From assembly GCA_903859215.1 (NCBI GenBank), contig CAIOLW010000036.1:1-64000 (forward strand): a stretch of 64,000 nucleotides of DNA, read 5' to 3'. Source of the DNA: an uncultured bacterium. GTDB taxonomy: Bacteria > Krumholzibacteriota > Krumholzibacteriia > LZORAL124-64-63. The translations under genes and the position numbers were made by a program. Under the pieces are notes generated by a model that saw nothing but the letters and a program-made list of their open reading frames with translations, was not told where the DNA came from and searched no databases. Positions 1 to 64,000 of this stretch are shown here, piece after piece (the first letter of the stretch is position 1; every line of letters starts with the position of its first letter).

Positions 1-371
1 GGCGCGAGGGAGCCGTCACCAACCCGGTGCTGTTCAACCGGGACCTGTTCGGCTGGGTCCTCGAGAACCTGATCAAGAACGGGATCGACGCCCTCATCGA
101 CGGCAAGGGCACCATCACCGTCAAGCTGGAGGATGCGCCCGGCGGCGGCGTCCTCATGTACGTGGCCGACACGGGCCGCGGCGTGCCGCAGCGAGACGTC
201 CGCAAGATCTTCGAGCCGGGCTTCACTACCAAGAAGCGCGGCTGGGGGATGGGCCTGGCGCTCGTCATGCGCATCGTTACGCAGTACCATGGTGGAAAGA
301 TCAGGGTCGAGGCGACCAGCCAGCACGGCACCACCTTCCTGGTGACGCTGCCCGCGTCCCGCCCGGCCTGA
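1..371 (+). CDS. Sensor histidine kinase, C-terminal ATPase domain (5' end outside window)
   Basis: Only the catalytic end of the kinase is present; the frame is open from base 3. It shows the HATPase_c signature in order: an N-box (ENLIKNGIDAL), a G1 box (DTGRGVP), an F box (FEPGFTTKK) and a G2 box (GWGMGLAL). This domain binds ATP and phosphorylates a histidine in the missing upstream part. The gene stops 20 bases before the porX-like gene, so the two are probably cotranscribed and the kinase is the obvious candidate phosphodonor for PorX. In Bacteroidetes the PorX partner PorY is usually encoded elsewhere, so this pairing is an inference from position. Sensor type and membrane topology cannot be seen. 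Confidence 0.9.
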   Translation, partial: REGAVTNPVLFNRDLFGWVLENLIKNGIDALIDGKGTITVKLEDAPGGGVLMYVADTGRGVPQRDVRKIFEPGFTTKKRGWGMGLALVMRIVTQYHGGKIRVEATSQHGTTFLVTLPASRPA

Positions 372-391
372 GCGCCGCCAAAGGAGTCCCT

Positions 392-1951
392 GTGGCCTTC
401 CGCATCCTGTGGGTCGACGACAACATCGAGGAACTGCGCTCGCACGTGGTCTACCTCGGCGAGAAGGGCTATGCCGTCGAGGGCGTGACCAACGGCATCG
501 ACGCGCTGGCCATGCTGCGCGAGACGCCCTATGACGCGATCCTGCTCGACGAGATGATGCCCGGCATGGGCGGCCTCGAGACGCTCGAGGGGATTCGTAA
601 GATCAACGAGCACGTGCCCGTCATCATGATCACCAAGAGCGAGGCCGAGGACCTGGTCACGCGCGCGATCGGCAAGCGCATCGACGACTACCTGGTCAAG
701 CCCGTCTCGCCGCTGCAGATCCTCTCGGCGCTGAAGCGTCAACTGGAGGCCCGGAAGCTGGCCGGCGAGGAGGTGGCGCGCAGCTACATGAGCATCTTCA
801 TGGCGCTGGGCGACCGTTTCGCCACCGCGAAGACGGCCGCCGACTGGCTGGCCATCTACGGCGACCTCGTCACCTGGAGCCTGGACCTGTTCGCCTACAG
901 CGACCACGGCCTGCTGCAGACGCTCGAGGAGCAGTACACGGCGGCCAACCTCGCCTTCGCGAAGTTCGTCCGCCGCCACTACCGCGAGTGGGTGAACGCC
1001 GCGCCGGGCGGTGACACGCCGCTGCTCAGCCCGGACGTGTTCAGCACCTGGATCGCCCCCGAGATCGAGCGGAACAAGCAGGTGTTCTGGATCGTGATCG
1101 ACTGCATGCGCCTGGACCAGTTGCGCATGATCGAGCCGCTGCTCGAGTCCTTCTACCACCTGGACCGCCGCCACTACTGGTCGATCCTGCCGACGGCCAC
1201 GCCGTACGCGCGCAACGCGCTCTTCGCCGGGCTGTACCCGCTGGACATCGCGCGGACCTTCCCGCACTGGTGGATCGGCGCGGCCGACCACGAGGGCAGC
1301 CGCAACGCCCACGAGGCGGACCTGCTCGAGGAGCAGCTCAAGCGCCTCGGCAGCCGCGCCGCCGGCCACAGCCGCTACTACAAGGTCTCGGACGCGCGCG
1401 ACACCGACCACCTGCACCGCAACCTGGGCTCACTCGGCGATGCGCGCCTGGTCGCCGGCGTCTACAACTTCCTGGACATGATGGCCCACGGCCGCAGCCA
1501 GAACCGCATCCTCAAGGAGCTGGCGCCCGACGAGGCGGCGTTCCGCACGCTGATGCGCTCCTGGTTCGAGCACTCGAACCTCTTCGACGTCTTCAAGACG
1601 CTGGCGCGGCGCGACTGCACCGTGATCCTGACCACGGACCACGGCTCGAAGCTGTGCCGGCGCGCGATCCAGATCCGCGGCAACCGCGACACCAGCAGCA
1701 ACGTGCGCTACAAGTTCGGGGACAATCTCGGCGTGGACGAAGAGAAGGTCATGCTGATGAAGAACCCCGAGGCGTACCGGCTGCCGCCGCAGACCTCGAT
1801 CGAGAACTACGCGGTGACGACCGAGAGCAACTACCTGGTCTACCCGACCAACTTCCACGAATACGAGCGCCTGTACCGCGACAGCTTCCAGCACGGCGGC
1901 ATCAGCCTGGAAGAGATGATCTGTCCGTTCCTCGTCATGACGCCGCGCTGA
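392..1951 (+). CDS. porX: PorX-like response regulator with PglZ (alkaline phosphatase superfamily) domain
   Basis: The protein (519 residues) has an N-terminal receiver domain with acidic pair D9/D10, phosphoacceptor D53 in [10 protein letters not shown]81 and K103, followed by a helical linker and a C-terminal PglZ domain. The PglZ part has the metal-site segment VIDCMRLDQ (D237), the motif TPYARN with T270, which corresponds to the nucleophile threonine of PorX proteins, and TTDHGS later on. This architecture defines PorX, the regulator of type IX secretion in Bacteroidetes, whose phosphodiesterase activity has been described on cyclic oligonucleotides. Start GTG or ATG-like: GTG at 392 after AAAGGAG. 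A kinase end lies just upstream and tsaE just downstream; I recall porX next to tsaE in Flavobacteria too. A sorting-domain protein at 46-48 kb fits an active type IX system. Confidence 0.9.
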
Positions 1952-1965
1952 ACCACGGAGCGTAG

Positions 1966-2493
1966 ATGGATCCCGGACACGCAGTGCCCGCCGCCGCCTC
2001 GTTCCCCGCGGGCGTGGAGACCACCGGCCCCGGGGAGACCTTCGGGCTGGGCGAGCGCGCGGCTGCGTTGCTGCGCGGCGGCGAGGTGCTGCTGCTGCAC
2101 GGCGGGCTGGGCGCCGGCAAGACCTGCTTCGTGCAGGGCCTGTGCCGCGGCCTGGGCGTGACGGCCGAGGTCGTCTCGCCGACCTTCACCCTGGTCAACA
2201 CCTACGAAGGCCGGCTGCGCGTGCACCACCTCGACTTCTATCGCATCGAATCGCCGGCCGACCTGCCGGACATCGGCGTGCCCGACCTTCTGGACGAGGT
2301 GGAGGACGGCGGCGCCGTCCTGGTGGCCGAATGGCCGGGGCCTCTGCTCGCGGCGCTCGGCCCGCTGCCGCGCCTCGAGTTCCTGGCCACTGCCGGCGGC
2401 GGCCCGTCCTCGCGCCGGTGGCACCTGCGCGGGCAGCCCGAGCCCGCCGCCGCCTGGCGCGCGTTGTTTTCCGGAGGGGATCCCGCATGCTGA
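1966..2493 (+). CDS. tsaE: tRNA t6A biosynthesis ATPase TsaE
   Basis: A 175-residue P-loop ATPase with Walker A GGLGAGKT, then [12 protein letters not shown] and [10 protein letters not shown], the characteristic TsaE sequence blocks. TsaE works in the cytoplasm with TsaB and TsaD to place threonylcarbamoyl on A37 of ANN-decoding tRNAs. It is slightly longer than the usual 150-160 residues because of a proline-rich N-terminus and an alanine-rich tail. The start at ATG 1966 follows a weak purine-rich site (CGGAG). The last 7 bases overlap the start of tsaB, indicating translational coupling. Confidence 0.96.
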
Positions 2494-3275
2494 CGCTGGC
2501 GCTCGACACTGCCACGCGCTGGGGCCGGTTCGCGCTCGCCGACGCCACGGGCGTGCTTGCCTACCGGCCCCTGAACGTGGGCGGCACCTACGCCGACGCG
2601 CTGCTGCCGGTCATCGGCGATGTGCTGGCCGACGCCGGGCGCTCGCGCTCCGAGGTCTCGGCCGTCGCCGTCACGGTCGGCCCCGGCAGCTTCACCGGCG
2701 TGCGCATCGGCGTGGCCACGGCCAAGGCGCTGGCCTGGGCGCTGGGCCGTCCCCTGTACCCGGTCTCGACGCTGGCGGCGATGGCCGCCGCCCTGCTGGC
2801 CGAGCACCCGGACGCCGACCTGGCGGTTCCCGCTCTGGACGCGCGGCGCGGTGAGATCTTCGCGGCCGTCTACCGGCGGCAGGCCGGCTGGGTCGAGGCG
2901 CTGGCCGCGCCCGAGGCCGCGACGCCCGACGCCTGGTGGGCGCGCACGCATGAGGTGGTCGGTGATCCGGATGCGCCCGTCTACGGCGGCGAGGGCGTGG
3001 CCCTGCTGCTGGGGCAGGGCGAGGGGTTGCGCCCCGAACTGGCGGCCCGCGGGGCGCCGGTGCTCAGGCGCTGGTCGTCGGCCCATCCGGCCACGGCGCG
3101 CGCGCTGGCGCTGGCCGTCGCGAGCGGGCACGTGCCGGCCCTGGACCCGTTCGCCGCCCTGCCCGAGTACCTGCGGACCTCGGACGCCGAACTGAATCGC
3201 CACCTCGACTGCACGCCCCGGATCCCGGACGCCGACCCTTCCGGCCACCAGAGCCGGCGGGAGCCGTCGTGCTGA
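2487..3275 (+). CDS. tsaB: tRNA t6A complex dimerization subunit TsaB
   Basis: The 262-residue product begins [10 protein letters not shown] and carries VGPGSFTGVRIG, both hallmarks of TsaB, an inactive ASKHA-fold paralogue of TsaD that scaffolds the threonylcarbamoyl transferase. I chose ATG 2487 because it has the ribosome-binding sequence GGAGGGG at 2473-2479 and starts exactly where the fold starts; the frame is open further upstream but only as a shadow of tsaE. It overlaps tsaE by 7 bases and the following rimI by 7 bases. tsaD itself is not in this window. Confidence 0.95.
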   Translation: MLTLALDTATRWGRFALADATGVLAYRPLNVGGTYADALLPVIGDVLADAGRSRSEVSAVAVTVGPGSFTGVRIGVATAKALAWALGRPLYPVSTLAAMAAALLAEHPDADLAVPALDARRGEIFAAVYRRQAGWVEALAAPEAATPDAWWARTHEVVGDPDAPVYGGEGVALLLGQGEGLRPELAARGAPVLRRWSSAHPATARALALAVASGHVPALDPFAALPEYLRTSDAELNRHLDCTPRIPDADPSGHQSRREPSC

Positions 3276-3745
3276 GCGATGGTCGCGGCGTGGCGGTGCG
3301 GACGGCGGACCCGCAGGACCTGGCGGCGGTGGCCGTCATCGAGAACCTGAGCTTCGGGGACCCGTGGTCGCTGTCGGCGCTGCTGTCCGAACTGGAGCCG
3401 GACCCCATGCGGTTGCCGCTGGTGGCCGAGCTGGAGGGCCAGGTCGTCGGGTTCCTGATGTCCTGGATCGTGGCCGACCAGCTGCATGTGCTGAACATCG
3501 CGACCGACCCCGGCTGGCTCCGCCGCGGCGTCGGCACGGCCCTCCTGCGCGAGGCCGCCCGCCGCGGGCTGGCCCACGGGCTGGTCGAGACCACCCTCGA
3601 GGTGCGCCGCAGCAACCTCCCCGGCCGGGCCTTCTACCACCGCCACGGATTCCGCGAAACCGGCGTCAGGAAAAGGTATTACGCCGACAACGGCGAGGAT
3701 GCCATCATCCTGGACTGCGGCCTGGATGGGCTGGCGGGCGATTGA
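3269..3745 (+). CDS. rimI: Ribosomal protein S18 alanine N-acetyltransferase RimI-like (GNAT)
   Basis: A 158-residue GNAT acetyltransferase: N-terminal VRTADPQDLAAVAVIENLSF, the acetyl-CoA loop RRGVGTALL (Q/RxxGxG/A), LEVRRSNLPGRAFYHRHGF and a final GEDAIILDCGL, matching RimI, which acetylates the N-terminus of S18. Synteny tsaE-tsaB-rimI is widespread and supports the name. The start is GTG 3269, overlapping the tsaB stop by 7 bases. A related GNAT with another substrate cannot be fully excluded from motifs alone. Confidence 0.9.
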   Translation: MLSDGRGVAVRTADPQDLAAVAVIENLSFGDPWSLSALLSELEPDPMRLPLVAELEGQVVGFLMSWIVADQLHVLNIATDPGWLRRGVGTALLREAARRGLAHGLVETTLEVRRSNLPGRAFYHRHGFRETGVRKRYYADNGEDAIILDCGLDGLAGD

Positions 3746-3771
3746 GGCGGGACGCCGGGCCGAATGAGGGG

Positions 3772-3801
3772 TTGTAAGGCCCCGGCCCCGGGCGCTACCT
3801 T
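3772..3801 (+). promoter_or_regulatory. Predicted sigma-70-type promoter for accD
   Basis: TTGTAA (3772-3777) is followed after 18 bases by TACCTT (3796-3801), in the 122-base gap between rimI and accD. The predicted start site lies about 60 bases before the accD GTG. Confidence 0.5.
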
Positions 3802-3867
3802 TCTGCGAAACAACGCGCCGGCGGCGGGACCGTCGCCGGCGCTGCTGGCATTTTCCGGGAGGAATCC

Positions 3868-4749
3868 GTGTCCTGGTTGAACGAGACGGCCAAGGGCATC
3901 AAGGTCCTGAGCACGCAGAAGAAGGACATCCCCGACAACCTGTGGCGCAAGTGCCCGCAGTGCTCGGAGATCCTCTATCACCGCGAGCTCGACCGCAACC
4001 TGTGGGTCTGCGGGGCCTGTGGCCATCACCTGCCGTTCACGACCGAGCAGTACCTCGAACTGCTGTTCGATGATGGCAGCTGGACCGAGACGCACCGGGG
4101 GATCGTCAGCAAGGACGCCCTCGATTTCCGCGATGTGAAGCGTTACCGCGACCGTCTCCGCGCCACGCGCCTGAAGACCGGCAAGGAGGACGCGGTCATC
4201 ACCGGCCGCGGCGAGATCGGGCGCATCCCCGTCTCGGCTTCCATCATGGACTTCTCGTTCATGGGCGGCAGCATGGGCTCGGTGGTGGGCGAGAAGATCG
4301 CCCGCGCGCTGCTGGACTCGCTCCGTTACCGCGAGGCCGCCATCATCCTGAGCCAGAGCGGCGGCGCGCGCATGCAGGAGTCGCTGCTGTCGTTGATGCA
4401 GATGGCCAAGACGAGCGCCGTGCTGGCCCGGTTGCGCAGGGAAGGCATCCCCTTCATCTCGCTCCTGACGAACCCGACCACCGGCGGCGTCACGGCGAGC
4501 TACGCCACGCTCGGCGACCTGAACATCGCCGAGCCCGGCGCCCTGATCGGTTTCGCGGGCCCGCGCGTCATCAAGCAGACGATCGGCGGCGACCTGCCGC
4601 CCGGCTTCCAGTCGTCCGAGTTCCTGCTCGAGCACGGCATGGTCGACATCATCTGCGAGCGCAAGAACCTCAAGAAGACGATCGAGTCGACACTCGCATG
4701 GTTCACTGACGGGCGTGATGTCTCGGTGCCGCGGCCGCCGCGGGGGTAG
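3868..4749 (+). CDS. accD: Acetyl-CoA carboxylase carboxyltransferase subunit beta
   Basis: This 293-residue protein matches AccD: an N-terminal four-cysteine zinc finger (C29, C32, C48, C51 in CPQC...CGAC), then the crotonase-like carboxyltransferase core with LSQSGGARMQE, SLLTNPTTGGVTASYA and FAGPRVIKQTIG. With AccA it transfers the carboxyl group from biotin to acetyl-CoA, the first committed step of fatty-acid synthesis. The start is GTG 3868 after a strong GGGAGGAA site. folC follows after 5 bases, a pairing (accD-folC) common in bacteria. Confidence 0.97.
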   Translation: MSWLNETAKGIKVLSTQKKDIPDNLWRKCPQCSEILYHRELDRNLWVCGACGHHLPFTTEQYLELLFDDGSWTETHRGIVSKDALDFRDVKRYRDRLRATRLKTGKEDAVITGRGEIGRIPVSASIMDFSFMGGSMGSVVGEKIARALLDSLRYREAAIILSQSGGARMQESLLSLMQMAKTSAVLARLRREGIPFISLLTNPTTGGVTASYATLGDLNIAEPGALIGFAGPRVIKQTIGGDLPPGFQSSEFLLEHGMVDIICERKNLKKTIESTLAWFTDGRDVSVPRPPRG

Positions 4750-4754
4750 GCCGC

Positions 4755-6212
4755 ATGAGCCTCGACAGGTTGCCGGGATCCACCGGTGCGGCCCACCCCG
4801 GTGAGCCGGCCATAGCCCCGGATCTGCCACCGCCGTTCCTGCCGCCGGACGAGGCCACTCGCTGGCTGTTCGCGCTCAACCGTTTCGGTATCCGCCCGGG
4901 GCTCGAGCGTGTCAACGCCCTGCTGGCCGACCTGGGGCATCCCGAACAGGGGCTGCCGACGCTCGTGGTCGCCGGCACCAACGGCAAGGGCTCGACGACC
5001 CGCGTCCTGGCCCACCTGCTGCAGGCGGCCGGGCACCGCGTCGCCACGTACACGAGCCCGCACCTGTTGCAGGTGTACGAGCGCATCCTGATCGACGACC
5101 ACGCGCTGCCGGGCGATGTCTTCGCCGACTACGTCGACCGCATGCGGCCTTTGGCCGACCGCCACGGCGCCAGCTGGTTCGAGGTGCTCACGGCGATGTC
5201 CGTGGCCATCGCGCGCGATGCCGGCGTCGATTTCCTGTGCTGCGAGGCGGGGCTGGGCGGACGGCTGGACGCCAGCAACGCGCTGCCGGCGCGCGCGGTC
5301 CTGCTGACGTCGGTGGGGCTGGACCACCAGGCCATCCTCGGCCCGACGCGCGAGGCCATCGCCGCCGAGAAGCTCGGCCTGCTCAAGCGCGGCGTGCCGC
5401 TGTTCTGCGGCGTCGACCAGGAACTGCGCCCGCAGGTCTTCGAGGCCGCGGTCAGGGCCGGCAGTCCCTGCCATTTCCTGGACGAGGTGGCGCGCTGGGA
5501 TGACGAGGAGGACGGCTCGGGCCACTGGCGATTGTCGCTGCGCGACCGCGTCATGGAGGGGCTGCCCGACCCGGGAGCGCCGGTGCTGCGGCGCAACGTC
5601 GCGCTGGCCCTGCTGGCGCTCGCGCAGCTCGAGGGTCGCGCCGGCGAGCAACTGCTGCCAGCCGACCCGGCCGCCGCGCTGCGGGACCTTTTCCTGCCGG
5701 GGCGGTTCCAGCTCGTGCTGCGCGAGCCGGACTGGATCTTCGACACGGCGCACAACCCGCAGGCCCTCTCCGAGGCCCTGGCCACGTTTGCGGTGCGGCC
5801 CTGTGGCGGCCGGCGCGTCGTGGTTTTCGGGGCGATGTACGACAAGGAGCTCACGGCGTCGGTCGGTCGGGCCCTGCGCGGTTGCGGCGGCGTTTTGGCG
5901 GCGCCCGTCGCGCTGCCGCGCGCGCGAGGCCGCGACGAACTGGCCGCGATGTTCGACGGCTGGGGCCTGCGCGCCGACGGGAAGGCCGACGGCCTGCCGG
6001 GGCCCGGGCGCTACGCCGTGGCCGACGACGTTCCCGGCGCGCTGCGCCGGTTGGCGCCCGCGCTGGGACCGGCCGACGCGGTCCTGGTGACCGGGAGCTG
6101 TTTCATGGTGGCGGAGGCTCTCCACCACCTGGGGTACGAGCGGCTGGTCGAGACGCGGCAACCGCGGGCGGCCGGGCCCGCGCTGGCGATGTGGGGAAGG
6201 GGAAACGCGTGA
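4755..6212 (+). CDS. folC: Bifunctional folylpolyglutamate synthase / dihydrofolate synthase
   Basis: The 485-residue Mur-ligase-family enzyme has the P-loop VVAGTNGKGST, TSPHL, the lid/central domain with GLGGRLDASN and the C-terminal domain with DTAHNPQAL. It adds glutamate to dihydropteroate and to tetrahydrofolate in the cytoplasm. The first 35 residues, up to PPFLPPDEATRWLFALNRF, are an uncommon N-terminal extension rich in proline, so a later start is possible, but no better ribosome-binding site is visible. Its TGA overlaps the next GTG by 4 bases. Confidence 0.94.
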   Translation: MSLDRLPGSTGAAHPGEPAIAPDLPPPFLPPDEATRWLFALNRFGIRPGLERVNALLADLGHPEQGLPTLVVAGTNGKGSTTRVLAHLLQAAGHRVATYTSPHLLQVYERILIDDHALPGDVFADYVDRMRPLADRHGASWFEVLTAMSVAIARDAGVDFLCCEAGLGGRLDASNALPARAVLLTSVGLDHQAILGPTREAIAAEKLGLLKRGVPLFCGVDQELRPQVFEAAVRAGSPCHFLDEVARWDDEEDGSGHWRLSLRDRVMEGLPDPGAPVLRRNVALALLALAQLEGRAGEQLLPADPAAALRDLFLPGRFQLVLREPDWIFDTAHNPQALSEALATFAVRPCGGRRVVVFGAMYDKELTASVGRALRGCGGVLAAPVALPRARGRDELAAMFDGWGLRADGKADGLPGPGRYAVADDVPGALRRLAPALGPADAVLVTGSCFMVAEALHHLGYERLVETRQPRAAGPALAMWGRGNA

Positions 6213-7183
6213 CGAGGGACCTGTACCTGGGCATCGACACCGGCGGCACGGCCGTCAAGTACGAGGTGGCCGCGGCCGACGGGACAACGCTCGGCGGCGG
6301 CGAGGTGCCGACCGACCCGCGCGATGTCGCAGCGACCCTGCGCGCCCTGGCTGCCGATGCCGCGCCCCTGCTCGGCGGCGCCGCGCTGCCGCGCCTGGCT
6401 GCCGTCGGCATGGCCTGCGCCGGCATCGTCAACCCGGTGACCGGCCACCTCGGGCGGTCGCCGAACCTGCCCGGCTGGGAGAATTCCGACCTCGGCGGCG
6501 CCGTCTCGGCCGCGTTCGGCGGCGTGCCGTCCGCGCTGGCCAACGACGTCAACGGCGCGCTGTACGGCGAATACCGGCACGGCGCCGGCCGCGGCTGCCG
6601 CGACGTCGTGATGATCGCGCTCGGCACCGGCGTGGGCGGCGGCGTCATCGTCGACGGCAAGCTGCTCGTCGGCACGCACTTCGGCGCCGGCGAGATCGGG
6701 CACATGGTCCTGGACGAGGACGGGCCGCCCTGCACCTGCGGCAGCCGCGGCTGCCTTGAGGCCTGGGCCGGCAGCACGGGCCTGCTGCGGGCGACGCGCG
6801 AACTGGTCGCCGCCGGCGGCGCCTCGACCGCGCTGGTCGCCCTGGCGGGCGCTCGCGGCGCGGACCTGACCACGCGCGACCTCGCGGAACTCGCCGAGGC
6901 CGGCGATGCCGCGGCACGCGCCGTCTTCGCCGCGGCGGGCCGCAAGCTGGGCCAGGCGGTGGCCAACCTCGTCAACGTGCTGGACCCCGATCGCGTCATC
7001 ATCGGCGGCGGCGTGGCGCGCGCCGGCGACCTGATCCTCGAGCCCTGTCGCGAGCGCGCGACGCCGCTGATCCTGGCGACCGAGGCCCGCCACCTGCCCA
7101 TCGTTCCGGCCGAACTGGGGCCCCGCGCCGCGGCGGTCGGCGCCGCCAGCCTGGCTCGCGAGAAAGTCCGGGCAGGCGCCTGA
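6209..7183 (+). CDS. ROK family sugar kinase (glucokinase-like)
   Basis: The 324-residue protein starts at GTG 6209, overlapping folC by four bases, and opens with the ATPase loop GIDTGGTAVKYEV. It contains ALGTGVGGGVIVDGKLL, GEIGHM and the ROK zinc motif CTCGSRGCLEAWAG, followed by NVLDPDRVIIGGGVA. ROK enzymes of this length with an intact zinc motif are usually glucokinases (glucose to glucose-6-phosphate), but N-acetylmannosamine or fructose kinases look alike, so the substrate stays open. There is no DNA-binding N-terminus, so it is a kinase rather than a repressor. Confidence 0.9.
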   Translation: MTRDLYLGIDTGGTAVKYEVAAADGTTLGGGEVPTDPRDVAATLRALAADAAPLLGGAALPRLAAVGMACAGIVNPVTGHLGRSPNLPGWENSDLGGAVSAAFGGVPSALANDVNGALYGEYRHGAGRGCRDVVMIALGTGVGGGVIVDGKLLVGTHFGAGEIGHMVLDEDGPPCTCGSRGCLEAWAGSTGLLRATRELVAAGGASTALVALAGARGADLTTRDLAELAEAGDAAARAVFAAAGRKLGQAVANLVNVLDPDRVIIGGGVARAGDLILEPCRERATPLILATEARHLPIVPAELGPRAAAVGAASLAREKVRAGA

Positions 7184-10100
7184 TGAAGTCACGCGGGCGC
7201 ACAGCGGCCGGGATCGCCCTCGGCCTCGCGGCGTTCGCGCTGCTGGCGCCGGCCACGGCCCGGTCACAGCTCCCGCAGTCGCGAGTGCGCGCCGACAAGC
7301 TGGTCGACCAGCTCGTCGGCGGCCACACGATCTCCTGCATGTACGGCAACGTCTTCATCGACCGCGACAGCGTCACGGCCGCCGCGGACACCGCCTACTT
7401 CGCCCGCGACACCGACCAGTACGACCTGCAGGGCAACGTGCGCCTGACGCGCGGCGCCTCGGTGCTCACGTGCCGCCGCGCGCACTACGACCAGCGCACG
7501 GCCGCGAGCGCGTTTGCCGGCGACGTCCGCGTCACCGAGAACGACGTCACCGGCAGCGGCGCGACCGGCGACAGCCGCGGGAACGGGCGCTGGCTGAGCC
7601 TGCGGGGCGAGGCGCTGCTCGTCGCGCCCGAATACACGGTCCGTGGCGACACCATCACGCAGGACCGGCAGACCTCGACTGGCGAGGCGTTCGGCCATGT
7701 CCGCATCGTCGAGCCGGGCGCGACCAATCTCGTGACCGGTGGCCACGCCGTTTTCGACCGCCGCGCCGACACCGCGGTCGTCGACCGCGCGCCCGAACTG
7801 ACCAGCCGCAGCAATCGTGGCGGCCTGCTCGTGGCCGAGTCCCGCCTGATGCGGCTGTTCCGCGCCGAGGACCGCGTCGTGATGATCGACTCGGTGCGCA
7901 TCCGGCAGGCGCTGGGCACGGCCCGCGCCGACACGGCCGTGGCGCTGGGGCGCCAGCGGCTGGTGCTGACCGGTTCGCCGCGGGTGAAACTGAATCGCGG
8001 CACCGTGCTCACCGGCGAGCGCATCGAGTTCGAGTACGTCGGCGAGCAGTTGCGACGCGTCATCCTGACCGGGACCGCGCGCACGGCCGACGATGGCCCC
8101 GATTCGCTGGCGAACCTGTATCCCGGCCTGCCGAGGCAGGACGTGCTCGAGGGCGACGCCATCGCGATCGACTTCGAGGACGAGGAGGTCCGCCGGACCG
8201 AGGTGATCGGCCACGCGCGCAGCGTCTACACGCCGCTCGACGTCGGCGCCGAGGTGGCCACCAACGACGTGTCCGGCGACACCATCATCGTCTACTTCCG
8301 CGACCAGGAGGTGCGGCGGGTCCGCGTCCTGGGCAAGGCCGCCGGCAAGTACCGCTTCGCGCAGGTGGCGGCCTGGGCGACCCGCCGCGCGGCCGGCGAG
8401 GCGGATTCCCTGGCAGCCGTCGCCGTTCCCGACAGCGCTGCCGCCGCGGCAGCGTCCACCGCCCCGGATTCCGCCGCCGCAACCGGGCGCGGGCCTTCGT
8501 TCGAGACCGCCGCCGAACTCGTCGACTATGCCGGTGATCGCGTCACGTTCGAGCTGCGCGAGCGTTCAATGGCCATCGACGGCCGGAGCCGGCTGGACTA
8601 CGGGAAGACCAAGCTCAAGGCGCGCCAGGTGCGCCTGGCGATGAACACGCGCGAACTCTACGCCGCGGGCGAGCCCATCGCCGAGGACGACGACAAGGTC
8701 ACCGGGCAGCGCATGGGCTACAATTTCCGCAACCGCACGGCCGTCGTCGACTCGGGCGTCACGTCGTTCGACGACTACTACTACGTGGGCAAGGGCATCC
8801 GTCGCTTCGGCGACGAGACGATGAAGATCGATGGCGGGCGCATGACCTCGTGCGACCTCGAGGAGCCGCACTACCACTTCTGGTCGAAGCGCATGAAGAT
8901 GAAGCCCGGCGACAAGGTCGTCGCCGCGCCGATCGTCCTGAAGATCGGGAACGTCCCGGTCTTCGCGCTGCCGTTCTACTTCAAGAACCTGCAGGAGGGC
9001 CGTCGTTCCGGCGTGCTGTTCCCGACGTTCGACTTCGGCTGGTCCAGCCGCGAGGGCCGCTACATCCGCGACCTCGGCTACTACTGGGCGATCAGCGACT
9101 ACCTCGACATCCTGGTGCAGGGCGACTACAACGAGCACAGCGATGCGGCGCTGCGTTCGTCGACCCGCTACGTCAAGCGCTACGCCTACAGCGGCGGCAT
9201 CGACTGGTCGCGACGCGACGGCCTCGGCACGGACGCCTCGCGCCAGTGGCAGTTGTTCTGGTACCACAACCAGCCGGCGCTCCTGGACGACTACCAGTTC
9301 CGCTCCGACGTCCGGCTGGCCTCGAACACGCTCAGCCGGAACGACCTGACGGGCTCCGGCTCGCGAGACATCGTCAGCGGCCAGTTCAAGTCCAGCGCCT
9401 ACCTGAGCCGCAACTGGTCGCTGCTGAGCGCCAGCCTCAACGCGAGCCGCGACGGCCGTGTCAACGCCACCGACCAGCTGAACACCACCGACAACCTGCT
9501 CTACAACATGACACTGCCCTCGCTGTCGTTGAACTTCCGCCAGATGGCCCTGGCCCCGGCCCTGACGGCCGGCCGGCACGGCAGCCCGTTCGGCGACCTG
9601 TTGCGCGCCACCTATTTCCAGCAGGGCTACGCGCTGAACCAGGTCCGCGCCGGCTACGAGGAGCACGACGTCCGCACGCTGGGCGCCTCGGGCAACTGGT
9701 CGTTGCGCGTGCAGCCGCCGCGCCTGGGCATCTTCAACTTCGGCCTCAACGCCACGGCCCGGCAGGGCTGGCAGCGCCAGTCCACGGCCGGCCGCAGCTG
9801 GCTCGCCGACGGCGCGGGCGGCGGCACGTGGCAGCCCCTGTCCGGGCGCGTCGAGTCGACCAGCCCGGCCGTGTCGTTCGGCGCGTCGCTGGGCACCACG
9901 CTGTACGGCCTCTTCCCGGCGCACATCGGCCCCCTGCGGGCCATCCGCCACACCGTGCGCGTGGCCAGCAGCTGGAACGTGTCGCCCGCCCTCGGCGACA
10001 AGCAGCCGTACAGCACGTCGCTCAGCCTGTCGCTCGACCAGCGCTTCGACGTGAAGTACCGGCCGGGGGGCGCCGACACGACCGCGGCCGACCGGAAGCT

Positions 10101-10914
10101 GGACGGCGTGATCGACTGGACGCTGGGCACGGGCTACAACCCGCGCCGACCCGCGGGGCAGCGCTGGAGCGACATCTCCAGCGGATTGACGATCAAGCCC
10201 GGGCAGAGCCGCTACCTGCAGCTGAAGGTGAGCAACACCATCGACGCGCAGAAACTGGCCCTGCGCGACACGCGATTCAGTTACGGCGTGAACTTCAGCG
10301 GCCGACTCGACCTCGGGAAGGTGGCGGTCGAGGCGGACCGCAAGCGCAACCCGGCCATCGAGCGCCTGGGGCTGCCCGCGGCCGGCGCCGATTCGACCGC
10401 TGCCCGGAAAAAGACGGAGGGCAACGTGCCGGACGGCCGCGAGCGCAGCGGCGCAAACGGCGTGTTCGACGGCTCGAACGCCGACTTCGACGCGGCGGCC
10501 CGGGAAGAGGAATCGACGCGCGGCGCCACCGGCAAGGGCAGCCGCGACCTGACCGAGGGCGGCCGCTACCTGCCGTTCCAGACCAGCGGCTCGCTCAGCT
10601 ACTCGTACATGAACGCCACGGGGGACCGCCGCGCCAGCGCCAACGTCTCGGTGCGCGCGAACCTCAGCCGCTACTGGGAATTCAACTACCAGACGTCGTT
10701 CGACCTGGTCACCGGGGCGGCGCTCCGGCAGCAGTACACGCTCGGCCGCGACCTGCACTGCTGGCGCCTGGAGTTCAACCGCACCGTCAGCAGCATCGAC
10801 AGCCAGTTCGGTTTTCGTGTCTTCCTGAAGGCGATCCCCGCCCTCAAGTTCACCCGCGGCCGCGAGGACTACATGGGTTCGCTGGGTGACGGCCTCGGCG
10901 GCGGCTTTTACTAG
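7183..10914 (+). CDS. lptD: LPS-assembly outer membrane protein LptD (OstA-like)
   Basis: The 1243-residue protein has a signal peptide (AGIALGLAAFALLAPATARS), an N-terminal periplasmic OstA/LptA-like beta-jellyroll region (about residues 35-360, with repeats such as QGNVRLTRG and ASVLTCRRAHYD), an alanine-rich linker near 400-435, a second OstA-like segment, and a long C-terminal beta-barrel whose strands alternate aromatic and polar residues. LptD inserts lipopolysaccharide into the outer leaflet. It is longer than the proteobacterial form (about 780), as is common in FCB bacteria, and may combine LptA and LptD functions. Its ATG overlaps the ROK stop codon by one base. An acidic, glycine-rich insertion near residues 1060-1130 is probably a surface loop. 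Confidence 0.88.
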   Translation: MKSRGRTAAGIALGLAAFALLAPATARSQLPQSRVRADKLVDQLVGGHTISCMYGNVFIDRDSVTAAADTAYFARDTDQYDLQGNVRLTRGASVLTCRRAHYDQRTAASAFAGDVRVTENDVTGSGATGDSRGNGRWLSLRGEALLVAPEYTVRGDTITQDRQTSTGEAFGHVRIVEPGATNLVTGGHAVFDRRADTAVVDRAPELTSRSNRGGLLVAESRLMRLFRAEDRVVMIDSVRIRQALGTARADTAVALGRQRLVLTGSPRVKLNRGTVLTGERIEFEYVGEQLRRVILTGTARTADDGPDSLANLYPGLPRQDVLEGDAIAIDFEDEEVRRTEVIGHARSVYTPLDVGAEVATNDVSGDTIIVYFRDQEVRRVRVLGKAAGKYRFAQVAAWATRRAAGEADSLAAVAVPDSAAAAAASTAPDSAAATGRGPSFETAAELVDYAGDRVTFELRERSMAIDGRSRLDYGKTKLKARQVRLAMNTRELYAAGEPIAEDDDKVTGQRMGYNFRNRTAVVDSGVTSFDDYYYVGKGIRRFGDETMKIDGGRMTSCDLEEPHYHFWSKRMKMKPGDKVVAAPIVLKIGNVPVFALPFYFKNLQEGRRSGVLFPTFDFGWSSREGRYIRDLGYYWAISDYLDILVQGDYNEHSDAALRSSTRYVKRYAYSGGIDWSRRDGLGTDASRQWQLFWYHNQPALLDDYQFRSDVRLASNTLSRNDLTGSGSRDIVSGQFKSSAYLSRNWSLLSASLNASRDGRVNATDQLNTTDNLLYNMTLPSLSLNFRQMALAPALTAGRHGSPFGDLLRATYFQQGYALNQVRAGYEEHDVRTLGASGNWSLRVQPPRLGIFNFGLNATARQGWQRQSTAGRSWLADGAGGGTWQPLSGRVESTSPAVSFGASLGTTLYGLFPAHIGPLRAIRHTVRVASSWNVSPALGDKQPYSTSLSLSLDQRFDVKYRPGGADTTAADRKLDGVIDWTLGTGYNPRRPAGQRWSDISSGLTIKPGQSRYLQLKVSNTIDAQKLALRDTRFSYGVNFSGRLDLGKVAVEADRKRNPAIERLGLPAAGADSTAARKKTEGNVPDGRERSGANGVFDGSNADFDAAAREEESTRGATGKGSRDLTEGGRYLPFQTSGSLSYSYMNATGDRRASANVSVRANLSRYWEFNYQTSFDLVTGAALRQQYTLGRDLHCWRLEFNRTVSSIDSQFGFRVFLKAIPALKFTRGREDYMGSLGDGLGGGFY

Positions 10915-10935
10915 GCACAGGTAACCCCTTTCTTG

Positions 10936-10964
10936 TTGACAGGATTTCTTTATGGCGTTGTCAT
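10936..10964 (+). promoter_or_regulatory. Predicted promoter of the HU gene, next to an inverted repeat covering the ribosome-binding site
   Basis: TTGACA (10936-10941) is a consensus -35 box; TGTCAT lies 17 bases downstream (10959-10964). CCCCTTTC at 10925-10932 is the exact reverse complement of GAAAGGGG at 10972-10979, which contains the HU ribosome-binding site. If a longer transcript comes from lptD, this hairpin could hide the site; from the local promoter it could not form. Confidence 0.6.
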
Positions 10965-10988
10965 CACCCCTGAAAGGGGGCGACAGCC

Positions 10989-11282
10989 ATGAACAAGACC
11001 GAACTCATCGAGGAAGTGGCCCGACGCACCGGTACAAGCGTGGCGGCTGCCCGTCGCACCGTCGACGCCCTGTTCTCCACGGCCCCGCGCGAAGGCATCA
11101 TCGCGGGCGTGGTGGCCAAGGGCGACAAGGTGCAGATCACGGGATTCGGGACCTTTGAGCGGCGCCGCCGGAAGAAGAGGGCGGGACGCAACCCGCAGAC
11201 CGGCGACGAACTGATCATCCCCGGCGGCAACTACCCGGCCTTCTCGGCCGGCAAGAGCCTCAAGGACCGCATCTGCAAGTGA
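10989..11282 (+). CDS. HU/IHF family DNA-binding protein
   Basis: The 97-residue protein has the whole HU fold: helical N-terminus (MNKTELIEEVARRTGTS), the turn ITGFGTFERRRR, and the DNA-minor-groove arm RAGRNPQTGDELIIP, ending SAGKSLKDRI. The proline at the arm tip (GRNPQTG) is the intercalating position. HU dimers bend and compact DNA. AAAGGGGG lies 8 bases upstream of ATG 10989. The gene has its own promoter and terminator, so it is probably monocistronic. Confidence 0.96.
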   Translation: MNKTELIEEVARRTGTSVAAARRTVDALFSTAPREGIIAGVVAKGDKVQITGFGTFERRRRKKRAGRNPQTGDELIIPGGNYPAFSAGKSLKDRICK

Positions 11283-11302
11283 CCCCGGCCTGGCCGGGAG
11301 CA

Positions 11303-11335
11303 GGGGGCGGCCGGACCGGTCGCCCCCCGTCTTTT
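11303..11335 (+). terminator. Rho-independent terminator after HU gene
   Basis: GGGGGCG (11303-11309) pairs with CGCCCCC (11320-11326), with a further CCGG/CCGG pairing inside, followed by CGTCTTTT. Confidence 0.8.
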
Positions 11336-11357
11336 CCGGGTGGGGCGCACTGCCCGG

Positions 11358-11386
11358 TTGCCACCATCGGCTCCCGCGCGTAGAAT
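11358..11386 (+). promoter_or_regulatory. Predicted promoter for the cytochrome/metallophosphatase gene
   Basis: TTGCCA (11358-11363), 17-base spacer, TAGAAT (11381-11386). It lies between the HU terminator and the ATG at 11490. Confidence 0.6.
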
Positions 11387-11489
11387 TAGGAACTCATCGC
11401 TTGGCAGGGGGTTGGATGTCCCCTGACGGCGCGCCCCCGTGCGCGTGGAATTTCCGTTCGCCTTCGAACGCCGAACAAGAGGTCTGCCG

Positions 11490-12857
11490 ATGAACCCGAA
11501 GAAGGGTTGGCTCACGCTCCTGGGAGTGTGCCTGACGCTGGTCGCCGCTGTTGCGCTCGCGGCCGGCACCGGCACCGCGCCCAAGGCCGCGCCGGGGCCG
11601 CACCGGGACTGGAAGAACATCAGCGTGCTCTACCTGAGCGACATCAAAGGCAAAGTCGAGCCCTGTGGCTGAAAATCCCACCAGCGTGGTGGGCTGGCCC
11701 GGCGGGCTGCCTTTATGGACAAGGTGTTGCAGGAGAACAAGCCGCTGTTGCAGGTGGACGCGGGTGACGTGTTCGGTACGCGCAACCAGAACGAGCGCGA
11801 GCAGACGCGTTTCCTGTGCGAGGAACTGGGCACGTTCGGTCTCGACGCGATCGGGCTCGGCGAGCAGGACCTCAACTACGGCGTCGATTTCCTGCGCGAG
11901 ATGATGACGAAGAACAGCCTGCCTTTCATCAGCGCCAATGCGCGCGATGCGAAGACGGGCGAACTGCTGCTGCCGCCCTACCGGATCGTCGAGCGCAACG
12001 GCATCAAGTACGGCATCACCAGTGTGCTGGACCCGGCCGAGCAGATCATGACGCTGACCGGCGGCGAGGGCCAGTTCAAGGTGGACGACCCGGCGGCGAC
12101 GCTGAACGAGCTGCTGCCGAAGCTGCGCAAGGAATGCGCGTGCGTGGTCCTGCTGTCGCACCTGGGGGAAACGGGCACCGAGACGCTGCTCAAGGACCTC
12201 AAGGGTGTGGACATCTGCGTCATCGGGCACACGTTCCGCAACATCGAGACCGAGCGCGTCATCAACGACACGGCGGTGTTCAGCTCGGCGTACGAGGGAC
12301 GTTTCATCGGCCGGGCCAACCTCTTCATCGAGGTGCAGACCGGACGCGTGATGGCGATCGACGTCGGCATGATCGACTTCGACGACAAGATGCCGGACGA
12401 TCCGGAAGTCGTGGCCAAGATCGAGAAGTTCAAGGCCGACCTGACCGCGTTCAAGGATGCCAAGCGGGCGGCCTATCCGCGCGTGTACGGTTCGGACAAG
12501 GAGCAGTTCCTGGGCGACCGGACGTGCTTCAACTGCCACGAGGACGCCTGGAAGACCTACGCCGAGACGGGTCACCGGCGGGCCTTCACCAGCCTGCGCG
12601 GCGACGGCCAGAGCACCGAGCCGGACTGCCTGGTCTGCCACACGACCGGCTACCAGTACAAGAACGGCTACTCGGACGAGCGCCCGTTCAACAGCCTGGT
12701 GAACGTGCAGTGCGAGGCGTGCCACAGTTACGGCACCACGCACGCGCGCGACGGCAAGTGGCGCCTGCAGGCCCGCAACTCCTGCGTGACCTGCCATGAC
12801 AAGGCCAACAGCCCGAATTTCGACTATGAGACGTACTGGGCGAAGATCAAGCACTAG
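11490..12857 (+). CDS. Secreted metallophosphatase-like tetraheme cytochrome c, predicted selenoprotein (in-frame TGA at 11670-11672)
   Basis: Reading TGA 11670-11672 as selenocysteine gives a 455-residue protein with U61. It starts at ATG 11490 after AAGAGGT with a signal peptide (LLGVCLTLVAAVALAAG). Next comes a metallophosphoesterase-like region: VLYLSDIKGKVEPCG-U-KSHQRGGLARR, VDAGDVF, GLGEQDL, LLSHLGE and IGHTF, which resemble the metal-ligand blocks of 5'-nucleotidases with the last one degenerate. The C-terminal 120 residues carry four CxxCH heme sites (CFNCH, CLVCH, CEACH, CVTCH), as in cytochrome c554-type proteins. From memory, relatives have EPCGC followed by GGLxRR, so the TGA replaces the cysteine codon. 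The alternative is a gene broken by a nonsense mutation. The electron partner and substrate are unknown. Confidence 0.8.
11677..11709 (+). promoter_or_regulatory. Candidate bacterial SECIS element
   Basis: Two hairpins follow the TGA. The distal one pairs TGGCCC (11695-11700) with GGGCTG (11704-11709; four Watson-Crick pairs plus two G-U) and has apical loop GGC, beginning 28 bases after the TGA. A GG-containing apical loop 16-37 bases downstream is the known pattern of bacterial SECIS elements. The proximal one, CCCACC/GGTGGG (11677-11682 and 11688-11693), is a perfect stem with loop AGCGT but is closer (10 bases) than usual. Which one SelB would read cannot be decided here. Confidence 0.6.
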
Positions 12858-13674
12858 AAGATCAAGCACCGGGGGCGCCGGCGCTGCGCGCGCCATCGCC
12901 ATCGCTGCCCTGTTCGTGGCGTCGGGGGTGCGGCCGGTCCGCGCCCTCGACGTTTTCACGCTCTGGCGCCAGCCGAACGTGCCGCTGCACATGGCCGAGG
13001 GCGAGTGGGCCGACTACCGCTTCCAGGTCACGGCGGGCGGGCGGCAGGAGCAGAGCCTGACGCGCGTGGCCTGCCTCGACCGTGCCGCCGGCACCGACGA
13101 CCAGGCCTGGGTCGTCGAGGTGCTGCCGCTGGCCGAGGAACCGGGCGGGCGCCTGGTCCCCGTGCCGGGCGAAGGCCTGCGCCTGCGCCTGTCGCGCAAG
13201 CTGCTTTCGCGGACCGGCAGCCTGCTCGACCACGTCCTGGGCGCGAAGCAGTGGACCGGAGGGCGCGCGACCGAACTGTCGGCGGCCCAGCTGCGCGGCG
13301 ACCCGCTGATCGCCGATTCCTTCCGCGAGGACTTCCTGGCCTCCACGGTGACCACCGGCCAGCCGACCACCCGGGTGATCGGCGGCGTCCAGTACCTGTG
13401 CGACCAGTCGGTGATGGCCGCGGCCGACACCCAGGTGGCGGCGCTGCCGGCCGGGAACCTCCGCCAGGTCACCACGCGGGAACTGACGGCCGCCACGAAC
13501 CCCGATCTGCCCTTCCTGGGCCTCGCTTACGCCACCGAGAGGGTGCGCGCCGACTCGTCCCTGGACCGCCCCGGGGGGCGCCTGCGGCCGCCACCGGCCC
13601 GGGTCCGGGTCGAAGTCATGGAACTGGTGGCCCACGGAAAGGGCGCCCGGCCCGTGCTCGGCCGTACCGATTGA
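12826..13674 (+). CDS. Secreted protein of unknown function
   Basis: I do not recognise this 282-residue protein. It has a basic N-terminus (RRTGRRSSTRRSS) and a hydrophobic segment (AIAIAALFVASG) ending at VRA-LDV, so it is probably exported with a Sec signal peptide. The mature part is rich in Arg, Ala and Leu with no cysteine cluster, repeats or membrane segment; blocks such as EGEWADYRFQV and GGVQYLCDQSVMAAAD recall soluble periplasmic proteins. The ATG at 12826 overlaps the end of the cytochrome gene by 32 bases; the next in-frame start codon lies inside the signal peptide. It is probably cotranscribed with the cytochrome gene and could serve it. Confidence 0.6.
   Translation: MRRTGRRSSTRRSSTGGAGAARAIAIAALFVASGVRPVRALDVFTLWRQPNVPLHMAEGEWADYRFQVTAGGRQEQSLTRVACLDRAAGTDDQAWVVEVLPLAEEPGGRLVPVPGEGLRLRLSRKLLSRTGSLLDHVLGAKQWTGGRATELSAAQLRGDPLIADSFREDFLASTVTTGQPTTRVIGGVQYLCDQSVMAAADTQVAALPAGNLRQVTTRELTAATNPDLPFLGLAYATERVRADSSLDRPGGRLRPPPARVRVEVMELVAHGKGARPVLGRTD
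12843..12869 (+). repeat. Short tandem duplication across a stop codon
   Basis: AAGATCAAGCAC occurs at 12843-12854, followed by the stop TAG, then again at 12858-12869. The first copy is the last four sense codons of the cytochrome gene; the second lies inside the next gene's signal peptide region. Confidence 0.9.
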
Positions 13675-13700
13675 CCGCGCGCTTCGCGGCGTGGTATGAT
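13671..13700 (+). promoter_or_regulatory. Promoter giving an apparently leaderless mRNA
   Basis: TTGACC (13671-13676, overlapping the upstream stop codon), 18-base spacer, extended -10 TGG-TATGAT (13692-13700). The downstream ATG begins only 7 bases after the -10 box, about where transcription should start. Confidence 0.7.
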
Positions 13701-13706
13701 TAACCC

Positions 13707-14558
13707 ATGCACACCAATGACCTGAGCGCTTTCCGGGCGGAGGCTCACGACTTCCTCCTCGGGCAGCAGAAGCCTTTGCCAACGCCCGCCATCGCCCGAC
13801 GCCTGTTCGGGGCGCGTCGGCATGAGATGCCCGAGACCCAGGTCGTGGTGCGCGCCCTGCTGGCGAGCGACCCCCGGTTCGTCGAGACCCATGACCACTG
13901 CTGGACCGTCTTCGCCTCGCCGCTGATGACCCAGGCGCTCGAAGCGGCCGAGTTCGCGGTCGTCGACCTCGAGACCACCGGCAGCGTCATCGGCGTCGAT
14001 GAGATCATCGAGATCGGCCTGTGCATCGTGCGCGGCGGGCGCGTCGTGGAGTCATTCTCGACACTCGTGTGGAGCGACCGCCCCATCCCGCCCTGGGTGG
14101 CGCGGCTGACGGGCATCCGCAACGATGACCTCGAGGGCGCGCCGACGTTTTCCGATATCGCCGAGCGCCTGGCCGGCCTGCTCGACGGCCGCGTCTTCGT
14201 CGCGCACGACATCCGCTTCGACCTGCCGTTCCTGCGCTGGGAGTTCGCGCGCCGCGGCATCGCCCTTCCGGCGGTGACGGGCCTGTGCACGCTGCAGCTG
14301 TCGCGGCAGATGTGGCCGGATCTGTCCAGTCGCAGCCTGCCCGACCTGGCGCGACGTTTCAACATCACCCACGACAACCCGCACCGCGCGGCCGCCGATG
14401 CGCTGGCCACGGCCGGCGTCCTGTCCGAGGCGCTCGCGCGCGCGGGCGAACTCGGCCTTGTCGACCTGGGCGACCTCTACCGCCTCGACAGCATCATGGC
14501 CGCGCGCCCCGAGACCGCGTCCGGGCCGTCGCTCGCCGCCCGCGTCGCCGAATCCTGA
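13707..14558 (+). CDS. DnaQ-like DEDDh 3'-5' exonuclease
   Basis: The 283-residue protein has an N-terminal 75-residue region resembling a small winged-helix domain (QVVVRALLASDPRFVETHDHCWTV), then an exonuclease domain of the DNA polymerase III epsilon type: Exo I VVDLETTG (D87, E89), Exo II HDIRFDLPFLRWEF and Exo III HNPHRAAADALATA-like DNPHRAAADALATA with the His-x4-Asp pair. Length and domain order resemble the exonuclease-plus-HTH proteins seen beside UvrC-like nucleases rather than the replicative proofreading subunit. Its exact role in DNA repair is not known. The mRNA seems leaderless. Confidence 0.85.
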   Translation: MHTNDLSAFRAEAHDFLLGQQKPLPTPAIARRLFGARRHEMPETQVVVRALLASDPRFVETHDHCWTVFASPLMTQALEAAEFAVVDLETTGSVIGVDEIIEIGLCIVRGGRVVESFSTLVWSDRPIPPWVARLTGIRNDDLEGAPTFSDIAERLAGLLDGRVFVAHDIRFDLPFLRWEFARRGIALPAVTGLCTLQLSRQMWPDLSSRSLPDLARRFNITHDNPHRAAADALATAGVLSEALARAGELGLVDLGDLYRLDSIMAARPETASGPSLAARVAES

Positions 14559-14579
14559 CCCTGACCAGCCGCCCTGACT

Positions 14580-14599
14580 GAAGCCCCGCAAGGGGTTTC
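14580..14599 (+). terminator. Hairpin terminator after the exonuclease gene
   Basis: GAAGCCCC (14580-14587) and GGGGTTTC (14592-14599) form an 8-pair stem with one G-U pair and a GCAA tetraloop; the following tract (AACTTTC) is only weakly T-rich. Confidence 0.6.
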
Positions 14600-14628
14600 A
14601 ACTTTCGTGCCGCCGCACCAGACGCCGG

Positions 14629-14657
14629 TTGACGATCCCGAATATGTGTCGTAGTAT
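14629..14657 (+). promoter_or_regulatory. Predicted promoter for the small CxxC protein
   Basis: TTGACG (14629-14634), 17-base spacer, TAGTAT (14652-14657), about 80 bases before ATG 14738. Confidence 0.65.
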
Positions 14658-14737
14658 GCGCGGAGCGCCCGTCTGCACAGTCGCCCTGCGCGACGCCCGG
14701 ACGGCGCGGACGCGGAACCGGAGCCAAGGAGGAGCCA

Positions 14738-14917
14738 ATGGCCGGCGTCAAGGAAGATGATGTGCTTGTCCGCGACGAGAGCTTCGTGAAGTACGAGAGG
14801 TTGCTGTCCAAGGCCGAGAGTGAAGGGCGCATCGACGGGCCGAACAAGTGCCTGGTGTGTGGGATGCGCTACCTGAGCAAGGACGAGGCGGACGGCTGCT
14901 GCCGGATCTCCACCTAG
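14738..14917 (+). CDS. Small zinc-ribbon-like protein (59 aa), unknown function
   Basis: A 59-residue open frame begins at ATG 14738 with an excellent ribosome-binding site (AAGGAGGA, 14726-14733) and its own promoter. The N-terminal half is charged and probably helical (EDDVLVRDESFVKYERLLSKAESEG); the C-terminal half has a CLVCG knuckle (C39, C42 by my count ±1) and a CC pair near the end, so four cysteines could hold one zinc. I do not recognise the family. The next gene, 15 bases further on, also starts with a two-knuckle zinc ribbon, so the two may be functionally linked. Confidence 0.7.
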   Translation: MAGVKEDDVLVRDESFVKYERLLSKAESEGRIDGPNKCLVCGMRYLSKDEADGCCRIST

Positions 14918-14932
14918 GTTATCGCCATCACC

Positions 14933-15619
14933 ATGAAGTCCCGACAATTCTGTTCCGTCTGCAAGCAGTGGCTTGACATGGAAGTCGTCCCCACCGGCGA
15001 CGGTGACGACGACGGCGTCGTCTGGTTCCGCTGTCCCCAGTGCCAGGGCTTCCTGCCGAAACTCGGCCTGTCCACGGCGGCCGGGGTCGGCACCGAGGAC
15101 ACAAAGGCCGTTGCCGGCAACACTGCCGGCAACGTCGCCATCGACGAGGACCGCCTCGCCGGCGGCGGGGACGCCGACGATGCCGACGATGCCGGCCTTG
15201 ACGTGCTCCTGGATGACGTCGCGGACGACGACCTGGAAGACGACCTGGACGACGACCTGGACGATGATCTGGCTGACGATCTGGCTGACGATCTGGCTGA
15301 CAACGTCCTGGCCGGCGGCGCCGCGATCGGGCCCGGGGACGACGAGGATGAACTCGTCGGCCGCCCCCCATTGCCGCCCGGAGTCCAGCCCGAGCCCGTG
15401 CACGAATACGCCGCGATGCTCGCGGCGGTGGATCCCGAGCAGTCCCTGCCGTACCGCCCGTGGGAGTCCTACGAGGTGGGGCAGTGCATCCTGCACCTGG
15501 CCTGGAACGACTGCGGCGTCGTGGTCGCGAAAGAGCAGCTGCCGGGGGGGCGCCGCGTGCTCAAGTGCTGGTTCCAGGGCGCCGGCGTGGTCCGCCTCAT
15601 CGAGAACGCGCCGCGATGA
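14933..15619 (+). CDS. Zinc-ribbon protein with acidic repeat and Tudor/CarD-like C-terminus, unknown function
   Basis: The 228-residue protein has three parts: an N-terminal zinc ribbon (FCSVCKQW...FRCPQCQGFL), an extremely acidic middle (about residues 70-125, Asp-rich, partly six copies of the tetrapeptide DLxD), and a C-terminal segment (YEVGQCILHLAWNDCGVVVAK, then KCWFQGAGVVRLIE). That last part resembles the small beta-barrel modules of CarD or of the UvrD C-terminus (pattern G..V.H...G.GVV), which bind RNA polymerase or nucleic acid. This last link is a pattern inference. The protein is cytoplasmic and probably cotranscribed with the 59-residue protein and the exported protein that follows. 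Confidence 0.65.
   Translation: MKSRQFCSVCKQWLDMEVVPTGDGDDDGVVWFRCPQCQGFLPKLGLSTAAGVGTEDTKAVAGNTAGNVAIDEDRLAGGGDADDADDAGLDVLLDDVADDDLEDDLDDDLDDDLADDLADDLADNVLAGGAAIGPGDDEDELVGRPPLPPGVQPEPVHEYAAMLAAVDPEQSLPYRPWESYEVGQCILHLAWNDCGVVVAKEQLPGGRRVLKCWFQGAGVVRLIENAPR
15230..15301 (+). repeat. Six 12-base tandem repeats encoding DLxD units
   Basis: Six consecutive in-phase 12-base units of the form GAYCTGGMNGAY; the last three (from 15266) are identical GATCTGGCTGAC copies, so copy number may vary between strains. Confidence 0.9.
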
Positions 15620-16503
15620 CGCGCGCGGCTTCCCGCCGCCTGCTCCTGGCCGCGACGGCCGTGGTCGCGCTGCTGGTGCCCGGCCGCCCTGCTTCCGCGC
15701 AGTTGCCCCGCTTCGAACCGCTGCCCTCGTGGGCGCCCGCCGACACGACTTCCCGCCTGTCCACGCACATCGCGTTCGACCGCTTCGGCGATGGCCGCTG
15801 GGGCTGGTCCGCCGACCGGCTGCTGGTCGACGCGCGCCTGCCGCTGGGCGGGCACGGGTGCCTGTTCCTGCGCCTGCCGTGCCTGCGCGTGGACACCGGA
15901 TCGTTGCCGGCGGTGACGCGCTGGCCCGGCATGGCCGGGCCGAAGATGGGCACGGGCTGGCCCGGCGAGAGCGTCGTCACCGGCGTGGGGCAGCTCGAGA
16001 TCGGCGGCGCCGGGCCGCTGACGCTGCCGGGCCTCGGTTCCTGCCAGGGTGTGGTGGCCTGCGGCGTGCCGCTGGGCCACGGCCGCTTCTACCCGTTCTC
16101 CAGCGCGGGCCTGCCCCTGCGCCTGGGGCTCACGCGCTGGCTCGCCCTGTCCGGCGACTGGTGGCTGGGAGCCGGCGCCGTGCTGGTCGTGCACGGCGGG
16201 CAGGGCGACGGGATCCTGGACCCGTCCGCGTACCCGAACGGCCGGCACCTCTCGCTGACGGTGGCCCGCGACGCCCTGGCCGCGGGCTGGGAATCACGCG
16301 ACCGCGGCGGCCGGCGCGAGCAGGTCGTATCTGTCGAGGCCAGCGTGCCCTGGAGCGGCGCCAACCGCGTGGGGCTGCGCGCCGAGCGCGAGATCACGGG
16401 GTCCGTCGACCGCGCCGCCGCCTGGTCCGCGGGCGTGTTCTGGCGCCTCGAGCCGCGACCGGTCGTCAAGACCGCTCGCGCCCCGCGGTCGGCGGCAAGA
16501 TGA
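15616..16503 (+). CDS. Exported protein of unknown function, possibly an outer-membrane barrel
   Basis: The 295-residue protein starts at ATG 15616, overlapping the previous stop by four bases, and has a clear signal peptide (RLLLAATAVVALLVPGRPASA-Q). The mature part has alternating hydrophobic segments (HIAFDRFGDGRWGWSADRLL, GLPLRLGLTRWLALSGDWWLG, NRVGLRAEREITG, AAWSAGVFWRLEP) that look like amphipathic beta strands ending in an aromatic-containing strand. An outer-membrane beta-barrel is therefore plausible, but I do not recognise the family. Confidence 0.6.
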   Translation: MTRAASRRLLLAATAVVALLVPGRPASAQLPRFEPLPSWAPADTTSRLSTHIAFDRFGDGRWGWSADRLLVDARLPLGGHGCLFLRLPCLRVDTGSLPAVTRWPGMAGPKMGTGWPGESVVTGVGQLEIGGAGPLTLPGLGSCQGVVACGVPLGHGRFYPFSSAGLPLRLGLTRWLALSGDWWLGAGAVLVVHGGQGDGILDPSAYPNGRHLSLTVARDALAAGWESRDRGGRREQVVSVEASVPWSGANRVGLRAEREITGSVDRAAAWSAGVFWRLEPRPVVKTARAPRSAAR

Positions 16504-16520
16504 TCGCGTTGCAAGTTGCC

Positions 16521-16536
16521 CTGTGAGGCCTCACAG
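16521..16536. promoter_or_regulatory. Perfect 16-base palindrome, possible activator site
   Basis: CTGTGAGGCCTCACAG is a perfect palindrome in the 245-base gap. It lies 150-165 bases upstream of a sigma-54-type promoter, the usual distance for an enhancer-binding activator site. Confidence 0.45.
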
Positions 16537-16685
16537 TCCGATGCGATTGACGCGACTTCCCCGTGATGACCTGCGCTTACCGATGATCCTCCGCCTGCTC
16601 CCTCTGGTTCCCCATGATGGCCGCCGAGTTCCCGACGCATCCGCGGATCCCTTGCCGCGCCGCCTTCAGGGAAGCCCGCGCACGG

Positions 16686-16701
16686 TGGCACGTTGATTGC
16701 C
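16686..16701 (+). promoter_or_regulatory. Sigma-54-type (-24/-12) promoter
   Basis: TGGCACGTTGATTGCC matches the sigma-54 consensus TGGCACGNNNNTTGCW at every fixed position except the last. Predicted transcription start near 16712; the next gene starts at 16749. Confidence 0.7.
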
Positions 16702-16748
16702 TTTTCCTCCGCAAGTGGCCGGACCAAACCAGCAGCGGAGCAGCAACC

Positions 16749-17420
16749 ATGGCCCACATCATTCTCTACGGCGACGAATCCCGGTGCGCTCCCATCCGCG
16801 CGCAGCTTGTGCGGTGGGGCCTGACCGTCGGTTCGCCGTCCGCAGCCGATCCCGCGCCCGAGGGCGTCGGTGTCGACGCGTGTGATGTGGTGCTCGTAGT
16901 TGGTCGCGTCGCTGCGGGTCTTCCCGGTCCGGACGCCGTGTCCGATGGTGGACGGGGGGCGGCGCCCGCCGCTCCCCGTTTTTACCTGTCGGACGAGGAG
17001 ATCGCCGACGGTTGTCCCCGGTCGCTGCTGTCGCGCCTTCTGGACGCCAGCCGGCTTGCCGGTGACTGTCGCGTCGCGCTTGGTGGCGCCGCGCTGGAGG
17101 CCGGTGACGATGTCCACAAGATCGGTCACGAACTGCGGAGTCCCCTGACCGCGATCAAGACGGCGTTGGAACTGATGGAAAGCGATCTCGGCAACTGGCA
17201 GGCCGATCCCGCGGATGTCGAGGCGCAGCTCAAGATGCTGCAGATCGCGTTGCGCAACGTCCGCCGGCTGCACCGGGCCATCGAGTGGAGCCAGATGCTG
17301 CTGGCCGGGCCGCGGGCCGACGCCGAGCCGTTGACCGCCGCGGACCAGGCGCCGGTGTCCCGTCCCGTGTCCGTGGACGCGGCGACCTGCCTGCGCGATT
17401 ACGAGTCCAGCGCAGCCTGA
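16749..17420 (+). CDS. HisKA-domain protein lacking an ATPase domain
   Basis: The 223-residue protein has an N-terminal region (residues 1-100) that looks like a degenerate receiver fold (MAHIILYGDESRCAPIRAQL) without the acidic pocket, and then a histidine-kinase dimerisation/phosphoacceptor domain with the H-box GHELRSPLTAI (H127) and a helical second half. No N, G1 or G2 boxes follow; the frame ends about 30 residues after the helix pair. It can be phosphorylated but not autophosphorylate on its own, so it may act as a phosphotransfer protein for the kinase encoded just downstream. A sigma-54-type promoter precedes it and a strong hairpin follows. Confidence 0.7.
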   Translation: MAHIILYGDESRCAPIRAQLVRWGLTVGSPSAADPAPEGVGVDACDVVLVVGRVAAGLPGPDAVSDGGRGAAPAAPRFYLSDEEIADGCPRSLLSRLLDASRLAGDCRVALGGAALEAGDDVHKIGHELRSPLTAIKTALELMESDLGNWQADPADVEAQLKMLQIALRNVRRLHRAIEWSQMLLAGPRADAEPLTAADQAPVSRPVSVDAATCLRDYESSAA

Positions 17421-17445
17421 GACCGCGGGACGAAACGACAGCGAG

Positions 17446-17483
17446 TGGCGATGCGGCCGGGTCCGGACCCGGCCGCGTCGCCA
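17446..17483 (+). terminator. Long GC-rich palindrome, probable terminator
   Basis: Two 19-base arms (17446-17464 and 17465-17483) are complementary except for one T-G pair and abut without a spacer. TTCC follows; the T-tract is short, so factor-independent termination is likely but not certain. Confidence 0.55.
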
Positions 17484-17492
17484 TTCCGGCCG

Positions 17493-17520
17493 TTGCGCCG
17501 CGGCAGCGGGAGTGTATGAT
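17493..17520 (+). promoter_or_regulatory. Predicted promoter for the hybrid kinase
   Basis: TTGCGC (17493-17498), 16-base spacer, TATGAT (17515-17520), about 30 bases before the GTG start. Confidence 0.5.
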
Positions 17521-17556
17521 GCCCGGGCAGCGACCCGATGCCCGGAAGGATTCCCC

Positions 17557-18708
17557 GTGAGTGACAGCGATCCCTGCCCGAACCCGGCCGTGCCCGCGAT
17601 GGGCGACGACGCGCGCCTGCGCGTGGCCGGCGTCGCGCACGACGTCAACCAGATGCTGGCGGTGATCCGCGGCCGCGCCGAGATCCTGCTCCGCCGCCTG
17701 CCGGGTGAACAGTCCCACCTGCAGGCGATCGCGCTGGCGGCGCGCGACGCGTCGGTGATGCTCGAGCGCCTCGTCGTTTCGACGGTGTCGCCCGTGGCCG
17801 GAACGGCGTCATCGCCGCATCAGGCGCTGCGCGACGCGGCGCTGCTCGTGCTGCCGCCGTCCGGCGCGTGGGCCGATGCCGCGTCGGCGCCGGGAGTCTG
17901 GGCCCTGGACAACCGCATCGAGACGGCGCTCGCGGCGAGCGTGCCCGCGCCCGTCCTGCGCGAGGTGTTCGCGAACCTGCTCCACAACGCGCTGCGCGCG
18001 ATGTCCGCGGGCGGTTGCGTCACCGCCGACGCGCTGGCCGACGGCGGGACGGTGCGCCTGCGACTGGCCGACAGCGGGCCCGGCATCGCCCCGGCCGTGG
18101 CGGCCCGACTGTTCGAGTCCGGCGCGACCACGAACGGGGGGCCGGGCCACGGCATCGGGCTTGCATCTTGCCGTCAGTTGCTGGAAGCGCACGGTGCGAC
18201 GCTGGCGCTCGACGCGGCCGGCGGCCGCGGGGCCGCATTCGTGATCAGCGCGCCCGCGGCGTCGGCGTCGGACATCGCGCCGGTGGCCGGGACCGGCGCC
18301 GCGGTAGACAAGGCGCTGCCCGGGCTGTCGGTGGTGGTCATCGACGACGAGGCGGCCGTCCGAGGGATGCTGCAGGACGTGCTGGGCGAGCTCGGCTGCC
18401 GCGTTCGCTGCCACCGCGACGGTGCGGCGGCGCTGGCCGACGGTGCCCCGGGCGGCGCCCAGGTGGCGCTCGTGGACCGCAGGCTGCCCGGCGGCGACGG
18501 GGTCGAGGTGGCGTCGCGCCTGCGCGCGCTGGACGATCGCCTCGTCATCATCCTGATGTCCGGCTGGGACCGCGACGAACTGCCGGCGCCGCCGGCGCTG
18601 GTCGACTTCACGGCGCGCAAGCCGCTCGGCCTGGACAACCTGCAGGACCTGCTGTCCCGCGCAGCGGCCCTCCATCAGCAACGCGGACGGCAGGAGCAGG
18701 GGGCATGA
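17557..18708 (+). CDS. Soluble hybrid histidine kinase with C-terminal receiver
   Basis: The start is GTG 17557 with GGAAGGA at 17543-17549, giving 383 residues. There is no sensor or membrane segment: the H-box VAGVAHDVNQMLAVI (H28) begins almost at once, followed by an HATPase domain (EVFANLLHNALRAM, DSGPGI, HGIGLASC) and, after an alanine-rich linker, a receiver domain (VVVIDDEAAVRGM, D307 in VDRRLPGGDG, LMSG, RKPL). The lack of an input domain suggests that another protein, perhaps the ATPase-less HisKA protein upstream, provides the signal. The TGA overlaps the next ATG by four bases. Confidence 0.88.
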   Translation: MSDSDPCPNPAVPAMGDDARLRVAGVAHDVNQMLAVIRGRAEILLRRLPGEQSHLQAIALAARDASVMLERLVVSTVSPVAGTASSPHQALRDAALLVLPPSGAWADAASAPGVWALDNRIETALAASVPAPVLREVFANLLHNALRAMSAGGCVTADALADGGTVRLRLADSGPGIAPAVAARLFESGATTNGGPGHGIGLASCRQLLEAHGATLALDAAGGRGAAFVISAPAASASDIAPVAGTGAAVDKALPGLSVVVIDDEAAVRGMLQDVLGELGCRVRCHRDGAAALADGAPGGAQVALVDRRLPGGDGVEVASRLRALDDRLVIILMSGWDRDELPAPPALVDFTARKPLGLDNLQDLLSRAAALHQQRGRQEQGA

Positions 18709-19490
18709 ACCGGACCTGGACACACGGACTGCTGGCGTGCGCGTTCGCGTTCGCATTCGCATGCGCGACGATGGCCGCGACAGGCGCCTGCGCTGAGGAA
18801 ACATCCCCGGACACGCCGCTGGCGCTGGCCCGCCTGGACTCGGTGGCCATCGCCGTGCCGGGACACGTGACGGGGCTGGCCTGGCTCGGCGCCGACACGC
18901 TCGCGGTGCTCGTCATCGGCGAGGAGCCGGCGACGGGCGGCCAGGCGCCGGCGCAGCTGGTCCTGCAGAGCCGCGCCGGTCGCGTGCTGCGCAGCGAGGA
19001 CGTGACGGGCGTGTTGGACCGCACGCTGGCCTGGGACGGGCGCGAACTGTGGTCGTGCGGGGATGTGGACGGGGGCGGCTCGCAGCTGTACCGCCTGGAC
19101 CCTGCGCTGCTCACCGTGCGCGCGTCGTACCCGACGCCGGGACACAGGCCCGGCGGGCTGTGTTCGGACGGCCGGTTCCTGTGGCTGTGCGATCGCGACG
19201 CCGGCCGGCTCGCGCGGTTCGACCCGGCGCTCAACGAGTTCACCCGCGTGTCGTCGACGCCCGGGTTCTCGCCGTGCGGCCTGGCCTGGGACGGCCGGAA
19301 CCTGTGGCTGACAGACGTGGGCACCGGCCGGCTTTACCGCCTGTCGGGCTCCCGCCGGGCCTGGAGCGGGACGGTCGAGGCCCGCGACTTCCTGAGCCGC
19401 GGGAAGCCCGTCCAACTGGTCCACGACGGCCACGACCTGTGGCTGCTGGCCGAAGGAACCGGGTGGCTGGTCCGGGTGCGGATTTCCTGA
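18705..19490 (+). CDS. Secreted beta-propeller-like protein
   Basis: The 261-residue protein has a signal peptide (LLACAFAFAFACATMAATGACA) and then repeated WDGRELW, SDGRFLWLCD, WDGRNLWLTD and HDGHDLWLL blocks about 40-45 residues apart. Such D-G-x-x-L-W repeats form beta-propeller blades in extracytoplasmic proteins. Cysteines in the repeats may form disulfides. Its four-base overlap with the kinase gene suggests cotranscription; the propeller could act as the periplasmic ligand sensor for that pathway, but no membrane link is visible, so this is an inference. Confidence 0.7.
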   Translation: MNRTWTHGLLACAFAFAFACATMAATGACAEETSPDTPLALARLDSVAIAVPGHVTGLAWLGADTLAVLVIGEEPATGGQAPAQLVLQSRAGRVLRSEDVTGVLDRTLAWDGRELWSCGDVDGGGSQLYRLDPALLTVRASYPTPGHRPGGLCSDGRFLWLCDRDAGRLARFDPALNEFTRVSSTPGFSPCGLAWDGRNLWLTDVGTGRLYRLSGSRRAWSGTVEARDFLSRGKPVQLVHDGHDLWLLAEGTGWLVRVRIS

Positions 19491-19499
19491 GTGGTGGCC

Positions 19500-19528
19500 T
19501 TGACAGGGTGCCCGGCCGGACTTAGTCT
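19500..19528 (+). promoter_or_regulatory. Predicted promoter of fur
   Basis: Consensus -35 TTGACA (19500-19505), 17-base spacer, -10 TAGTCT (19523-19528). The operator-like palindrome follows directly, overlapping the expected start site. Confidence 0.65.
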
Positions 19529-19535
19529 GGATTAC

Positions 19536-19548
19536 GAAAACTGTTTTC
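19536..19548. promoter_or_regulatory. Operator-like palindrome, candidate Fur-family binding site
   Basis: GAAAAC-T-GTTTTC is a perfect 13-base inverted repeat within an AT-rich island in otherwise GC-rich DNA, just downstream of the -10 box. Position and base composition fit autoregulation by the Fur-family protein encoded downstream; the match to the E. coli Fur box is partial. Confidence 0.5.
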
Positions 19549-19557
19549 ATTTTCGGC

Positions 19558-19663
19558 GGTCTTCCGTTCAATCGGTCGCCGCGCACACAGTTTCCGTCCC
19601 AACGGCTTCCGTCCAGCTGGTTTCCGCCCCGGCGGTCTCCGCCCGAACGGTCGTCGCCCAGAC
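19558..19663 (+). repeat. Seven imperfect 15-16 base repeats in the fur leader
   Basis: Seven units begin at 19558, 19574, 19589, 19604, 19619, 19634 and 19649, each close to GGTTTCCGCCCCGAC in sequence. The first is 16 bases long, the rest 15. They fill the leader between the operator and the fur ribosome-binding site. The array keeps the fur frame open without a usable start codon after the predicted transcription start. Confidence 0.8.
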
Positions 19664-19679
19664 AAACAAGAGGTCCGGC

Positions 19680-20195
19680 ATGGTGCCTGTGAAAAAGTAC
19701 CGCGAGGTCGACGAGAACCTGGTGCGCCAGAAGGAAGCGGCGTTTGCCGACTTCATCCAGCGGAAGGGTTTGAAGACGACCCGGCAGCGGAACACGATCA
19801 TCGCGACGTTCTTCCGTCTGCGGGGCCACATTTCGGTCGAGGAACTGCTCAACCAGGTCAAGCAGGTCAATCCGCGCATCGGGTACGCTACGGTGTACCG
19901 CACGCTGCACCTGCTGGTCGAGAGCAGCCTGGTGGAAGAGCGTCGCTTCGGCGACGGGCTCGCGCGTTACGAAGGTCATTCGGACGTCGAGCACCACGAC
20001 CACATGATCTGCCTCGAGTGCGGCGAGATCTTCGAGTTCTTCAATCCGCGGCTCGAGGCGCTCCAGGAGAGCCTGGCCGAGGAGAACAACTTCCAGATCT
20101 TCCGCCATCGGCTGGAGCTGTACGGTGCCTGCAAGGACAAGGAAGCCTGCAACCGACGCAAGGCCCGCGGGAACACCGCAGCCGGCGCCGAGTAG
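19680..20195 (+). CDS. fur: Fur family transcriptional regulator
   Basis: The 171-residue protein starts at ATG 19680 after AAGAGGT. It has the N-terminal winged helix (TRQRNTIIATFFRLRGHISVEELL, then NPRIGYATVYRTLHLL recognition helix) and the Fur dimerisation/metal motif VEHHDHMICLECGE, with a final C-x4-C pair (ACKDKEAC). These are the residues of a metal-sensing Fur, most likely Fe(II)-dependent, though Zur or PerR cannot be ruled out without the full ligand set. It lies upstream of alr with a 4-base gap, an uncommon neighbour. Confidence 0.92.
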   Translation: MVPVKKYREVDENLVRQKEAAFADFIQRKGLKTTRQRNTIIATFFRLRGHISVEELLNQVKQVNPRIGYATVYRTLHLLVESSLVEERRFGDGLARYEGHSDVEHHDHMICLECGEIFEFFNPRLEALQESLAEENNFQIFRHRLELYGACKDKEACNRRKARGNTAAGAE

Positions 20196-20199
20196 CACG

Positions 20200-21348
20200 A
20201 TGCCTGACCCGGTCGGCCCCTGGCTGGCCATCGACGTCGATCGCGCGGCGCTGGCCGACAATCTCCGCGCGTTCCGTCGGCAGACCGCCGCGTCGTCGGC
20301 ATTGCTGGCCGTCGTGAAGGCGGACGCCTACGGGCACGGCCTGTGCCTGGCGGCGTCCGCCTTTCTCGATGGCGGCGCCGACCTGCTCGGCGTGCACGCG
20401 CTGCACGAGGCGCGCTCGCTGCGCCAGGCCGGGATCACGGCGCCGGTCATCGTGCTCGGCCCGTCGACGGCGGCGGAAGCCGCGGAAGCGGCGCGGCTGG
20501 GCGTCGAGATCACCGTGGCGTCCGCACCCGGCGTGCGGGCCGCCGCCGCCGCCGCCAGCGCCGAATTTCCCCTGTCCGTGCATTTGAAGGTCGAGACCGG
20601 CGTCAACCGCCAGGGCCTCGTCGAGGCCGAACTCGCCGACGCCGCGCGGTCCCTGCGCGCGGCGCCCGGCCTGCGGCTGGCCGGCCTGTCGAGCCACTAC
20701 GCCGATATCGAGGACACCACCGATCACTCGTTCGCCGAACTGCAGACACACCGCTTCGAGGCGATGCGCTCGCAGCTGGCCGGGGCCGGCGTGACCGGCC
20801 TGCGCGAGCACATGAGCTGCAGCGCCGCGGCGCTGCTGTGGGAACGCAGCCACCGCGCGATCGTGCGCGTGGGCATCGGCGCCTACGGCGTGTGGCCGTC
20901 GAAGGAAACGCGCGTGTCGGTGCGCCAGCAGGGCCGGCCCGAACTGGTGCTGCGGCCCGCGCTGACCTGGAAGGTGATGATCTCGCAGGTGCGCGACGTG
21001 CCGGCCGGGCAGACGGTCGGCTACGGGCGCACCTGGAAGGCGATGACCGACAGCCGCATCGCCGTGCTGCCGGTGGGCTACGCCGACGGCTGGCCGCGCG
21101 CCCTGTCCGGCCGCGGGCACGTGCTGGTGGGCGGCCGTCGCGCGCCGCTGGTCGGGCGCATCTGCATGAACCTCTGCATGGTCGACGTCACCCACGTCCC
21201 GGGCGCCGCTGCCGGTGACCATGCGGTGCTGCTCGGCCGGCAGGGTGACGAGGTCATCAGCGCCGAGATGCTGGCCGACCTGCTCGGCACGATCCCCTAC
21301 GAAGTGCTCACGCTGCCGGGCCCGGCCTGGACGCGCGTGGGCGTCTGA
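20200..21348 (+). CDS. alr: Alanine racemase
   Basis: The 382-residue protein has the PLP-barrel N-terminus with the catalytic lysine in AVVKADAYGHG (K40), LKVETGVNRQGL, SCSAAAL and RVGIGAYGVWPS, and a C-terminal beta domain with VGYADGWPRAL and GRICMNLCMVDV, the typical alanine racemase blocks. It interconverts L- and D-alanine for peptidoglycan. ATG 20200 lies four bases after the fur stop; upstream in-frame ATGs would fall inside fur. Confidence 0.95.
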   Translation: MPDPVGPWLAIDVDRAALADNLRAFRRQTAASSALLAVVKADAYGHGLCLAASAFLDGGADLLGVHALHEARSLRQAGITAPVIVLGPSTAAEAAEAARLGVEITVASAPGVRAAAAAASAEFPLSVHLKVETGVNRQGLVEAELADAARSLRAAPGLRLAGLSSHYADIEDTTDHSFAELQTHRFEAMRSQLAGAGVTGLREHMSCSAAALLWERSHRAIVRVGIGAYGVWPSKETRVSVRQQGRPELVLRPALTWKVMISQVRDVPAGQTVGYGRTWKAMTDSRIAVLPVGYADGWPRALSGRGHVLVGGRRAPLVGRICMNLCMVDVTHVPGAAAGDHAVLLGRQGDEVISAEMLADLLGTIPYEVLTLPGPAWTRVGV

Positions 21349-21402
21349 CCCCGACGAACAACCGGGGCGCGCCCGCGTGGCGACGCCCGCCGGAGGAATC
21401 CC

Positions 21403-21861
21403 GTGTTCGGCAGTCTCCAGAAGATGCTCCAGGGCGCGCTGTCGCCCGCCCCGGAACCCCAGGACGAGGCGGCCCGCGTGCGCCTGGCCACGGCCGTGCT
21501 CCTGCTCGAGGCGGCGCATGCCGACAGCGAGTTCAGCGATGTGGAACGCACGGCGATCCACGCGGTGGTGCGGGGGCGGTTCGGGCTGAGCGACGGCGAC
21601 TCGGTCGAACTGCTCGCGGCTGCCGAGCAGGCGCGCTGGGAGAGCGGGGACCTCTACCGGTTCGCGCGCCAGCTCAACGACAGCTTTCCGCTCCCCCGCA
21701 AGCTGGCTGTCGTCGAACTGCTGTGGGAGATCGTCTACAGCGATGGCATGCTCGAGGCCCACGAAGACGCATTGATGCACAAGGTGGGCAACCTGCTGGG
21801 GATCCGGCTCGAGGACCTCATGGCGCTCAAGCGCAAGGCGCAGGGGCGGTCGCCGCGCTGA
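21403..21861 (+). CDS. TerB-like domain protein
   Basis: The 152-residue all-helical protein matches the TerB/COG4103 pattern: VRLATAVLLLEAAHADSEFS near the N-terminus and LLWEIVYSDGMLEAHEDALM near the C-terminus, two acidic D/E-rich helix ends thought to bind metal. GTG 21403 follows GGAGGAA. The family is linked to tellurite or stress responses in some bacteria, but stand-alone members like this one have no proven role. Confidence 0.85.
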   Translation: MFGSLQKMLQGALSPAPEPQDEAARVRLATAVLLLEAAHADSEFSDVERTAIHAVVRGRFGLSDGDSVELLAAAEQARWESGDLYRFARQLNDSFPLPRKLAVVELLWEIVYSDGMLEAHEDALMHKVGNLLGIRLEDLMALKRKAQGRSPR

Positions 21862-21984
21862 TTTCGCCGCTGGCGTGCGCGGCGCCGCGCGTTGTCTCGC
21901 TGCACGGGCGCGCGCCCGGCGGGGCGAGCCCGTCGCGGCCCCTGCCGCGCGCGTCGTCGGTTCGACACCCGAGGAGGACATGTG

Positions 21985-23157
21985 ATGAAGCGACAGATCG
22001 GCATCCTGGCATCGCTGGGGCTGCTCGTGATCCTGGCGGCCGGATGCGGCCGCGACGACAACCCCGCCGCCGGCGGCAGCACGGCGACCGACCAGTTCGC
22101 GCAGATCGACCTGGACAAGGATTTCGGCGGGCTGACCGCGACGGCAGAGGACCCGGCGTTTGCCGATCCCGGCATGGAGGCGGCCCTGGCCGCGGACGCC
22201 GGCGAAGCGTGCCCGGACCCGCTGCTGATGAGCCCTGAATTCCAGCAGCTCGACCGCGCCGGGCGTGAACACCCCGACCTTCCCGACAGCCTGCGCCCCG
22301 GCCTGACGTTCCTGCGCCTGCGCTGGGGTCACCTGGCCGGGCCGGTGGATTCGCTGGACGCTTCGGGCGACTGCGCGCGCACCGACTGGTCGGGCACGAT
22401 CCGCGTCGACCGGGGCCTGCTCGTGGTCCGGCGCGTCCTGGCCTTCGAGCGGCCGAACGACCACATCGTGTTCCCGCGCCCGGACCCGCACGCCGTCGAG
22501 GTCATCAGTTCCACCCGATGCGGCCACGACGGCCTTGTGCTGCAGATCCTCACGCGCCCCGCGGCCCTGGAGGACTCGGCCACGGCTGCGACGCCCAACC
22601 TGCTGCACATCGACCTCGGCCCGTTCAGCGCGACCTACGACGTGGCCGAACTGGGCTCGATCAGCGCGGTCGTCGACGTCGATGCCGACGGCAACGCGGT
22701 CGAACTGGCGGGTGTGCGCCCGCGGCGCCCGGACGGGTGCCCCAGCGGTACGCTCATGGGCCGCTACCGGCCGGCGTCCGCCGACCAGCCCGACACCTCG
22801 TCCACGGGCGGGCACGACCGGCTGGGACATCTGATGGTGGCCTGGCGCGGGTTCGACGGGGGCGTGGCCGGGTTCCTGCGCGGCGCCTACGGCCTCGACA
22901 GCGCCGGCGAACGCGTGTTCGTCGGCAAGATCATCGGCCTGGGCGGCGAGTTCCGCGGCCTGGTTCGCGGCACCTGGGAAGCCGGCGCCGCCGACGGCGA
23001 CCTGGCGCATTTCAACGGCCAGTGGCACGCCGCCGACGGCGCGGTCGAGGGTGTCGTGGCCGGTGACGGGTACCCGGGCCAGGACGGTCCCGGCGGCTTC
23101 GTCACGGGCCGCTGGGCCGCGCTCTGCGACGCGCAGGTGGCCGACACGGTTCACTGA
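21985..23157 (+). CDS. Lipoprotein of unknown function
   Basis: The 390-residue protein begins MKRQIGILASLGLLVILAAG-C, a lipobox signal, with GAGGAGGA upstream of ATG 21985. The mature part is acidic and has no recognisable enzyme motif; segments such as WSGTIRVDRGLLVVRRVLAFE and GHLMVAWRGFDGGVAGFLRG..., then GLGGEFRGLVRGTWEAG, suggest a beta-rich fold with Gly-turns. The motif pair FRGLVRGTW/FNGQWHA recurs and may mark short structural repeats. I do not recognise the family. Confidence 0.75.
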   Translation: MKRQIGILASLGLLVILAAGCGRDDNPAAGGSTATDQFAQIDLDKDFGGLTATAEDPAFADPGMEAALAADAGEACPDPLLMSPEFQQLDRAGREHPDLPDSLRPGLTFLRLRWGHLAGPVDSLDASGDCARTDWSGTIRVDRGLLVVRRVLAFERPNDHIVFPRPDPHAVEVISSTRCGHDGLVLQILTRPAALEDSATAATPNLLHIDLGPFSATYDVAELGSISAVVDVDADGNAVELAGVRPRRPDGCPSGTLMGRYRPASADQPDTSSTGGHDRLGHLMVAWRGFDGGVAGFLRGAYGLDSAGERVFVGKIIGLGGEFRGLVRGTWEAGAADGDLAHFNGQWHAADGAVEGVVAGDGYPGQDGPGGFVTGRWAALCDAQVADTVH

Positions 23158-23192
23158 GTCGCCGCCGGGCCTTCTGCTGGCAATCATGCGAA

Positions 23193-23238
23193 ACCGGCGA
23201 TGCCGGGCCCCGGGCCGCGGCATCGCCGGTCTCGTTTT
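23193..23238. terminator. Strong bidirectional hairpin between converging genes
   Basis: ACCGGCGATGCCG (23193-23205) and CGGCATCGCCGGT (23218-23230) form a perfect 13-pair stem, followed by CTCGTTTTA on the plus strand. Confidence 0.85.
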
Positions 23239-23259
23239 ACGGCCACGGGCAAGGGCCGG

Positions 23260-23859
23260 TCAGGCCAGTTTCAGCTCGATGTCCGCGGCGACGAGCAGCG
23301 GGTAGCGGGCCAGGTCGCGCTTGAACGCGATCAGCAGGTCGACGCGCCCGGTCACGGCGCCGCGCCCGGAGGCCTCGAACGCGTGCGCCGGCGAATAGAC
23401 AGCCAGGCCGCGGCCGGCTTTCGGGTCCACGCGCACTTCGTGCTCGAAACCGACCAGTTTCAGCCCTGCCGGCAGCGCGCCGAGGACGCCGGTGATCTCG
23501 TCGTCGTAGCGCGGGCCGAAGGCCTCGAAGCGGATCGCCATCGAGGCGCCGCGGATGCGGCGGTTGGCCGTGACGACCAGCCCGGTCTCGGCGGTGATCG
23601 TACGTGACAGGCCGCGCAGCCAGGCGGCGGTGTCGGCGTCGACGATCACGTGGCAGTCGCTCTCGCGCACCCCGACCAGCTCGGCCAGCTTCTCGGCCTT
23701 GCCCTCGTGGTGCACGCCGTCCAGATAGCTGTAGTACACGAGCGCATTGCGTCCCGACCCCAGCACCAGGCCGCTGATGAACGCCCGGACGACCTTCGCC
23801 TTGCCCTGGAAGACGACCTCGTTGAAGGCCGGCTCCTTTGCCCCGCGGTTGGTGGCCAT
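23260..23859 (-). CDS. Conserved-looking protein of unknown function
   Basis: The 199-residue cytoplasmic protein has no signal peptide, membrane segment or metal motif. It shows mixed alpha/beta character with blocks LVLGSGRNALVYYSYLDGVHHE, ESDCHVIVDADTAAWLRGL and FGPRYDDEITGVLGALP. It starts 12 bases after the NhaD-like antiporter stop on the same strand and is almost certainly in its operon. I do not recognise the family; a regulatory or accessory role for the transporter is only an inference from position. Confidence 0.75.
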   Translation of the reverse strand: MATNRGAKEPAFNEVVFQGKAKVVRAFISGLVLGSGRNALVYYSYLDGVHHEGKAEKLAELVGVRESDCHVIVDADTAAWLRGLSRTITAETGLVVTANRRIRGASMAIRFEAFGPRYDDEITGVLGALPAGLKLVGFEHEVRVDPKAGRGLAVYSPAHAFEASGRGAVTGRVDLLIAFKRDLARYPLLVAADIELKLA

Positions 23860-23871
23860 GTTCGTTCCTTC

Positions 23872-25287
23872 CTACGCGAAGTACAGCAGCGTGACGACGA
23901 CGAACACCGGCAGCAGCACCGGCGCCGACCACTTGAACAGGTAGCCGAAGAAGCTGGGCATGCGGATGCCGGCCTCTTCGGCGATCGACTTGACCATGAA
24001 GTTGGGCGCGTTGCCGATGTACGTCATGGCGCCCATGAACACGGCGCCCGCCGAGATCGCCTGCAGGTCGTGCACGAACTCGGGATTGAGCACGGCCAGT
24101 TGCGAGGCGTGGCCGAGCAGGCCGGGCACCATCGCCTCGGTGACGCCGAGGTCGCCGAGGGCCGCGTTGAAGAACGTCAGGTAGGTCGGTGCGTTGTCCA
24201 GGAAGGCCGACAGGGTGCCCGACGCCCAGAAGTACCGCGCCGGCCCGTGCACGGCGCCGACAAGGCCGGCCAGGGCGCCGTCGCTGCCGGCCTTGAGGAT
24301 CGCCAGCGCCGGGATGATGGTGATGAAGATGCCCGCGAACAGGTAGGCCACTTCCTGGATGGGGGCCCACGAGAATCCGTTCTGCTCGCGCAACGCGCGC
24401 TTCGTGGTCCGCAGCGACAGGAAGCCCATCAAGAGGATGATGGCGTCCTTCAGCCAGTTCTGCAGCGGCACCGTCACCGGGTGGCTGCCCAGCCGCAGCA
24501 CGGTGACCTCGGGCAGCTTCAGGGCGCCCGACACGATCACGGCGCCCATCACGCCCAGCAGGAACAGGATGTTGTGCAGGCCTTCGATGCGGATGCGGCT
24601 CCGGCCGCCCTCCGCGGGCTTTGCGGGCTCGCGCCGGTAGAGCACGGTGTCGACGACCGCGAAGATCGCCAGGACCAGCAGCGTGGCGGTCAGCATGTGC
24701 GGCAGCAGCGCCTTCGTCACCCAGAAGAACGGGACGCCGTGGAGGAAGCCCAGGAACAGCGGCGGGTCGCCCAGCGGCGTCAGCGAGCCGCCGATGTTGG
24801 CGATCAGGAAGATGAAGAAGACCACCACATGGACCTGCGAGCGGCGCCAGGCGTTGGCGCGCAGCAGCGGGCGCACCAGCACCATCGCTGCGCCCGTGGT
24901 CCCGATGAGCGACGCCAGGAACGTGCCGACCAGCAGCATCGCGACGTTGACGGACGGGCGCCCGCGCAGGTCGCCGCCGATGTAGATCCCGCCGGCGATC
25001 GTGTACAGGCCCCACAGCAGGATCAGGAAGGGCACGTAGTCGATCACCAGGATGTGGACGATGCCGCGGGTGGCCTCGGCCGGGTTCCAGATGAGGAACG
25101 GCACGGCGAAGCACAGGGCCCAGAAGGCGGCCACCTTCGCGAAGTGGCGGTGCCAGAAGTGCGGCGCCAGCAGCGGGAACAGCGCGATCGAGAGCAGGGT
25201 GCAGGCGAACGGCGCGGCCGACCACAGCGGCAGCAGGCCGACCGGGTCGGCAGCTGTGGCGCCGTGCGGCGGGATGATCGTCGGCAT
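23872..25287 (-). CDS. NhaD-like sodium:proton antiporter (ion transporter superfamily)
   Basis: The 471-residue protein is polytopic, with about 11-12 hydrophobic segments (LLSIALFPLLAP, VPFLILLWGLYTIAGGIYIGG, VHVVVFFIFLIANIGGSLTPLGDPPLFLGF, AVFMGAMTYIGNAPNFMVKSIAEEAG). The paired motifs NIGGSLTPLGDPP and YIGNAPNFMVK are the inverted-repeat helix breaks of the IT superfamily and fit NhaD-type antiporters. ATG 25287 follows GGAAAGG. It has its own promoter facing left and is followed by one unknown gene. A citrate or arsenite-type substrate is less likely because of the GDPP and GNAPN motifs. Confidence 0.85.
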   Translation of the reverse strand: MPTIIPPHGATAADPVGLLPLWSAAPFACTLLSIALFPLLAPHFWHRHFAKVAAFWALCFAVPFLIWNPAEATRGIVHILVIDYVPFLILLWGLYTIAGGIYIGGDLRGRPSVNVAMLLVGTFLASLIGTTGAAMVLVRPLLRANAWRRSQVHVVVFFIFLIANIGGSLTPLGDPPLFLGFLHGVPFFWVTKALLPHMLTATLLVLAIFAVVDTVLYRREPAKPAEGGRSRIRIEGLHNILFLLGVMGAVIVSGALKLPEVTVLRLGSHPVTVPLQNWLKDAIILLMGFLSLRTTKRALREQNGFSWAPIQEVAYLFAGIFITIIPALAILKAGSDGALAGLVGAVHGPARYFWASGTLSAFLDNAPTYLTFFNAALGDLGVTEAMVPGLLGHASQLAVLNPEFVHDLQAISAGAVFMGAMTYIGNAPNFMVKSIAEEAGIRMPSFFGYLFKWSAPVLLPVFVVVTLLYFA

Positions 25288-25693
25288 GCGGGCCTTTCCA
25301 TTGCCGGGACTTTTCAGGCGACCGGTCCCCAACCCTAGGGCAGGGTCCGGGCAGCGTCAATGAACTGCCGTTGCGACGGCCTGGGGCGCATCGCCTGTCC
25401 ACTTTGGGGGCCAGCCCGGCGGCCTGCGCGGCCGCTGAAAGGGCCCCCGGCCCGGCCACGCCCGCGGGGCCGGCGACGCCCCGGCAATTTCCCCCCGCCA
25501 CGGGTGCATTTGCTGGCGCCGGGACGGCAAGGAATATAGATTTGCCGCATCTTTCCGGTGCCGGGCCGCCCCTTTCCTTGAGCGGTCCCGAGGCCGGCCC
25601 GTGCCCGGCTTTTCGCCGGGCTCCTACCGACCCGAACGCTCCGCCCTGCCCGCTGGTCGCGCAGGTCCCGGGGCGAGGAGGCGACCCGACCTC
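25288..25693. other. Gene-free divergent intergenic region (406 bases)
   Basis: It holds the leftward nhaD promoter, a probable rightward -10 (TATAGA, 25535-25540, without a good -35) for korA, and a hairpin in the korA leader (GCCCGGC 25603-25609 with GCCGGGC 25615-25621, loop TTTTC). No convincing small gene is visible. Confidence 0.6.
25332..25360 (-). promoter_or_regulatory. Predicted promoter of the NhaD-like gene
   Basis: On the minus strand TTGACG (25360-25355), 17-base spacer, TAGGGT (25337-25332), about 45 bases before the start codon. Confidence 0.55.
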
Positions 25694-27540
25694 ATGTCTT
25701 CCGACACCAGCGAAATCATCCGGCAGGATGACGTCACCATCCGCTTCGCCGGCGACTCCGGCGACGGCATGCAGCTGACCGGCACCCAGTTCACCGATAC
25801 CACGGCGCTGGTCGGCAACGACCTGGCGACGTTCCCCGATTTCCCGGCCGAGATCCGGGCCCCGGCCGGCACGCGCGCCGGCGTCTCGGGCTTCCAGATC
25901 CACTTCAGCTCGGCGGACATCTACACGCCGGGCGATGCACCGGACGTGCTGGTGGCGATGAATCCCGCCGCGCTGATCATCAACTACAAGGACCTCAAGC
26001 CGGGCGGCATCGTCCTCGTGAACACGGGATCCTTCACCGAGAAGGACCTCGAGCGCGCCGACTGCAAGACCAACCCGCTGACCGACGGTTCACTGTCGGG
26101 CTTCCGGGTCATCCAGGAGGACATCAACCAGCGCACGATCGAGGCGCTGGCCGGTTCGCCCCTGGGCAAGAAGGACGTGCTGCGCTGCAAGAACTTCTTC
26201 ACGCTCGGCATGATGTACTGGCTGTTCAGCCGGCCCATCGAGCCGACGCTGGAGTGGCTCGAGGAGAAGTTCGGCAAGAAGCCGGACCTGTTCGACGCCA
26301 ACACGCGCGCGCTGAAGGCCGGCTACAACCACGGCGAGCTGCTGCGGCTGTTCCAGGGCCGTTACGAGGTGCCGAAGGTCGACAACGTCGAGCCGGGCAC
26401 CTACCGCAACATCAACGGCAACCAGGCGGTCGCCCTCGGCCTGGTCGCGGGCGCCGAGCTGGCGGGCCTCAAGGCCTTCCTGGGCTCGTACCCGATCACG
26501 CCGGCCACCGACATCCTGCAGTACATGTCGGTGATGAAGAACCACGGCGTCATCACCTGCCAGATGGAGGATGAGATCGCCGGCATCTGCACGGCGATCG
26601 GCGCGTCCTTCGCCGGCCACCTCGGCATGACGAACACGTCGGGCCCCGGCCTGGCGCTCAAGACCGAGGCGATGGGCCTGGCCGTCATCACCGAGCTGCC
26701 GCTGGTCATCGTCAACGTGCAGCGCGGCGGGCCGTCGACCGGCCTGCCGACGAAGGTGGAGCAGGCCGACCTGTTGCAGTGCATCTTCGGCCGCAACGGC
26801 GAGGCGCCGATCCCGGTGATTTCGTGCTCAAGCCCGGCCGACGCGTTCGAGTGCGCGGTCGAGGCGTGCCGGATCGCGGTCGAGTACATGACGCCGGTGA
26901 TCCTGCTGAGCGACAACTACATCGCCAACGGCGCCGAGCCCTGGAAGCTGCCGGCCATCGAGGACCTGCCGCGCTTCGAGGTCAAGTTCGTCACCGATCC
27001 CGAGGGCTACACGCCGTACACGCGTGACGCGAAGCTCGCGCGCGCCTGGGCCAAGCCCGGCACGCCGGATCTCATGCATCGCATCGGTGGTTTGGAGAAG
27101 GACGCGCGGACGGGCAACGTCTCGTACGATCCCGACAACCATCAGATCATGTGCGAGACGCGCCTGGCCAAGGTGATGGGGATCCGCGATTCGATCCCGA
27201 CGCCGACCTACTACGGACCGGACGCGCCGGACCTGCTGGTCGTGTCGTGGGGTTCGACGTACGGCGCGACGCGCAGCGCGGTCGAGGCGCTCCAGAAGGA
27301 GGGCCGCCGCATCGGCCGCCTGCACATGCGCCACATGTACCCGCTGCCGTACGGCCTGCCCGAGATCTTCGCCAGCGCGCGGCGCATCGTCCTGCCCGAG
27401 ATGAACTTCGGGCAGCTGGCGCGCCTGCTGACGAGCGAGTACCCGCAGTTCAAGTTCGAACAGCACTACAAGGTCAAGGGCAAGCCCTTCTTCGCGCCCG
27501 AATTGAAGGCGCACTTCCGCACGATCCTGGAGGAGATGGC

Positions 27541-27544
<4 letters not shown>
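25694..27544 (+). CDS. korA: 2-oxoacid:ferredoxin oxidoreductase, fused gamma-alpha subunit (KorA)
   Basis: The 616-residue protein joins an N-terminal gamma domain (VTIRFAGDSGDGMQLTG, FPDFPAEIRAPAGTRAGVS) to the alpha subunit with GSYPITPATDIL, MEDEIAGICTAIGASFAG and MTNTSGPGLALKTEAMG, and to a C-terminal transketolase-like domain ending LPEMNFGQL. This gamma-alpha fusion paired with a separate beta gene is typical of 2-oxoglutarate:ferredoxin oxidoreductase, which makes succinyl-CoA and reduced ferredoxin. A pyruvate or branched-chain enzyme is less likely given overall similarity. Start ATG 25694 follows GAGGAGG. The TGA overlaps korB by four bases. Confidence 0.92.
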
Positions 27545-28539
<995 letters not shown>

Positions 28540-28561
28540 GCCCGTGCCTGGCATCCGGACT

Positions 28562-28590
28562 GGAAGCGCCGCCCGGTGGGCGGCGTTTCC
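28562..28590 (+). terminator. Terminator after korAB
   Basis: GGAAGCGCCGCCC (28562-28574) pairs with GGGCGGCGTTTCC (28578-28590), 13 pairs with one G-U, loop GGT. Confidence 0.75.
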
Positions 28591-28617
28591 GTTGGTGGGC
28601 GGCCGCGCGGCCACCCG

Positions 28618-28646
28618 TTGCCGCGGCCCGGGCGCGGGGTTATGCT
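28618..28646 (+). promoter_or_regulatory. Predicted promoter of the MBL-fold/lipA operon
   Basis: TTGCCG (28618-28623), 17-base spacer, TATGCT (28641-28646). Confidence 0.6.
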
Positions 28647-28688
28647 TGCGGTCCGGGCGCGGCGGGATCCGCGGCCCGCAGGAGGACC

Positions 28689-29564
28689 ATGAAGCTGGGT
28701 GAGTGGACATTCCAGGCCTTCCATGACGGCCGCTTCAAGCTGGACGGCGGGGCCATGTTCGGGGTCGTGCCCAAGGTGTTCTGGGAGAAGGAACACCCGG
28801 CCGACGCCAGCAACCGCATCGACCTGGACCTGCGCTGCCTGCTGGCCGACCGCGGCGACCGGCGCGTGCTGGTCGACACCGGGATGGGCGACCGCTGGGC
28901 CGAGAAGCAGCAGGGCGTCTTCGTCATCGAGAGGCGGCCGCGGCAGCTGATCGCCGAACTGGCCGAGGCCGGCATCACGCGCGAGTCGGTCACCGACGTC
29001 GTGCTGACGCACCTGCACTTCGACCATGCGGGAGGCGTGTTCCGGGAGGGCGCGCAGGGGCTCGAGCCGGTGTTCCCGAACGCGCGCCACTGGGTGCAGA
29101 AGCGCCACTGGAACTGGGCCCACGACCCCAGCGATCGCGACCGCGCCAGCTTCCGCCGCGAGGACTTCGGGACGCTCGAGACTGCCGGGCTGCTGCACCT
29201 GGTGGACGGCGTGGCCGAGATCATGCCCGGCGTGCGCGTGACGCCGGTCAACGGGCACACGCCCGGCCAGCAGGTGGTGGAGTTCCACACCGGGGCCGGC
29301 GTGCTGGCCTACGTCGGCGACCTGATCCCCTACCTGAGCCAGCTGCACGTGCCCTGGGTGATGGGCTTCGACATCCACCCGCTGCTGACCGTGACCGAGA
29401 AGAAGCAGTTCCTGACGCGCGCGGCCGAGGACGACTACATCCTCGTCTTCGAGCACGACACGCGGTTCGAGGCGGCCACGGTCCGTTTCGTGGACGGGCG
29501 CTTCCGGCCGGGCGACGTCTTCACGCTCGCCCAGGGACGGCCTGCGACGGGGGATGCGTCTTGA
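28689..29564 (+). CDS. MBL-fold metallohydrolase
   Basis: The 291-residue protein has the dizinc motif LTHLHFDHAGG, a downstream histidine in VNGHTPGQQVVEF and an aspartate in YVGDLIPY, the standard metallo-beta-lactamase ligand set. It resembles the lactonase/quorum-quenching-like branch (AhlL/MBL fold with VVLTHLHFDHAG and NGHTPG). ATG 28689 follows AGGAGGA. It is cytoplasmic and overlaps lipA by four bases, but a link with lipoate is not evident. The substrate is unknown. Confidence 0.88.
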   Translation: MKLGEWTFQAFHDGRFKLDGGAMFGVVPKVFWEKEHPADASNRIDLDLRCLLADRGDRRVLVDTGMGDRWAEKQQGVFVIERRPRQLIAELAEAGITRESVTDVVLTHLHFDHAGGVFREGAQGLEPVFPNARHWVQKRHWNWAHDPSDRDRASFRREDFGTLETAGLLHLVDGVAEIMPGVRVTPVNGHTPGQQVVEFHTGAGVLAYVGDLIPYLSQLHVPWVMGFDIHPLLTVTEKKQFLTRAAEDDYILVFEHDTRFEAATVRFVDGRFRPGDVFTLAQGRPATGDAS

Positions 29565-30541
29565 GCGAACGACGCCCCGACGACGCGTTTCCGATCGTGC
29601 CGCCGGCGCCCGCGCCGGAGGCCGCCCGCCTGCGCAAGCCCGAGTGGCTGCGCATGAAGCGGCAGGGCGGCGCCGACTACAACGACGTCAAGCGCCTGCT
29701 GCGCACCTCGCGCCTGAACACCGTCTGCGAGAGCGCCAACTGCCCCAATCGCGGCGAGTGCTTCAGCAGCCGCACGGCCACGTTCATGCTGCTCGGCGAC
29801 GTCTGCACGCGGCACTGCACGTTCTGCAACATCCCCGGCGGCCGCGTGGCCGCTGTCGATGCCGACGAGCCGCGGCGCGTGGCCGAGGCCGTGCGCGAAC
29901 TCGCCCTGAAGTTCGCGGTCGTCACCTCCGTCAACCGCGACGACCTGCCTGACGGCGGCGCCGCCCATTTCGCCTCCACCATCCGCCAGGTGCGGCGGCT
30001 GAACGAGGGCTGCGGCGTCGAGGTGCTGATCCCCGACTTCCTGGGCGACCCGCTGGCGCTCGAGACGGTGCTCGAGGCGCGGCCCGAGGTGCTCAACCAC
30101 AACCTCGAGACGGTGCCCCGCCTGTACCCGGCGCTGCGCCCGCAGGCCGACTACCGCCGCTCGCTGCAGGTGCTCAGCCGCGCGCGCCAGTGGGCCGACG
30201 GGTTCGCCGCCGCCGTGCGGGTCAAGACCGGCATCATGGTCGGCGTGGGCGAGACGTACGACGAGGTCGTGGACGTGATGCGCGATGCGGCGGCGCACGG
30301 CGTGCAGACGTTGACCATCGGCCAGTACCTGCAGCCGACAGCGAAGCACCACCCCGTGGCGCGCTGGGTCGAGCCGGAAGAGTTCACGCGGTACGCCGAC
30401 GCCGGTCGCGCGCTGGGCATCGACTGGGTCGAGTCCGGGCCGCTGGTGCGTTCGAGCTACCACGCCCGCGAGCAGGCGGGCGCGGGGGCCGGCGGCGACG
30501 GGCCGGCCGGCGTTGTCGATGCGGGCGCCGCGGCCGGGTGA
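29561..30541 (+). CDS. lipA: Lipoyl synthase
   Basis: The 326-residue radical SAM enzyme shows both cluster motifs of LipA: the auxiliary C57-x4-C62-x5-C68 (CESANCPNRGEC) and the radical SAM C83-x3-C87-x2-C90 (CTRHCTFC), plus TSVNRDDLPDGGA and MVGVGETYDEV. It inserts two sulfurs into octanoyl groups of 2-oxoacid dehydrogenases and glycine cleavage H protein. The start appears to be TTG 29561, overlapping the previous stop by four bases. The alanine/glycine-rich tail after YHARE is longer than usual. Confidence 0.95.
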   Translation: MSERRPDDAFPIVPPAPAPEAARLRKPEWLRMKRQGGADYNDVKRLLRTSRLNTVCESANCPNRGECFSSRTATFMLLGDVCTRHCTFCNIPGGRVAAVDADEPRRVAEAVRELALKFAVVTSVNRDDLPDGGAAHFASTIRQVRRLNEGCGVEVLIPDFLGDPLALETVLEARPEVLNHNLETVPRLYPALRPQADYRRSLQVLSRARQWADGFAAAVRVKTGIMVGVGETYDEVVDVMRDAAAHGVQTLTIGQYLQPTAKHHPVARWVEPEEFTRYADAGRALGIDWVESGPLVRSSYHAREQAGAGAGGDGPAGVVDAGAAAG

Positions 30542-30571
30542 TCGTCCGGCGGCGGCCCGGCAAGCGCGCGC

Positions 30572-30600
30572 TTTCCCCGTGGCCGCGCCGCTGCTATCAT
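30572..30600 (+). promoter_or_regulatory. Predicted promoter with TTTCC-type -35 and extended -10
   Basis: TTTCCC (30572-30577), 17-base spacer, TGC-TATCAT (-10 at 30595-30600). The same arrangement recurs upstream of proS and of the lipoprotein at 39715. Confidence 0.6.
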
Positions 30601-30643
30601 GCGCGCTCCCGTGAACGGTCGCCGTCGTCGAGAGGTTGGCATC

Positions 30644-31450
30644 GTGCCCGCGATCCGCTTTGTGCGCGAGACCCTGCTGGATCCCCGTTCGCCGGCCTGC
30701 TGGTGGCGGCACCCGTTCATGGCGCTGCGCGTCGTGGGCGCTGCGGCCGGGAACGCCATCCTGTCGGTGGACGAGAGGATCACGCGCCCGTCGGCGCGCC
30801 AGTGCACCGTCTGCGGGTGGCACGGACGGCGGTTCCGGAGCTTCCTGTCCGGCGACGAGGTCATCCCGCAGTGCATCTGCCCGGCTTGCGGCGCCTTCGA
30901 CCGCCAGCGCCTGCTGGTGCTGGGCGTGCGGGCCGAACTGCGCGGGCGCGGCAGCAACCCGGCGGTCATGGTGGGCTTCTCGCTTTCGCCTGCGCTGCGT
31001 TTCCTGCTCGAGCACGAGGGACTCGTGCGCTGCTTCCGCAGCGACATCGATGCGGGTGACCCGCGGTTTGCGCCCGATTTCGCGGCGGACCTGCGGCGGG
31101 CGCCCCTGGTCGACGGCTCGGTGGACTGGGTTTTCTGCAGCCATGTCCTGGAGCACATCGCGGAACTGGACCTGTGCCTCGACGAGATCCACCGCATCCT
31201 GCGCCGCGGCGGCATCGCGTGGCTGCAGGTGCCGTTCGAGTCCGGCCTGGCCCACAGCCGGCGCATCCCGATCGACCCGTTCCGGGCCCACGCGCATGCC
31301 TGGCAGTTCGCGCCGGACTTCGGCACGCTCCTGGAGCGGCCGGGTTGGGACGTGACCGAGGTCGTGGCGCACGAGGCGGTCCCTGCGGCGGAGCGGGTGC
31401 GCTTCGGGATCGATCCCGACGAACGGTATTGGATTGTCCGCAAGTCGTGA
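30644..31450 (+). CDS. SAM-dependent methyltransferase (class I) with N-terminal zinc-ribbon motif
   Basis: I chose GTG 30644, which has GAGAGG at 30630-30635 and lies downstream of the promoter; an earlier in-frame ATG (30599) falls inside the -10 box. The 268-residue product has a CTVCGWHGRRF...CICPAC knuckle pair and then a Rossmann core with FCSHVLEHIAELDLCLDEIHRILRRGG, the methyltransferase_11 signature, but the glycine-rich motif I is degenerate (MVGFSLSPALRFL). Such proteins often act on sugars or lipids. The target is unknown. Confidence 0.75.
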   Translation: MPAIRFVRETLLDPRSPACWWRHPFMALRVVGAAAGNAILSVDERITRPSARQCTVCGWHGRRFRSFLSGDEVIPQCICPACGAFDRQRLLVLGVRAELRGRGSNPAVMVGFSLSPALRFLLEHEGLVRCFRSDIDAGDPRFAPDFAADLRRAPLVDGSVDWVFCSHVLEHIAELDLCLDEIHRILRRGGIAWLQVPFESGLAHSRRIPIDPFRAHAHAWQFAPDFGTLLERPGWDVTEVVAHEAVPAAERVRFGIDPDERYWIVRKS

Positions 31451-31474
31451 TCCGACAACAGATTGGACGTGGAC

Positions 31475-31503
31475 GGGGCGGCTCGCAGGGGCCGCCCCCT
31501 TTG
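31475..31503 (+). terminator. Hairpin terminator after the methyltransferase gene
   Basis: GGGGCGGC (31475-31482) pairs with GCCGCCCC (31491-31498), followed by CTTTG. Confidence 0.65.
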
Positions 31504-31579
31504 CGTCCGTCAAGGCGGGCCGTCCGCGGCCGATCCTTGGGCGGGGGCCAGGCGCACGGCACGCACCGGGACGGTCGGC

Positions 31580-33049
31580 ATGAATTCGTACGATGTCTTC
31601 GAGCAGGTCGAGAAGATGGGCACGCTGCCGAGCCTGCCCCAGTCGCTGCTGCACATCCAGAAAGTGGCCACCGACGGCAAGTCGTGCGCCGACGACCTGG
31701 CGGCGTGCATCCTCCGCGACCAGGCGCTGACCATGCGCGTGCTGAAGGTCGTCAACAGCGCCCTCTACCAGCGCAGCGACCGCGAGCGGATCCGCTCGGT
31801 CCGGCGCGCCGTCATCGTCATGGGCTTCGAGGCCGTGCGCAAGCTGGCGCTCGGGCTGTCCGTGTTCGACATGATGAGCAAGCTCTCGCGCTCGCCGTAC
31901 CTCGGGACGATCACGCGCCATTCGCTGGTCTGTGCGGGCTTCGCCCAGGTGCTGGCCGAGGCCGGGCGCCGCGTGGCCCCCGAGGAGGCGTTCATCACGG
32001 CGCTGGTGCACGACATCGGGAAGGTCGTGCTCGTGGAGTGCTCGCCGGCGCACATGGACAATGTGCTGCGCGACCTGCAGGACGGGCTGCCGGTCCTCGA
32101 GGCGGAGCGCCGCCACTTCGGCATCACGCACGACCGGGCTGGGCGCCGCCTGGCGGCCCGCTGGAAGCTGCCGCTCGAACTCCAGAACGCCATCGGCGAC
32201 CACCACGACATCGACCCGCTGCGCCCGCCGCGCGACATCGACCCGCTGCTCGCGGTGATCGTGTATGCCGATGCGATCGGCAATTTCACCTGCGCGCCGG
32301 AGCACCACGCGCGCGAGCTGGCGATCGGGCGCTGCGCTGCGCTGGCGCTCGGCATACCGCCCGCCCGCATGGAGGAAATCTACATCAAGGCGGCCGACGA
32401 GATCGCGCAGCTGGCGGCCTGCATCGGCCACGGCGTGGGTGACCTGCTGGACTACGCGCAACTGGTCAACAGCGAGGGCGGCGCCCTGGTGGCGCCCGCA
32501 GCCATCCTGCCCGAAGAGCTGGCGCGCCGCACCGCTTCCCAGCTCGAGCTGTACCGCCACGTGGGCGAGGGCATTGCCGCCGGGGTGGACGCGGGCGGGC
32601 TGCTGGCGGATATCCTGGACGGCGCCGTCGACATCCTCGGGTTCCGCCGGGTAGTGCTGCTGGAGGTCGACCAGGCGACCCGGTCGCTGGTGCCTTGCCT
32701 GTGCGCCGGCGAAGGCGCGGTCGACCTCGGCGAGCAGATGCACCTGCCCCTGACGCGCGACAGCGGCGCGCTGGCGCAGGCCGTCCTGGAGCACCGCGCC
32801 TTCCACGTGCCGATGGCCTCCAGCCCGGCCTACCAGGGACTTGCCGGCTGCGAACTGCTGGCGGTGGCCCGCTGCGCCGGGTACGCCGTGGCTCCCGTCA
32901 TGATGGGTGGGGCCGTCATGGCCGTCATCTACGGCGACGGCGGCGCCGACGGCGGGGACATCGTCGCCGAGCAGGCCAGTGAACTGGCCGGCCTGGCGAC
33001 CCAGGCGGCGCTGGTCATGTCGGCCGGCCGCCTGGCGCCACACGCCTGA
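31580..33049 (+). CDS. HDOD domain protein with C-terminal GAF-like domain
   Basis: The 489-residue protein has an HDOD domain (LPSLPQSLLHIQKV..., RDQALTMRVLKVVNSALY, VIVMGFEAVRKLALGL) with an HD-like triad segment ALVHDIGKVVLVE and DHHDIDP, and a C-terminal region (about residues 335-485) that looks like a GAF sensor (AGVDAGGLLADILDGAVDILGFRRVVLLEV). HDOD proteins participate in regulation of motility, c-di-GMP signalling or DNA damage responses; the HD residues here are partly kept, so weak phosphohydrolase activity is possible. Start ATG 31580 has only a weak ribosome-binding site. Confidence 0.82.
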   Translation: MNSYDVFEQVEKMGTLPSLPQSLLHIQKVATDGKSCADDLAACILRDQALTMRVLKVVNSALYQRSDRERIRSVRRAVIVMGFEAVRKLALGLSVFDMMSKLSRSPYLGTITRHSLVCAGFAQVLAEAGRRVAPEEAFITALVHDIGKVVLVECSPAHMDNVLRDLQDGLPVLEAERRHFGITHDRAGRRLAARWKLPLELQNAIGDHHDIDPLRPPRDIDPLLAVIVYADAIGNFTCAPEHHARELAIGRCAALALGIPPARMEEIYIKAADEIAQLAACIGHGVGDLLDYAQLVNSEGGALVAPAAILPEELARRTASQLELYRHVGEGIAAGVDAGGLLADILDGAVDILGFRRVVLLEVDQATRSLVPCLCAGEGAVDLGEQMHLPLTRDSGALAQAVLEHRAFHVPMASSPAYQGLAGCELLAVARCAGYAVAPVMMGGAVMAVIYGDGGADGGDIVAEQASELAGLATQAALVMSAGRLAPHA

Positions 33050-33081
33050 CCCCGTATACGCCTGCCCCCGACCCGGTCGCC

Positions 33082-33098
33082 CGGCCCCGCAGGGGCCG
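33082..33098 (+). terminator. Short hairpin after the HDOD gene
   Basis: CGGCCCC (33082-33088) pairs with GGGGCCG (33092-33098) around a GCA loop; it abuts the proS promoter, and the T-tract is poor. Confidence 0.5.
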
Positions 33099-33102
33099 TC
33101 GC

Positions 33103-33131
33103 TTTCCTCCCCGCGCGGGGCGTGCTATCTT
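33103..33131 (+). promoter_or_regulatory. Predicted promoter of proS (TTTCC-type)
   Basis: TTTCCT (33103-33108), 17-base spacer, TGC-TATCTT (-10 at 33126-33131), about 55 bases before ATG 33187. Confidence 0.6.
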
Positions 33132-33186
33132 TTCCCGCCGGCCGCGCTCACGCGGCTTCCACACCCATCCGGAAAGAGGGATCGGC

Positions 33187-34665
33187 ATGGCCGACATCGC
33201 CAAGCGCGCGGACGACTACAGCCGCTGGTATCAGGACGTCATTGCTGCCGCCGAACTGGCCGACAACAGCCCGGTGCGCGGCTGCATGGTCATCCGGCCC
33301 AACGGCTACGCCATCTGGGAGAACATCCAGAAGATCCTGGACGCGAAGTTCAAGGAGCTCGGGCACGTCAACGCGTACTTCCCGCTGCTGATCCCGAAGA
33401 GCTTCCTGGCCCGCGAGGCCCAGCACGTGGAGGGCTTCGCCAAGGAGTGCGCGATCGTCACGCACCACCGGCTCAAGCAGGTGACGGTGAACGGCAAGAC
33501 GACGGTCATTCCCGATCCGGACAGCAAGCTGGAGGAGGAGTACGTCATCCGCCCCACCAGCGAGACGGTCATCTGGGACATGTACCGCAAGTGGATCCAG
33601 AGCTACCGCGACCTGCCCATCCTGATCAACCAGTGGGCGAACGTCATGCGCTGGGAGATGCGCACGCGGATGTTCCTGCGCACGACCGAGTTCCTCTGGC
33701 AGGAGGGCCACACCGCGCATGCGACCGCCGCCGAGGGCCGCGCCGAGACGCTGCAGATGCTCGAGGTCTACCGCTGGTTCGCCGAGGAGATCCTCGCCAT
33801 GCCGGTGATCACGGGCATCAAGACGGCCAACGAGCGCTTCGCCGGCGCCGTGGAGACGTTCTCCATCGAGGCGATGATGCAGGACTGCAAGGCGCTGCAG
33901 GCGGGCACCAGCCACGACCTGGGCCAGAACTTCGCGAAGGCCTTCGACGTGAAGTACCAGGACGCTGGCGGCAAGGTCGAGTACGTCTGGGCCACGAGCT
34001 GGGGCATGAGCACGCGCATCATCGGCGCCCTGATCATGACGCACAGCGACGACGATGGCCTGGTGCTGCCGCCGCGCATCGCCGGCACGAAGGCCGTCAT
34101 CGTGCCGATCTGGAAGAACGCCGAGGAGATGGAACAGGTCTGTGCGGCGGCCGACGGCCTGGCGGCGCAACTGCGCGCCACGGTCGGCAACGTCCACGTC
34201 GACAAGCGCGACAACATGCGGCCGGGCTGGAAGTACTCCGAGTGGGAGCGCAAGGGCGTGCCCCTGCGCATCGAGCTCGGGCCCCGCGACCTGGCCGGCC
34301 AGCAGGTGATGATGGTGGCGCGCCACGACCGCAGGAAGGAGGCCGTGGGCTTCCAGCAGCTGGCCGAGGCCGTCACCAGCGAGCTGGCCCGCATCCAGCA
34401 GGACTTGTTCGACCGGGCGGTGCAGCGGCGCCGCGAGAACACGCACGTCATCGACAGCTGGGGGGCCTTCACGCAGCTGTTCGACGGGCCCGGCGGCTTC
34501 GCCGAGTGCCACTGGTGCGGCGACGGCGACTGCGAGAAGGCCGTGCAGGAGAAGACGAAGGTCACGATCCGCAACCTGCCGCTCGGGCGCGACGAGACGC
34601 CGGGCGTCTGCGTGCACTGCGGCAAGCCGTCGATCGGACGGGTGGTGTTCGCGCAGTCGTACTAG
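33187..34665 (+). CDS. proS: Prolyl-tRNA synthetase, eukaryote/archaeon-like type
   Basis: The 492-residue class II synthetase has motif 2/3 segments RPTSETVIWDMY and WRWEMRTRMFLRTTEF-like RWEMRTRMFLRTTEFLWQEG, and the C-terminal zinc-binding extension (CHWCGDGDCEKAV, CVHCG) ending in tyrosine, features of the short ProRS type found in eukaryotes, archaea and some bacteria. It charges tRNA-Pro. It lacks the bacterial-type editing insertion. AAAGAGGG precedes ATG 33187. It is flanked by its own promoter and terminator. Confidence 0.96.
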   Translation: MADIAKRADDYSRWYQDVIAAAELADNSPVRGCMVIRPNGYAIWENIQKILDAKFKELGHVNAYFPLLIPKSFLAREAQHVEGFAKECAIVTHHRLKQVTVNGKTTVIPDPDSKLEEEYVIRPTSETVIWDMYRKWIQSYRDLPILINQWANVMRWEMRTRMFLRTTEFLWQEGHTAHATAAEGRAETLQMLEVYRWFAEEILAMPVITGIKTANERFAGAVETFSIEAMMQDCKALQAGTSHDLGQNFAKAFDVKYQDAGGKVEYVWATSWGMSTRIIGALIMTHSDDDGLVLPPRIAGTKAVIVPIWKNAEEMEQVCAAADGLAAQLRATVGNVHVDKRDNMRPGWKYSEWERKGVPLRIELGPRDLAGQQVMMVARHDRRKEAVGFQQLAEAVTSELARIQQDLFDRAVQRRRENTHVIDSWGAFTQLFDGPGGFAECHWCGDGDCEKAVQEKTKVTIRNLPLGRDETPGVCVHCGKPSIGRVVFAQSY

Positions 34666-34699
34666 CGGACGCCGCCGCAGCGGCGGACGGCAAAAGGGA

Positions 34700-34732
34700 A
34701 AGCGGCCGGGCGACGACAGCGCCCGGCCGCTT
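34700..34732. terminator. Bidirectional terminator between proS and the response regulator
   Basis: AAGCGGCCGGGCG (34700-34712) and CGCCCGGCCGCTT (34720-34732) form a perfect 13-pair stem with a 7-base loop, so it can serve both converging genes. Confidence 0.85.
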
Positions 34733-34758
34733 CATTCATGGTGCTGCCGCCGGCCGGG

Positions 34759-35406
34759 TCAGTCGACCTCGGTCAACCCGTGGCGGATGGCCAGCTTCGT
34801 CAGTTCGGCGATGCTCTCGCAGCCGAGCTTCTGCATCAGCACGGTGCGGTACGTGTGCACCGTCTTGTGGCTGACGCCCAGCTTGAAGCCGATGGCCTTG
34901 ACACTGAGGCCCTCGGCCAGCAGTTGGAAGGTCTGGCGCTCCCGCGGGGTCAGCGTGCTGATGCCCGAACGCACGGGACCCGATGCCGGCTCGGCCAGCG
35001 ACGAGGCCAGCAGGTCGGCGATCTCGGGGCTCAGGTAGTTGCGGCCGGACATGACCGTGCGCGCGGCAATCCTCAGCTCGTCGAACGAGCTCGACTTGAC
35101 GATATAGGCGCCGGCGCCGGCGCGGAACGCCTCGCGCACGAACTCCGCCTCGCGGTGCATCGACATGACCAGGCAGCGCGTCTCGATGCCGGGCAGGCAG
35201 CGGATGGCCCTGACCGCGTCGATGCCGTTGAGGCCGGGCATGGAAATGTCCACGACGGCCAGGTCGGGATTCTCGCGGCGCACGGCCTCGAGCAGCTGGT
35301 CGCCGTTCTCGGCGACCGCCACGACCTCGAAATCGGGGTCGGTGCCGAAGCACAGCCTCAGTCCTTCGACCACCAGCGCGTGGTCGTCCGCGATAACGAT
35401 TCTCAT
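34759..35406 (-). CDS. NarL/FixJ-type response regulator
   Basis: The 215-residue protein has a receiver domain (IADDH with D7/D8, phosphoacceptor D53 in VVDISMPGLNG, K in YIVKSS) and a C-terminal LuxR-type helix-turn-helix (LTPRERQTFQLLAEGLSVKAIG, then GVSHKTVHTYRTVLMQKL). Phosphorylation should promote dimer binding to DNA. Its ATG overlaps the stop of the sensor kinase gene by four bases, so the two are a cotranscribed pair. Targets are unknown. Confidence 0.93.
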   Translation of the reverse strand: MRIVIADDHALVVEGLRLCFGTDPDFEVVAVAENGDQLLEAVRRENPDLAVVDISMPGLNGIDAVRAIRCLPGIETRCLVMSMHREAEFVREAFRAGAGAYIVKSSSFDELRIAARTVMSGRNYLSPEIADLLASSLAEPASGPVRSGISTLTPRERQTFQLLAEGLSVKAIGFKLGVSHKTVHTYRTVLMQKLGCESIAELTKLAIRHGLTEVD

Positions 35407-37016
35407 GCCGACTCGCTCCTGCTCCGTTTGGGGGTCTCTTCGGTCAGCGGCAGCGTGATCGCCACCACGGTCCCGTTTCCAGTCGTGATTTCCATGTGCC
35501 CTCCGAGCGGTTCGAGCCGCTGCCGGATGCTGAACAGGCCGAAGCCGCCGTTCTGGTTGGCCCGCGCCAGGTGGAACCGCTCTTCGGGCATGCCGCAGCC
35601 GTCGTCCGCAACGGTCATCTGCACGTTTTCGCCCAGTACCGCCAGCGTCAGTGCGATGCGTCCGGCGTGGGCGTGCTTGACCGCATTGGCCAGCAGCTCA
35701 CGGGCGATCCGGAACAGCAGCACCGCCACACTGGTGGGCAGCGCCGCGCCGCCCCTGTTAGTATCGACCGCAATCGTCGGACCTTCAGAACCACTATAGC
35801 GACGGGCCAGACCCGCCAGGGCGGGCCCCAGGCCCAGTTCGTAGAGGGCCGTGGGGCTCAGGTCGAACGTCAGGTCCTGCGTCTTGCGCAGCGCATCCTG
35901 CAGGATGCCGATCGCCTGGTCCAATTCGGGGTCGTTTTGTCCGGTACGCTGCCGCAGCGCCTGCAGCCGCAGGTTGACCGCCGTCAGCTCCTGGCCGATC
36001 CCGTCGTGGAGTTGCAGGGCCAGGTCGCGCCGCTGGACCTCCTCGGCCGACGTCAGTTCCAGCGCCAGTTCGCGCAGCGCGGTCTCGGCCTCGTGGCGGC
36101 TCGTGACGTCGCGGACCACGGCCAGGAACCGGTGCCGCCCATGCCGGGTCAATCGGCCCTCGTAGTGGTAGCGGGCGCCGCCGTCGCCGAGCGCGAAGCC
36201 GAACTCGCCGACGGGCTGGCCGGCGTGCAGGCAGGTCACTGCCGCGCGGGCGCTGGCGCGGTCCTCTCGATCAAGCACGCGCCAGATGCTCACGCCCACC
36301 GGACGGCGGAGGGCTGCCGGCAGCCTCATGCCCTCGGGCGCGGTGAACTCCAGGATGCGCCCCTGCATGTCGAAGACGACCAGCACGTCCGGCAGGGCTT
36401 CGAGCGTTGCCCGCTGGCGGCTCTCGCTCTCGCTCAGCCGGCGCATCAGGGCATCGTGCTCGAGGGCGGTCGAGATGAGGTCGCTGATGACCGTCAGCAG
36501 CTGGATGTCATCGGTCCGCCACGGCCGCACCGCGCGCACAGCGTCGAATCCCATGAAGCCGACGAGATCGCCGGCGCGGCTGCACAGGCGCACCAGCAGG
36601 ATGGACTGGATCCCCTGCTCCCTTAGGATGGCCTTTTCGGCGGCGGCCTCTTCCGGCAGGTCTTCCACCAGGGGCGCGTCGATGTACGGCTCGGTGGCCA
36701 GCACTTCCAGCGTCCACGGAAAGATGCCCAGGGGCAGGTTCTGCAAATTGTGTTGCTGCGGCTCGACGCCCTCGGCGCACCACTCGTGGGTGTTGTTCAT
36801 CGTTGAGGCTGCGAGGTCGAACCGGAACAGGTAGCTCCGGTCGGCGGCCACGAACGTGCCGATCTGTTCGAGCGTGCGGTCGATCACGCCCTCAAGTTCG
36901 TTGGGCGTGATGCCCACGAACGCGCGCGAGGCCCGGGCCACCAGTTGTTCGAGGTCGCTCCGGCGCGCCAGATTCTCGACCAGGCGTTCGGGGGCGGGCT
37001 GTATGTCCGGATTCAT
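35403..37016 (-). CDS. Soluble sensor histidine kinase with GAF and PAS-like domains (HisKA_3 type)
   Basis: The 537-residue protein has no membrane segment. An N-terminal GAF domain (residues about 20-190, with VAADRSYLFRFD and QGIQSILLVRLC) is followed by a PAS-like domain (LEALPDVLVVFDMQGRILEF), then the HisKA_3 box LQLHDGIGQELTAVNLRLQAL (H337) and an HATPase (RELLANAVKHAHA, DDGCGMP, GGFGLFSIRQRL). It should phosphorylate the NarL-type regulator encoded in the same operon. The ATG at 37016 has GGAGG just upstream. A TATGAT-like -10 lies on the minus strand at 37054-37049. Confidence 0.9.
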   Translation of the reverse strand: MNPDIQPAPERLVENLARRSDLEQLVARASRAFVGITPNELEGVIDRTLEQIGTFVAADRSYLFRFDLAASTMNNTHEWCAEGVEPQQHNLQNLPLGIFPWTLEVLATEPYIDAPLVEDLPEEAAAEKAILREQGIQSILLVRLCSRAGDLVGFMGFDAVRAVRPWRTDDIQLLTVISDLISTALEHDALMRRLSESESRQRATLEALPDVLVVFDMQGRILEFTAPEGMRLPAALRRPVGVSIWRVLDREDRASARAAVTCLHAGQPVGEFGFALGDGGARYHYEGRLTRHGRHRFLAVVRDVTSRHEAETALRELALELTSAEEVQRRDLALQLHDGIGQELTAVNLRLQALRQRTGQNDPELDQAIGILQDALRKTQDLTFDLSPTALYELGLGPALAGLARRYSGSEGPTIAVDTNRGGAALPTSVAVLLFRIARELLANAVKHAHAGRIALTLAVLGENVQMTVADDGCGMPEERFHLARANQNGGFGLFSIRQRLEPLGGHMEITTGNGTVVAITLPLTEETPKRSRSESA

Positions 37017-37092
37017 GCTCCTCCAGGGGCAGATGGGTCCCGACAATAATCATACAGCAAAATAAAGTATATTTGGGGATTTTATTTGAGCG

Positions 37093-37145
37093 GGACCGGG
37101 GGTGGCAGGCTCCTTGAAGCCTTTGGGCGATGCCACCCCCGGTCC
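37093..37145. repeat. Inverted repeat with 15-base perfect arms
   Basis: GGACCGGGGGTGGCA (37093-37107) is the exact complement of TGCCACCCCCGGTCC (37131-37145); the 23-base loop contains a further GGCT/AGCC pair. It has no T-tract on either side, so it looks more like a REP-type palindrome than a terminator. Confidence 0.75.
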
Positions 37146-37407
37146 AGAGAATGGGGCGAGACGGTTCCGAAGAGCCGGCCCGCCCGCCCCGCTTCGCGCC
37201 ACCTCCCGGGGGATGGTGGGAATAGCGATGACGCGCAGCGAGGTTGGCATCGGATCGCCCAGGACAGGAACGATGGCGATCAATTCCGTTGCCTCAGTAA
37301 TGATCGGCTCTGGGCGCTCGTAACTCTATGGGAGAGATTCCATTTAGCATGGGAAAAATGCCGACTCAGGGGGCGGGCCGGACGCGAAGGCGAGGGGGGC
37401 CATGTCT

Positions 37408-37430
37408 CCCCCGGGACGCTGTCCCGGGGG
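37408..37430. repeat. Perfect 10-base hairpin downstream of the prepilin gene
   Basis: CCCCCGGGAC (37408-37417), loop GCT, GTCCCGGGGG (37421-37430). It lies about 55 bases beyond the prepilin stop on the minus strand and may terminate that transcript. Confidence 0.6.
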
Positions 37431-37484
37431 CTTCCTGCGAGCCGCCGACGGCTCTCTGGACAGGGTCAACCGGGGGTCGACGAA

Positions 37485-37895
37485 TCAGTTACCGTTGATG
37501 AAGCGGATGACCTCGGTCGTCCGTCCCCAGCCGTTGATCGTGTATCCCACGGGCACCCCGGCCTGTACGATGGCGACGATGCCGATCTGTCCCGGATTAC
37601 CGGCCGCGGCGCCGAACTGGGGCTCGCTGGCCTGACCGGTAAAGGCATTCTCCAACAGCGCGGCACCCGGCAGCAAGGGCAAAATGTCGGCGCCCACATC
37701 GGAATAGATCCCGCCGGTGCGGACCGCGTAGTCCTCAGCCGCCAGTTGCAGGGCATGCGCGTGGCTCTTGACCTTCGCTTCCCGGGCACGGCTCTGCATG
37801 CTCATGTAGTTGGGGATGGCCATGGCGGCCAGGATGCCGATGATCAGGACGACGATCATCAGTTCGATCAGCGTAAAGCCTGGACGATGGCGCAT
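37485..37895 (-). CDS. Type IV pilin / pseudopilin (prepilin)
   Basis: The 136-residue protein starts at ATG 37895 after GGAGGA. It has the six-residue leader MRHRPG, the prepilin peptidase site G|FTLIEL with E5, and the long hydrophobic helix MIVVLIIGILAAMAIPNY, then a small globular part (QLAAEDYAVRTGGIYSDVG). It is exported and processed by a prepilin peptidase to form a pilus or a type II secretion pseudopilus. No other pilus gene is nearby, so it is an isolated pilin gene; the globular part resembles the major-pilin/GspG group in size. It lacks paired C-terminal cysteines. Confidence 0.9.
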   Translation of the reverse strand: MRHRPGFTLIELMIVVLIIGILAAMAIPNYMSMQSRAREAKVKSHAHALQLAAEDYAVRTGGIYSDVGADILPLLPGAALLENAFTGQASEPQFGAAAGNPGQIGIVAIVQAGVPVGYTINGWGRTTEVIRFINGN

Positions 37896-38000
37896 GGGGA
37901 CCGGTCCTCCTGCGGGAAACGTGAAATCGGGCGACCCCGCTGAATCGGCCGGAACGGGCAAAACTGTAGCCCGAAACCGGTTCCGGGGGTGCGGAGGGGC

Positions 38001-38029
38001 TTTCCAGAGGCCGTTCCAATGATTAGCTT
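38001..38029 (+). promoter_or_regulatory. Predicted promoter of pdxST (TTTCC-type)
   Basis: TTTCCA (38001-38006), 17-base spacer, TAGCTT (38024-38029), about 75 bases before the pdxS start. Confidence 0.5.
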
Positions 38030-38104
38030 GTGGCCTGCCGGCCGGGCGCTTCCGGGCGCCGCGGCCCGTAACGGCACCAGCCCAGATCCAGGAGGATGGA
38101 TTCG

Positions 38105-39016
38105 ATGCAGACGTTCTGGACCGACCCCCTGCGGGGCGAGGACTTCGGCCGCAAGGTGGGCCTCGCCGAGATGCTCAAGGGCGGGGTCATCATGGACGTG
38201 ACCAACGCCGAGCAGGCTGTCATCGCCCAGGAAGCCGGCGCGGTCGCCGTCATGGCGCTCGAACGCATCCCGTCGGACATCCGCAAGTCCGGCGGCATCG
38301 CCCGCATGTCGCAGCCGGCGATGATCCGCGACATCCAGAAGGTCGTGTCGATCCCGGTCATGGCCAAGGTCCGCATCGGCCATTTCGTCGAGGCGCAGAT
38401 CCTCGAGGCGCTTGGTGTGGATTTCATCGACGAGTCCGAGGTGCTGACGCCCGCCGACAACGTCAACCACGTGATCAAGCACCCGTTCAAGGTGCCGTTC
38501 GTCTGCGGCTGCCGGAACCTGGGCGAGGCGCTGCGCCGCATCAGCGAGGGCGCCGCCATGATCCGCACCAAGGGCGAGGCCGGCAGCGGCGACGTCGTCG
38601 AAGCCGTGCGCCACATGCGCGAGGTGCTGGGCGACATCGCGCAGCTGACCACGCTCAAGGACAACCGCAAGGCGCTCGAGGCGCGGGCCATCGAGATGCG
38701 CGCGCCGGTCGAACTGGTCGCCTGGGTCGCCAACAACGGCAAGCTGCCGGTGCCCAATTTCGCCGCGGGCGGCATCGCCACGCCGGCCGACGCCGCCATG
38801 ATGATGCAACTGGGCGCCGAGACCGTGTTCGTCGGCAGCGGCATCTTCGCCAGTGACGACCCCGGCCCGCGCGCCAAGGCGATCGTCGACGCCGTCACGT
38901 TCCACGACGACCCGAAGAAGCTGCTCGAGGTGTCGATGAACCTCGGCGAGCCCATGCGCGGTCGCGCGGTGAACGAGATGGCCGAGGGCGAGAAGATGGC
39001 GGGCCGCGGCTGGTGA
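38105..39016 (+). CDS. pdxS: Pyridoxal 5'-phosphate synthase lyase subunit
   Basis: The 303-residue (beta/alpha)8 enzyme shows [43 protein letters not shown] (catalytic lysine K88), [13 protein letters not shown] and [19 protein letters not shown], all typical of PdxS. With PdxT it makes PLP from ribose-5-phosphate, glyceraldehyde-3-phosphate and ammonia. ATG 38105 has AGGAGG nine bases upstream; the ATG at 38096 lies too close to that site. PLP-dependent enzymes encoded nearby (alr, a decarboxylase, a dehydratase) need its product. Confidence 0.97.
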
Positions 39017-39615
39017 TGGACAGCGGCGCGCGCGAACTGCCGGTCGGCCTGCTCACGCTGCAGGGCGACTACGCGAAGCACGAGGCCGCGTTCCGCGCGC
39101 TCGGCTGCGCCACGCGCGGCGTCCGGCGCCCGGGCGAGCTCGAAGGCCTGCGCTGCCTGGTCATTCCCGGCGGCGAGTCGACGACCATGACGCGCCTGAT
39201 CGACCGCGTCGGGCTGCGCGGACCCTTGCGCGACTTCGCTGCGCAGCGCCCGGTGATGGGCACGTGCGCGGGGCTGATCATGCTGGCGGCCGGACTGGCG
39301 GACGAGGCCCCGGAGCACGGCGTCCGTCCGTTGGGCCTGCTCGACTGCACGGTGCGCCGCAACGGCTACGGCACGCAGGTCGATTCGTTCGACGCCGCGG
39401 TCGAGGTCGACGGCCTGCCCGGCGCAGGCGGGCCGTTCCCGGCCGTCTTCATCCGCGCGCCGCGGATCGTCCGCACCGGCCCCGGGGTCGAGGTCCTGGC
39501 CCGGCACGGCGGCGAGCCGGTGGCGGTCCGGCAGGGTCACCTGCTGGGGCTGACGTTCCACCCGGAGCTGACCGACGATTTGCGCCTGCACCGGGCGTTT
39601 CTGGACCTTTGCTGA
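39016..39615 (+). CDS. pdxT: Pyridoxal 5'-phosphate synthase glutaminase subunit
   Basis: The 199-residue class I glutaminase has the family opening VGLLTLQGDYAKHEAAF, IPGGESTTM, the nucleophile loop GTCAGL (C84) and the FHPEL segment with the catalytic His-Glu pair. It supplies ammonia to PdxS. ATG 39016 overlaps the pdxS stop by one base; GTG 39013 is an alternative start. Confidence 0.96.
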   Translation: MDSGARELPVGLLTLQGDYAKHEAAFRALGCATRGVRRPGELEGLRCLVIPGGESTTMTRLIDRVGLRGPLRDFAAQRPVMGTCAGLIMLAAGLADEAPEHGVRPLGLLDCTVRRNGYGTQVDSFDAAVEVDGLPGAGGPFPAVFIRAPRIVRTGPGVEVLARHGGEPVAVRQGHLLGLTFHPELTDDLRLHRAFLDLC

Positions 39616-39631
39616 CGATGCGCCGGCGGCA

Positions 39632-39660
39632 TTTCCCGGGGCGCGGCCGCTTGCTATATT
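39632..39660 (+). promoter_or_regulatory. Predicted promoter (TTTCC-type, extended -10)
   Basis: TTTCCC (39632-39637), 17-base spacer, TTGC-TATATT (-10 at 39655-39660), about 55 bases before ATG 39715. Confidence 0.65.
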
Positions 39661-39714
39661 GATCGGCGACAATCAGGGGTAACGGCGACATTCACCGCAC
39701 AGCGAGGTCAGGTC

Positions 39715-40755
39715 ATGCCGGGGTTCCACGACAGCTCGTTCCGGTCCAGCCAGCGGCTGGCGATCCTCCTGCTCGTGGCGGCCGGCGGCCTGCTGGCCGG
39801 TTGTGGCGGCGGCGGCGGCGGTGGCGGCGGTGGCATCGATCCGGTCCCTTGCTCCATCACCAACGTCAACACCGGGACGCAGACATCCTGGCTGGTGGGC
39901 ATCGACGGGCCGGTCGATCTCCGCTGGGGCCACACGGGCACGGCGGTGTCGGTCAAGATCGAGCTTCTGAAGGCCGGCGCGGTCGTGGCGATGGTCTCGG
40001 CCTCGACCCCCAACGACGGCTTCTTCCCCTGGACACCCGCGACCGGCGGCCAGCCGAGCGGCAACGACTTCGGGCTCCGCGTCACGGCCCTCGGCGAGAC
40101 AGGCTGCTACGGCGAGAAGACCGGCCTCTGGCTGCACGACGTCACCGGCTGCAACCTGGCGTGGACGACCGTGGTCGCCGATTCGCTCGTCGCCGGCCAG
40201 TCGACGCAACTGCAGTGGACCGGCGGCAACACGAGCGGCACGGTGGACCTCGAGCTGTGGCAGGACGACCTGGGCGGCGAACCCCAGCTGGTGGGTGTGA
40301 TCGCCGCGGGCACGGCCGACGACGGGTCGTTCACCTGGAACCCGATCGACAGCTTCAACTTCGGCACCAACGACTGGTTCGAGTTGCGCATCGCCGACCC
40401 GCTGGTGACCGGTTGCGAGGCCATCACCGCCCCGTTCCGCCTGGTCGACAACGTCATCTGCAGCTGCTCCATCATCGGTTTCCCGGCCGGGGCCACGCTC
40501 GACATCGCCCAGGTCGTGCCGCTGACCGTCAGCCAGGTCCACGGCGGCGGGCTGGTGAACCTGAAGCTGATGGCGGGCGCCGAACCGGTGCCCGGCGGGA
40601 CGATCGCCCTGGGCATCCCGGTGGGCGTCGCGTGGCCCTGGCACGTCAGCGACTACGGCTACACGGGCGCGGACCGCACCAAGTTCCACGTCAAGGCGAT
40701 CGACGCGACGGACGGCTACTGTGTCGGCCTGAGCGACGTGTTCACGATCCGCTGA
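39715..40755 (+). CDS. Lipoprotein with three tandem Kre9/KNH-like beta domains
   Basis: The 346-residue protein has a lipobox (GGLLAG-C30) followed by nine glycines, a flexible tether. The rest consists of three repeats of about 95-100 residues, each with a cysteine near both ends and the pattern VdLrW..G....V.IeL...G..v..i...t.nDG.f.W.P (for instance WGHTGTAVSVKIELLKAG, STPNDGFFPW; LQWTGGNTSGTVDLELW, TADDGSFTWNP). This resembles the Ser/Thr-rich anchored Kre9/KNH family, found in bacterial surface proteins. The role is unknown; the domain assignment is by pattern only. Confidence 0.7.
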   Translation: MPGFHDSSFRSSQRLAILLLVAAGGLLAGCGGGGGGGGGGIDPVPCSITNVNTGTQTSWLVGIDGPVDLRWGHTGTAVSVKIELLKAGAVVAMVSASTPNDGFFPWTPATGGQPSGNDFGLRVTALGETGCYGEKTGLWLHDVTGCNLAWTTVVADSLVAGQSTQLQWTGGNTSGTVDLELWQDDLGGEPQLVGVIAAGTADDGSFTWNPIDSFNFGTNDWFELRIADPLVTGCEAITAPFRLVDNVICSCSIIGFPAGATLDIAQVVPLTVSQVHGGGLVNLKLMAGAEPVPGGTIALGIPVGVAWPWHVSDYGYTGADRTKFHVKAIDATDGYCVGLSDVFTIR

Positions 40756-41615
40756 TGACGATGAACTGCCGGCGCCGCCCTGGCGCGCAATCCGCCGGAG
40801 GCGGCCTGGCGCTGTGCGCATCGGTCGTGCTGTGCCTGGCTGCGCTGGCCGGCGGCGCGCGCGCGGCCGGCGCCGGGTGGAACGAGTTCGGCCTGGAGCC
40901 GAAGGCGGCGCCCGCGGTCACCGACACGATCATCGAGCCTTTCTTCGCGTTCGTCGTCGGCATGGCCGAGGTGGATTCGCTCGGCACGTGGCACAGCGGT
41001 GATGTTGCGGCCTTCGCCGCGGCGCGGGGCAAGCCGTCGCAGTTCCCGCTCGGGCGCCTGGTGACGATCGAACGCCGTCGGCCGGCGGCGGGCACGCGGG
41101 ACCGCTATCCCGAGGCGATGGTGCGCGCCGAATGGGTCGTCACGTTCGACGGCCCGCTCGATTTTCCCCTGCCCTACAGCATCCTCGGCTACCACCCCGG
41201 CAGCCTGCGTGTGGCACAGTCGCTGCAACTGGCCGAACTGGCCGCGCAGGACTTCACCCTGGCGTGGCGCGAGAAGCACCAGGTCGTGCGCCACCCCGTC
41301 ACCCAGGTCCGGATGTTCACCTGCGAGAGCGGCTACATGCTCCTGGACGCCGACGCGGTGGTCGACCATCTGCTGGGAGACCTGCTCGACGACGCGTGGA
41401 CGGTGGGCTTCGTGTCCGCGCGCGACGGGGGCGGGCGGTTGTCGCTCAGCCTGATGGTCGGTCGCAACCTGCGCCCCATCTACGGCGAGTTCGACCTGGC
41501 GACCGATGCCATCGAACCCAACGGCCGGCCGCTCGCCGCTGCGCTGGCGGGTGCGGTGCGTCCGTGGCTCGACCCGAAGCTGGGGCTGCTGCCGGCGCCG
41601 TGGGTCGAGAAGTGA
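40755..41615 (+). CDS. Exported protein of unknown function
   Basis: The 286-residue protein has a signal peptide (LALCASVVLCLAALAGGARA-AGAG), with ATG 40755 overlapping the lipoprotein stop by one base; ATG 40761 is also possible. The mature part has PFFAFVVGMAEVDSLGTWHS, GPLDFPLPYSILGYHPGSLR and RMFTCESGYMLLDADAVVDHLLGDLLDD, with an alpha/beta look and no known motif. It is cotranscribed with the Kre9-like lipoprotein and might be its envelope partner. I do not recognise the family. Confidence 0.65.
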   Translation: MTMNCRRRPGAQSAGGGLALCASVVLCLAALAGGARAAGAGWNEFGLEPKAAPAVTDTIIEPFFAFVVGMAEVDSLGTWHSGDVAAFAAARGKPSQFPLGRLVTIERRRPAAGTRDRYPEAMVRAEWVVTFDGPLDFPLPYSILGYHPGSLRVAQSLQLAELAAQDFTLAWREKHQVVRHPVTQVRMFTCESGYMLLDADAVVDHLLGDLLDDAWTVGFVSARDGGGRLSLSLMVGRNLRPIYGEFDLATDAIEPNGRPLAAALAGAVRPWLDPKLGLLPAPWVEK

Positions 41616-41640
41616 ACGGCACCCGGTGGGAGGCGCTGAC

Positions 41641-41943
41641 ATGGACCGCCAGGACAGCCGGGATGGGGCCGACCAGCGCCTGGAGATCCGCGTGACCGGG
41701 CGCGTCCAGGGCGTCGGGTTCCGCTGGCACGCCTGCGAGGAGGCGGTGCGCCTGGGCCTGGTCGGCTGGGCGCGCAACCGCGCCGACGGGTCCGTGCAAA
41801 TCGTTGCCGAGGGCCCGCGCGCGGCGCTGCTGGCGCTGGCCGACTGGGCGGCCCGCGGCCCGGCGCGCGCCCGCGTCGACGGCTGCGAGACCGCGTGGAG
41901 CGAACCGTCGGGAACGCTGGCGGGCTTCCGGGTCACCGGATGA
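41641..41943 (+). CDS. acyP: Acylphosphatase
   Basis: The 100-residue protein contains the acylphosphatase signature GRVQGVGFRWHA with the phosphate-binding arginine and the NRADGSVQIVAEG motif with the catalytic asparagine. It hydrolyses carboxyl-phosphate bonds. ATG 41641 follows GGGAGGC. The TGA overlaps the next ATG by four bases. Confidence 0.95.
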   Translation: MDRQDSRDGADQRLEIRVTGRVQGVGFRWHACEEAVRLGLVGWARNRADGSVQIVAEGPRAALLALADWAARGPARARVDGCETAWSEPSGTLAGFRVTG

Positions 41944-42863
41944 GCGGCGCGCGCGCAGGCCAGGGCCGGTGGCTGGTCGCCGTCGACGTCGACGGCACGC
42001 TGCTGGACACCGAGTTCGACGAGGCGCTCCGGCCGCGCGAGATCGCGGCGATGGAAGCCGTGCGTCGGGCCGGCCACGTCGTGGCCCTGTGCACGGGGCG
42101 CAACCTGAACTCCACGACGAGCCTGCTGCAGCGATCGGGGTGGATGCCGGACGACCTGCCGCTCGTGCTGCTCAACGGCGCGGTGGTCTGGGCCGACCGG
42201 CCGCGCCGGCGCATCGCCTGCCATGTGCTGGGCGGCGACGAGGTGCGGGACCTTGTCCGCCTGTTCCGCGAGCACGGCACCGTGCCGATGGTGTATGGTG
42301 CCGATGAAGACGGCGGCCTGCTGCGCTTTGAGGAGCGCCCGGTCAACGACGTTCTCGGCCGCTACCTGGCCGGGCGGCGCGCCAACACCGGTGGGATCGA
42401 GGTCGTGGGTGACCTGCTGGCCCTGGACTGGCAGCAGGCGCTGGAAGTGGGCACGATCGATGAACAGGCCCGCATCGCCGAGCTCAGCCGGGCGATCGCG
42501 CGCGAAATGCCGGGCCGCGTGAAGGTCATCAACACGCGGTCGCTGATGGGCGGCGGCGCGTACTACTGGGCCGAGGCGTTCCACGTCGGCAGCGACAAGG
42601 GCGCGGGCCTGCGCACGCTGGGCGGGCATTGCGGCATCGCGCGCGAATGCACGGTCGCGATCGGCGACAACTACAACGACCTGGACATGTTCGCCTACGC
42701 CGGCGTCAGCGTGGCGATGGCGGGCAGTCCCGACGACGTGGCGGCGCAGGCCGACTACGTCACCGGCGCGGTGACCGACGGCGGCGCCGCGGACATCCTC
42801 GAGCGCATCGCCGCGGGGACCTTCCCTGACGGCGACCACGTTCCGCGAAAGGGGCGCCCATGA
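41940..42863 (+). CDS. HAD-superfamily phosphatase, Cof type
   Basis: The 307-residue protein has HAD motif I VAVDVDGTLLD, motif II in ALCTGRN, motif III lysine near SDKGAGL and motif IV IGDNYNDLDMF, with a C2B-type cap between motifs II and III, as in Cof/sugar-phosphate phosphatases. It removes phosphate from small metabolites such as sugar phosphates or flavin/PLP precursors; the substrate is unknown. It overlaps acyP and the following decarboxylase gene by four bases each, so the three are one operon. Confidence 0.9.
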   Translation: MSGARAGQGRWLVAVDVDGTLLDTEFDEALRPREIAAMEAVRRAGHVVALCTGRNLNSTTSLLQRSGWMPDDLPLVLLNGAVVWADRPRRRIACHVLGGDEVRDLVRLFREHGTVPMVYGADEDGGLLRFEERPVNDVLGRYLAGRRANTGGIEVVGDLLALDWQQALEVGTIDEQARIAELSRAIAREMPGRVKVINTRSLMGGGAYYWAEAFHVGSDKGAGLRTLGGHCGIARECTVAIGDNYNDLDMFAYAGVSVAMAGSPDDVAAQADYVTGAVTDGGAADILERIAAGTFPDGDHVPRKGRP

Positions 42864-44509
42864 CCGGCCGCGCCGACGAGCACCTGCGCCAGGGGCGGCC
42901 CTTCGCCGCCGGCAAGCCCGAGGACCCGATCGCGGACAAGCGCGAGCGCGCCGCCGTCGAGGGTTTGGCCGATGACATCGGCCTGCGCGAGATGGGCTAC
43001 GCGATGGTCGACCTGGTCGTCGAGTACCTGCAGGGGCTGGAGGGCCGCCGCGTCTACGGGCCGCTGACGCCCGCCGGCCTGGACGACACCTTCGCCGAGC
43101 CGATGCCCGAGGAAGGCACGCCGTTCGCCGACCTGGTGCAGGACTGCCGCAGTCGCGTGTTCCCGAACACGATGGCCATCGGCAGCCGCCGCTACTTCGG
43201 CATGATGAACCCCGCGCCGCTGCCACTGGCCATCTTCAGCGAGGCGCTCTGCGCGGCGATGAACCAGAACACCGCCTCTTGGCGCCACGCGCCGTCGGGC
43301 ACCGCCATCGAGAAGCGCGTCATCCGCTGGCTGTGCGACCTGTTCGGGCTGCCCGAGCGCAGCTTCGGCACCATGACCGACGGCGGCTCGCTGGCCAACA
43401 TCACCGGGCTCAAGCTGGCGATCAACCGCGTGCTCGGGCGCGACCTCTCGCGCGTGAACGACGGCTCGGCGCCCGGGGCCGACCTGGCGCGGCTGACGTT
43501 CTACGTCTCGGCGCAGGCGCACTACAGCTTCGAGAAGGCCATCGACCTGCTCGGGCTGGGCCGCGGCCAGTTGCGGCGCATCCCGGTCGACGAACTCTAC
43601 CGCATCGACCTGGCCGCGCTCGAGGCCGCCATCACCGCCGACAAGGCGGCGGGCCTGCGTCCGGCGTGCATCATCGGCATCGCCGGCACCACGAACACCG
43701 GCAGCATCGACAAGCTGGACCGCCTGGCGGCGCTGGCGCAGCAGGCCAACTGCTGGTTCCACGTCGACGCGGCCTACGGCGGCGCCGTGATGCTCAGCGA
43801 GATGTACCGCACGATGCTGCGCGGCATCGACCGCGCCGACTCGATCACCGTCGACCCGCACAAGTGGTTCTACATGCCGTTTTCGTGCGGCGGCATCCTG
43901 GTGCGCGACGGCGATTTCCTGCGGCGCAGCTTCCTGGTGCACCCCGAGTACTACATGGAGAAGGTGCAGCGCGACGGCGAGGCGGCCCCCGGCGAGACGC
44001 CGGCCCAGGCGCCGCCGGACCGGCGCGGCTTCCACCACGGCGACAAGGTTAACTTCTTCCAGTACGGCATCCAGGGCAGCCGGCGCCTGAACGCGCTGAA
44101 GCTGTGGCTGGCCATCCGCGCCGTGGGGCGCCGGCAGTACGCCGCGTGGGTCGAGAACGACATCGAACTGGCGCGCGTGATGGCCGCGCGCATGCGCCGG
44201 CAGCCCGATTTCCGCATTTTGGGGCCCAACACGCTGGGCATCTGCAATTTCCGCTGGGAACCGCGGCGCGCGGACGGTAGTTTGCGCTTCTCTGACGCGC
44301 AGAACGACCGGCTCAACCGGCAGTTGCAGGACCTGGTCGAGCGCGAGGGCGACGCGTGGTTCAGCTTCACGATGCTGGACGGCCTGGTGGCGCTGCGCGT
44401 GAACGTCGAGAACCGGAACATGGAACAGCAGGACATCGAGCGCCTGGTCGCGGTGATCCGGCGCGCGGCCGACCGGCTGCTCGAACAGAACAACCTGCCC
44501 GAAGCCTGA
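42860..44509 (+). CDS. Pyridoxal-dependent group II decarboxylase
   Basis: The 549-residue fold-type I PLP enzyme has SRRYFGMMNPAPLPLAIFSE, MTDGGSLANITGLKLA, AHYSFEKAIDLLG, HVDAAYGGAVMLSE and the PLP lysine in DPHKWFYMPFSCGG (K335). This is the pattern of aromatic-L-amino-acid, glutamate or related amino-acid decarboxylases. The exact substrate is not clear; length (549) and the N-terminal extension fit the broader DDC-like group seen in many environmental bacteria. It needs PLP from the nearby pdxST route. Confidence 0.9.
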   Translation: MTGRADEHLRQGRPFAAGKPEDPIADKRERAAVEGLADDIGLREMGYAMVDLVVEYLQGLEGRRVYGPLTPAGLDDTFAEPMPEEGTPFADLVQDCRSRVFPNTMAIGSRRYFGMMNPAPLPLAIFSEALCAAMNQNTASWRHAPSGTAIEKRVIRWLCDLFGLPERSFGTMTDGGSLANITGLKLAINRVLGRDLSRVNDGSAPGADLARLTFYVSAQAHYSFEKAIDLLGLGRGQLRRIPVDELYRIDLAALEAAITADKAAGLRPACIIGIAGTTNTGSIDKLDRLAALAQQANCWFHVDAAYGGAVMLSEMYRTMLRGIDRADSITVDPHKWFYMPFSCGGILVRDGDFLRRSFLVHPEYYMEKVQRDGEAAPGETPAQAPPDRRGFHHGDKVNFFQYGIQGSRRLNALKLWLAIRAVGRRQYAAWVENDIELARVMAARMRRQPDFRILGPNTLGICNFRWEPRRADGSLRFSDAQNDRLNRQLQDLVEREGDAWFSFTMLDGLVALRVNVENRNMEQQDIERLVAVIRRAADRLLEQNNLPEA

Positions 44510-44523
44510 AGGAGCGTCACGTG

Positions 44524-44997
44524 ATGAAGCGACTGCTGGTGGCCGTGCTCGGCCTGGTTCTGTTCGCCGCCGTGCCTGCGTCGGCGGCCCCCAAGGCTTC
44601 GGCCGACGTCGTGAAAGTGACGCCGCGCCAGAAGCTGCTGACGGCGACGCCCGGGCAGCGGATCACGTTCCAGGTGGCGCTGGACATCGCGCCGCACTGG
44701 CACCTGTACGCCCACGGGGACACGAACTTCATCGGCATCGACCTCGATCCCGACGACCCGTTCCCGCTCGAGGAATACGAGGCGACGTACCCGGCAGGGA
44801 CGCCCGGCGAGTTCTTCGGCGAGACGGTGATGACCGTGGTCGGCAAGCAGGTCATCAACGCCGAGGCCATCGTGCCGGAGAAGCTGCCCAAGGGCGTGCA
44901 CAAGGTCCGCCTGGCGCTGACGGTGCAGGCCTGCGACGACAAGATGTGCCTGGCCCCGGACCTGGTCCCGGTCGAGATGGACCTGACGGTCAAGTGA
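44524..44997 (+). CDS. Periplasmic DsbD-alpha-like domain protein
   Basis: The 157-residue protein has a signal peptide (MKRLLVAVLGLVLFAAVPASA). The mature domain follows the N-terminal alpha domain of DsbD: QVALDIAPHWHLYAHG..., FFGETVMTV and a C-terminal QACDDKMCLAPDLVPV with the cysteine pair that swaps disulfides with periplasmic partners. Stand-alone alpha domains without the membrane part exist in other bacteria. ATG 44524 has AAGGAG nine bases upstream. The stop overlaps the RRM protein start by four bases. Confidence 0.82.
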   Translation: MKRLLVAVLGLVLFAAVPASAAPKASADVVKVTPRQKLLTATPGQRITFQVALDIAPHWHLYAHGDTNFIGIDLDPDDPFPLEEYEATYPAGTPGEFFGETVMTVVGKQVINAEAIVPEKLPKGVHKVRLALTVQACDDKMCLAPDLVPVEMDLTVK

Positions 44998-45272
44998 GCG
45001 AGGCGCTGCGGATCTACCTCGGCGACCTGCCGCCCGGCGCGACGCCCGACGATGTGCGGGAGTTGTTCGCCCCGCACGGGGCGGTCAGTGACATCACCCT
45101 CGTCACCGACCCCGAGACGGGTGAACCGCGCGGCTTCGGTTTCGTGACCATGGACGCGACGCTCGCCGGCCCGGCGATCGCCGAACTGGACGGCTGCCTG
45201 TGGCGCGGCCACACGCTGCGCGTGAACGAATCGTATGACCGCGGGGCGAGGCCGCCGCGTCGCTCCTGGTAA
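44994..45272 (+). CDS. RRM-type RNA-binding protein
   Basis: The 92-residue protein is one RNA recognition motif: RNP2 IYLGDL, the loop ITLVTDPETGEPRG and RNP1 RGFGFVTM, then ELDGCLWRGHTLRVN. These Rbp-like single-RRM proteins bind single-stranded RNA and are often cold-responsive in bacteria. The GTG start overlaps the previous TGA by four bases, an odd pairing with a periplasmic protein. The tail is short and basic (GARPPRRSW). Confidence 0.92.
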   Translation: MSEALRIYLGDLPPGATPDDVRELFAPHGAVSDITLVTDPETGEPRGFGFVTMDATLAGPAIAELDGCLWRGHTLRVNESYDRGARPPRRSW

Positions 45273-45322
45273 CGGGCGCCGCGCCGCCCGGCCCCTCGTC
45301 ATCACATCCCGGGAGGGATCCC

Positions 45323-45856
45323 ATGCCGCATTTCGCCCGTCCGGTGCCCGGCGACTACCACCCGTACCACCAGCAGTACCTCGACCAGGTCCCGGCCGAC
45401 GTCACGGACGTGCTGGGATTCCTGCGCAAACAGGGCCTGGCGGTGATGGACGGGTTCAAGAAGCTGGATGACGCCGCCGGCGACCACCGCTACGAGCCCG
45501 GCAAGTGGTCGGTCAAGGAAGTGCTCGGCCACCTGCTCGACACCGAGCGGGTGTTCGTGTTCAGGGCCCTGTGGATCGCCCGCGGCGAGCCGAACGAGCA
45601 GCCGGGGATGGACGAGAAGGTCTGGGGGGACAACTCGAACGCCGGCCGGCGGCCGCTGGACCACCTGTGGCGCGAGCACCACGTCGCGCGCACCGACCAC
45701 CTGCGCCTGCTGCGCACCTTCGATGCCGCGGCCTGCGCGCGCCGGGGCCGCGCCAACGGCGTCGAATTGACGGCCGCGGCGATCCCCTGGCTCATCGCCG
45801 GCCACGAGCGCCACCACCTGAACGTCCTGCGCGACCGTTACGGCATCAGCCTCTGA
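45323..45856 (+). CDS. DinB-superfamily protein
   Basis: The 177-residue four-helix protein has the DinB metal-histidine spacing: WSVKEVLGHLLDTERVF (first His) and PWLIAGHERHHLNVL (two further His), with YHPYHQQYLDQV at the front. Members bind zinc or nickel; many are thiol-dependent transferases or have no known role. CGGGAGGGA precedes ATG 45323. It seems to be a stand-alone gene. Confidence 0.9.
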   Translation: MPHFARPVPGDYHPYHQQYLDQVPADVTDVLGFLRKQGLAVMDGFKKLDDAAGDHRYEPGKWSVKEVLGHLLDTERVFVFRALWIARGEPNEQPGMDEKVWGDNSNAGRRPLDHLWREHHVARTDHLRLLRTFDAAACARRGRANGVELTAAAIPWLIAGHERHHLNVLRDRYGISL

Positions 45857-45894
45857 CCCCCGGCAGGCGCCCGGCGCCCGAAAGCGGATCGGGC

Positions 45895-45923
45895 TTGGCG
45901 TTTTCCCGCGGGGGGGATACGAT
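45895..45923 (+). promoter_or_regulatory. Predicted promoter of the sorting-domain protein gene
   Basis: TTGGCG (45895-45900), 17-base spacer, TACGAT (45918-45923), about 65 bases before ATG 45990. Confidence 0.55.
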
Positions 45924-45989
45924 GGGCGGGCCCCGGATCGCCTCGCACGACGGGCTGCACACTGCTGGCAGGCACGGAGGTCTGGCACC

Positions 45990-48401
45990 ATGTCGCGGAA
46001 ACATCGCACCTGGTCGAAAACGACATGTTTCCAAGGGCTTCTGGTCCCTCTCCTGCTTGCGCTGCCGCTGCCGGCACCGGCGTCCGCACCGGTCGGCACC
46101 TGGACCCGCGACCCGCTCCTGAACGACGCCATCTGTTCCCTGACCTCAGCCCAGTACGACACCCGCGTTGCGCCCGATGGCGCCGGCGGCTGGATCGTCG
46201 GCTGGCTCGACGCGCGCGGCGGGGGCCTGCCGGCGATCTATGTCCAGCGGCTCAACGCCTCGGGCGCCAGGCTCTGGACCACCGACGGCGTGCTCGCCTT
46301 CCAGACCTACGGCTTCCTGATCGACTTCGAGATGACCGGTGACGGCCAGGGCGGCGTCTTCGTCGCGACCGTCGACAGCCACGACTCGCTCTTCTACCAC
46401 GTCTACCTGCAGCGCGTGAACGCAGCCGGCTCCCGTGTCCTGGGCACCGGCGGCGTGACGGCCGTGACCGGAACCTCGTCGGGCCAGGTGGCGCCCACGC
46501 TGGTGAACTCCGAGCCGGGCGTGGCCGTGGTGGCGTTCCAGGACACGCGCGCGGCCGGCGGGGACATCTACGCGCAGCGCATGACCTCGGCCGGCACGCT
46601 GACCTGGGGCGCGGGCGGCGCCGCTGTGTGTGCGCTCGACGGCGCCCAGTCCGATCCCGTCGCCGTGGCCGACGGCAGCGGCGGCGCGCTGGTGTTCTGG
46701 GAGGACAATCACAACGCCGGCACGACCGGCATGGACATCTACGGACAGCACGTGACGGCTGCCGGCGCCCAGCAGTGGACGGCATCCGGCGCCGTCGTCA
46801 GCACGGCTGCGGGGTCGCAGGCGGGCATTTCCGCAGCTGCGGACGGCAGCGGCGGCGCCATCATCGCCTGGGAGGACGCGCGCGACCTCGGCCTGGATAT
46901 CTACGGGATGCGCCTGAACGGCTCGGGGACGGCGCGCTGGTTCGTCAGCGGACGGCCCGTGTGCGACGCCGCCGGCTCGCAGTACGACCCGGTCGTGGTC
47001 GCCGATCCCTACGGCGGCGCCTGGGTCGCCTGGACCGACGGCCGCGCCGACGCCTGGGCCGACGAACAGGTCTACGTGCAGGCCCTGGCCGGCGACGGCC
47101 TGCCGCGCTGGACGCTGAACGGGCAGCCGGCCGGTCCCGCGGACGGCAACCAGGCCGCGGCCACCATGGCGGCCACCGGCGGCGGGACAGTGTCGCTGGC
47201 CTGGGTCGACCAGCGGACCGGGATGCGCGATGTGCGCGCCCAGAGCTTCAACTACGCCGGGGATGCGCAGTGGGCCGCCGCAGGCCTGCTCGTGGCGGGC
47301 GCGGCCTTCGACCAGACCGCACCGCGCATGGCGGCGGGTTCCGTCGGCGAGGTGATGGTGGCCTGGGATGACGAGCGCGTCGGGCAGGACATCTACGCGC
47401 AGCGCGTCGACCGCACGGGCTGGCTGGGCGACCCGGCGCCGGTCCTGGCAACCGTGGCCGATCGCCCCGACGACCAGGGCGGCCAGGTGCGGTTGAGCTG
47501 GAACGCAAGCTGGCTCGACGCCTGGGGCCAGCCCGGCGTGACAGCCTACCACGTGCTCAACCGCCGTCCCGGCCTCAAGAACGCGGTGCCCGGCACCGGG
47601 CCGGCCGTGCTCAAGGCCCTGCTGGCCGACGGTTGGACCGAAGTCGCCCAGCTGCCGCCCCTGCAGCTGTCGCAGTACGCCTGTAATGCGCCCACCTACG
47701 GCGACTGGACCGCGAGTTCGCAGCCGCTGACCGAGTTCATGGTCGTGGCCGAGGCGGGTTCGTACCTGTTGCCGTCCGGCACCCTGACCGGCTATTCGGT
47801 GGACAACCTCTCCCCGGGCGCCCCGACCGGCCTGCAGGTGCAAACCGACCACTTCGACGTGCTGCTGGCCTGGCAGGCGTCGGGCGTGAACGACGAGGAC
47901 CTGCACCACTACAACGTCTACCGCTGCCGCACGCCCGAGTTCGCGGACGGGCAGACCACGCTGCTGTCGGATGCGGCGCTGACTTCCTACTTCGAGGTCC
48001 GGGTGCCGCAGGGGCACTGGTATTTCCGCGTCACCGCCGTCGACATCCACGGCAACGAGAGCGCGCCGAGCAACGTCGCCGGCATGCTCAGCCTGGTCGC
48101 CGTCGACCCGGCGGGCGCTCCGACCACGCTCGCGGTGCGTTCGGCCACGCCGAACCCGTTCAATCCGATCACGGAGATCCATTGCGACCTGCCGGCCGAG
48201 GGCCCGGTGGCGCTGGCGGTCTACGACCTGGGCGGCCACGCGGTGCGGCACCTGCTGGACGAATCGCGCGGCGCGGGAACGTTCAGCGTGATCTGGAACG
48301 GTCGCGACGATTCCGGGCGCCTGGTGCCGAGCGGCGTCTACTTCGCGCGCCTGTCGGCGGCCGGGCAGGAGTCCGTGCTCAAGCTGGTGCTCGCCAAGTA
48401 G
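45990..48401 (+). CDS. Large secreted protein with FlgD-like/type IX C-terminal sorting domain
   Basis: The 803-residue protein has a signal peptide (GLLVPLLLALPLPAPASA), then about eight repeats of roughly 45-60 residues with the pattern DG.GG.iv.W.D.R....DIYgqr.....G...W (for example ADGSGGAIIAWEDARD, GEVMVAWDDERVGQDIYAQR), probably a beta-propeller. A fibronectin-like module (about residues 610-700, NVYRCRTPEFADGQ) follows. The C-terminal 80 residues (NPFNPITEIHCDLP, VYDLGGHAVRHLL, WNGRDDSGRLVPSGVYFARL, ending LKLVLAK) form the FlgD-type Ig domain used as a type A sorting signal. The porX-like gene in this window supports export by type IX secretion. Confidence 0.88.
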   Translation: MSRKHRTWSKTTCFQGLLVPLLLALPLPAPASAPVGTWTRDPLLNDAICSLTSAQYDTRVAPDGAGGWIVGWLDARGGGLPAIYVQRLNASGARLWTTDGVLAFQTYGFLIDFEMTGDGQGGVFVATVDSHDSLFYHVYLQRVNAAGSRVLGTGGVTAVTGTSSGQVAPTLVNSEPGVAVVAFQDTRAAGGDIYAQRMTSAGTLTWGAGGAAVCALDGAQSDPVAVADGSGGALVFWEDNHNAGTTGMDIYGQHVTAAGAQQWTASGAVVSTAAGSQAGISAAADGSGGAIIAWEDARDLGLDIYGMRLNGSGTARWFVSGRPVCDAAGSQYDPVVVADPYGGAWVAWTDGRADAWADEQVYVQALAGDGLPRWTLNGQPAGPADGNQAAATMAATGGGTVSLAWVDQRTGMRDVRAQSFNYAGDAQWAAAGLLVAGAAFDQTAPRMAAGSVGEVMVAWDDERVGQDIYAQRVDRTGWLGDPAPVLATVADRPDDQGGQVRLSWNASWLDAWGQPGVTAYHVLNRRPGLKNAVPGTGPAVLKALLADGWTEVAQLPPLQLSQYACNAPTYGDWTASSQPLTEFMVVAEAGSYLLPSGTLTGYSVDNLSPGAPTGLQVQTDHFDVLLAWQASGVNDEDLHHYNVYRCRTPEFADGQTTLLSDAALTSYFEVRVPQGHWYFRVTAVDIHGNESAPSNVAGMLSLVAVDPAGAPTTLAVRSATPNPFNPITEIHCDLPAEGPVALAVYDLGGHAVRHLLDESRGAGTFSVIWNGRDDSGRLVPSGVYFARLSAAGQESVLKLVLAK

Positions 48402-48437
48402 GGCGCAGCGCGCGGCGCGGCGGCCGGGAGGATCGCG

Positions 48438-49403
48438 ATGTCGGTCGATTTCGAGGAAATCCTCGCCGCTGCGGCGCGCATCGAGGGCCACATCCACCAC
48501 ACGCCGGTGCTGACCTGCGCCACGCTCGACCGGCTGTGCGGCGCCCGTTTGTACTTCAAGTGCGAGAACCTGCAGAAGGTTGGCGCCTTCAAGATGCGGG
48601 GCGCGGCGAACGCCGTGCTCTCGCTGGCGCCCGCGGAAGCCGCCCGCGGCGTGGCCACGCATTCGTCGGGCAACCACGCGCAGGCGCTCGCCTGCGCCGC
48701 GCGGGCGCGCGGCATCCCGGCCTGGATCGTGATGCCGACCACCGCGCCCGCCGTCAAGCGCGCGGCCGTCGCCGGCTACGGCGCCGAGATCATTCCCTGC
48801 GAGCCGACCCTGGTTGCGCGCGAAACGACGCTGCGCGATGTCGTCGCACGCACCGGCGCGACCTTCATCCCGCCTTACGATGACGAGCGCATCATCGCCG
48901 GGCAGGGCACCGCGGCGCTCGAACTGGTGTGCGAGGTCCCGGGGCTCGACTGGGTGCTGTGCCCGGTGGGCGGCGGCGGCCTGCTGGCCGGCACGGCGCT
49001 GGCCGTGCGGGGGCTGCTGCCGGCTGCGCGCGTGGTGGGGGCCGAGCCTGCGGGCGCCGACGACACGGCGCGGTCGCTGGCGGCGGGGCAGCGGCTGCCG
49101 GTCGTGGATCCGCGCTCGGTGTGCGACGGACTGTTGACCTCGGTCGGCGAACGCAACTTCCCCATCATCCAGCGGCTGGTGCACGCCGTCTGGACCGTGC
49201 CCGACGACGCGGTCATCGCCGCGATGCGCCTGCTCTTCGAGCGGATGAAGGTGGTCGTCGAGCCCTCGGGCGCCATCGGCCTGGCCGCCGCGCTGGCCCA
49301 TGCCGGCGAACTGGCGGGGGCGCGCGTCGGCATCATCCTCTCGGGCGGCAACGTCGACCTCGAGCGGCTGCCCTGGCTGGGCGCCCCCGGGGAGAAGCAA
49401 TGA
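48438..49403 (+). CDS. Threonine/serine dehydratase (PLP, fold type II)
   Basis: The 321-residue enzyme has the PLP lysine in KVGAFKMRGA (K52), SSGNHAQALA, the phosphate-binding tetraglycine in VGGGGLLAGTAL and VEPSGAIGLAA. This is the catabolic threonine ammonia-lyase/serine racemase pattern; there is no C-terminal ACT domain, so no isoleucine control as in IlvA. ATG 48438 has GGGAGGA upstream. The TGA overlaps the cupin gene by four bases. Confidence 0.9.
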   Translation: MSVDFEEILAAAARIEGHIHHTPVLTCATLDRLCGARLYFKCENLQKVGAFKMRGAANAVLSLAPAEAARGVATHSSGNHAQALACAARARGIPAWIVMPTTAPAVKRAAVAGYGAEIIPCEPTLVARETTLRDVVARTGATFIPPYDDERIIAGQGTAALELVCEVPGLDWVLCPVGGGGLLAGTALAVRGLLPAARVVGAEPAGADDTARSLAAGQRLPVVDPRSVCDGLLTSVGERNFPIIQRLVHAVWTVPDDAVIAAMRLLFERMKVVVEPSGAIGLAAALAHAGELAGARVGIILSGGNVDLERLPWLGAPGEKQ

Positions 49404-49879
49404 ACCCGGAGGCCGCGCGACTGATCGCCGCGCTCAGGCTGTCTCCCCATCCGGAGGGGGGCTGGTACCGCGAGACGTGGCGCGGGACCGCGACCGTCGA
49501 TGTCGGGCGCGGGCCGCGCGCCACCGGAACGTCGATCTACTACCTGCTCGAGGGCGGGGCCACCAGTCGCCTGCACCGGCTGGCGGCGGACGAGCTGTGG
49601 CACCACCACTGCGGCGACCCGGTCACCGTGCATGTGTTCGATGAAGACGGCCATCGCGCCGTCCGGCTCGGGGATGGCTGCGCGCCGGCGCCGGCGTGGC
49701 AGGTGGTCGTGCCGGCGGGGGCCGCCTTCGGGGCCGAGGTCGATGCGCCCGACGGCTGGTGCCTGGTGGGCTGCACCGTGGCGCCGGGCTTCGACTTCGC
49801 CGATTTCACGTGGGCGGACGCGGACGAGCTGCGCCGTCGCCATCCGGCCTGCGCCGACGTGATCGACCGGCTGGCCTGA
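49400..49879 (+). CDS. Cupin_5 (DUF985) family protein
   Basis: The 159-residue protein matches the DUF985 cupin pattern: LSPHPEGGWYRETWR, TSIYYLLEGGATSRLHRLAADELWHHHCGDPVTVHVF and FADFTWADADEL at the end. The cupin barrel holds histidines (ELWHHH) that could bind metal, but no activity is established for this family. It shares an operon with the dehydratase. Confidence 0.9.
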   Translation: MNPEAARLIAALRLSPHPEGGWYRETWRGTATVDVGRGPRATGTSIYYLLEGGATSRLHRLAADELWHHHCGDPVTVHVFDEDGHRAVRLGDGCAPAPAWQVVVPAGAAFGAEVDAPDGWCLVGCTVAPGFDFADFTWADADELRRRHPACADVIDRLA

Positions 49880-50001
49880 CCGCGCCCCGCGCGCGGGCAA
49901 TCTCCCCTTTACCGCGGCGGGAACCGGCACCATCATGGGCGCCCACCGGGCTGGCGCGATGGATGCGCCCCGAAGGCCCGGCGACAGCCACGGAGGGCGC
50001 G

Positions 50002-50448
50002 ATGCCGCACGAGATGACCATCCGCGTACGCGGCTACCACTGCGATTTCTACGGCCACGTGAACAACGCGCGCTTCCTTGAGCTGTTCGAGGAGGCGCGC
50101 TGGCGCTGGGCCGAGACCGTCGTCGACCTTGCGGCGTGGCAGGCCGAGGGTTTCGGCTTCATCGTCGCGGGCATCGACATCCGCTACAAGCGACCGGCTC
50201 CCGAGGGCCTGTTGCTACGGATCACCAGCGACATCAAGCGACTCGACGCGAAGTTCGGCGTCTTCACGCAAGTGATCCACGGGGCCGAGGACGGCCGCCT
50301 GCTGGTCGAGGCCGACGTCACCTTCGCCGTCGTCGATGTGAAGACCGGGCGCGCGCTGCCGCTGCAGGGCCGGGCCGACGCGCCGTTCACCGCCTGGCGG
50401 CTCGCGCAGTCGTCGCAACCGTCCCCGGAGCGGGACAAGGGAGACTAG
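50002..50448 (+). CDS. Hotdog-fold acyl-CoA thioesterase
   Basis: The 148-residue protein contains the 4-hydroxybenzoyl-CoA thioesterase-like signature CDFYGHVNNARFLELFEEAR, with the catalytic aspartate in place, and then IVAGIDIRYKRPAPEG and VEADVTFAVVDVKTGRALPL. It hydrolyses acyl-CoA or acyl-ACP thioesters (YbgC/FadM group); the chain length is not evident. ATG 50002 has CGGAGGG upstream. The following mgtC-like gene begins two bases after its stop. Confidence 0.9.
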   Translation: MPHEMTIRVRGYHCDFYGHVNNARFLELFEEARWRWAETVVDLAAWQAEGFGFIVAGIDIRYKRPAPEGLLLRITSDIKRLDAKFGVFTQVIHGAEDGRLLVEADVTFAVVDVKTGRALPLQGRADAPFTAWRLAQSSQPSPERDKGD

Positions 50449-50449
50449 G

Positions 50450-51145
50450 ATGCTGCCGATGCCGCTTTCCATCCCCGAGATCATCCTGCGCCTGGGCCTG
50501 GCGGCCGTGCTGGGCGGGCTGGTCGGGCTCGAGCGCGACATCCACGGCCGCGCCGCCGGCCTGCGCACGCACCTTTTGGTCAGCCTGGGCTCGGCGGTGT
50601 TCATGGTGCTGTCGATCTTCGTGGCGGCCACCGCGCACGGCGCCACGTTCACGGCCGATCCCGGCCGCATCGCGGCGCAGGTCATCGCCGGCATCGGTTT
50701 CCTGGGCGCGGGCGTGATCATCAAGGAGCGCGCCACCGTGCGCGGGTTGACCACGTCGGCCTGCCTGTGGCTGGTGGCGGCGGTCGGCATGACGGCGGGC
50801 GCCGGCTACCCGATCGTCTCGCTCATCACGACGGCGTTCGCGCTGATCGGGCTGATCGTGCTCAAGTCGTTCGAGCGGCTCTACCCGAAGGACTTCTACC
50901 GCACGCTGGAGATCACCACCGGGATCGGGACCAGCGCCTCGGAGGTCATCTCGCTGCTGAAGGAACAGAACCTCGACATCCTGTCCTGCGCCATCACGCG
51001 CGACTACGTGGCGGCCACGGCGCGCATCACGCTCGGCCTGCGGTTCTTCCACAAGGGCGTCACCGACAAGCGCTCGCACGCGATCTTCGAGATGCTCGAG
51101 AAGTCGGGGCTGGAGATCCGGCGCGTGGAGTGGCGTCGCACCTGA
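50450..51145 (+). CDS. MgtC/SapB family membrane protein
   Basis: The 231-residue protein has the MgtC core: LRLGLAAVLGGLVGLERDIHGRAAGLRTHLLVSLGSAVFMVLS, then IAAQVIAGIGFLGAGVIIKERATVRGLTTSACLWLVAAVGMTAGAG, and a cytoplasmic ACT-like C-terminal domain (ITTGIGTSASEVISLLKEQ). Four or five membrane helices are visible. Long versions like this are common in environmental bacteria; the link to Mg2+ limitation or ATP synthase modulation is known only for some. The terminator downstream is shared with the facing gene. Confidence 0.93.
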   Translation: MLPMPLSIPEIILRLGLAAVLGGLVGLERDIHGRAAGLRTHLLVSLGSAVFMVLSIFVAATAHGATFTADPGRIAAQVIAGIGFLGAGVIIKERATVRGLTTSACLWLVAAVGMTAGAGYPIVSLITTAFALIGLIVLKSFERLYPKDFYRTLEITTGIGTSASEVISLLKEQNLDILSCAITRDYVAATARITLGLRFFHKGVTDKRSHAIFEMLEKSGLEIRRVEWRRT

Positions 51146-51169
51146 GGTCGCACAGCGCGGAAAAAGAGG

Positions 51170-51199
51170 CGGCCGCCGTTCCCCGGGGAGCGGCGGCCG
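51170..51199 (-). terminator. Terminator, best oriented for the leftward gene
   Basis: CGGCCGCCG (51170-51178) pairs with CGGCGGCCG (51191-51199). On the minus strand it is followed by CTCTTTTTCC; on the plus strand the tract is weaker. Confidence 0.8.
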
Positions 51200-51224
51200 T
51201 TATCGTTGCCGGCGGGGTCGGCGC

Positions 51225-52199
51225 TCAGGCGCCGAGTCCGTGCGCCAGCTGGTCGAACGCCTCGCGCATGCCCTTCTGCAGCGCGGCCACGTCGGCGGCC
51301 GACCACTGCGCGGGCTCCTCGCGGATGAACGAGGTCTTGTCGACGCGGTTGTCGAAGCGGCCGAGGGCCAGGTGGTAGTCCTTGCCGTCGCGCTCGACGC
51401 GCACGGCATCGGGACGGCCCGAGTGGTCGAGCAGCCAGGCCATGTCGTCGCAGCCGTAGTCGCCGTACATCACGGCCAGCGGCACGCCGTGGTGCAGGAT
51501 GCTGCCCGGGTCGTTCGGGTCGGTCCGCGCGGCGTTCTTGCGGCGCGACTCCTCGGGCGTCACCCAGATGTAGAGGATGCTCGCCTTGTCGAGGATGGCC
51601 GGGCTCAGCTGCGCCAGGCTGGCGCGGTAGCCGTAGGGGTGGGGAATCGGCATCACCTGTCCGTCGGCGCAGCCGCGGGCGAATTCGATGACCACCGTCT
51701 TGCCCTCCAGCGTGTCGGGCACCTCGGCCACCTTGTCGTCCAGGAGCTTGCGGGCCTCCTTCTCGATCGGGCCGGCGATCTCGCGGCACAGGTCTTCGCC
51801 CAGGGTGGCGATGACGGCCTGCCCGCCCGCGCGCACGCGCGCGGCGTCGATGCGACGGAACAGCCACAGCGCGGCCGATTCGGGCGCCGGGCGCCGCTTG
51901 TTCACGAGGTCGTCGTAGTCCTCGTTGATCAGCTCGATCAGGGTGAGCCAATCGACCGGGCTGCGGAACGGCAGCGCCGGCGAGACGAAGAAGAGCCCCT
52001 GCCGGCCGCGCGCCGTCAGTTCGTCGCTGACGCGCCGCATGATGTGCACGTACGGGAAGTCGTCCAGCTGGACGGTCTGGCCGATGCCGAACTGCGCATG
52101 GCACTGCTCGGGCGTCAGGCTGGCCAGGTAGCGGCGGGCCTCGGACTTGCCGCTGGCCGGCAGCGCGAGCAGCAGCAGGGTGTCGATATGGTGGGACAT
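51225..52199 (-). CDS. P-loop-like protein of unknown function
   Basis: The 324-residue protein begins MSHHIDTLLLLALPASGKSEARRYL, where LALPASGKS is a Walker A-like (GxPxxGKS variant) loop. Further on are LDDFPYVHIMRRVSDEL, QAVIATLGEDLCREIAGPIEKEAR and KTVVIEFARGCADG, then ILYIWVTPEESRRKNAART, which look like the LID and acceptor segments of a small-molecule kinase. It may phosphorylate a nucleoside or sugar, but no match to a named family is evident. GAGAGG precedes ATG 52199. It has its own promoter. Confidence 0.7.
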   Translation of the reverse strand: MSHHIDTLLLLALPASGKSEARRYLASLTPEQCHAQFGIGQTVQLDDFPYVHIMRRVSDELTARGRQGLFFVSPALPFRSPVDWLTLIELINEDYDDLVNKRRPAPESAALWLFRRIDAARVRAGGQAVIATLGEDLCREIAGPIEKEARKLLDDKVAEVPDTLEGKTVVIEFARGCADGQVMPIPHPYGYRASLAQLSPAILDKASILYIWVTPEESRRKNAARTDPNDPGSILHHGVPLAVMYGDYGCDDMAWLLDHSGRPDAVRVERDGKDYHLALGRFDNRVDKTSFIREEPAQWSAADVAALQKGMREAFDQLAHGLGA

Positions 52200-52248
52200 G
52201 ACGGACCTCTCACCGGGGCTGATGTTGGTTGACCGCTGTCAATAAGGG

Positions 52249-52277
52249 ATAATCGCCCTTGCCGGGGCGGCCGTCAA
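52249..52277 (-). promoter_or_regulatory. Predicted promoter of the P-loop-like gene
   Basis: On the minus strand TTGACG (52277-52272), 17-base spacer, GATTAT (52254-52249), 50 bases before the start codon. Confidence 0.55.
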
Positions 52278-52519
52278 GCGGGGCGCCGGCAGGGCATCGT
52301 GTGGCGCGGGTGGCGATTGCGGACCGGATCTTGCCCTGATCCGTACAGGTGCGCCAGGAAGGCCGTGGGCGTTGCAGAATGCCCGCGAACGCCCCCGGGA
52401 GACCAGCCTCCGACCGGGGGAATGCCCGGTGCACCCGCGCCCCCATGGGGCGCCTGAATCCCGGTGCCGCCGCCAGGCGGCGCCAGCCGCGCGGCGCCGC
52501 TCGCCCGGGCGCCGCGCGG

Positions 52520-52553
52520 CTTGTGAACCTGCTCCGCTTGTGAACCTGCTCCG
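52520..52553. repeat. 17-base perfect tandem duplication
   Basis: CTTGTGAACCTGCTCCG occurs twice in direct succession (52520-52536, 52537-52553), followed by the partial third copy CTTGT. It lies just after the ABC-F stop codon. Confidence 0.9.
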
Positions 52554-52574
52554 CTTGTCCACCCGCGCGCCCGC

Positions 52575-54218
52575 CTACCGGTGGACGCCCGCCGCTTCGC
52601 TGCCGGTGGCCGTCACGAACTCCGCGTATGTGCCCTCGTAGACCAGCGGCGGCCGCGCCGGCTCGCCGTCGCCCTCGGGCCGCAGCTCCAGCACGCGGTT
52701 GCTCAAACCCCGCAGGAACGTGCGGTCGTGGCTGACGAAGAGCATCGTGCCTTCGAAGTCGCGCAACGCGGCGACCAGCGTGTCCTTGGTCTGCAGGTCC
52801 AGGTGGTTGGTGGGCTCGTCCAGCACCAGGAAGTTCGGCGGGTCGAACAGCATCAGCGCCAGCACCAGCCGCGAGCGCTCGCCGCCCGACAGGATGCGCA
52901 CGGGCTTGTCGACGTCGTCGCCCTGGAACTGGAAGGCGCCCAGCAGGTTGCGCAGCGTGCCGACGTTCGCCTGCGGGAAGGCCTTCTCGGCCTGCCCGTA
53001 CACGGTCAACGTGCCGTCGAGCTGCTCGAGCGACTGCTGCGCGAAGTAGCCCAGCTTCAGCGAGGCGCCCAGCCTGACCGTGCCCGCGTCCGGCGTGATG
53101 GCCTGCGCCACCAGCTTCAGCAGCGTCGTCTTGCCGGCGCCGTTGCGGCCCATCACGCACCAGCGTTCGCCGCGGCGGATCACCAGGTCGAAGCCGTCGT
53201 AGATGACGCGTGCGCCGTAGCCCTTGCTGACGCCCTTCAGTTCGACGACGTCCTCGCCCGAGCGCGGCGGCTGGCGGAACTCGAACTCGACCACGCGGCG
53301 CTGCTTCGGCGGCGTGACCAGGTCCAGCTTCTCCAGCTTCTTGACGCGGCTCTGCACCTGCGCGGCCTTGGCGGCGTGCGAGGCGAAGCGCTCGACGAAG
53401 CGGCGCTCCTTGGCCAGCATCGACTGCTGCCGCTCGTACTGGGCCTGCAGGTTGGCGGCCTGCACCGCGCGCTGGCGCTCGAAGAAGTCGTAGTCGCCGG
53501 TGTACGAGATGAACTCGCCGGCGTCGATCTCGACCACGCGCCCGACGACGCGGTTCATGAAGTCGCGATCATGGCAGGTCATGAGCAGCGCGCCGGGATA
53601 GCCCTTCAGGAACTTCTCCAGCCACAGGATGGACTCGATGTCCAGGTGGTTGGTGGGCTCGTCCATCAGCAGCACGTCGGGCCGCCCCAGCAGCACGCGC
53701 GCCATGCCGACGCGCATCTTCCAGCCGCCCGACAGCGCGCCGACGTCGCCGTCGATCTGCGCGTCGTCCAGCCCCAGCCCCTGCAGCACCTCGCGCGCGC
53801 GCGCCTCCAGTTCGTAGCCGCCGCCGTGGTGGTAGGCGTCCTGGACCTCGGCGTAGCGCTCGAGCAGCGCTTCCATGTGGTCGGCCTGTTCCGGGTCGGC
53901 CAGCGCCAGTTGGATGTCGTGAAGTTCATGATGGAGGTCGCCGAGGGTGCCGCTGCCGGCGATGGCTTCATCCAGCACAGGGCGGCCGGCCATGTCGCCG
54001 ATGTCCTGCCGGAAGTAGCCGATCGTCAGGTTGCGCGGGATCGAGACGCCGCCCTCGTCGGGCGCTTCCTCGCCGACGAGCATGCGCAGCAGCGTCGTCT
54101 TGCCGGAACCGTTGGGGCCGACCAGCCCGATCTTCTCGCCCGGGTTGACCTGCAGCGAGGTCTCCACGAACAGGATCTGGCTGCCGTAGCGCTTGGAGAT
54201 GTTGGCCAGGGCGATCAT
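52575..54218 (-). CDS. ABC-F family ATPase
   Basis: The 547-residue soluble protein has two ABC domains: Walker A GPNGSGKTT and GRNGAGKTT, signatures LSGGWKMRV and LSGGERSRL, Walker B LLMDEPTNHLD and LVLDEPTNHLD, joined by a charged helical linker (ERQRAVQAANLQAQYERQQSMLAKERRF). Without a transmembrane part it belongs to the ABC-F translation factors (EttA, Uup, YbiT-like), which bind the ribosomal E site. The linker is moderately long, so both a housekeeping and an antibiotic-protection role are possible; housekeeping is more likely. ATG 54218 begins MIALANISKRYG. Confidence 0.93.
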   Translation of the reverse strand: MIALANISKRYGSQILFVETSLQVNPGEKIGLVGPNGSGKTTLLRMLVGEEAPDEGGVSIPRNLTIGYFRQDIGDMAGRPVLDEAIAGSGTLGDLHHELHDIQLALADPEQADHMEALLERYAEVQDAYHHGGGYELEARAREVLQGLGLDDAQIDGDVGALSGGWKMRVGMARVLLGRPDVLLMDEPTNHLDIESILWLEKFLKGYPGALLMTCHDRDFMNRVVGRVVEIDAGEFISYTGDYDFFERQRAVQAANLQAQYERQQSMLAKERRFVERFASHAAKAAQVQSRVKKLEKLDLVTPPKQRRVVEFEFRQPPRSGEDVVELKGVSKGYGARVIYDGFDLVIRRGERWCVMGRNGAGKTTLLKLVAQAITPDAGTVRLGASLKLGYFAQQSLEQLDGTLTVYGQAEKAFPQANVGTLRNLLGAFQFQGDDVDKPVRILSGGERSRLVLALMLFDPPNFLVLDEPTNHLDLQTKDTLVAALRDFEGTMLFVSHDRTFLRGLSNRVLELRPEGDGEPARPPLVYEGTYAEFVTATGSEAAGVHR

Positions 54219-54341
54219 CGACGGCTCCGTGGGCGGTCGGTTCAGGCGGCCGCGCAGGCCGCGGACGGGAACGGGCCCCGCGCCGGGGGCGACGGGGCCC
54301 GCAATAGTGCGCCGCCGGCCGGCCCGGCGCCAGCGGCCTCG

Positions 54342-54371
54342 TTGACCACCGGCGTTACCCGGTGGTACGTT
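54342..54371 (+). promoter_or_regulatory. Predicted promoter of the Ser/Thr kinase gene
   Basis: TTGACC (54342-54347), 18-base spacer, TACGTT (54366-54371), about 75 bases before the GTG start. Confidence 0.6.
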
Positions 54372-54445
54372 GTACCTTCCCGGTCGGCGCTCCCGCGGCC
54401 GCCCCGGCCCCGGCCCGTCCCGAACCTGTCGGCAGGAGACCCGTC

Positions 54446-56953
54446 GTGCACGACGACGACCCGACCATCAACCTGCCGCCTCCTGCGCCGGAGCCCGCCG
54501 ATCATACCATGGCGATGTCCCCGGGAACCGCCGTCCCGAAGCCCGACCCGATCGGGCCCGGCCGCCGCATCGGGCACTACCTGCTGCGCCGCCCCATCGG
54601 CGAAGGCGGCATGGGCCTGGTCTGGGAAGCCGACCAGCAGGAGCCCATCCGCCGCCGCGTCGCGCTGAAGATGGTCAAGCGCGGCATGGACACCGCCGAG
54701 TTCATCGCCCGCTTCACGTCCGAGCGTCAGGCGCTGGCGATGATGAACCACCCGTCCATCGCCAAGGTGCTCGACGCCGGCGCCACCGATGAGGGGCGCC
54801 CGTACTTCGTGATGGAGTACGTCGAGGGCGTGCCGCTGAACGACTACTGCGACGAGGAGCGGCTCGACCTGCGCCGGCGGCTCGAACTGTTCATCCACAT
54901 CTGCGAGGGTGTCCAGCACGCGCACCAGAAGGCCATCATCCATCGCGACCTCAAGCCCTCGAACGTGCTGGTCACCGAGACCGATGGCCAACCGATGCCG
55001 AAGATCATCGATTTCGGCGTGGCCAAGGCGCTCGACACCGAGCAGTTCGACAACCTGCTGACGACCGGCGCCGGCCAGTTGATCGGCACGCCGGAGTACA
55101 TGAGCCCCGAGCAGACAGGGCTCAGCGACGCCGGGCTCGACACGCGTACCGACGTTTACGCGCTGGGCGTGCTGCTCTACGAGCTGCTGGTCGGCCAGCG
55201 CCCGTTCCGCCGCGAGGACCTCGCGGCGATGAACTTCCTGGAAGTGTTGCGGACCATCCGCGAGGTGGAGCCGCCCCGGCCGAGCGTGCGCCTGGCGAAC
55301 ATCGACCGCCAGGATCCCGACACCGCCATCCGCTGCGCCGCCTGCCGCGATACCGATCCCGAGGCACTCGTCCGCGCGCTGCGCGGCGACCTCGACTGGG
55401 TCACGATGAAGGCGCTCGAGAAGGACCGCGACCGCCGCTATGCGTCCGCGGCCTCGCTGGCGGACGACGTCCGCCACTACCTCGGCGACGAGCCGGTCAG
55501 CGTCGGCCCGCCTTCGCGGCGCTACCGTACGCGCAAGTTCGTGCGCCGACACCGCACCGGCGTATTCGCCGGCGCCCTGGTGCTGGTGGCCGTCCTCCTC
55601 GGCATTGCCGGCACCACGACCGGACTGGTCCGCGCCGTCCGCGCCGAGCGGCGGGCCCGGCTGGAGGCCGAGAGCTCGCGGCAGGTGTCGAGCTTCCTGG
55701 TGGGGATGTTCGAGGCGGCCGATCCCGAACATGCGCGCGGCCGGACGATCACCGCGCGCGAGATCCTGGACTCGGGCAGCGAGCGCATCGACCGCGAACT
55801 GGGCGCGCAGCCGCTGACCCAGGCGCGCCTGCTCAGCACGATCGGCAGCGTGTACCGCAAGCTGGGCCTGTACGACGAGGCCGAGCCCGAACTGCTGCGC
55901 GCGACCGGGATCCAGCGCACGACGTCCGGCGTGCCGCCCCAGGACAAGGCGGCCTCCCTCGGCGAGCTGGCCGGCCTGTACATCGCGCAGGCGCGCTATG
56001 CCGACGCCGAGCGCACGCTGCGCGAGGCTTTGCTGCTGGTGGACCAGGCCAACCACGACGGGCGGCTGCTGCTGGCCGGGGGCCTGACCGACCTGGGCAG
56101 CGTCTACCGGCGGCAGGGCCGTTTCGCGGAGGCGGAGCCGCTCTACCGGCAGGCGCTGGACATCCGCATAGCCGAGTTGGGCCCCCGCGCCGCGGAGGTC
56201 GCCGCCAGCGACAATTCCCTGGGCCTGCTCGCCTGGAACCAGGGCCATTTTGCGGAGGCCGAGCGGCTCTACATGGAGGCGCTGTCGATCTGGGAAGAAG
56301 TGGGCGGCCCCGACGACACGCAGTTGGCCAAGGGGCTGAACAATCTGGGAATGCTCTACCACCACCAGAAGCGCTATGCCGAAGCCCAGGCCATGTACCG
56401 GCGGGCGGTGGGCATCTACGAGCGCATCCTCGGGCCCGAGCATCCCATCACGGCGACCGCCATCAACAACCTGGCCCTGGTCGTCCATGAGCAGGGCAAC
56501 TTCGGCGAGGCGGAGCCCTTGTACCTGCGCGCGCTGGCGATCCGCGAGAAGGCGCTCGGGCCGGCGCACCCGGACGTCGCGCAGACGCTGAACAACCTGG
56601 CCAACCTGCGGCGCGACCAGAAGCGCTGGGCCCAGGCGCGCCCGGACTACGAAAGGGCGCTGGCGATCCGCACCGCGGCGCTGGGGGCCGAGCACCCGGA
56701 TGTGGGCTGGACCCTGCGCGACCTCGGCCGCATGCTGCGCGAACAGGGGCGGGCGCAGGAGGCCGATGGCTACTTCCGCAAGGCGCTCGCGATCTTCAAG
56801 GCCAGCCTCGGTCCCGACCATCCCGACCTGGCCGAGGTGCTGGACGACTACGCCAGGGTCCAGGTGGATCTCGGGAACCCGGCAAGCGCCGATTCGCTCC
56901 GCCGGTGGGCCGACCGGGTCAGGCCGAAGGCCGCGACCCCGGTTCAAAAATAA
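54446..56953 (+). CDS. Serine/threonine protein kinase with C-terminal TPR repeats
   Basis: The start is GTG 54446 with GCAGGAGA upstream, giving 835 residues. The kinase domain (residues about 40-310) has GEGGMGLVWEAD, K75 in VALKM, HRDLKPSN (D168), DFGVAK (D189) and GTPEYMSPEQ. A single transmembrane helix follows (GVFAGALVLVAVLLGIAGTT, near 375-395), and then about nine tetratricopeptide repeats with GxxHPxxAxxLNNLAxLxxxxGxxxEAxxLxxRAL-like spacing. It is a Hanks-type kinase with its kinase inside and the TPRs outside the membrane, often found in FCB and Planctomycetes. The TPRs likely bind a protein partner. Substrates are unknown. Confidence 0.92.
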   Translation: MHDDDPTINLPPPAPEPADHTMAMSPGTAVPKPDPIGPGRRIGHYLLRRPIGEGGMGLVWEADQQEPIRRRVALKMVKRGMDTAEFIARFTSERQALAMMNHPSIAKVLDAGATDEGRPYFVMEYVEGVPLNDYCDEERLDLRRRLELFIHICEGVQHAHQKAIIHRDLKPSNVLVTETDGQPMPKIIDFGVAKALDTEQFDNLLTTGAGQLIGTPEYMSPEQTGLSDAGLDTRTDVYALGVLLYELLVGQRPFRREDLAAMNFLEVLRTIREVEPPRPSVRLANIDRQDPDTAIRCAACRDTDPEALVRALRGDLDWVTMKALEKDRDRRYASAASLADDVRHYLGDEPVSVGPPSRRYRTRKFVRRHRTGVFAGALVLVAVLLGIAGTTTGLVRAVRAERRARLEAESSRQVSSFLVGMFEAADPEHARGRTITAREILDSGSERIDRELGAQPLTQARLLSTIGSVYRKLGLYDEAEPELLRATGIQRTTSGVPPQDKAASLGELAGLYIAQARYADAERTLREALLLVDQANHDGRLLLAGGLTDLGSVYRRQGRFAEAEPLYRQALDIRIAELGPRAAEVAASDNSLGLLAWNQGHFAEAERLYMEALSIWEEVGGPDDTQLAKGLNNLGMLYHHQKRYAEAQAMYRRAVGIYERILGPEHPITATAINNLALVVHEQGNFGEAEPLYLRALAIREKALGPAHPDVAQTLNNLANLRRDQKRWAQARPDYERALAIRTAALGAEHPDVGWTLRDLGRMLREQGRAQEADGYFRKALAIFKASLGPDHPDLAEVLDDYARVQVDLGNPASADSLRRWADRVRPKAATPVQK

Positions 56954-57069
56954 TCACGACATCATTGTGTATTATGCTAGTCTACTTTGCTGTGGGCCGG
57001 ATTGCCGACTCAGCCGGGCGACCGTGGCCGGCTGCCAGCGGAGCCATTCTTTCTGCGGGGGAGCATCCT

Positions 57070-58965
57070 ATGTCGTTGCGTAATGTGATCTTAATCATGT
57101 TGTGCGGCTGTCTCGCGATCGCCGCCGGCTGCAGTTTCGACCAGAACGTCGGGTCGCCCGTCACCCCGACGGCCCCTGTGGCGGTGCTTCCTCCCGCCGA
57201 CAAGGACGGCAGCGAAGTGCTCGGCCCGCCGTCGGTGCCGGTCCTCGGCGGCTCGGGCCTGTCCCAGGGCGGCGCCTGCATGGCCGGCGTCACGTCCGCC
57301 GAGGTGGTCGTGAACGTTCCCGCGGGCGCCCAGGTCAAGCAGGTCTTCGCGTACTGGGCGGGCGGCACGCTGGCCGACAGCGGCGACGGCCAGATCAAGC
57401 TGAACGGCATCCCGGTGCAGGGGCAACTCATCGGCGGCCCGATCGACTTCGTCTGGTGGCTGGGGCCGTGGTACTTCTCGGCGTACCGGGCCGACGTCAC
57501 CGGCCTGAACCTCGTCAGTGCCGGCGCAAACACGCTGACCGTTTCCGAATTCAACGACATGATCATGCCCGGTGACAAGAACGGCGGCATCAGCCTCGTC
57601 GCCATCTGGGACGACGGGACGCCGGCCGACATCTCGCTCCGTGACGGCATGGACCTGGCGTTCTTCGGCTTCACCGGCGTGCTCAATCCCACGGAACCGC
57701 AGGTGTTCACATTCGAGCCTGCAGCCACTGCGCGTGTCGCCAACCTTGTGATCCTCGCCGCGAGCGTGGGTGACCACCGCCCGAACCGCGTCCGCGCGAC
57801 GACCAGCGCCGGCATCCAGGACTTCGACAACGTCCTCGGCGGCACCGGCAACGACCTCTGGGATTCGCTCTCACTGCCGGTCGACGTGCCGGCCGGCGAG
57901 ACGGCCGTGACGGTCGAACTGGTCTCGACGTACGCGCACGCATCGCTGGGCGCGACGCTGGGCTGGACCTGCGCGGCCCTGTCCGTGCCGAAGCAGAAGA
58001 GCGAGCCTGTGCGCTACGACGCTCCCGGGGTCGTCTTCATCGACGCCGACCATGACGGCGTCCAGGACCCGACCGAGACAGGCCAGTCGGACGTCGCCGT
58101 GCTCCTGTCGCAGCCGGACAGCGAAACCAGTTACACGGCAATCTCCGGCCCGGACGGTCATTTCTCCTTCAACGTCCCGGCCGGCACGTACACGATGGAG
58201 ATCCCGTCCAGCGGCCCGGCCGGTTCGTTCAATGCCGAGTTGGCCGCCTCGTTCACGGCGACCGGCGCGCTTTCGCGCGTGGTCACCGTCGGTCCCGAGA
58301 TGTCCACCGAGTACTTCGGGTTCGTACCTGACGCCGCCGGCATCCTCGAGCGGATCCAGAGTGGCGACCTGCAGACCGACGGCTACACGCGCACGACCTG
58401 GCGCCGCCTCTTCCGCTGCGCGATCGTGAACGAGGGTGGGCACGACCTCGACGGGGATGATGACGGCGAGGGCGACGGCGAGGGCGACAGCGACGGCGGA
58501 CGGGGTGATCGCGGCGGCGACCGGATCCGCGACCGTGGCGACCACGGCGGCGGGCACCATCCCGACGAAGGCTGCAACTGCAACCCGGACTCGCTGCGCT
58601 ACAACGGCGAGGACCTGCGCGGCCTCCTGGCGACCGTCCAGACCCTGTTCCTGTCGGGGCCGTTCACGTTCACCGAAGGCAATGAGCTGCGCGAGGCCTA
58701 CCGCATCCTGACCCGCAGGTACACCACCGACGAGGAGAAGCTTGCGCAGGAGTTGCTGGCCACCGAGTTGAACTACGTCGCCGGACGGGGCATCGTCGAG
58801 CATGCCGCCCTCGTCGGCGCGCTGTCCGCGTGGTCCGAGTCCTTGCTCAATTCGGCCCCGTACGCGGTGACGACCGATGACAAGAGCAAGGCCAGCGACC
58901 TGCAGGCGGCCCTGCTCCTGTTGCAGGCCGTCAACACGGGTGGGGGCTTGGGCGGCCTCGAATAG
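57070..58965 (+). CDS. Large lipoprotein with SdrD-B-like domain and Asp/Gly-rich segment
   Basis: The 631-residue protein has a lipobox (ILIMLCGCLAIAAG-C). Residues 40-310 resemble an extracellular DUF3344-type beta domain (QVKQVFAYWAGGT, WFWLGPW-like WWLGPWYFSAYRADVT, GISLVAIWDDGT, DLAFFGF). A Cna/SdrD B-like module follows (GVVFIDADHDGVQDPTETG, GPDGHFSFNVPAGTYTMEIP). A low-complexity Asp/Gly/Arg/His stretch (residues about 455-505, with CNCN) leads to a helical C-terminal domain. It is a surface-exposed or periplasmic protein of unknown function. The leader (56954-57069) is AT-rich with TATTATGCT but no clear -35. Confidence 0.75.
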   Translation: MSLRNVILIMLCGCLAIAAGCSFDQNVGSPVTPTAPVAVLPPADKDGSEVLGPPSVPVLGGSGLSQGGACMAGVTSAEVVVNVPAGAQVKQVFAYWAGGTLADSGDGQIKLNGIPVQGQLIGGPIDFVWWLGPWYFSAYRADVTGLNLVSAGANTLTVSEFNDMIMPGDKNGGISLVAIWDDGTPADISLRDGMDLAFFGFTGVLNPTEPQVFTFEPAATARVANLVILAASVGDHRPNRVRATTSAGIQDFDNVLGGTGNDLWDSLSLPVDVPAGETAVTVELVSTYAHASLGATLGWTCAALSVPKQKSEPVRYDAPGVVFIDADHDGVQDPTETGQSDVAVLLSQPDSETSYTAISGPDGHFSFNVPAGTYTMEIPSSGPAGSFNAELAASFTATGALSRVVTVGPEMSTEYFGFVPDAAGILERIQSGDLQTDGYTRTTWRRLFRCAIVNEGGHDLDGDDDGEGDGEGDSDGGRGDRGGDRIRDRGDHGGGHHPDEGCNCNPDSLRYNGEDLRGLLATVQTLFLSGPFTFTEGNELREAYRILTRRYTTDEEKLAQELLATELNYVAGRGIVEHAALVGALSAWSESLLNSAPYAVTTDDKSKASDLQAALLLLQAVNTGGGLGGLE

Positions 58966-59077
58966 GCGCCTGGCGACAGGCACCGTCGGACAACGAAAAT
59001 CCCGGCCTGTCCTCGCGCCTTCGGCGCTGCGGATGTCCGGGATTTTCGTTGTCCAGCGGTGCCTGTCGCCGGGCGCC
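58965..59077. repeat. 113-base near-perfect palindromic element between converging genes
   Basis: Two 41-base arms (58965-59005 and 59037-59077) are complementary at 38 positions, and the centre contains a small stem GCGCC-TTC-GGCGC (59015-59027). The left arm starts at the last base of the lipoprotein stop codon. It probably acts as a bidirectional terminator, but the size and near-identity of the arms are more like a REP/MITE-type mobile palindrome. Confidence 0.85.
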
Positions 59078-59097
59078 GCACATCGTGAAGAGGGGGG

Positions 59098-59898
59098 TCA
59101 GTCGCCGCCGCTGCTGCGCGACTTGTCGGCGCCGGTCCAGGCGGCCTTCACGTACTCGCGGCGCATCTTCGCGATGTTCTGGATCGAGATCTGCTTCGGG
59201 CAGACTGCTTCGCACTCGCCGTGGTTCGAGCAGTCGCCGAAGCCCTCGGCGTCCATCTGCGCAATCATGGCCAGCGCGCGCCGGCCGCGCTCGGGGCCGC
59301 CCTGCGGCAGCCACGCCAGCTGGCTGATCTTGGCGCTGACGAACAGCGACGCCGAGGCGTTCGGGCACGCCGCCACGCAGGCGCCGCAGCCGATGCAGGT
59401 GGCCGCGTCCATCGCGTCGTCGGCCGCCAGCTTCGAGACCAGGATGGCGTTGCCGTCCGGGGCCGAGCCGACGTTCGTCGACACGAAGCCGCCCTTGCGC
59501 TGGATGCGGTCGAAGGCCTCGCGGCCCACCACGAGGTCCTTGATGATCGGGAACGGCCCGGCGCGGAACGGCTCGATTGTGATCGTGTCGCCGTCCTTGT
59601 ACTGCCGCATGCGGATCTCGCACGTCGTGGTCCCGGCATGCTTGCCGTGGGCCACGCCGCTGACCACCATGCCGCACGTGCCGCAGATGCCCTCGCGGCA
59701 GTCGCTGTCGAACTCGATCGCCTCCTCGCCCTTGCGGACGAGGTCCTCGTTCAGGATATCGAGCATCTCCAGCAGGGACATCTCCTGCTGGATGCCGCTG
59801 ACCGTGTAGTCGACGAACCGGCCCTGCGCGGCGGAGCGGGCCTGCCGCCAGATCTTCAGGTGGATCGTCATGCCGGACTTTGCGGAACTGTCGCTCAT
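59098..59898 (-). CDS. sdhB: Succinate dehydrogenase/fumarate reductase iron-sulfur subunit
   Basis: The 266-residue protein has the [2Fe-2S] segment [12 protein letters not shown] and later TTCE, then the ferredoxin-type clusters [13 protein letters not shown] and [13 protein letters not shown]. The cysteine arrangement is complete for the 2Fe-2S, 4Fe-4S and 3Fe-4S centres. It carries electrons from SdhA to the membrane cytochrome. The gene follows sdhA after 15 bases. The C-terminal extension ([15 protein letters not shown]) is longer than usual. Confidence 0.96.
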
Positions 59899-59913
59899 CG
59901 GACCAACCTTCCC

Positions 59914-61845
59914 TTACTTGTAGCTGCGGGTCTTCAGTTCGACGTTCTCGAACGCCAGCGGTTCCTTGTGCATCACGGGCTCCCTGCCGGGTCCCGTGTA
60001 CTCCCACGCCGAGACGAACGCGAAGTTCGCGTCGTCGCGCAGGGCCTCGCCCTCGGGCGTCTGGTGTTCCTCGCGGAAATGGCCGCCGCACGATTCCTCG
60101 CGCATCAGGGCGTCGCGCGCCATGAGCTCGCCCAGTTCGAGGTAGTCGCACAACCGGTTGGCCTGCTCCAGCTGCTTGTTCAGGTCGTCCGCGCCGCCGG
60201 TCAGGGCCAGGTCGTGCCAGAACGACTCGCGCAGCTTGCCGATCTCGGCGATGGCTTCCTTCAGGCCGCCGGCGTTGCGCGCCATGCCGACCTTGTCCCA
60301 CATCGTGCGGCCCAGTTCCCAGTGCATGTCGCGGACCGTGCGCTTGCCCTTGATGGCCAGCAGGCGCTGGATGTGCGTGCGCGACTCGTCCTCGACGGCC
60401 TTGAAGCCGTCGTGGTCGGCCTTCACGGTCGAGGCCTTGGCGTTGGCCAGGTACGACGCCACCACGCGCGGCACCACGAAATAGCCGTCGGCCAGGCCCT
60501 GCATCAGGGCGCTGGCGCCCAGCCGGTTGGCGCCGTGGTCGGAGAAGTTCGCTTCGCCGGCCACGAACAGGCCCTCGATGGTGCCCTGCAGGTTGTAGTC
60601 CACCCACAGGCCGCCCATCGTGTAGTGGGGGGCCGGGTAGATCATCATCGGCGTGTCGTAGGGGCTGTCGCCGATGATTTCGCGGTACATGTCGAACAGG
60701 TTGCCGTAACGGTCGCCGACGACGCCCTTGCCGAGCCGGCCGATCGCCTCGGCGAAGTCCAGGTACACCGACTGCGGCGAGAAGTAGGCGCTCTTGCCGA
60801 GGTCGCTCTCGACCTTGGCGGCCCGGGCGGCGATGTCGCGCGGCACCAGGTTGCCGAAGGCGGGGTAGCGACGCTCGAGGTAGTAGTCGCGATCGCTCTC
60901 GGGGATTTCGTTCGGCCGTCGCTTGTCGCCCGGCTTCTTCGGCACCCACACGCGCCCGTCGTTGCGCAGGCTCTCGCTCATCAGGGTAAGCTTGGACTGG
61001 TAGTCGCCCATCTGCGGCACGGCCGTCGGGTGGATCTGCGTGTAGCACGGGTTGCTGAACAGCGCGCCGCGCCGGTGCGCCCGCCAGATCGCCGTCGCGT
61101 TGCAGTTGACGGCGTTCGTCGACAGGTAGAACACCGGGCTGTAGCCGCCGGTGGCCAGCACCACGGCGTCCGCCGCGAAGCGCTTGATCTCGCCGGTCGT
61201 CAGCTCGCGGGCGATGATGCCGCGGGCGCGGCCGTCGACGACGACCAGGTCGAGCATCTCGTGCCGCGGGAACATCTTCACGGTGCCGGCCTCGATCTGA
61301 CGCACCAGCGCGCTGTAGACGCCCAGCAGCAGCTGCTGGCCGGTCTGGCCGCGCGCGTAGAACGTGCGGCTGACCTGCACGCCGCCGAACGAGCGGTTCG
61401 ACAGGGCGCCGCCGTACTCGCGCGCGAACGGCACGCCCATCGCCACCGACTGGTCGATGATGCCGGTCGACAGCTGCGCCAGGCGGTACACGTTCGCTTC
61501 CCTTGAGCGATAGTCGCCGCCCTTGATCGTGTCGTAGAACAACCGCTGCACGCTGTCGCCGTCGTTCTGGTAGTTCTTGGCGGCGTTGATGCCGCCCTGC
61601 GCGGCCACGCTGTGCGCGCGACGGGGGGTGTCCTGGATGCAGAAGTTGAGCACGTTGTAGCCCAGCTCGCCCAGGGTCGCCGCGGCGCCGCCGCCGGCCA
61701 GCCCGGTGCCCACGACGATCACCGTCAGCTTGCGCCGGTTGCCGCCCGGGGCCACCAGCGGGTTTTCCATCTCGTGGCGATCCCACTTGTCGGCCAGCGG
61801 GCCGCCGGGGATCTTGGCGTCCAGGACGCGGTTTCCCGTCGTCAT
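59914..61845 (-). CDS. sdhA: Succinate dehydrogenase/fumarate reductase flavoprotein subunit
   Basis: The 643-residue flavoprotein has the FAD-binding opening [21 protein letters not shown], the histidyl-FAD region [45 protein letters not shown] and [11 protein letters not shown] with the catalytic HxxR-type residues. It oxidises succinate to fumarate. Length and the insertion pattern fit the B-type (Bacteroidetes/epsilon-like) enzymes, which use menaquinone. It lies one base after sdhC. Confidence 0.96.
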
Positions 61846-61846
61846 G

Positions 61847-62551
61847 CTAGTGACCTCCCGGCATGGCGTTGGGGTCGCCGTTGAGGTAGAGCCAGATCGG
61901 CAGAAGGATGAACCCGATCGCCAGCACGATCGAGATGACCAGCGCCGCGCGCGTCAGGATCGGCAGCCAGCGGTCGTTGGTCCAGCCCAGCGACTGGAAG
62001 GCGCTCCAGAACCCGTGCCGCAGGTGCATGCCCAGCAGGACCATCGCCACGACCGTGAACGCCGTGAAACCGACGCTGTTCTGGAAGGTCCCGACCACCG
62101 TCTTGTAGAGGTTCTTCACGCCCTCGGCGGTCTGCTCGTGGTCCGCGAACTTGAACAGGAAGATGTGCGCGATGACGAAGAAGGCGAGCACGGCGCCCGA
62201 GATGATCATCGAGCGCGAGGCCAGCGTCTTGCGGCTGCGGCCCCCGGCGTTGCGCGCGTACTTGTAGCCCTGCTTGCGCGCGGCCATCTTGTCGGCCACC
62301 GCGACGGTCACCGCCGCCACGACGTGGAAGGCGAAGATGACGATCAGGCCCACCTCGAAGGCGTAGATGAGCCAGCCGTGCACGGCCGTCTCCAGGAAGT
62401 GGGCGTAGCCGTTGAAGGCGTGCGGGCCGATGAAGAGGGTGAGGTTACCGAGCAGGTGGACGGCGACGAAACCGATGAGCATGAAGCCCGTCAGCCCGGT
62501 GATCACCTTCTTCCCGACCGATGACCAGGCGACCGATCCGAATGAAGACAT
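61847..62551 (-). CDS. sdhC: Succinate dehydrogenase cytochrome b subunit (type B)
   Basis: The 234-residue membrane protein has five hydrophobic helices and conserved histidines in [55 protein letters not shown] and [14 protein letters not shown], matching the single-subunit diheme cytochrome b of type B succinate:menaquinone oxidoreductases. ATG 62551 with GGGAGAG upstream is preferred to the in-frame ATG at 62608. Order sdhC-sdhA-sdhB on the minus strand is typical of this type. Confidence 0.93.
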
Positions 62552-62604
62552 GAAAGCGCTCTCCCGGGCTGGAGACGGAAAGCCTGCAGGCAATGGGTTC
62601 GGAA

Positions 62605-62633
62605 ACATTAAGTCGCAGGCGGGGCCATCTCAA
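62605..62633 (-). promoter_or_regulatory. Predicted promoter of sdhCAB
   Basis: On the minus strand TTGAGA (62633-62628), 17-base spacer, TAATGT (62610-62605). Confidence 0.5.
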
Positions 62634-62782
62634 CCGTTTTTGGCGCGCGATGATCCTCGTTATCAACTTGCCCGGTCGGGGCGGGTAAGCTCCTTGCGCG
62701 ATTGGCGCTTGCCGGGGCCGGCGGGCTGGCGAAATATGGGGTCGAGGGCAGGCGGCAACGCCCGCGAAAGGGGACTGAAGCG

Positions 62783-64000
62783 GTGGACAAGGGAGCGCTC
62801 GCGCGCCGGTGGTGGCCGGCGATTTTCGCGCTGGTTTTCGTCGCGGTCGGGCTGGCCCTGTCGCTGCGCCACTCGCCGTGGGGCGACCTCGGCGTCGAGG
62901 CCGATTTCTTCGCCGAGCTGGCGCCCGCGACCCAGGCCGTGGCCGCCGGCCACCTCGACGTCGCCGACTACCCGTTCAAGGGCCCACTCTACGCGCTGGT
63001 GCTGGCGCCGGTGCACGCTGCGCTGGCGCCGCTGGGCAGCGACTGGTACCGCGCGGCGGTCATCCTGAGCCTCGTCGCCTCCGCCGGCACGCTCCTGCTC
63101 GTCCACCGGCTGGCGCGCCGCCTCGCCGGACCGCGTGTCGCGGCCGTCACGCTGGTCCTGACCGCCTTCACGAAGGTTTTCTTCATCCATGCGCACAAGG
63201 CGGCGTCCGACCCGCTGTTCATGCTGCTGGTGACGGCCGCCGCGACGCTGCTGCTGTGCGGCCCGCCGCGGCGGTCGACGTGGGTGTCCGTCGGCGCCCT
63301 GTCCGGGCTGGCCTGGCTGACGCGCGACATCGGCATCGTGGTCGCGGCCTGGGCCGCCGTGGTGCTGCTGCTGGTGGATCCCGATCACCAGGCCCGCCGT
63401 CGCCGGCTGCTGGCGGCCGCCTGCGTGTGGGCGGGATTCGCGGCGGTGGCGGCGCCGTGGCTGGCCGTGACGCACCACCAGTCGGGGCGCTGGCTCGCGT
63501 CGCGGAACCTGCAGAACATCGTCGACGAGTTCTACGGCGGCGCGCGCGCCGTCGAGGTGCCGGCCGAAGGTTTCCGCTCGCTGGGCGCGCTGGTGGCGCA
63601 CGACCCCGTGTACTTCGCCGGCCACTTCCTGGCGAACCTGCCGCGGCACTTCGTGGCCGACCTGAACGAGGTCCCGGGGTTGACCTACGGCGGCGTGGCG
63701 CTGGCCGCGCTGGCGGTGCTCGCCTGGCGCCGGCCCGACCGCCGCCAGGTCGCCTACCTCCTGCTGGGCGTCCTGATGTTCCTGGCGCTGGGGGCGGTCT
63801 TCCACCGCCCGCGGTTCGCGTTGCCGATGGTCCCGGCCTGGGCTCTGGTGACTGCGCTCGCGCTCGAACGGCTCCCGCGCCTGCGGACGCAGGCCGCCTG
63901 CGTCGTCGTGGCGCTGGTGGTCGCGCTGCACACCGGCCACATCCACCAGTCGATCCTGTTCTACGACCGGCAGCAGCCGCGCCACCTGGCTGCGGCGATC
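62783..64000 (+). CDS. Polytopic membrane protein, GT39-like glycosyltransferase (3' end outside window)
   Basis: The frame starts at GTG 62783 after AAAGGGG and remains open to the window end (406 codons). It encodes many hydrophobic helices (AIFALVFVAVGLALSL, VLTAFTKVFFIHAHKAASDPLFMLLVTAAATLLL, WAAVVLLLVD) with an early acidic residue pair in GVEADFFAELAPATQ and the loop DYPFKGPLYALVLAPVHAALAPLG, the layout of GT39/ArnT-like glycosyltransferases that use polyprenyl-phosphate sugars (D/E near the first periplasmic loop). It may add a sugar to lipid A or proteins. The assignment is by topology; the C-terminal part is not seen. Confidence 0.7.
   Translation, partial: MDKGALARRWWPAIFALVFVAVGLALSLRHSPWGDLGVEADFFAELAPATQAVAAGHLDVADYPFKGPLYALVLAPVHAALAPLGSDWYRAAVILSLVASAGTLLLVHRLARRLAGPRVAAVTLVLTAFTKVFFIHAHKAASDPLFMLLVTAAATLLLCGPPRRSTWVSVGALSGLAWLTRDIGIVVAAWAAVVLLLVDPDHQARRRRLLAAACVWAGFAAVAAPWLAVTHHQSGRWLASRNLQNIVDEFYGGARAVEVPAEGFRSLGALVAHDPVYFAGHFLANLPRHFVADLNEVPGLTYGGVALAALAVLAWRRPDRRQVAYLLLGVLMFLALGAVFHRPRFALPMVPAWALVTALALERLPRLRTQAACVVVALVVALHTGHIHQSILFYDRQQPRHLAAAI

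Follow-up and report, generated by a model that had tools for sequence, protein, structure and literature searches.

The window, by which we mean the whole 64,000-nucleotide stretch of DNA analysed here, comes from an uncultured bacterium whose closest named relatives are metagenome-assembled genomes of Candidatus Krumholzibacteriota. On its forward strand we observed a gene of 455 codons that is interrupted by a single in-frame TGA, corresponding to residue 61 and set in the context VLYLSDIKGKVEPCG-U-KSHQRGGLARR with the motif EPCG-U (Table 1). A first-pass annotation of this DNA had recorded the split frame, the signal-peptide-like N-terminus, the residues flanking the TGA and the four CxxCH motifs, all of which are indeed present, and its proposal of a metallophosphatase-fold domain fused to a multihaem cytochrome is supported by our searches. 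Profile and Foldseek searches place the N-terminal domain with the UshA/CD73 5'-nucleotidases, and AlphaFold2 models most of this UshA-type domain confidently (blocks 41-330 at about 79-98) and the cytochrome part more weakly. The C-terminal part, which contains the four CxxCH motifs, matches Pfam as a c554-like domain. Judging from the sequence of its N-terminus, the protein is probably exported to the periplasm. With the U read as C, it scores highest in NCBIfam against NF041198, named 'UshA-like (seleno)protein' (UshA_like_PCGU; 273.7 bits, 2.7e-81), a score 1.3 bits under the curated cut-off of 275 bits; the profile stretches 20-268 and 352-519 were both matched, covering the UshA-like part followed by the cytochrome part.

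Table 1. Features of the selenoprotein gene and its downstream hairpins (window coordinates)
Feature	Position	Strand	Basis
UshA-like selenoprotein/tetrahaem c-type cytochrome	11490..12857	+	455 codons read through one TGA
Sec/SPI-type signal peptide (MNPKKGWLTLLGVCLTLVAAVALAA)	11490..11564	+	Sequence reading; N-terminus of relatives also hydrophobic
UshA/5'-nucleotidase-like metallophosphatase-fold domain, with replacements at most catalytic and at several metal-ligand positions	11607..12479	+	Profile, fold, alignment
PCGU motif (P58-C59-G60-U61), Sec codon TGA 11670-11672	11661..11672	+	Aligned homologues: only U or C
Perfect hairpin nearer the TGA (11677-11683 with 11687-11693), restricted to the genus, unlikely to be the SECIS	11677..11693	+	Conservation analysis
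SECIS hairpin, stem 11695-11700 with 11704-11709, apical loop GGC 11701-11703	11695..11709	+	Pairing, covariation, bacterial SECIS model
Haem site 1, CFNCH (residues 346-350)	12525..12539	+	Matches Pfam Cytochrome_C554 region
Haem site 2, CLVCH (residues 380-384)	12627..12641	+	Sequence and homologue alignment
Haem site 3, CEACH (residues 408-412)	12711..12725	+	Sequence and homologue alignment
Haem site 4, CVTCH (residues 432-436)	12783..12797	+	Sequence and homologue alignment

The gene neighbourhood consists mostly of housekeeping genes and is uninformative on function. Upstream (7183-11282) lie LptD and then a gene for an HU-family DNA-binding protein, in an order that by eye is similar at locus L029. 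The gene directly downstream (12856-13674) returned no Pfam match; by eye, a similar-looking gene occupies the downstream position at locus L093. A coding-bias scan of the window picked out two further TGA sites, at 21346 and 31448, with coding-like composition on both sides; as read from that composition, both are probably ordinary gene ends.

We searched 38 genomes ranging from the same genus to the same class, the window's own included, and 37 of them carry a copy of the family with exactly one in-frame TGA, the 37 being counted from the search listing and the place of the TGA codon being checked by alignment for those loci whose sequence was retrieved. Members scoring above the NF041198 cut-off occur in seven of the 38. 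The suggestion that the selenoprotein is new to this lineage was thus not borne out. Across 51 aligned homologue loci, codon 61 is TGA in 42 and TGC or TGT in nine, with no other codon observed (these are counts of loci and not of species, and the two locus sets overlap). Several of the Cys homologues, from other phyla, display EPCGC, in agreement with the earlier proposal that in this protein TGA stands in place of a Cys codon. An in-frame UGA that homologues replace by Cys is a recognized mark of bacterial selenoproteins. Three shorter homologues of the same class (L027, L036 and L037), which have SCGC for PCGU and lack the cytochrome part, provide a natural Cys counterpart.

This pattern bears directly on the possibility that the TGA arose from a sequencing error, or that it is a genuine stop, leaving a pseudogene or two genes, the second being an ORF from the ATG at 11715. 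Mechanical ORF calling does begin a downstream ORF at that point, and TGA is an ordinary stop elsewhere in the window, for instance in the HU gene; nevertheless, dozens of independent assemblies share the TGA at this codon, the frame after it is conserved to the full 455 codons, and codon 61 is otherwise only Cys. The recurrence tells against the sequencing error that the first-pass annotation had named as a potential refutation. As a general explanation, error or termination is refuted, and we regard it as scarcely credible for the window. The idea that TGA encodes a common amino acid throughout the genome was also considered and rejected, as TGA ends ordinary window genes such as HU.

Downstream of the TGA we identified a hairpin whose stem starts about 23 nt after it and whose apical loop is separated from it by 28 nt. 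The bacterial SECIS model calls for a loop of 3-9 nt, a stem of 4-16 bp, a distance of 16-37 nt from the UGA, a G in the first two loop positions and a minimum free energy of at most -7.5 (PMC13188914); the window hairpin has the loop GGC, a 6-bp stem, the distance of 28 nt and -13.1 kcal/mol over a 28-nt hairpin stretch. The first-pass annotation was right in pointing to a downstream SECIS-type hairpin with a GG loop, though it is the apical loop GGC, and not the hairpin as a whole, that starts there, 29 nt after the TGA. Of 27 distinct Sec homologues, 26 form the complete six-pair stem, with compensatory changes and a 3-nt loop of GGC or GGA, in a set from which the divergent Sec loci L099 and L103, gapped or different-looking in the downstream stretch, were left out. 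In the alignment, 99.4% of the stem cells are paired, and covariation reaches 0.350 as against 0.216 when shuffled (0/500), these shuffle counts not being independent trials in that the 27 sequences share kinship. When the partner strand is slid by 1-3 columns, pairing falls to 30-55% and covariation to at most 0.100. Resampling of synonymous codons yielded a mean of 4.83 pairs and a maximum of 5.33 in 2000 trials, against the 5.96 observed, and in the nine Cys homologues just 1-4 pairs form at this position and the hairpin is absent. In 18 of the 27, the Arg pair has AGG as its second codon; four window genes contain 227 Arg codons, of which 4 are AGG. On its own, the window RNA does not exceed its shuffles in stability (z = -0.42), so that the case for the SECIS rests on comparative evidence; the folding comparison proposed earlier accordingly agrees with the SECIS model and gives no excess stability for the single sequence.

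The second perfect stem reported earlier also exists, but it lies nearer the TGA and is not conserved outside the genus: 58% of its cells are paired, and its covariation does not rise above shuffles. It was rejected as the SECIS on these grounds and for being too near the UGA for the bacterial model.

The machinery for selenocysteine incorporation was likewise sought, as the first-pass annotation had advised, and three of its four components were recovered from the window's genome by profile searches: selA (460 bits), selB (314 bits, with a complete 646-aa ORF) and selD (356 bits). The selD gene has a single in-frame TGA of its own (G000:C43:3506-4423, L075), like those of known Sec-containing SelD proteins. 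A search of the window's own assembly did not recover the fourth, selC, which encodes tRNA-Sec. It scores above the cut-off in 33 of the 38 genomes, including all three of the same genus, and ARAGORN called a tRNA-Sec at each of the five loci checked, the three same-genus ones among them. The tRNA-Sec of G002, a genome of the same genus, lies at L060:1501-1598; in the region surrounding it, matches in the window's genome are confined to the ends of contigs C157 and C313, and the tRNA stretch is missing. Comparison of these sequences suggests that the absence is an assembly gap at the C157/C313 contig break. The missing tRNA-Sec was set aside as evidence against selenocysteine, given that its locus falls in that break.

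On the weight of this sequence evidence, we are confident that the TGA at residue 61 encodes selenocysteine in an UshA-like selenoprotein. SelB and tRNA-Sec would read the UGA as Sec under the guidance of the hairpin with the GG loop 28 nt downstream. The use of selenocysteine, together with a covarying SECIS and the Sec machinery, is thereby supported in the uncultured phylum Candidatus Krumholzibacteriota. Standard annotation would cut the gene at 11490-12857 short.

We found no report of a function for the UshA-like (seleno)protein family in the literature searched. Among 31 homologues, the invariant positions of the N-terminal domain are C59, G60, residue 61 (C/U), G67, G68, G92, G131 and G270. 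The window residues K53, E125, Q126, N129 and F249, which by motif matching we take to correspond to H43, N116, H117, D120 and Q254 of the E. coli UshA, lie at positions that vary among the same 31; D51, D90 and H247, at UshA metal-ligand positions, are kept in most members. The full complement of dinuclear metal ligands and catalytic His-Asp pair that marks a 5'-nucleotidase is hence not present. As most catalytic residues are lost while CG[U/C] is invariant, the domain is probably a redox centre, and we lean towards a selenol/thiol redox role coupled to the haems rather than a phosphatase activity. The redox or metal chemistry beside the haems that the first-pass annotation proposed for residue 61 is likewise a conjecture drawn from sequence. 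The CxU pair (Cys59-Gly-Sec61) would occupy the loop that follows strand one of the UshA-like fold, a place taken by metal ligands in genuine 5'-nucleotidases, and the domain may act as a selenol/thiol redox (or selenolate-metal) centre that exchanges electrons with the four C-terminal c-type haems.

Two other roles for this residue merit consideration. The clear UshA/CD73-type fold, the retention of D51, D90 and H247 and the proximity of the CGU loop to the metal site would all suit a working metal-dependent phosphatase or nucleotidase, with Sec as an accessory metal ligand and the haems as electron supply or structure; however, the catalytic His117/Asp120 and the ligands His43, Asn116 and Gln254 are replaced and variable at the matched positions, and NCBIfam separates NF041198 from the nucleotidase equivalogs, which renders such an enzyme unlikely, if the stronger of the two. 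Alternatively, the fusion to a tetrahaem domain might indicate that Sec61 serves as an axial ligand to a haem, or as a selenide with a structural role, and not as a redox centre. This we consider quite improbable: little is missing from the UshA-type part, whose predicted fold is separate from that of the cytochrome part, the conserved His362, His418 and His455 are on hand as axial ligands, and the exchange of Cys and Sec next to an invariant neighbouring Cys, here Cys59, is typical of thiol redox motifs. Returning to the redox reading, we are evenly divided on its fuller form, in which the family has converted a phosphatase fold to selenol/thiol redox use and coupled it directly to a tetrahaem wire, giving a new enzyme activity on a periplasmic substrate. 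For the NF041198 family, a domain that keeps CG[U/C] invariant and has lost most catalytic positions offers a testable hypothesis.

The window gene is a real selenoprotein gene and a further member of this already described family, not a new kind of selenoprotein. An UshA-like CxU selenoprotein family was reported in a 2008 ocean metagenome survey (PMC2398784) and is also listed in reviews of 2022 and 2026 (PMC9312934, PMC13188914). The earlier view of such a selenocytochrome as rare is not supported, with the family catalogued (NF041198; PMC2398784; PMC13188914) and the TGA copy as widespread in the lineage as described above. The window protein shares with NF041198 the domain order, a UshA-like domain followed by a c554-like multihaem domain at the C-terminus, the CG-[U/C] motif at the aligned position, found as EPCGU, and the Sec/Cys site; it differs in its slight shortfall against the curated cut-off and in its host, Candidatus Krumholzibacteriota. 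NF049981 (UshA-like selenoprotein family 2) likewise carries Sec close to this region of an UshA-like fold, but its own motif is CxxU, and the window protein attains only 37.5 bits against it (cut-off 140), matching over residues 45-124 alone. The fold and several motifs are common to the window protein, the E. coli UshA/CD73 5'-nucleotidases and SoxB; unlike these, the window protein is devoid of most catalytic residues and possesses the tetrahaem domain and the CGU motif. Selenocysteine in multihaem cytochromes has precedents in ExtKL (NF040886) and in the octahaem selenocytochrome of the tetrathionate reductase family (TIGR04315) (PMC13188914), which are families other than NF041198, set apart from it here by description and not by sequence.
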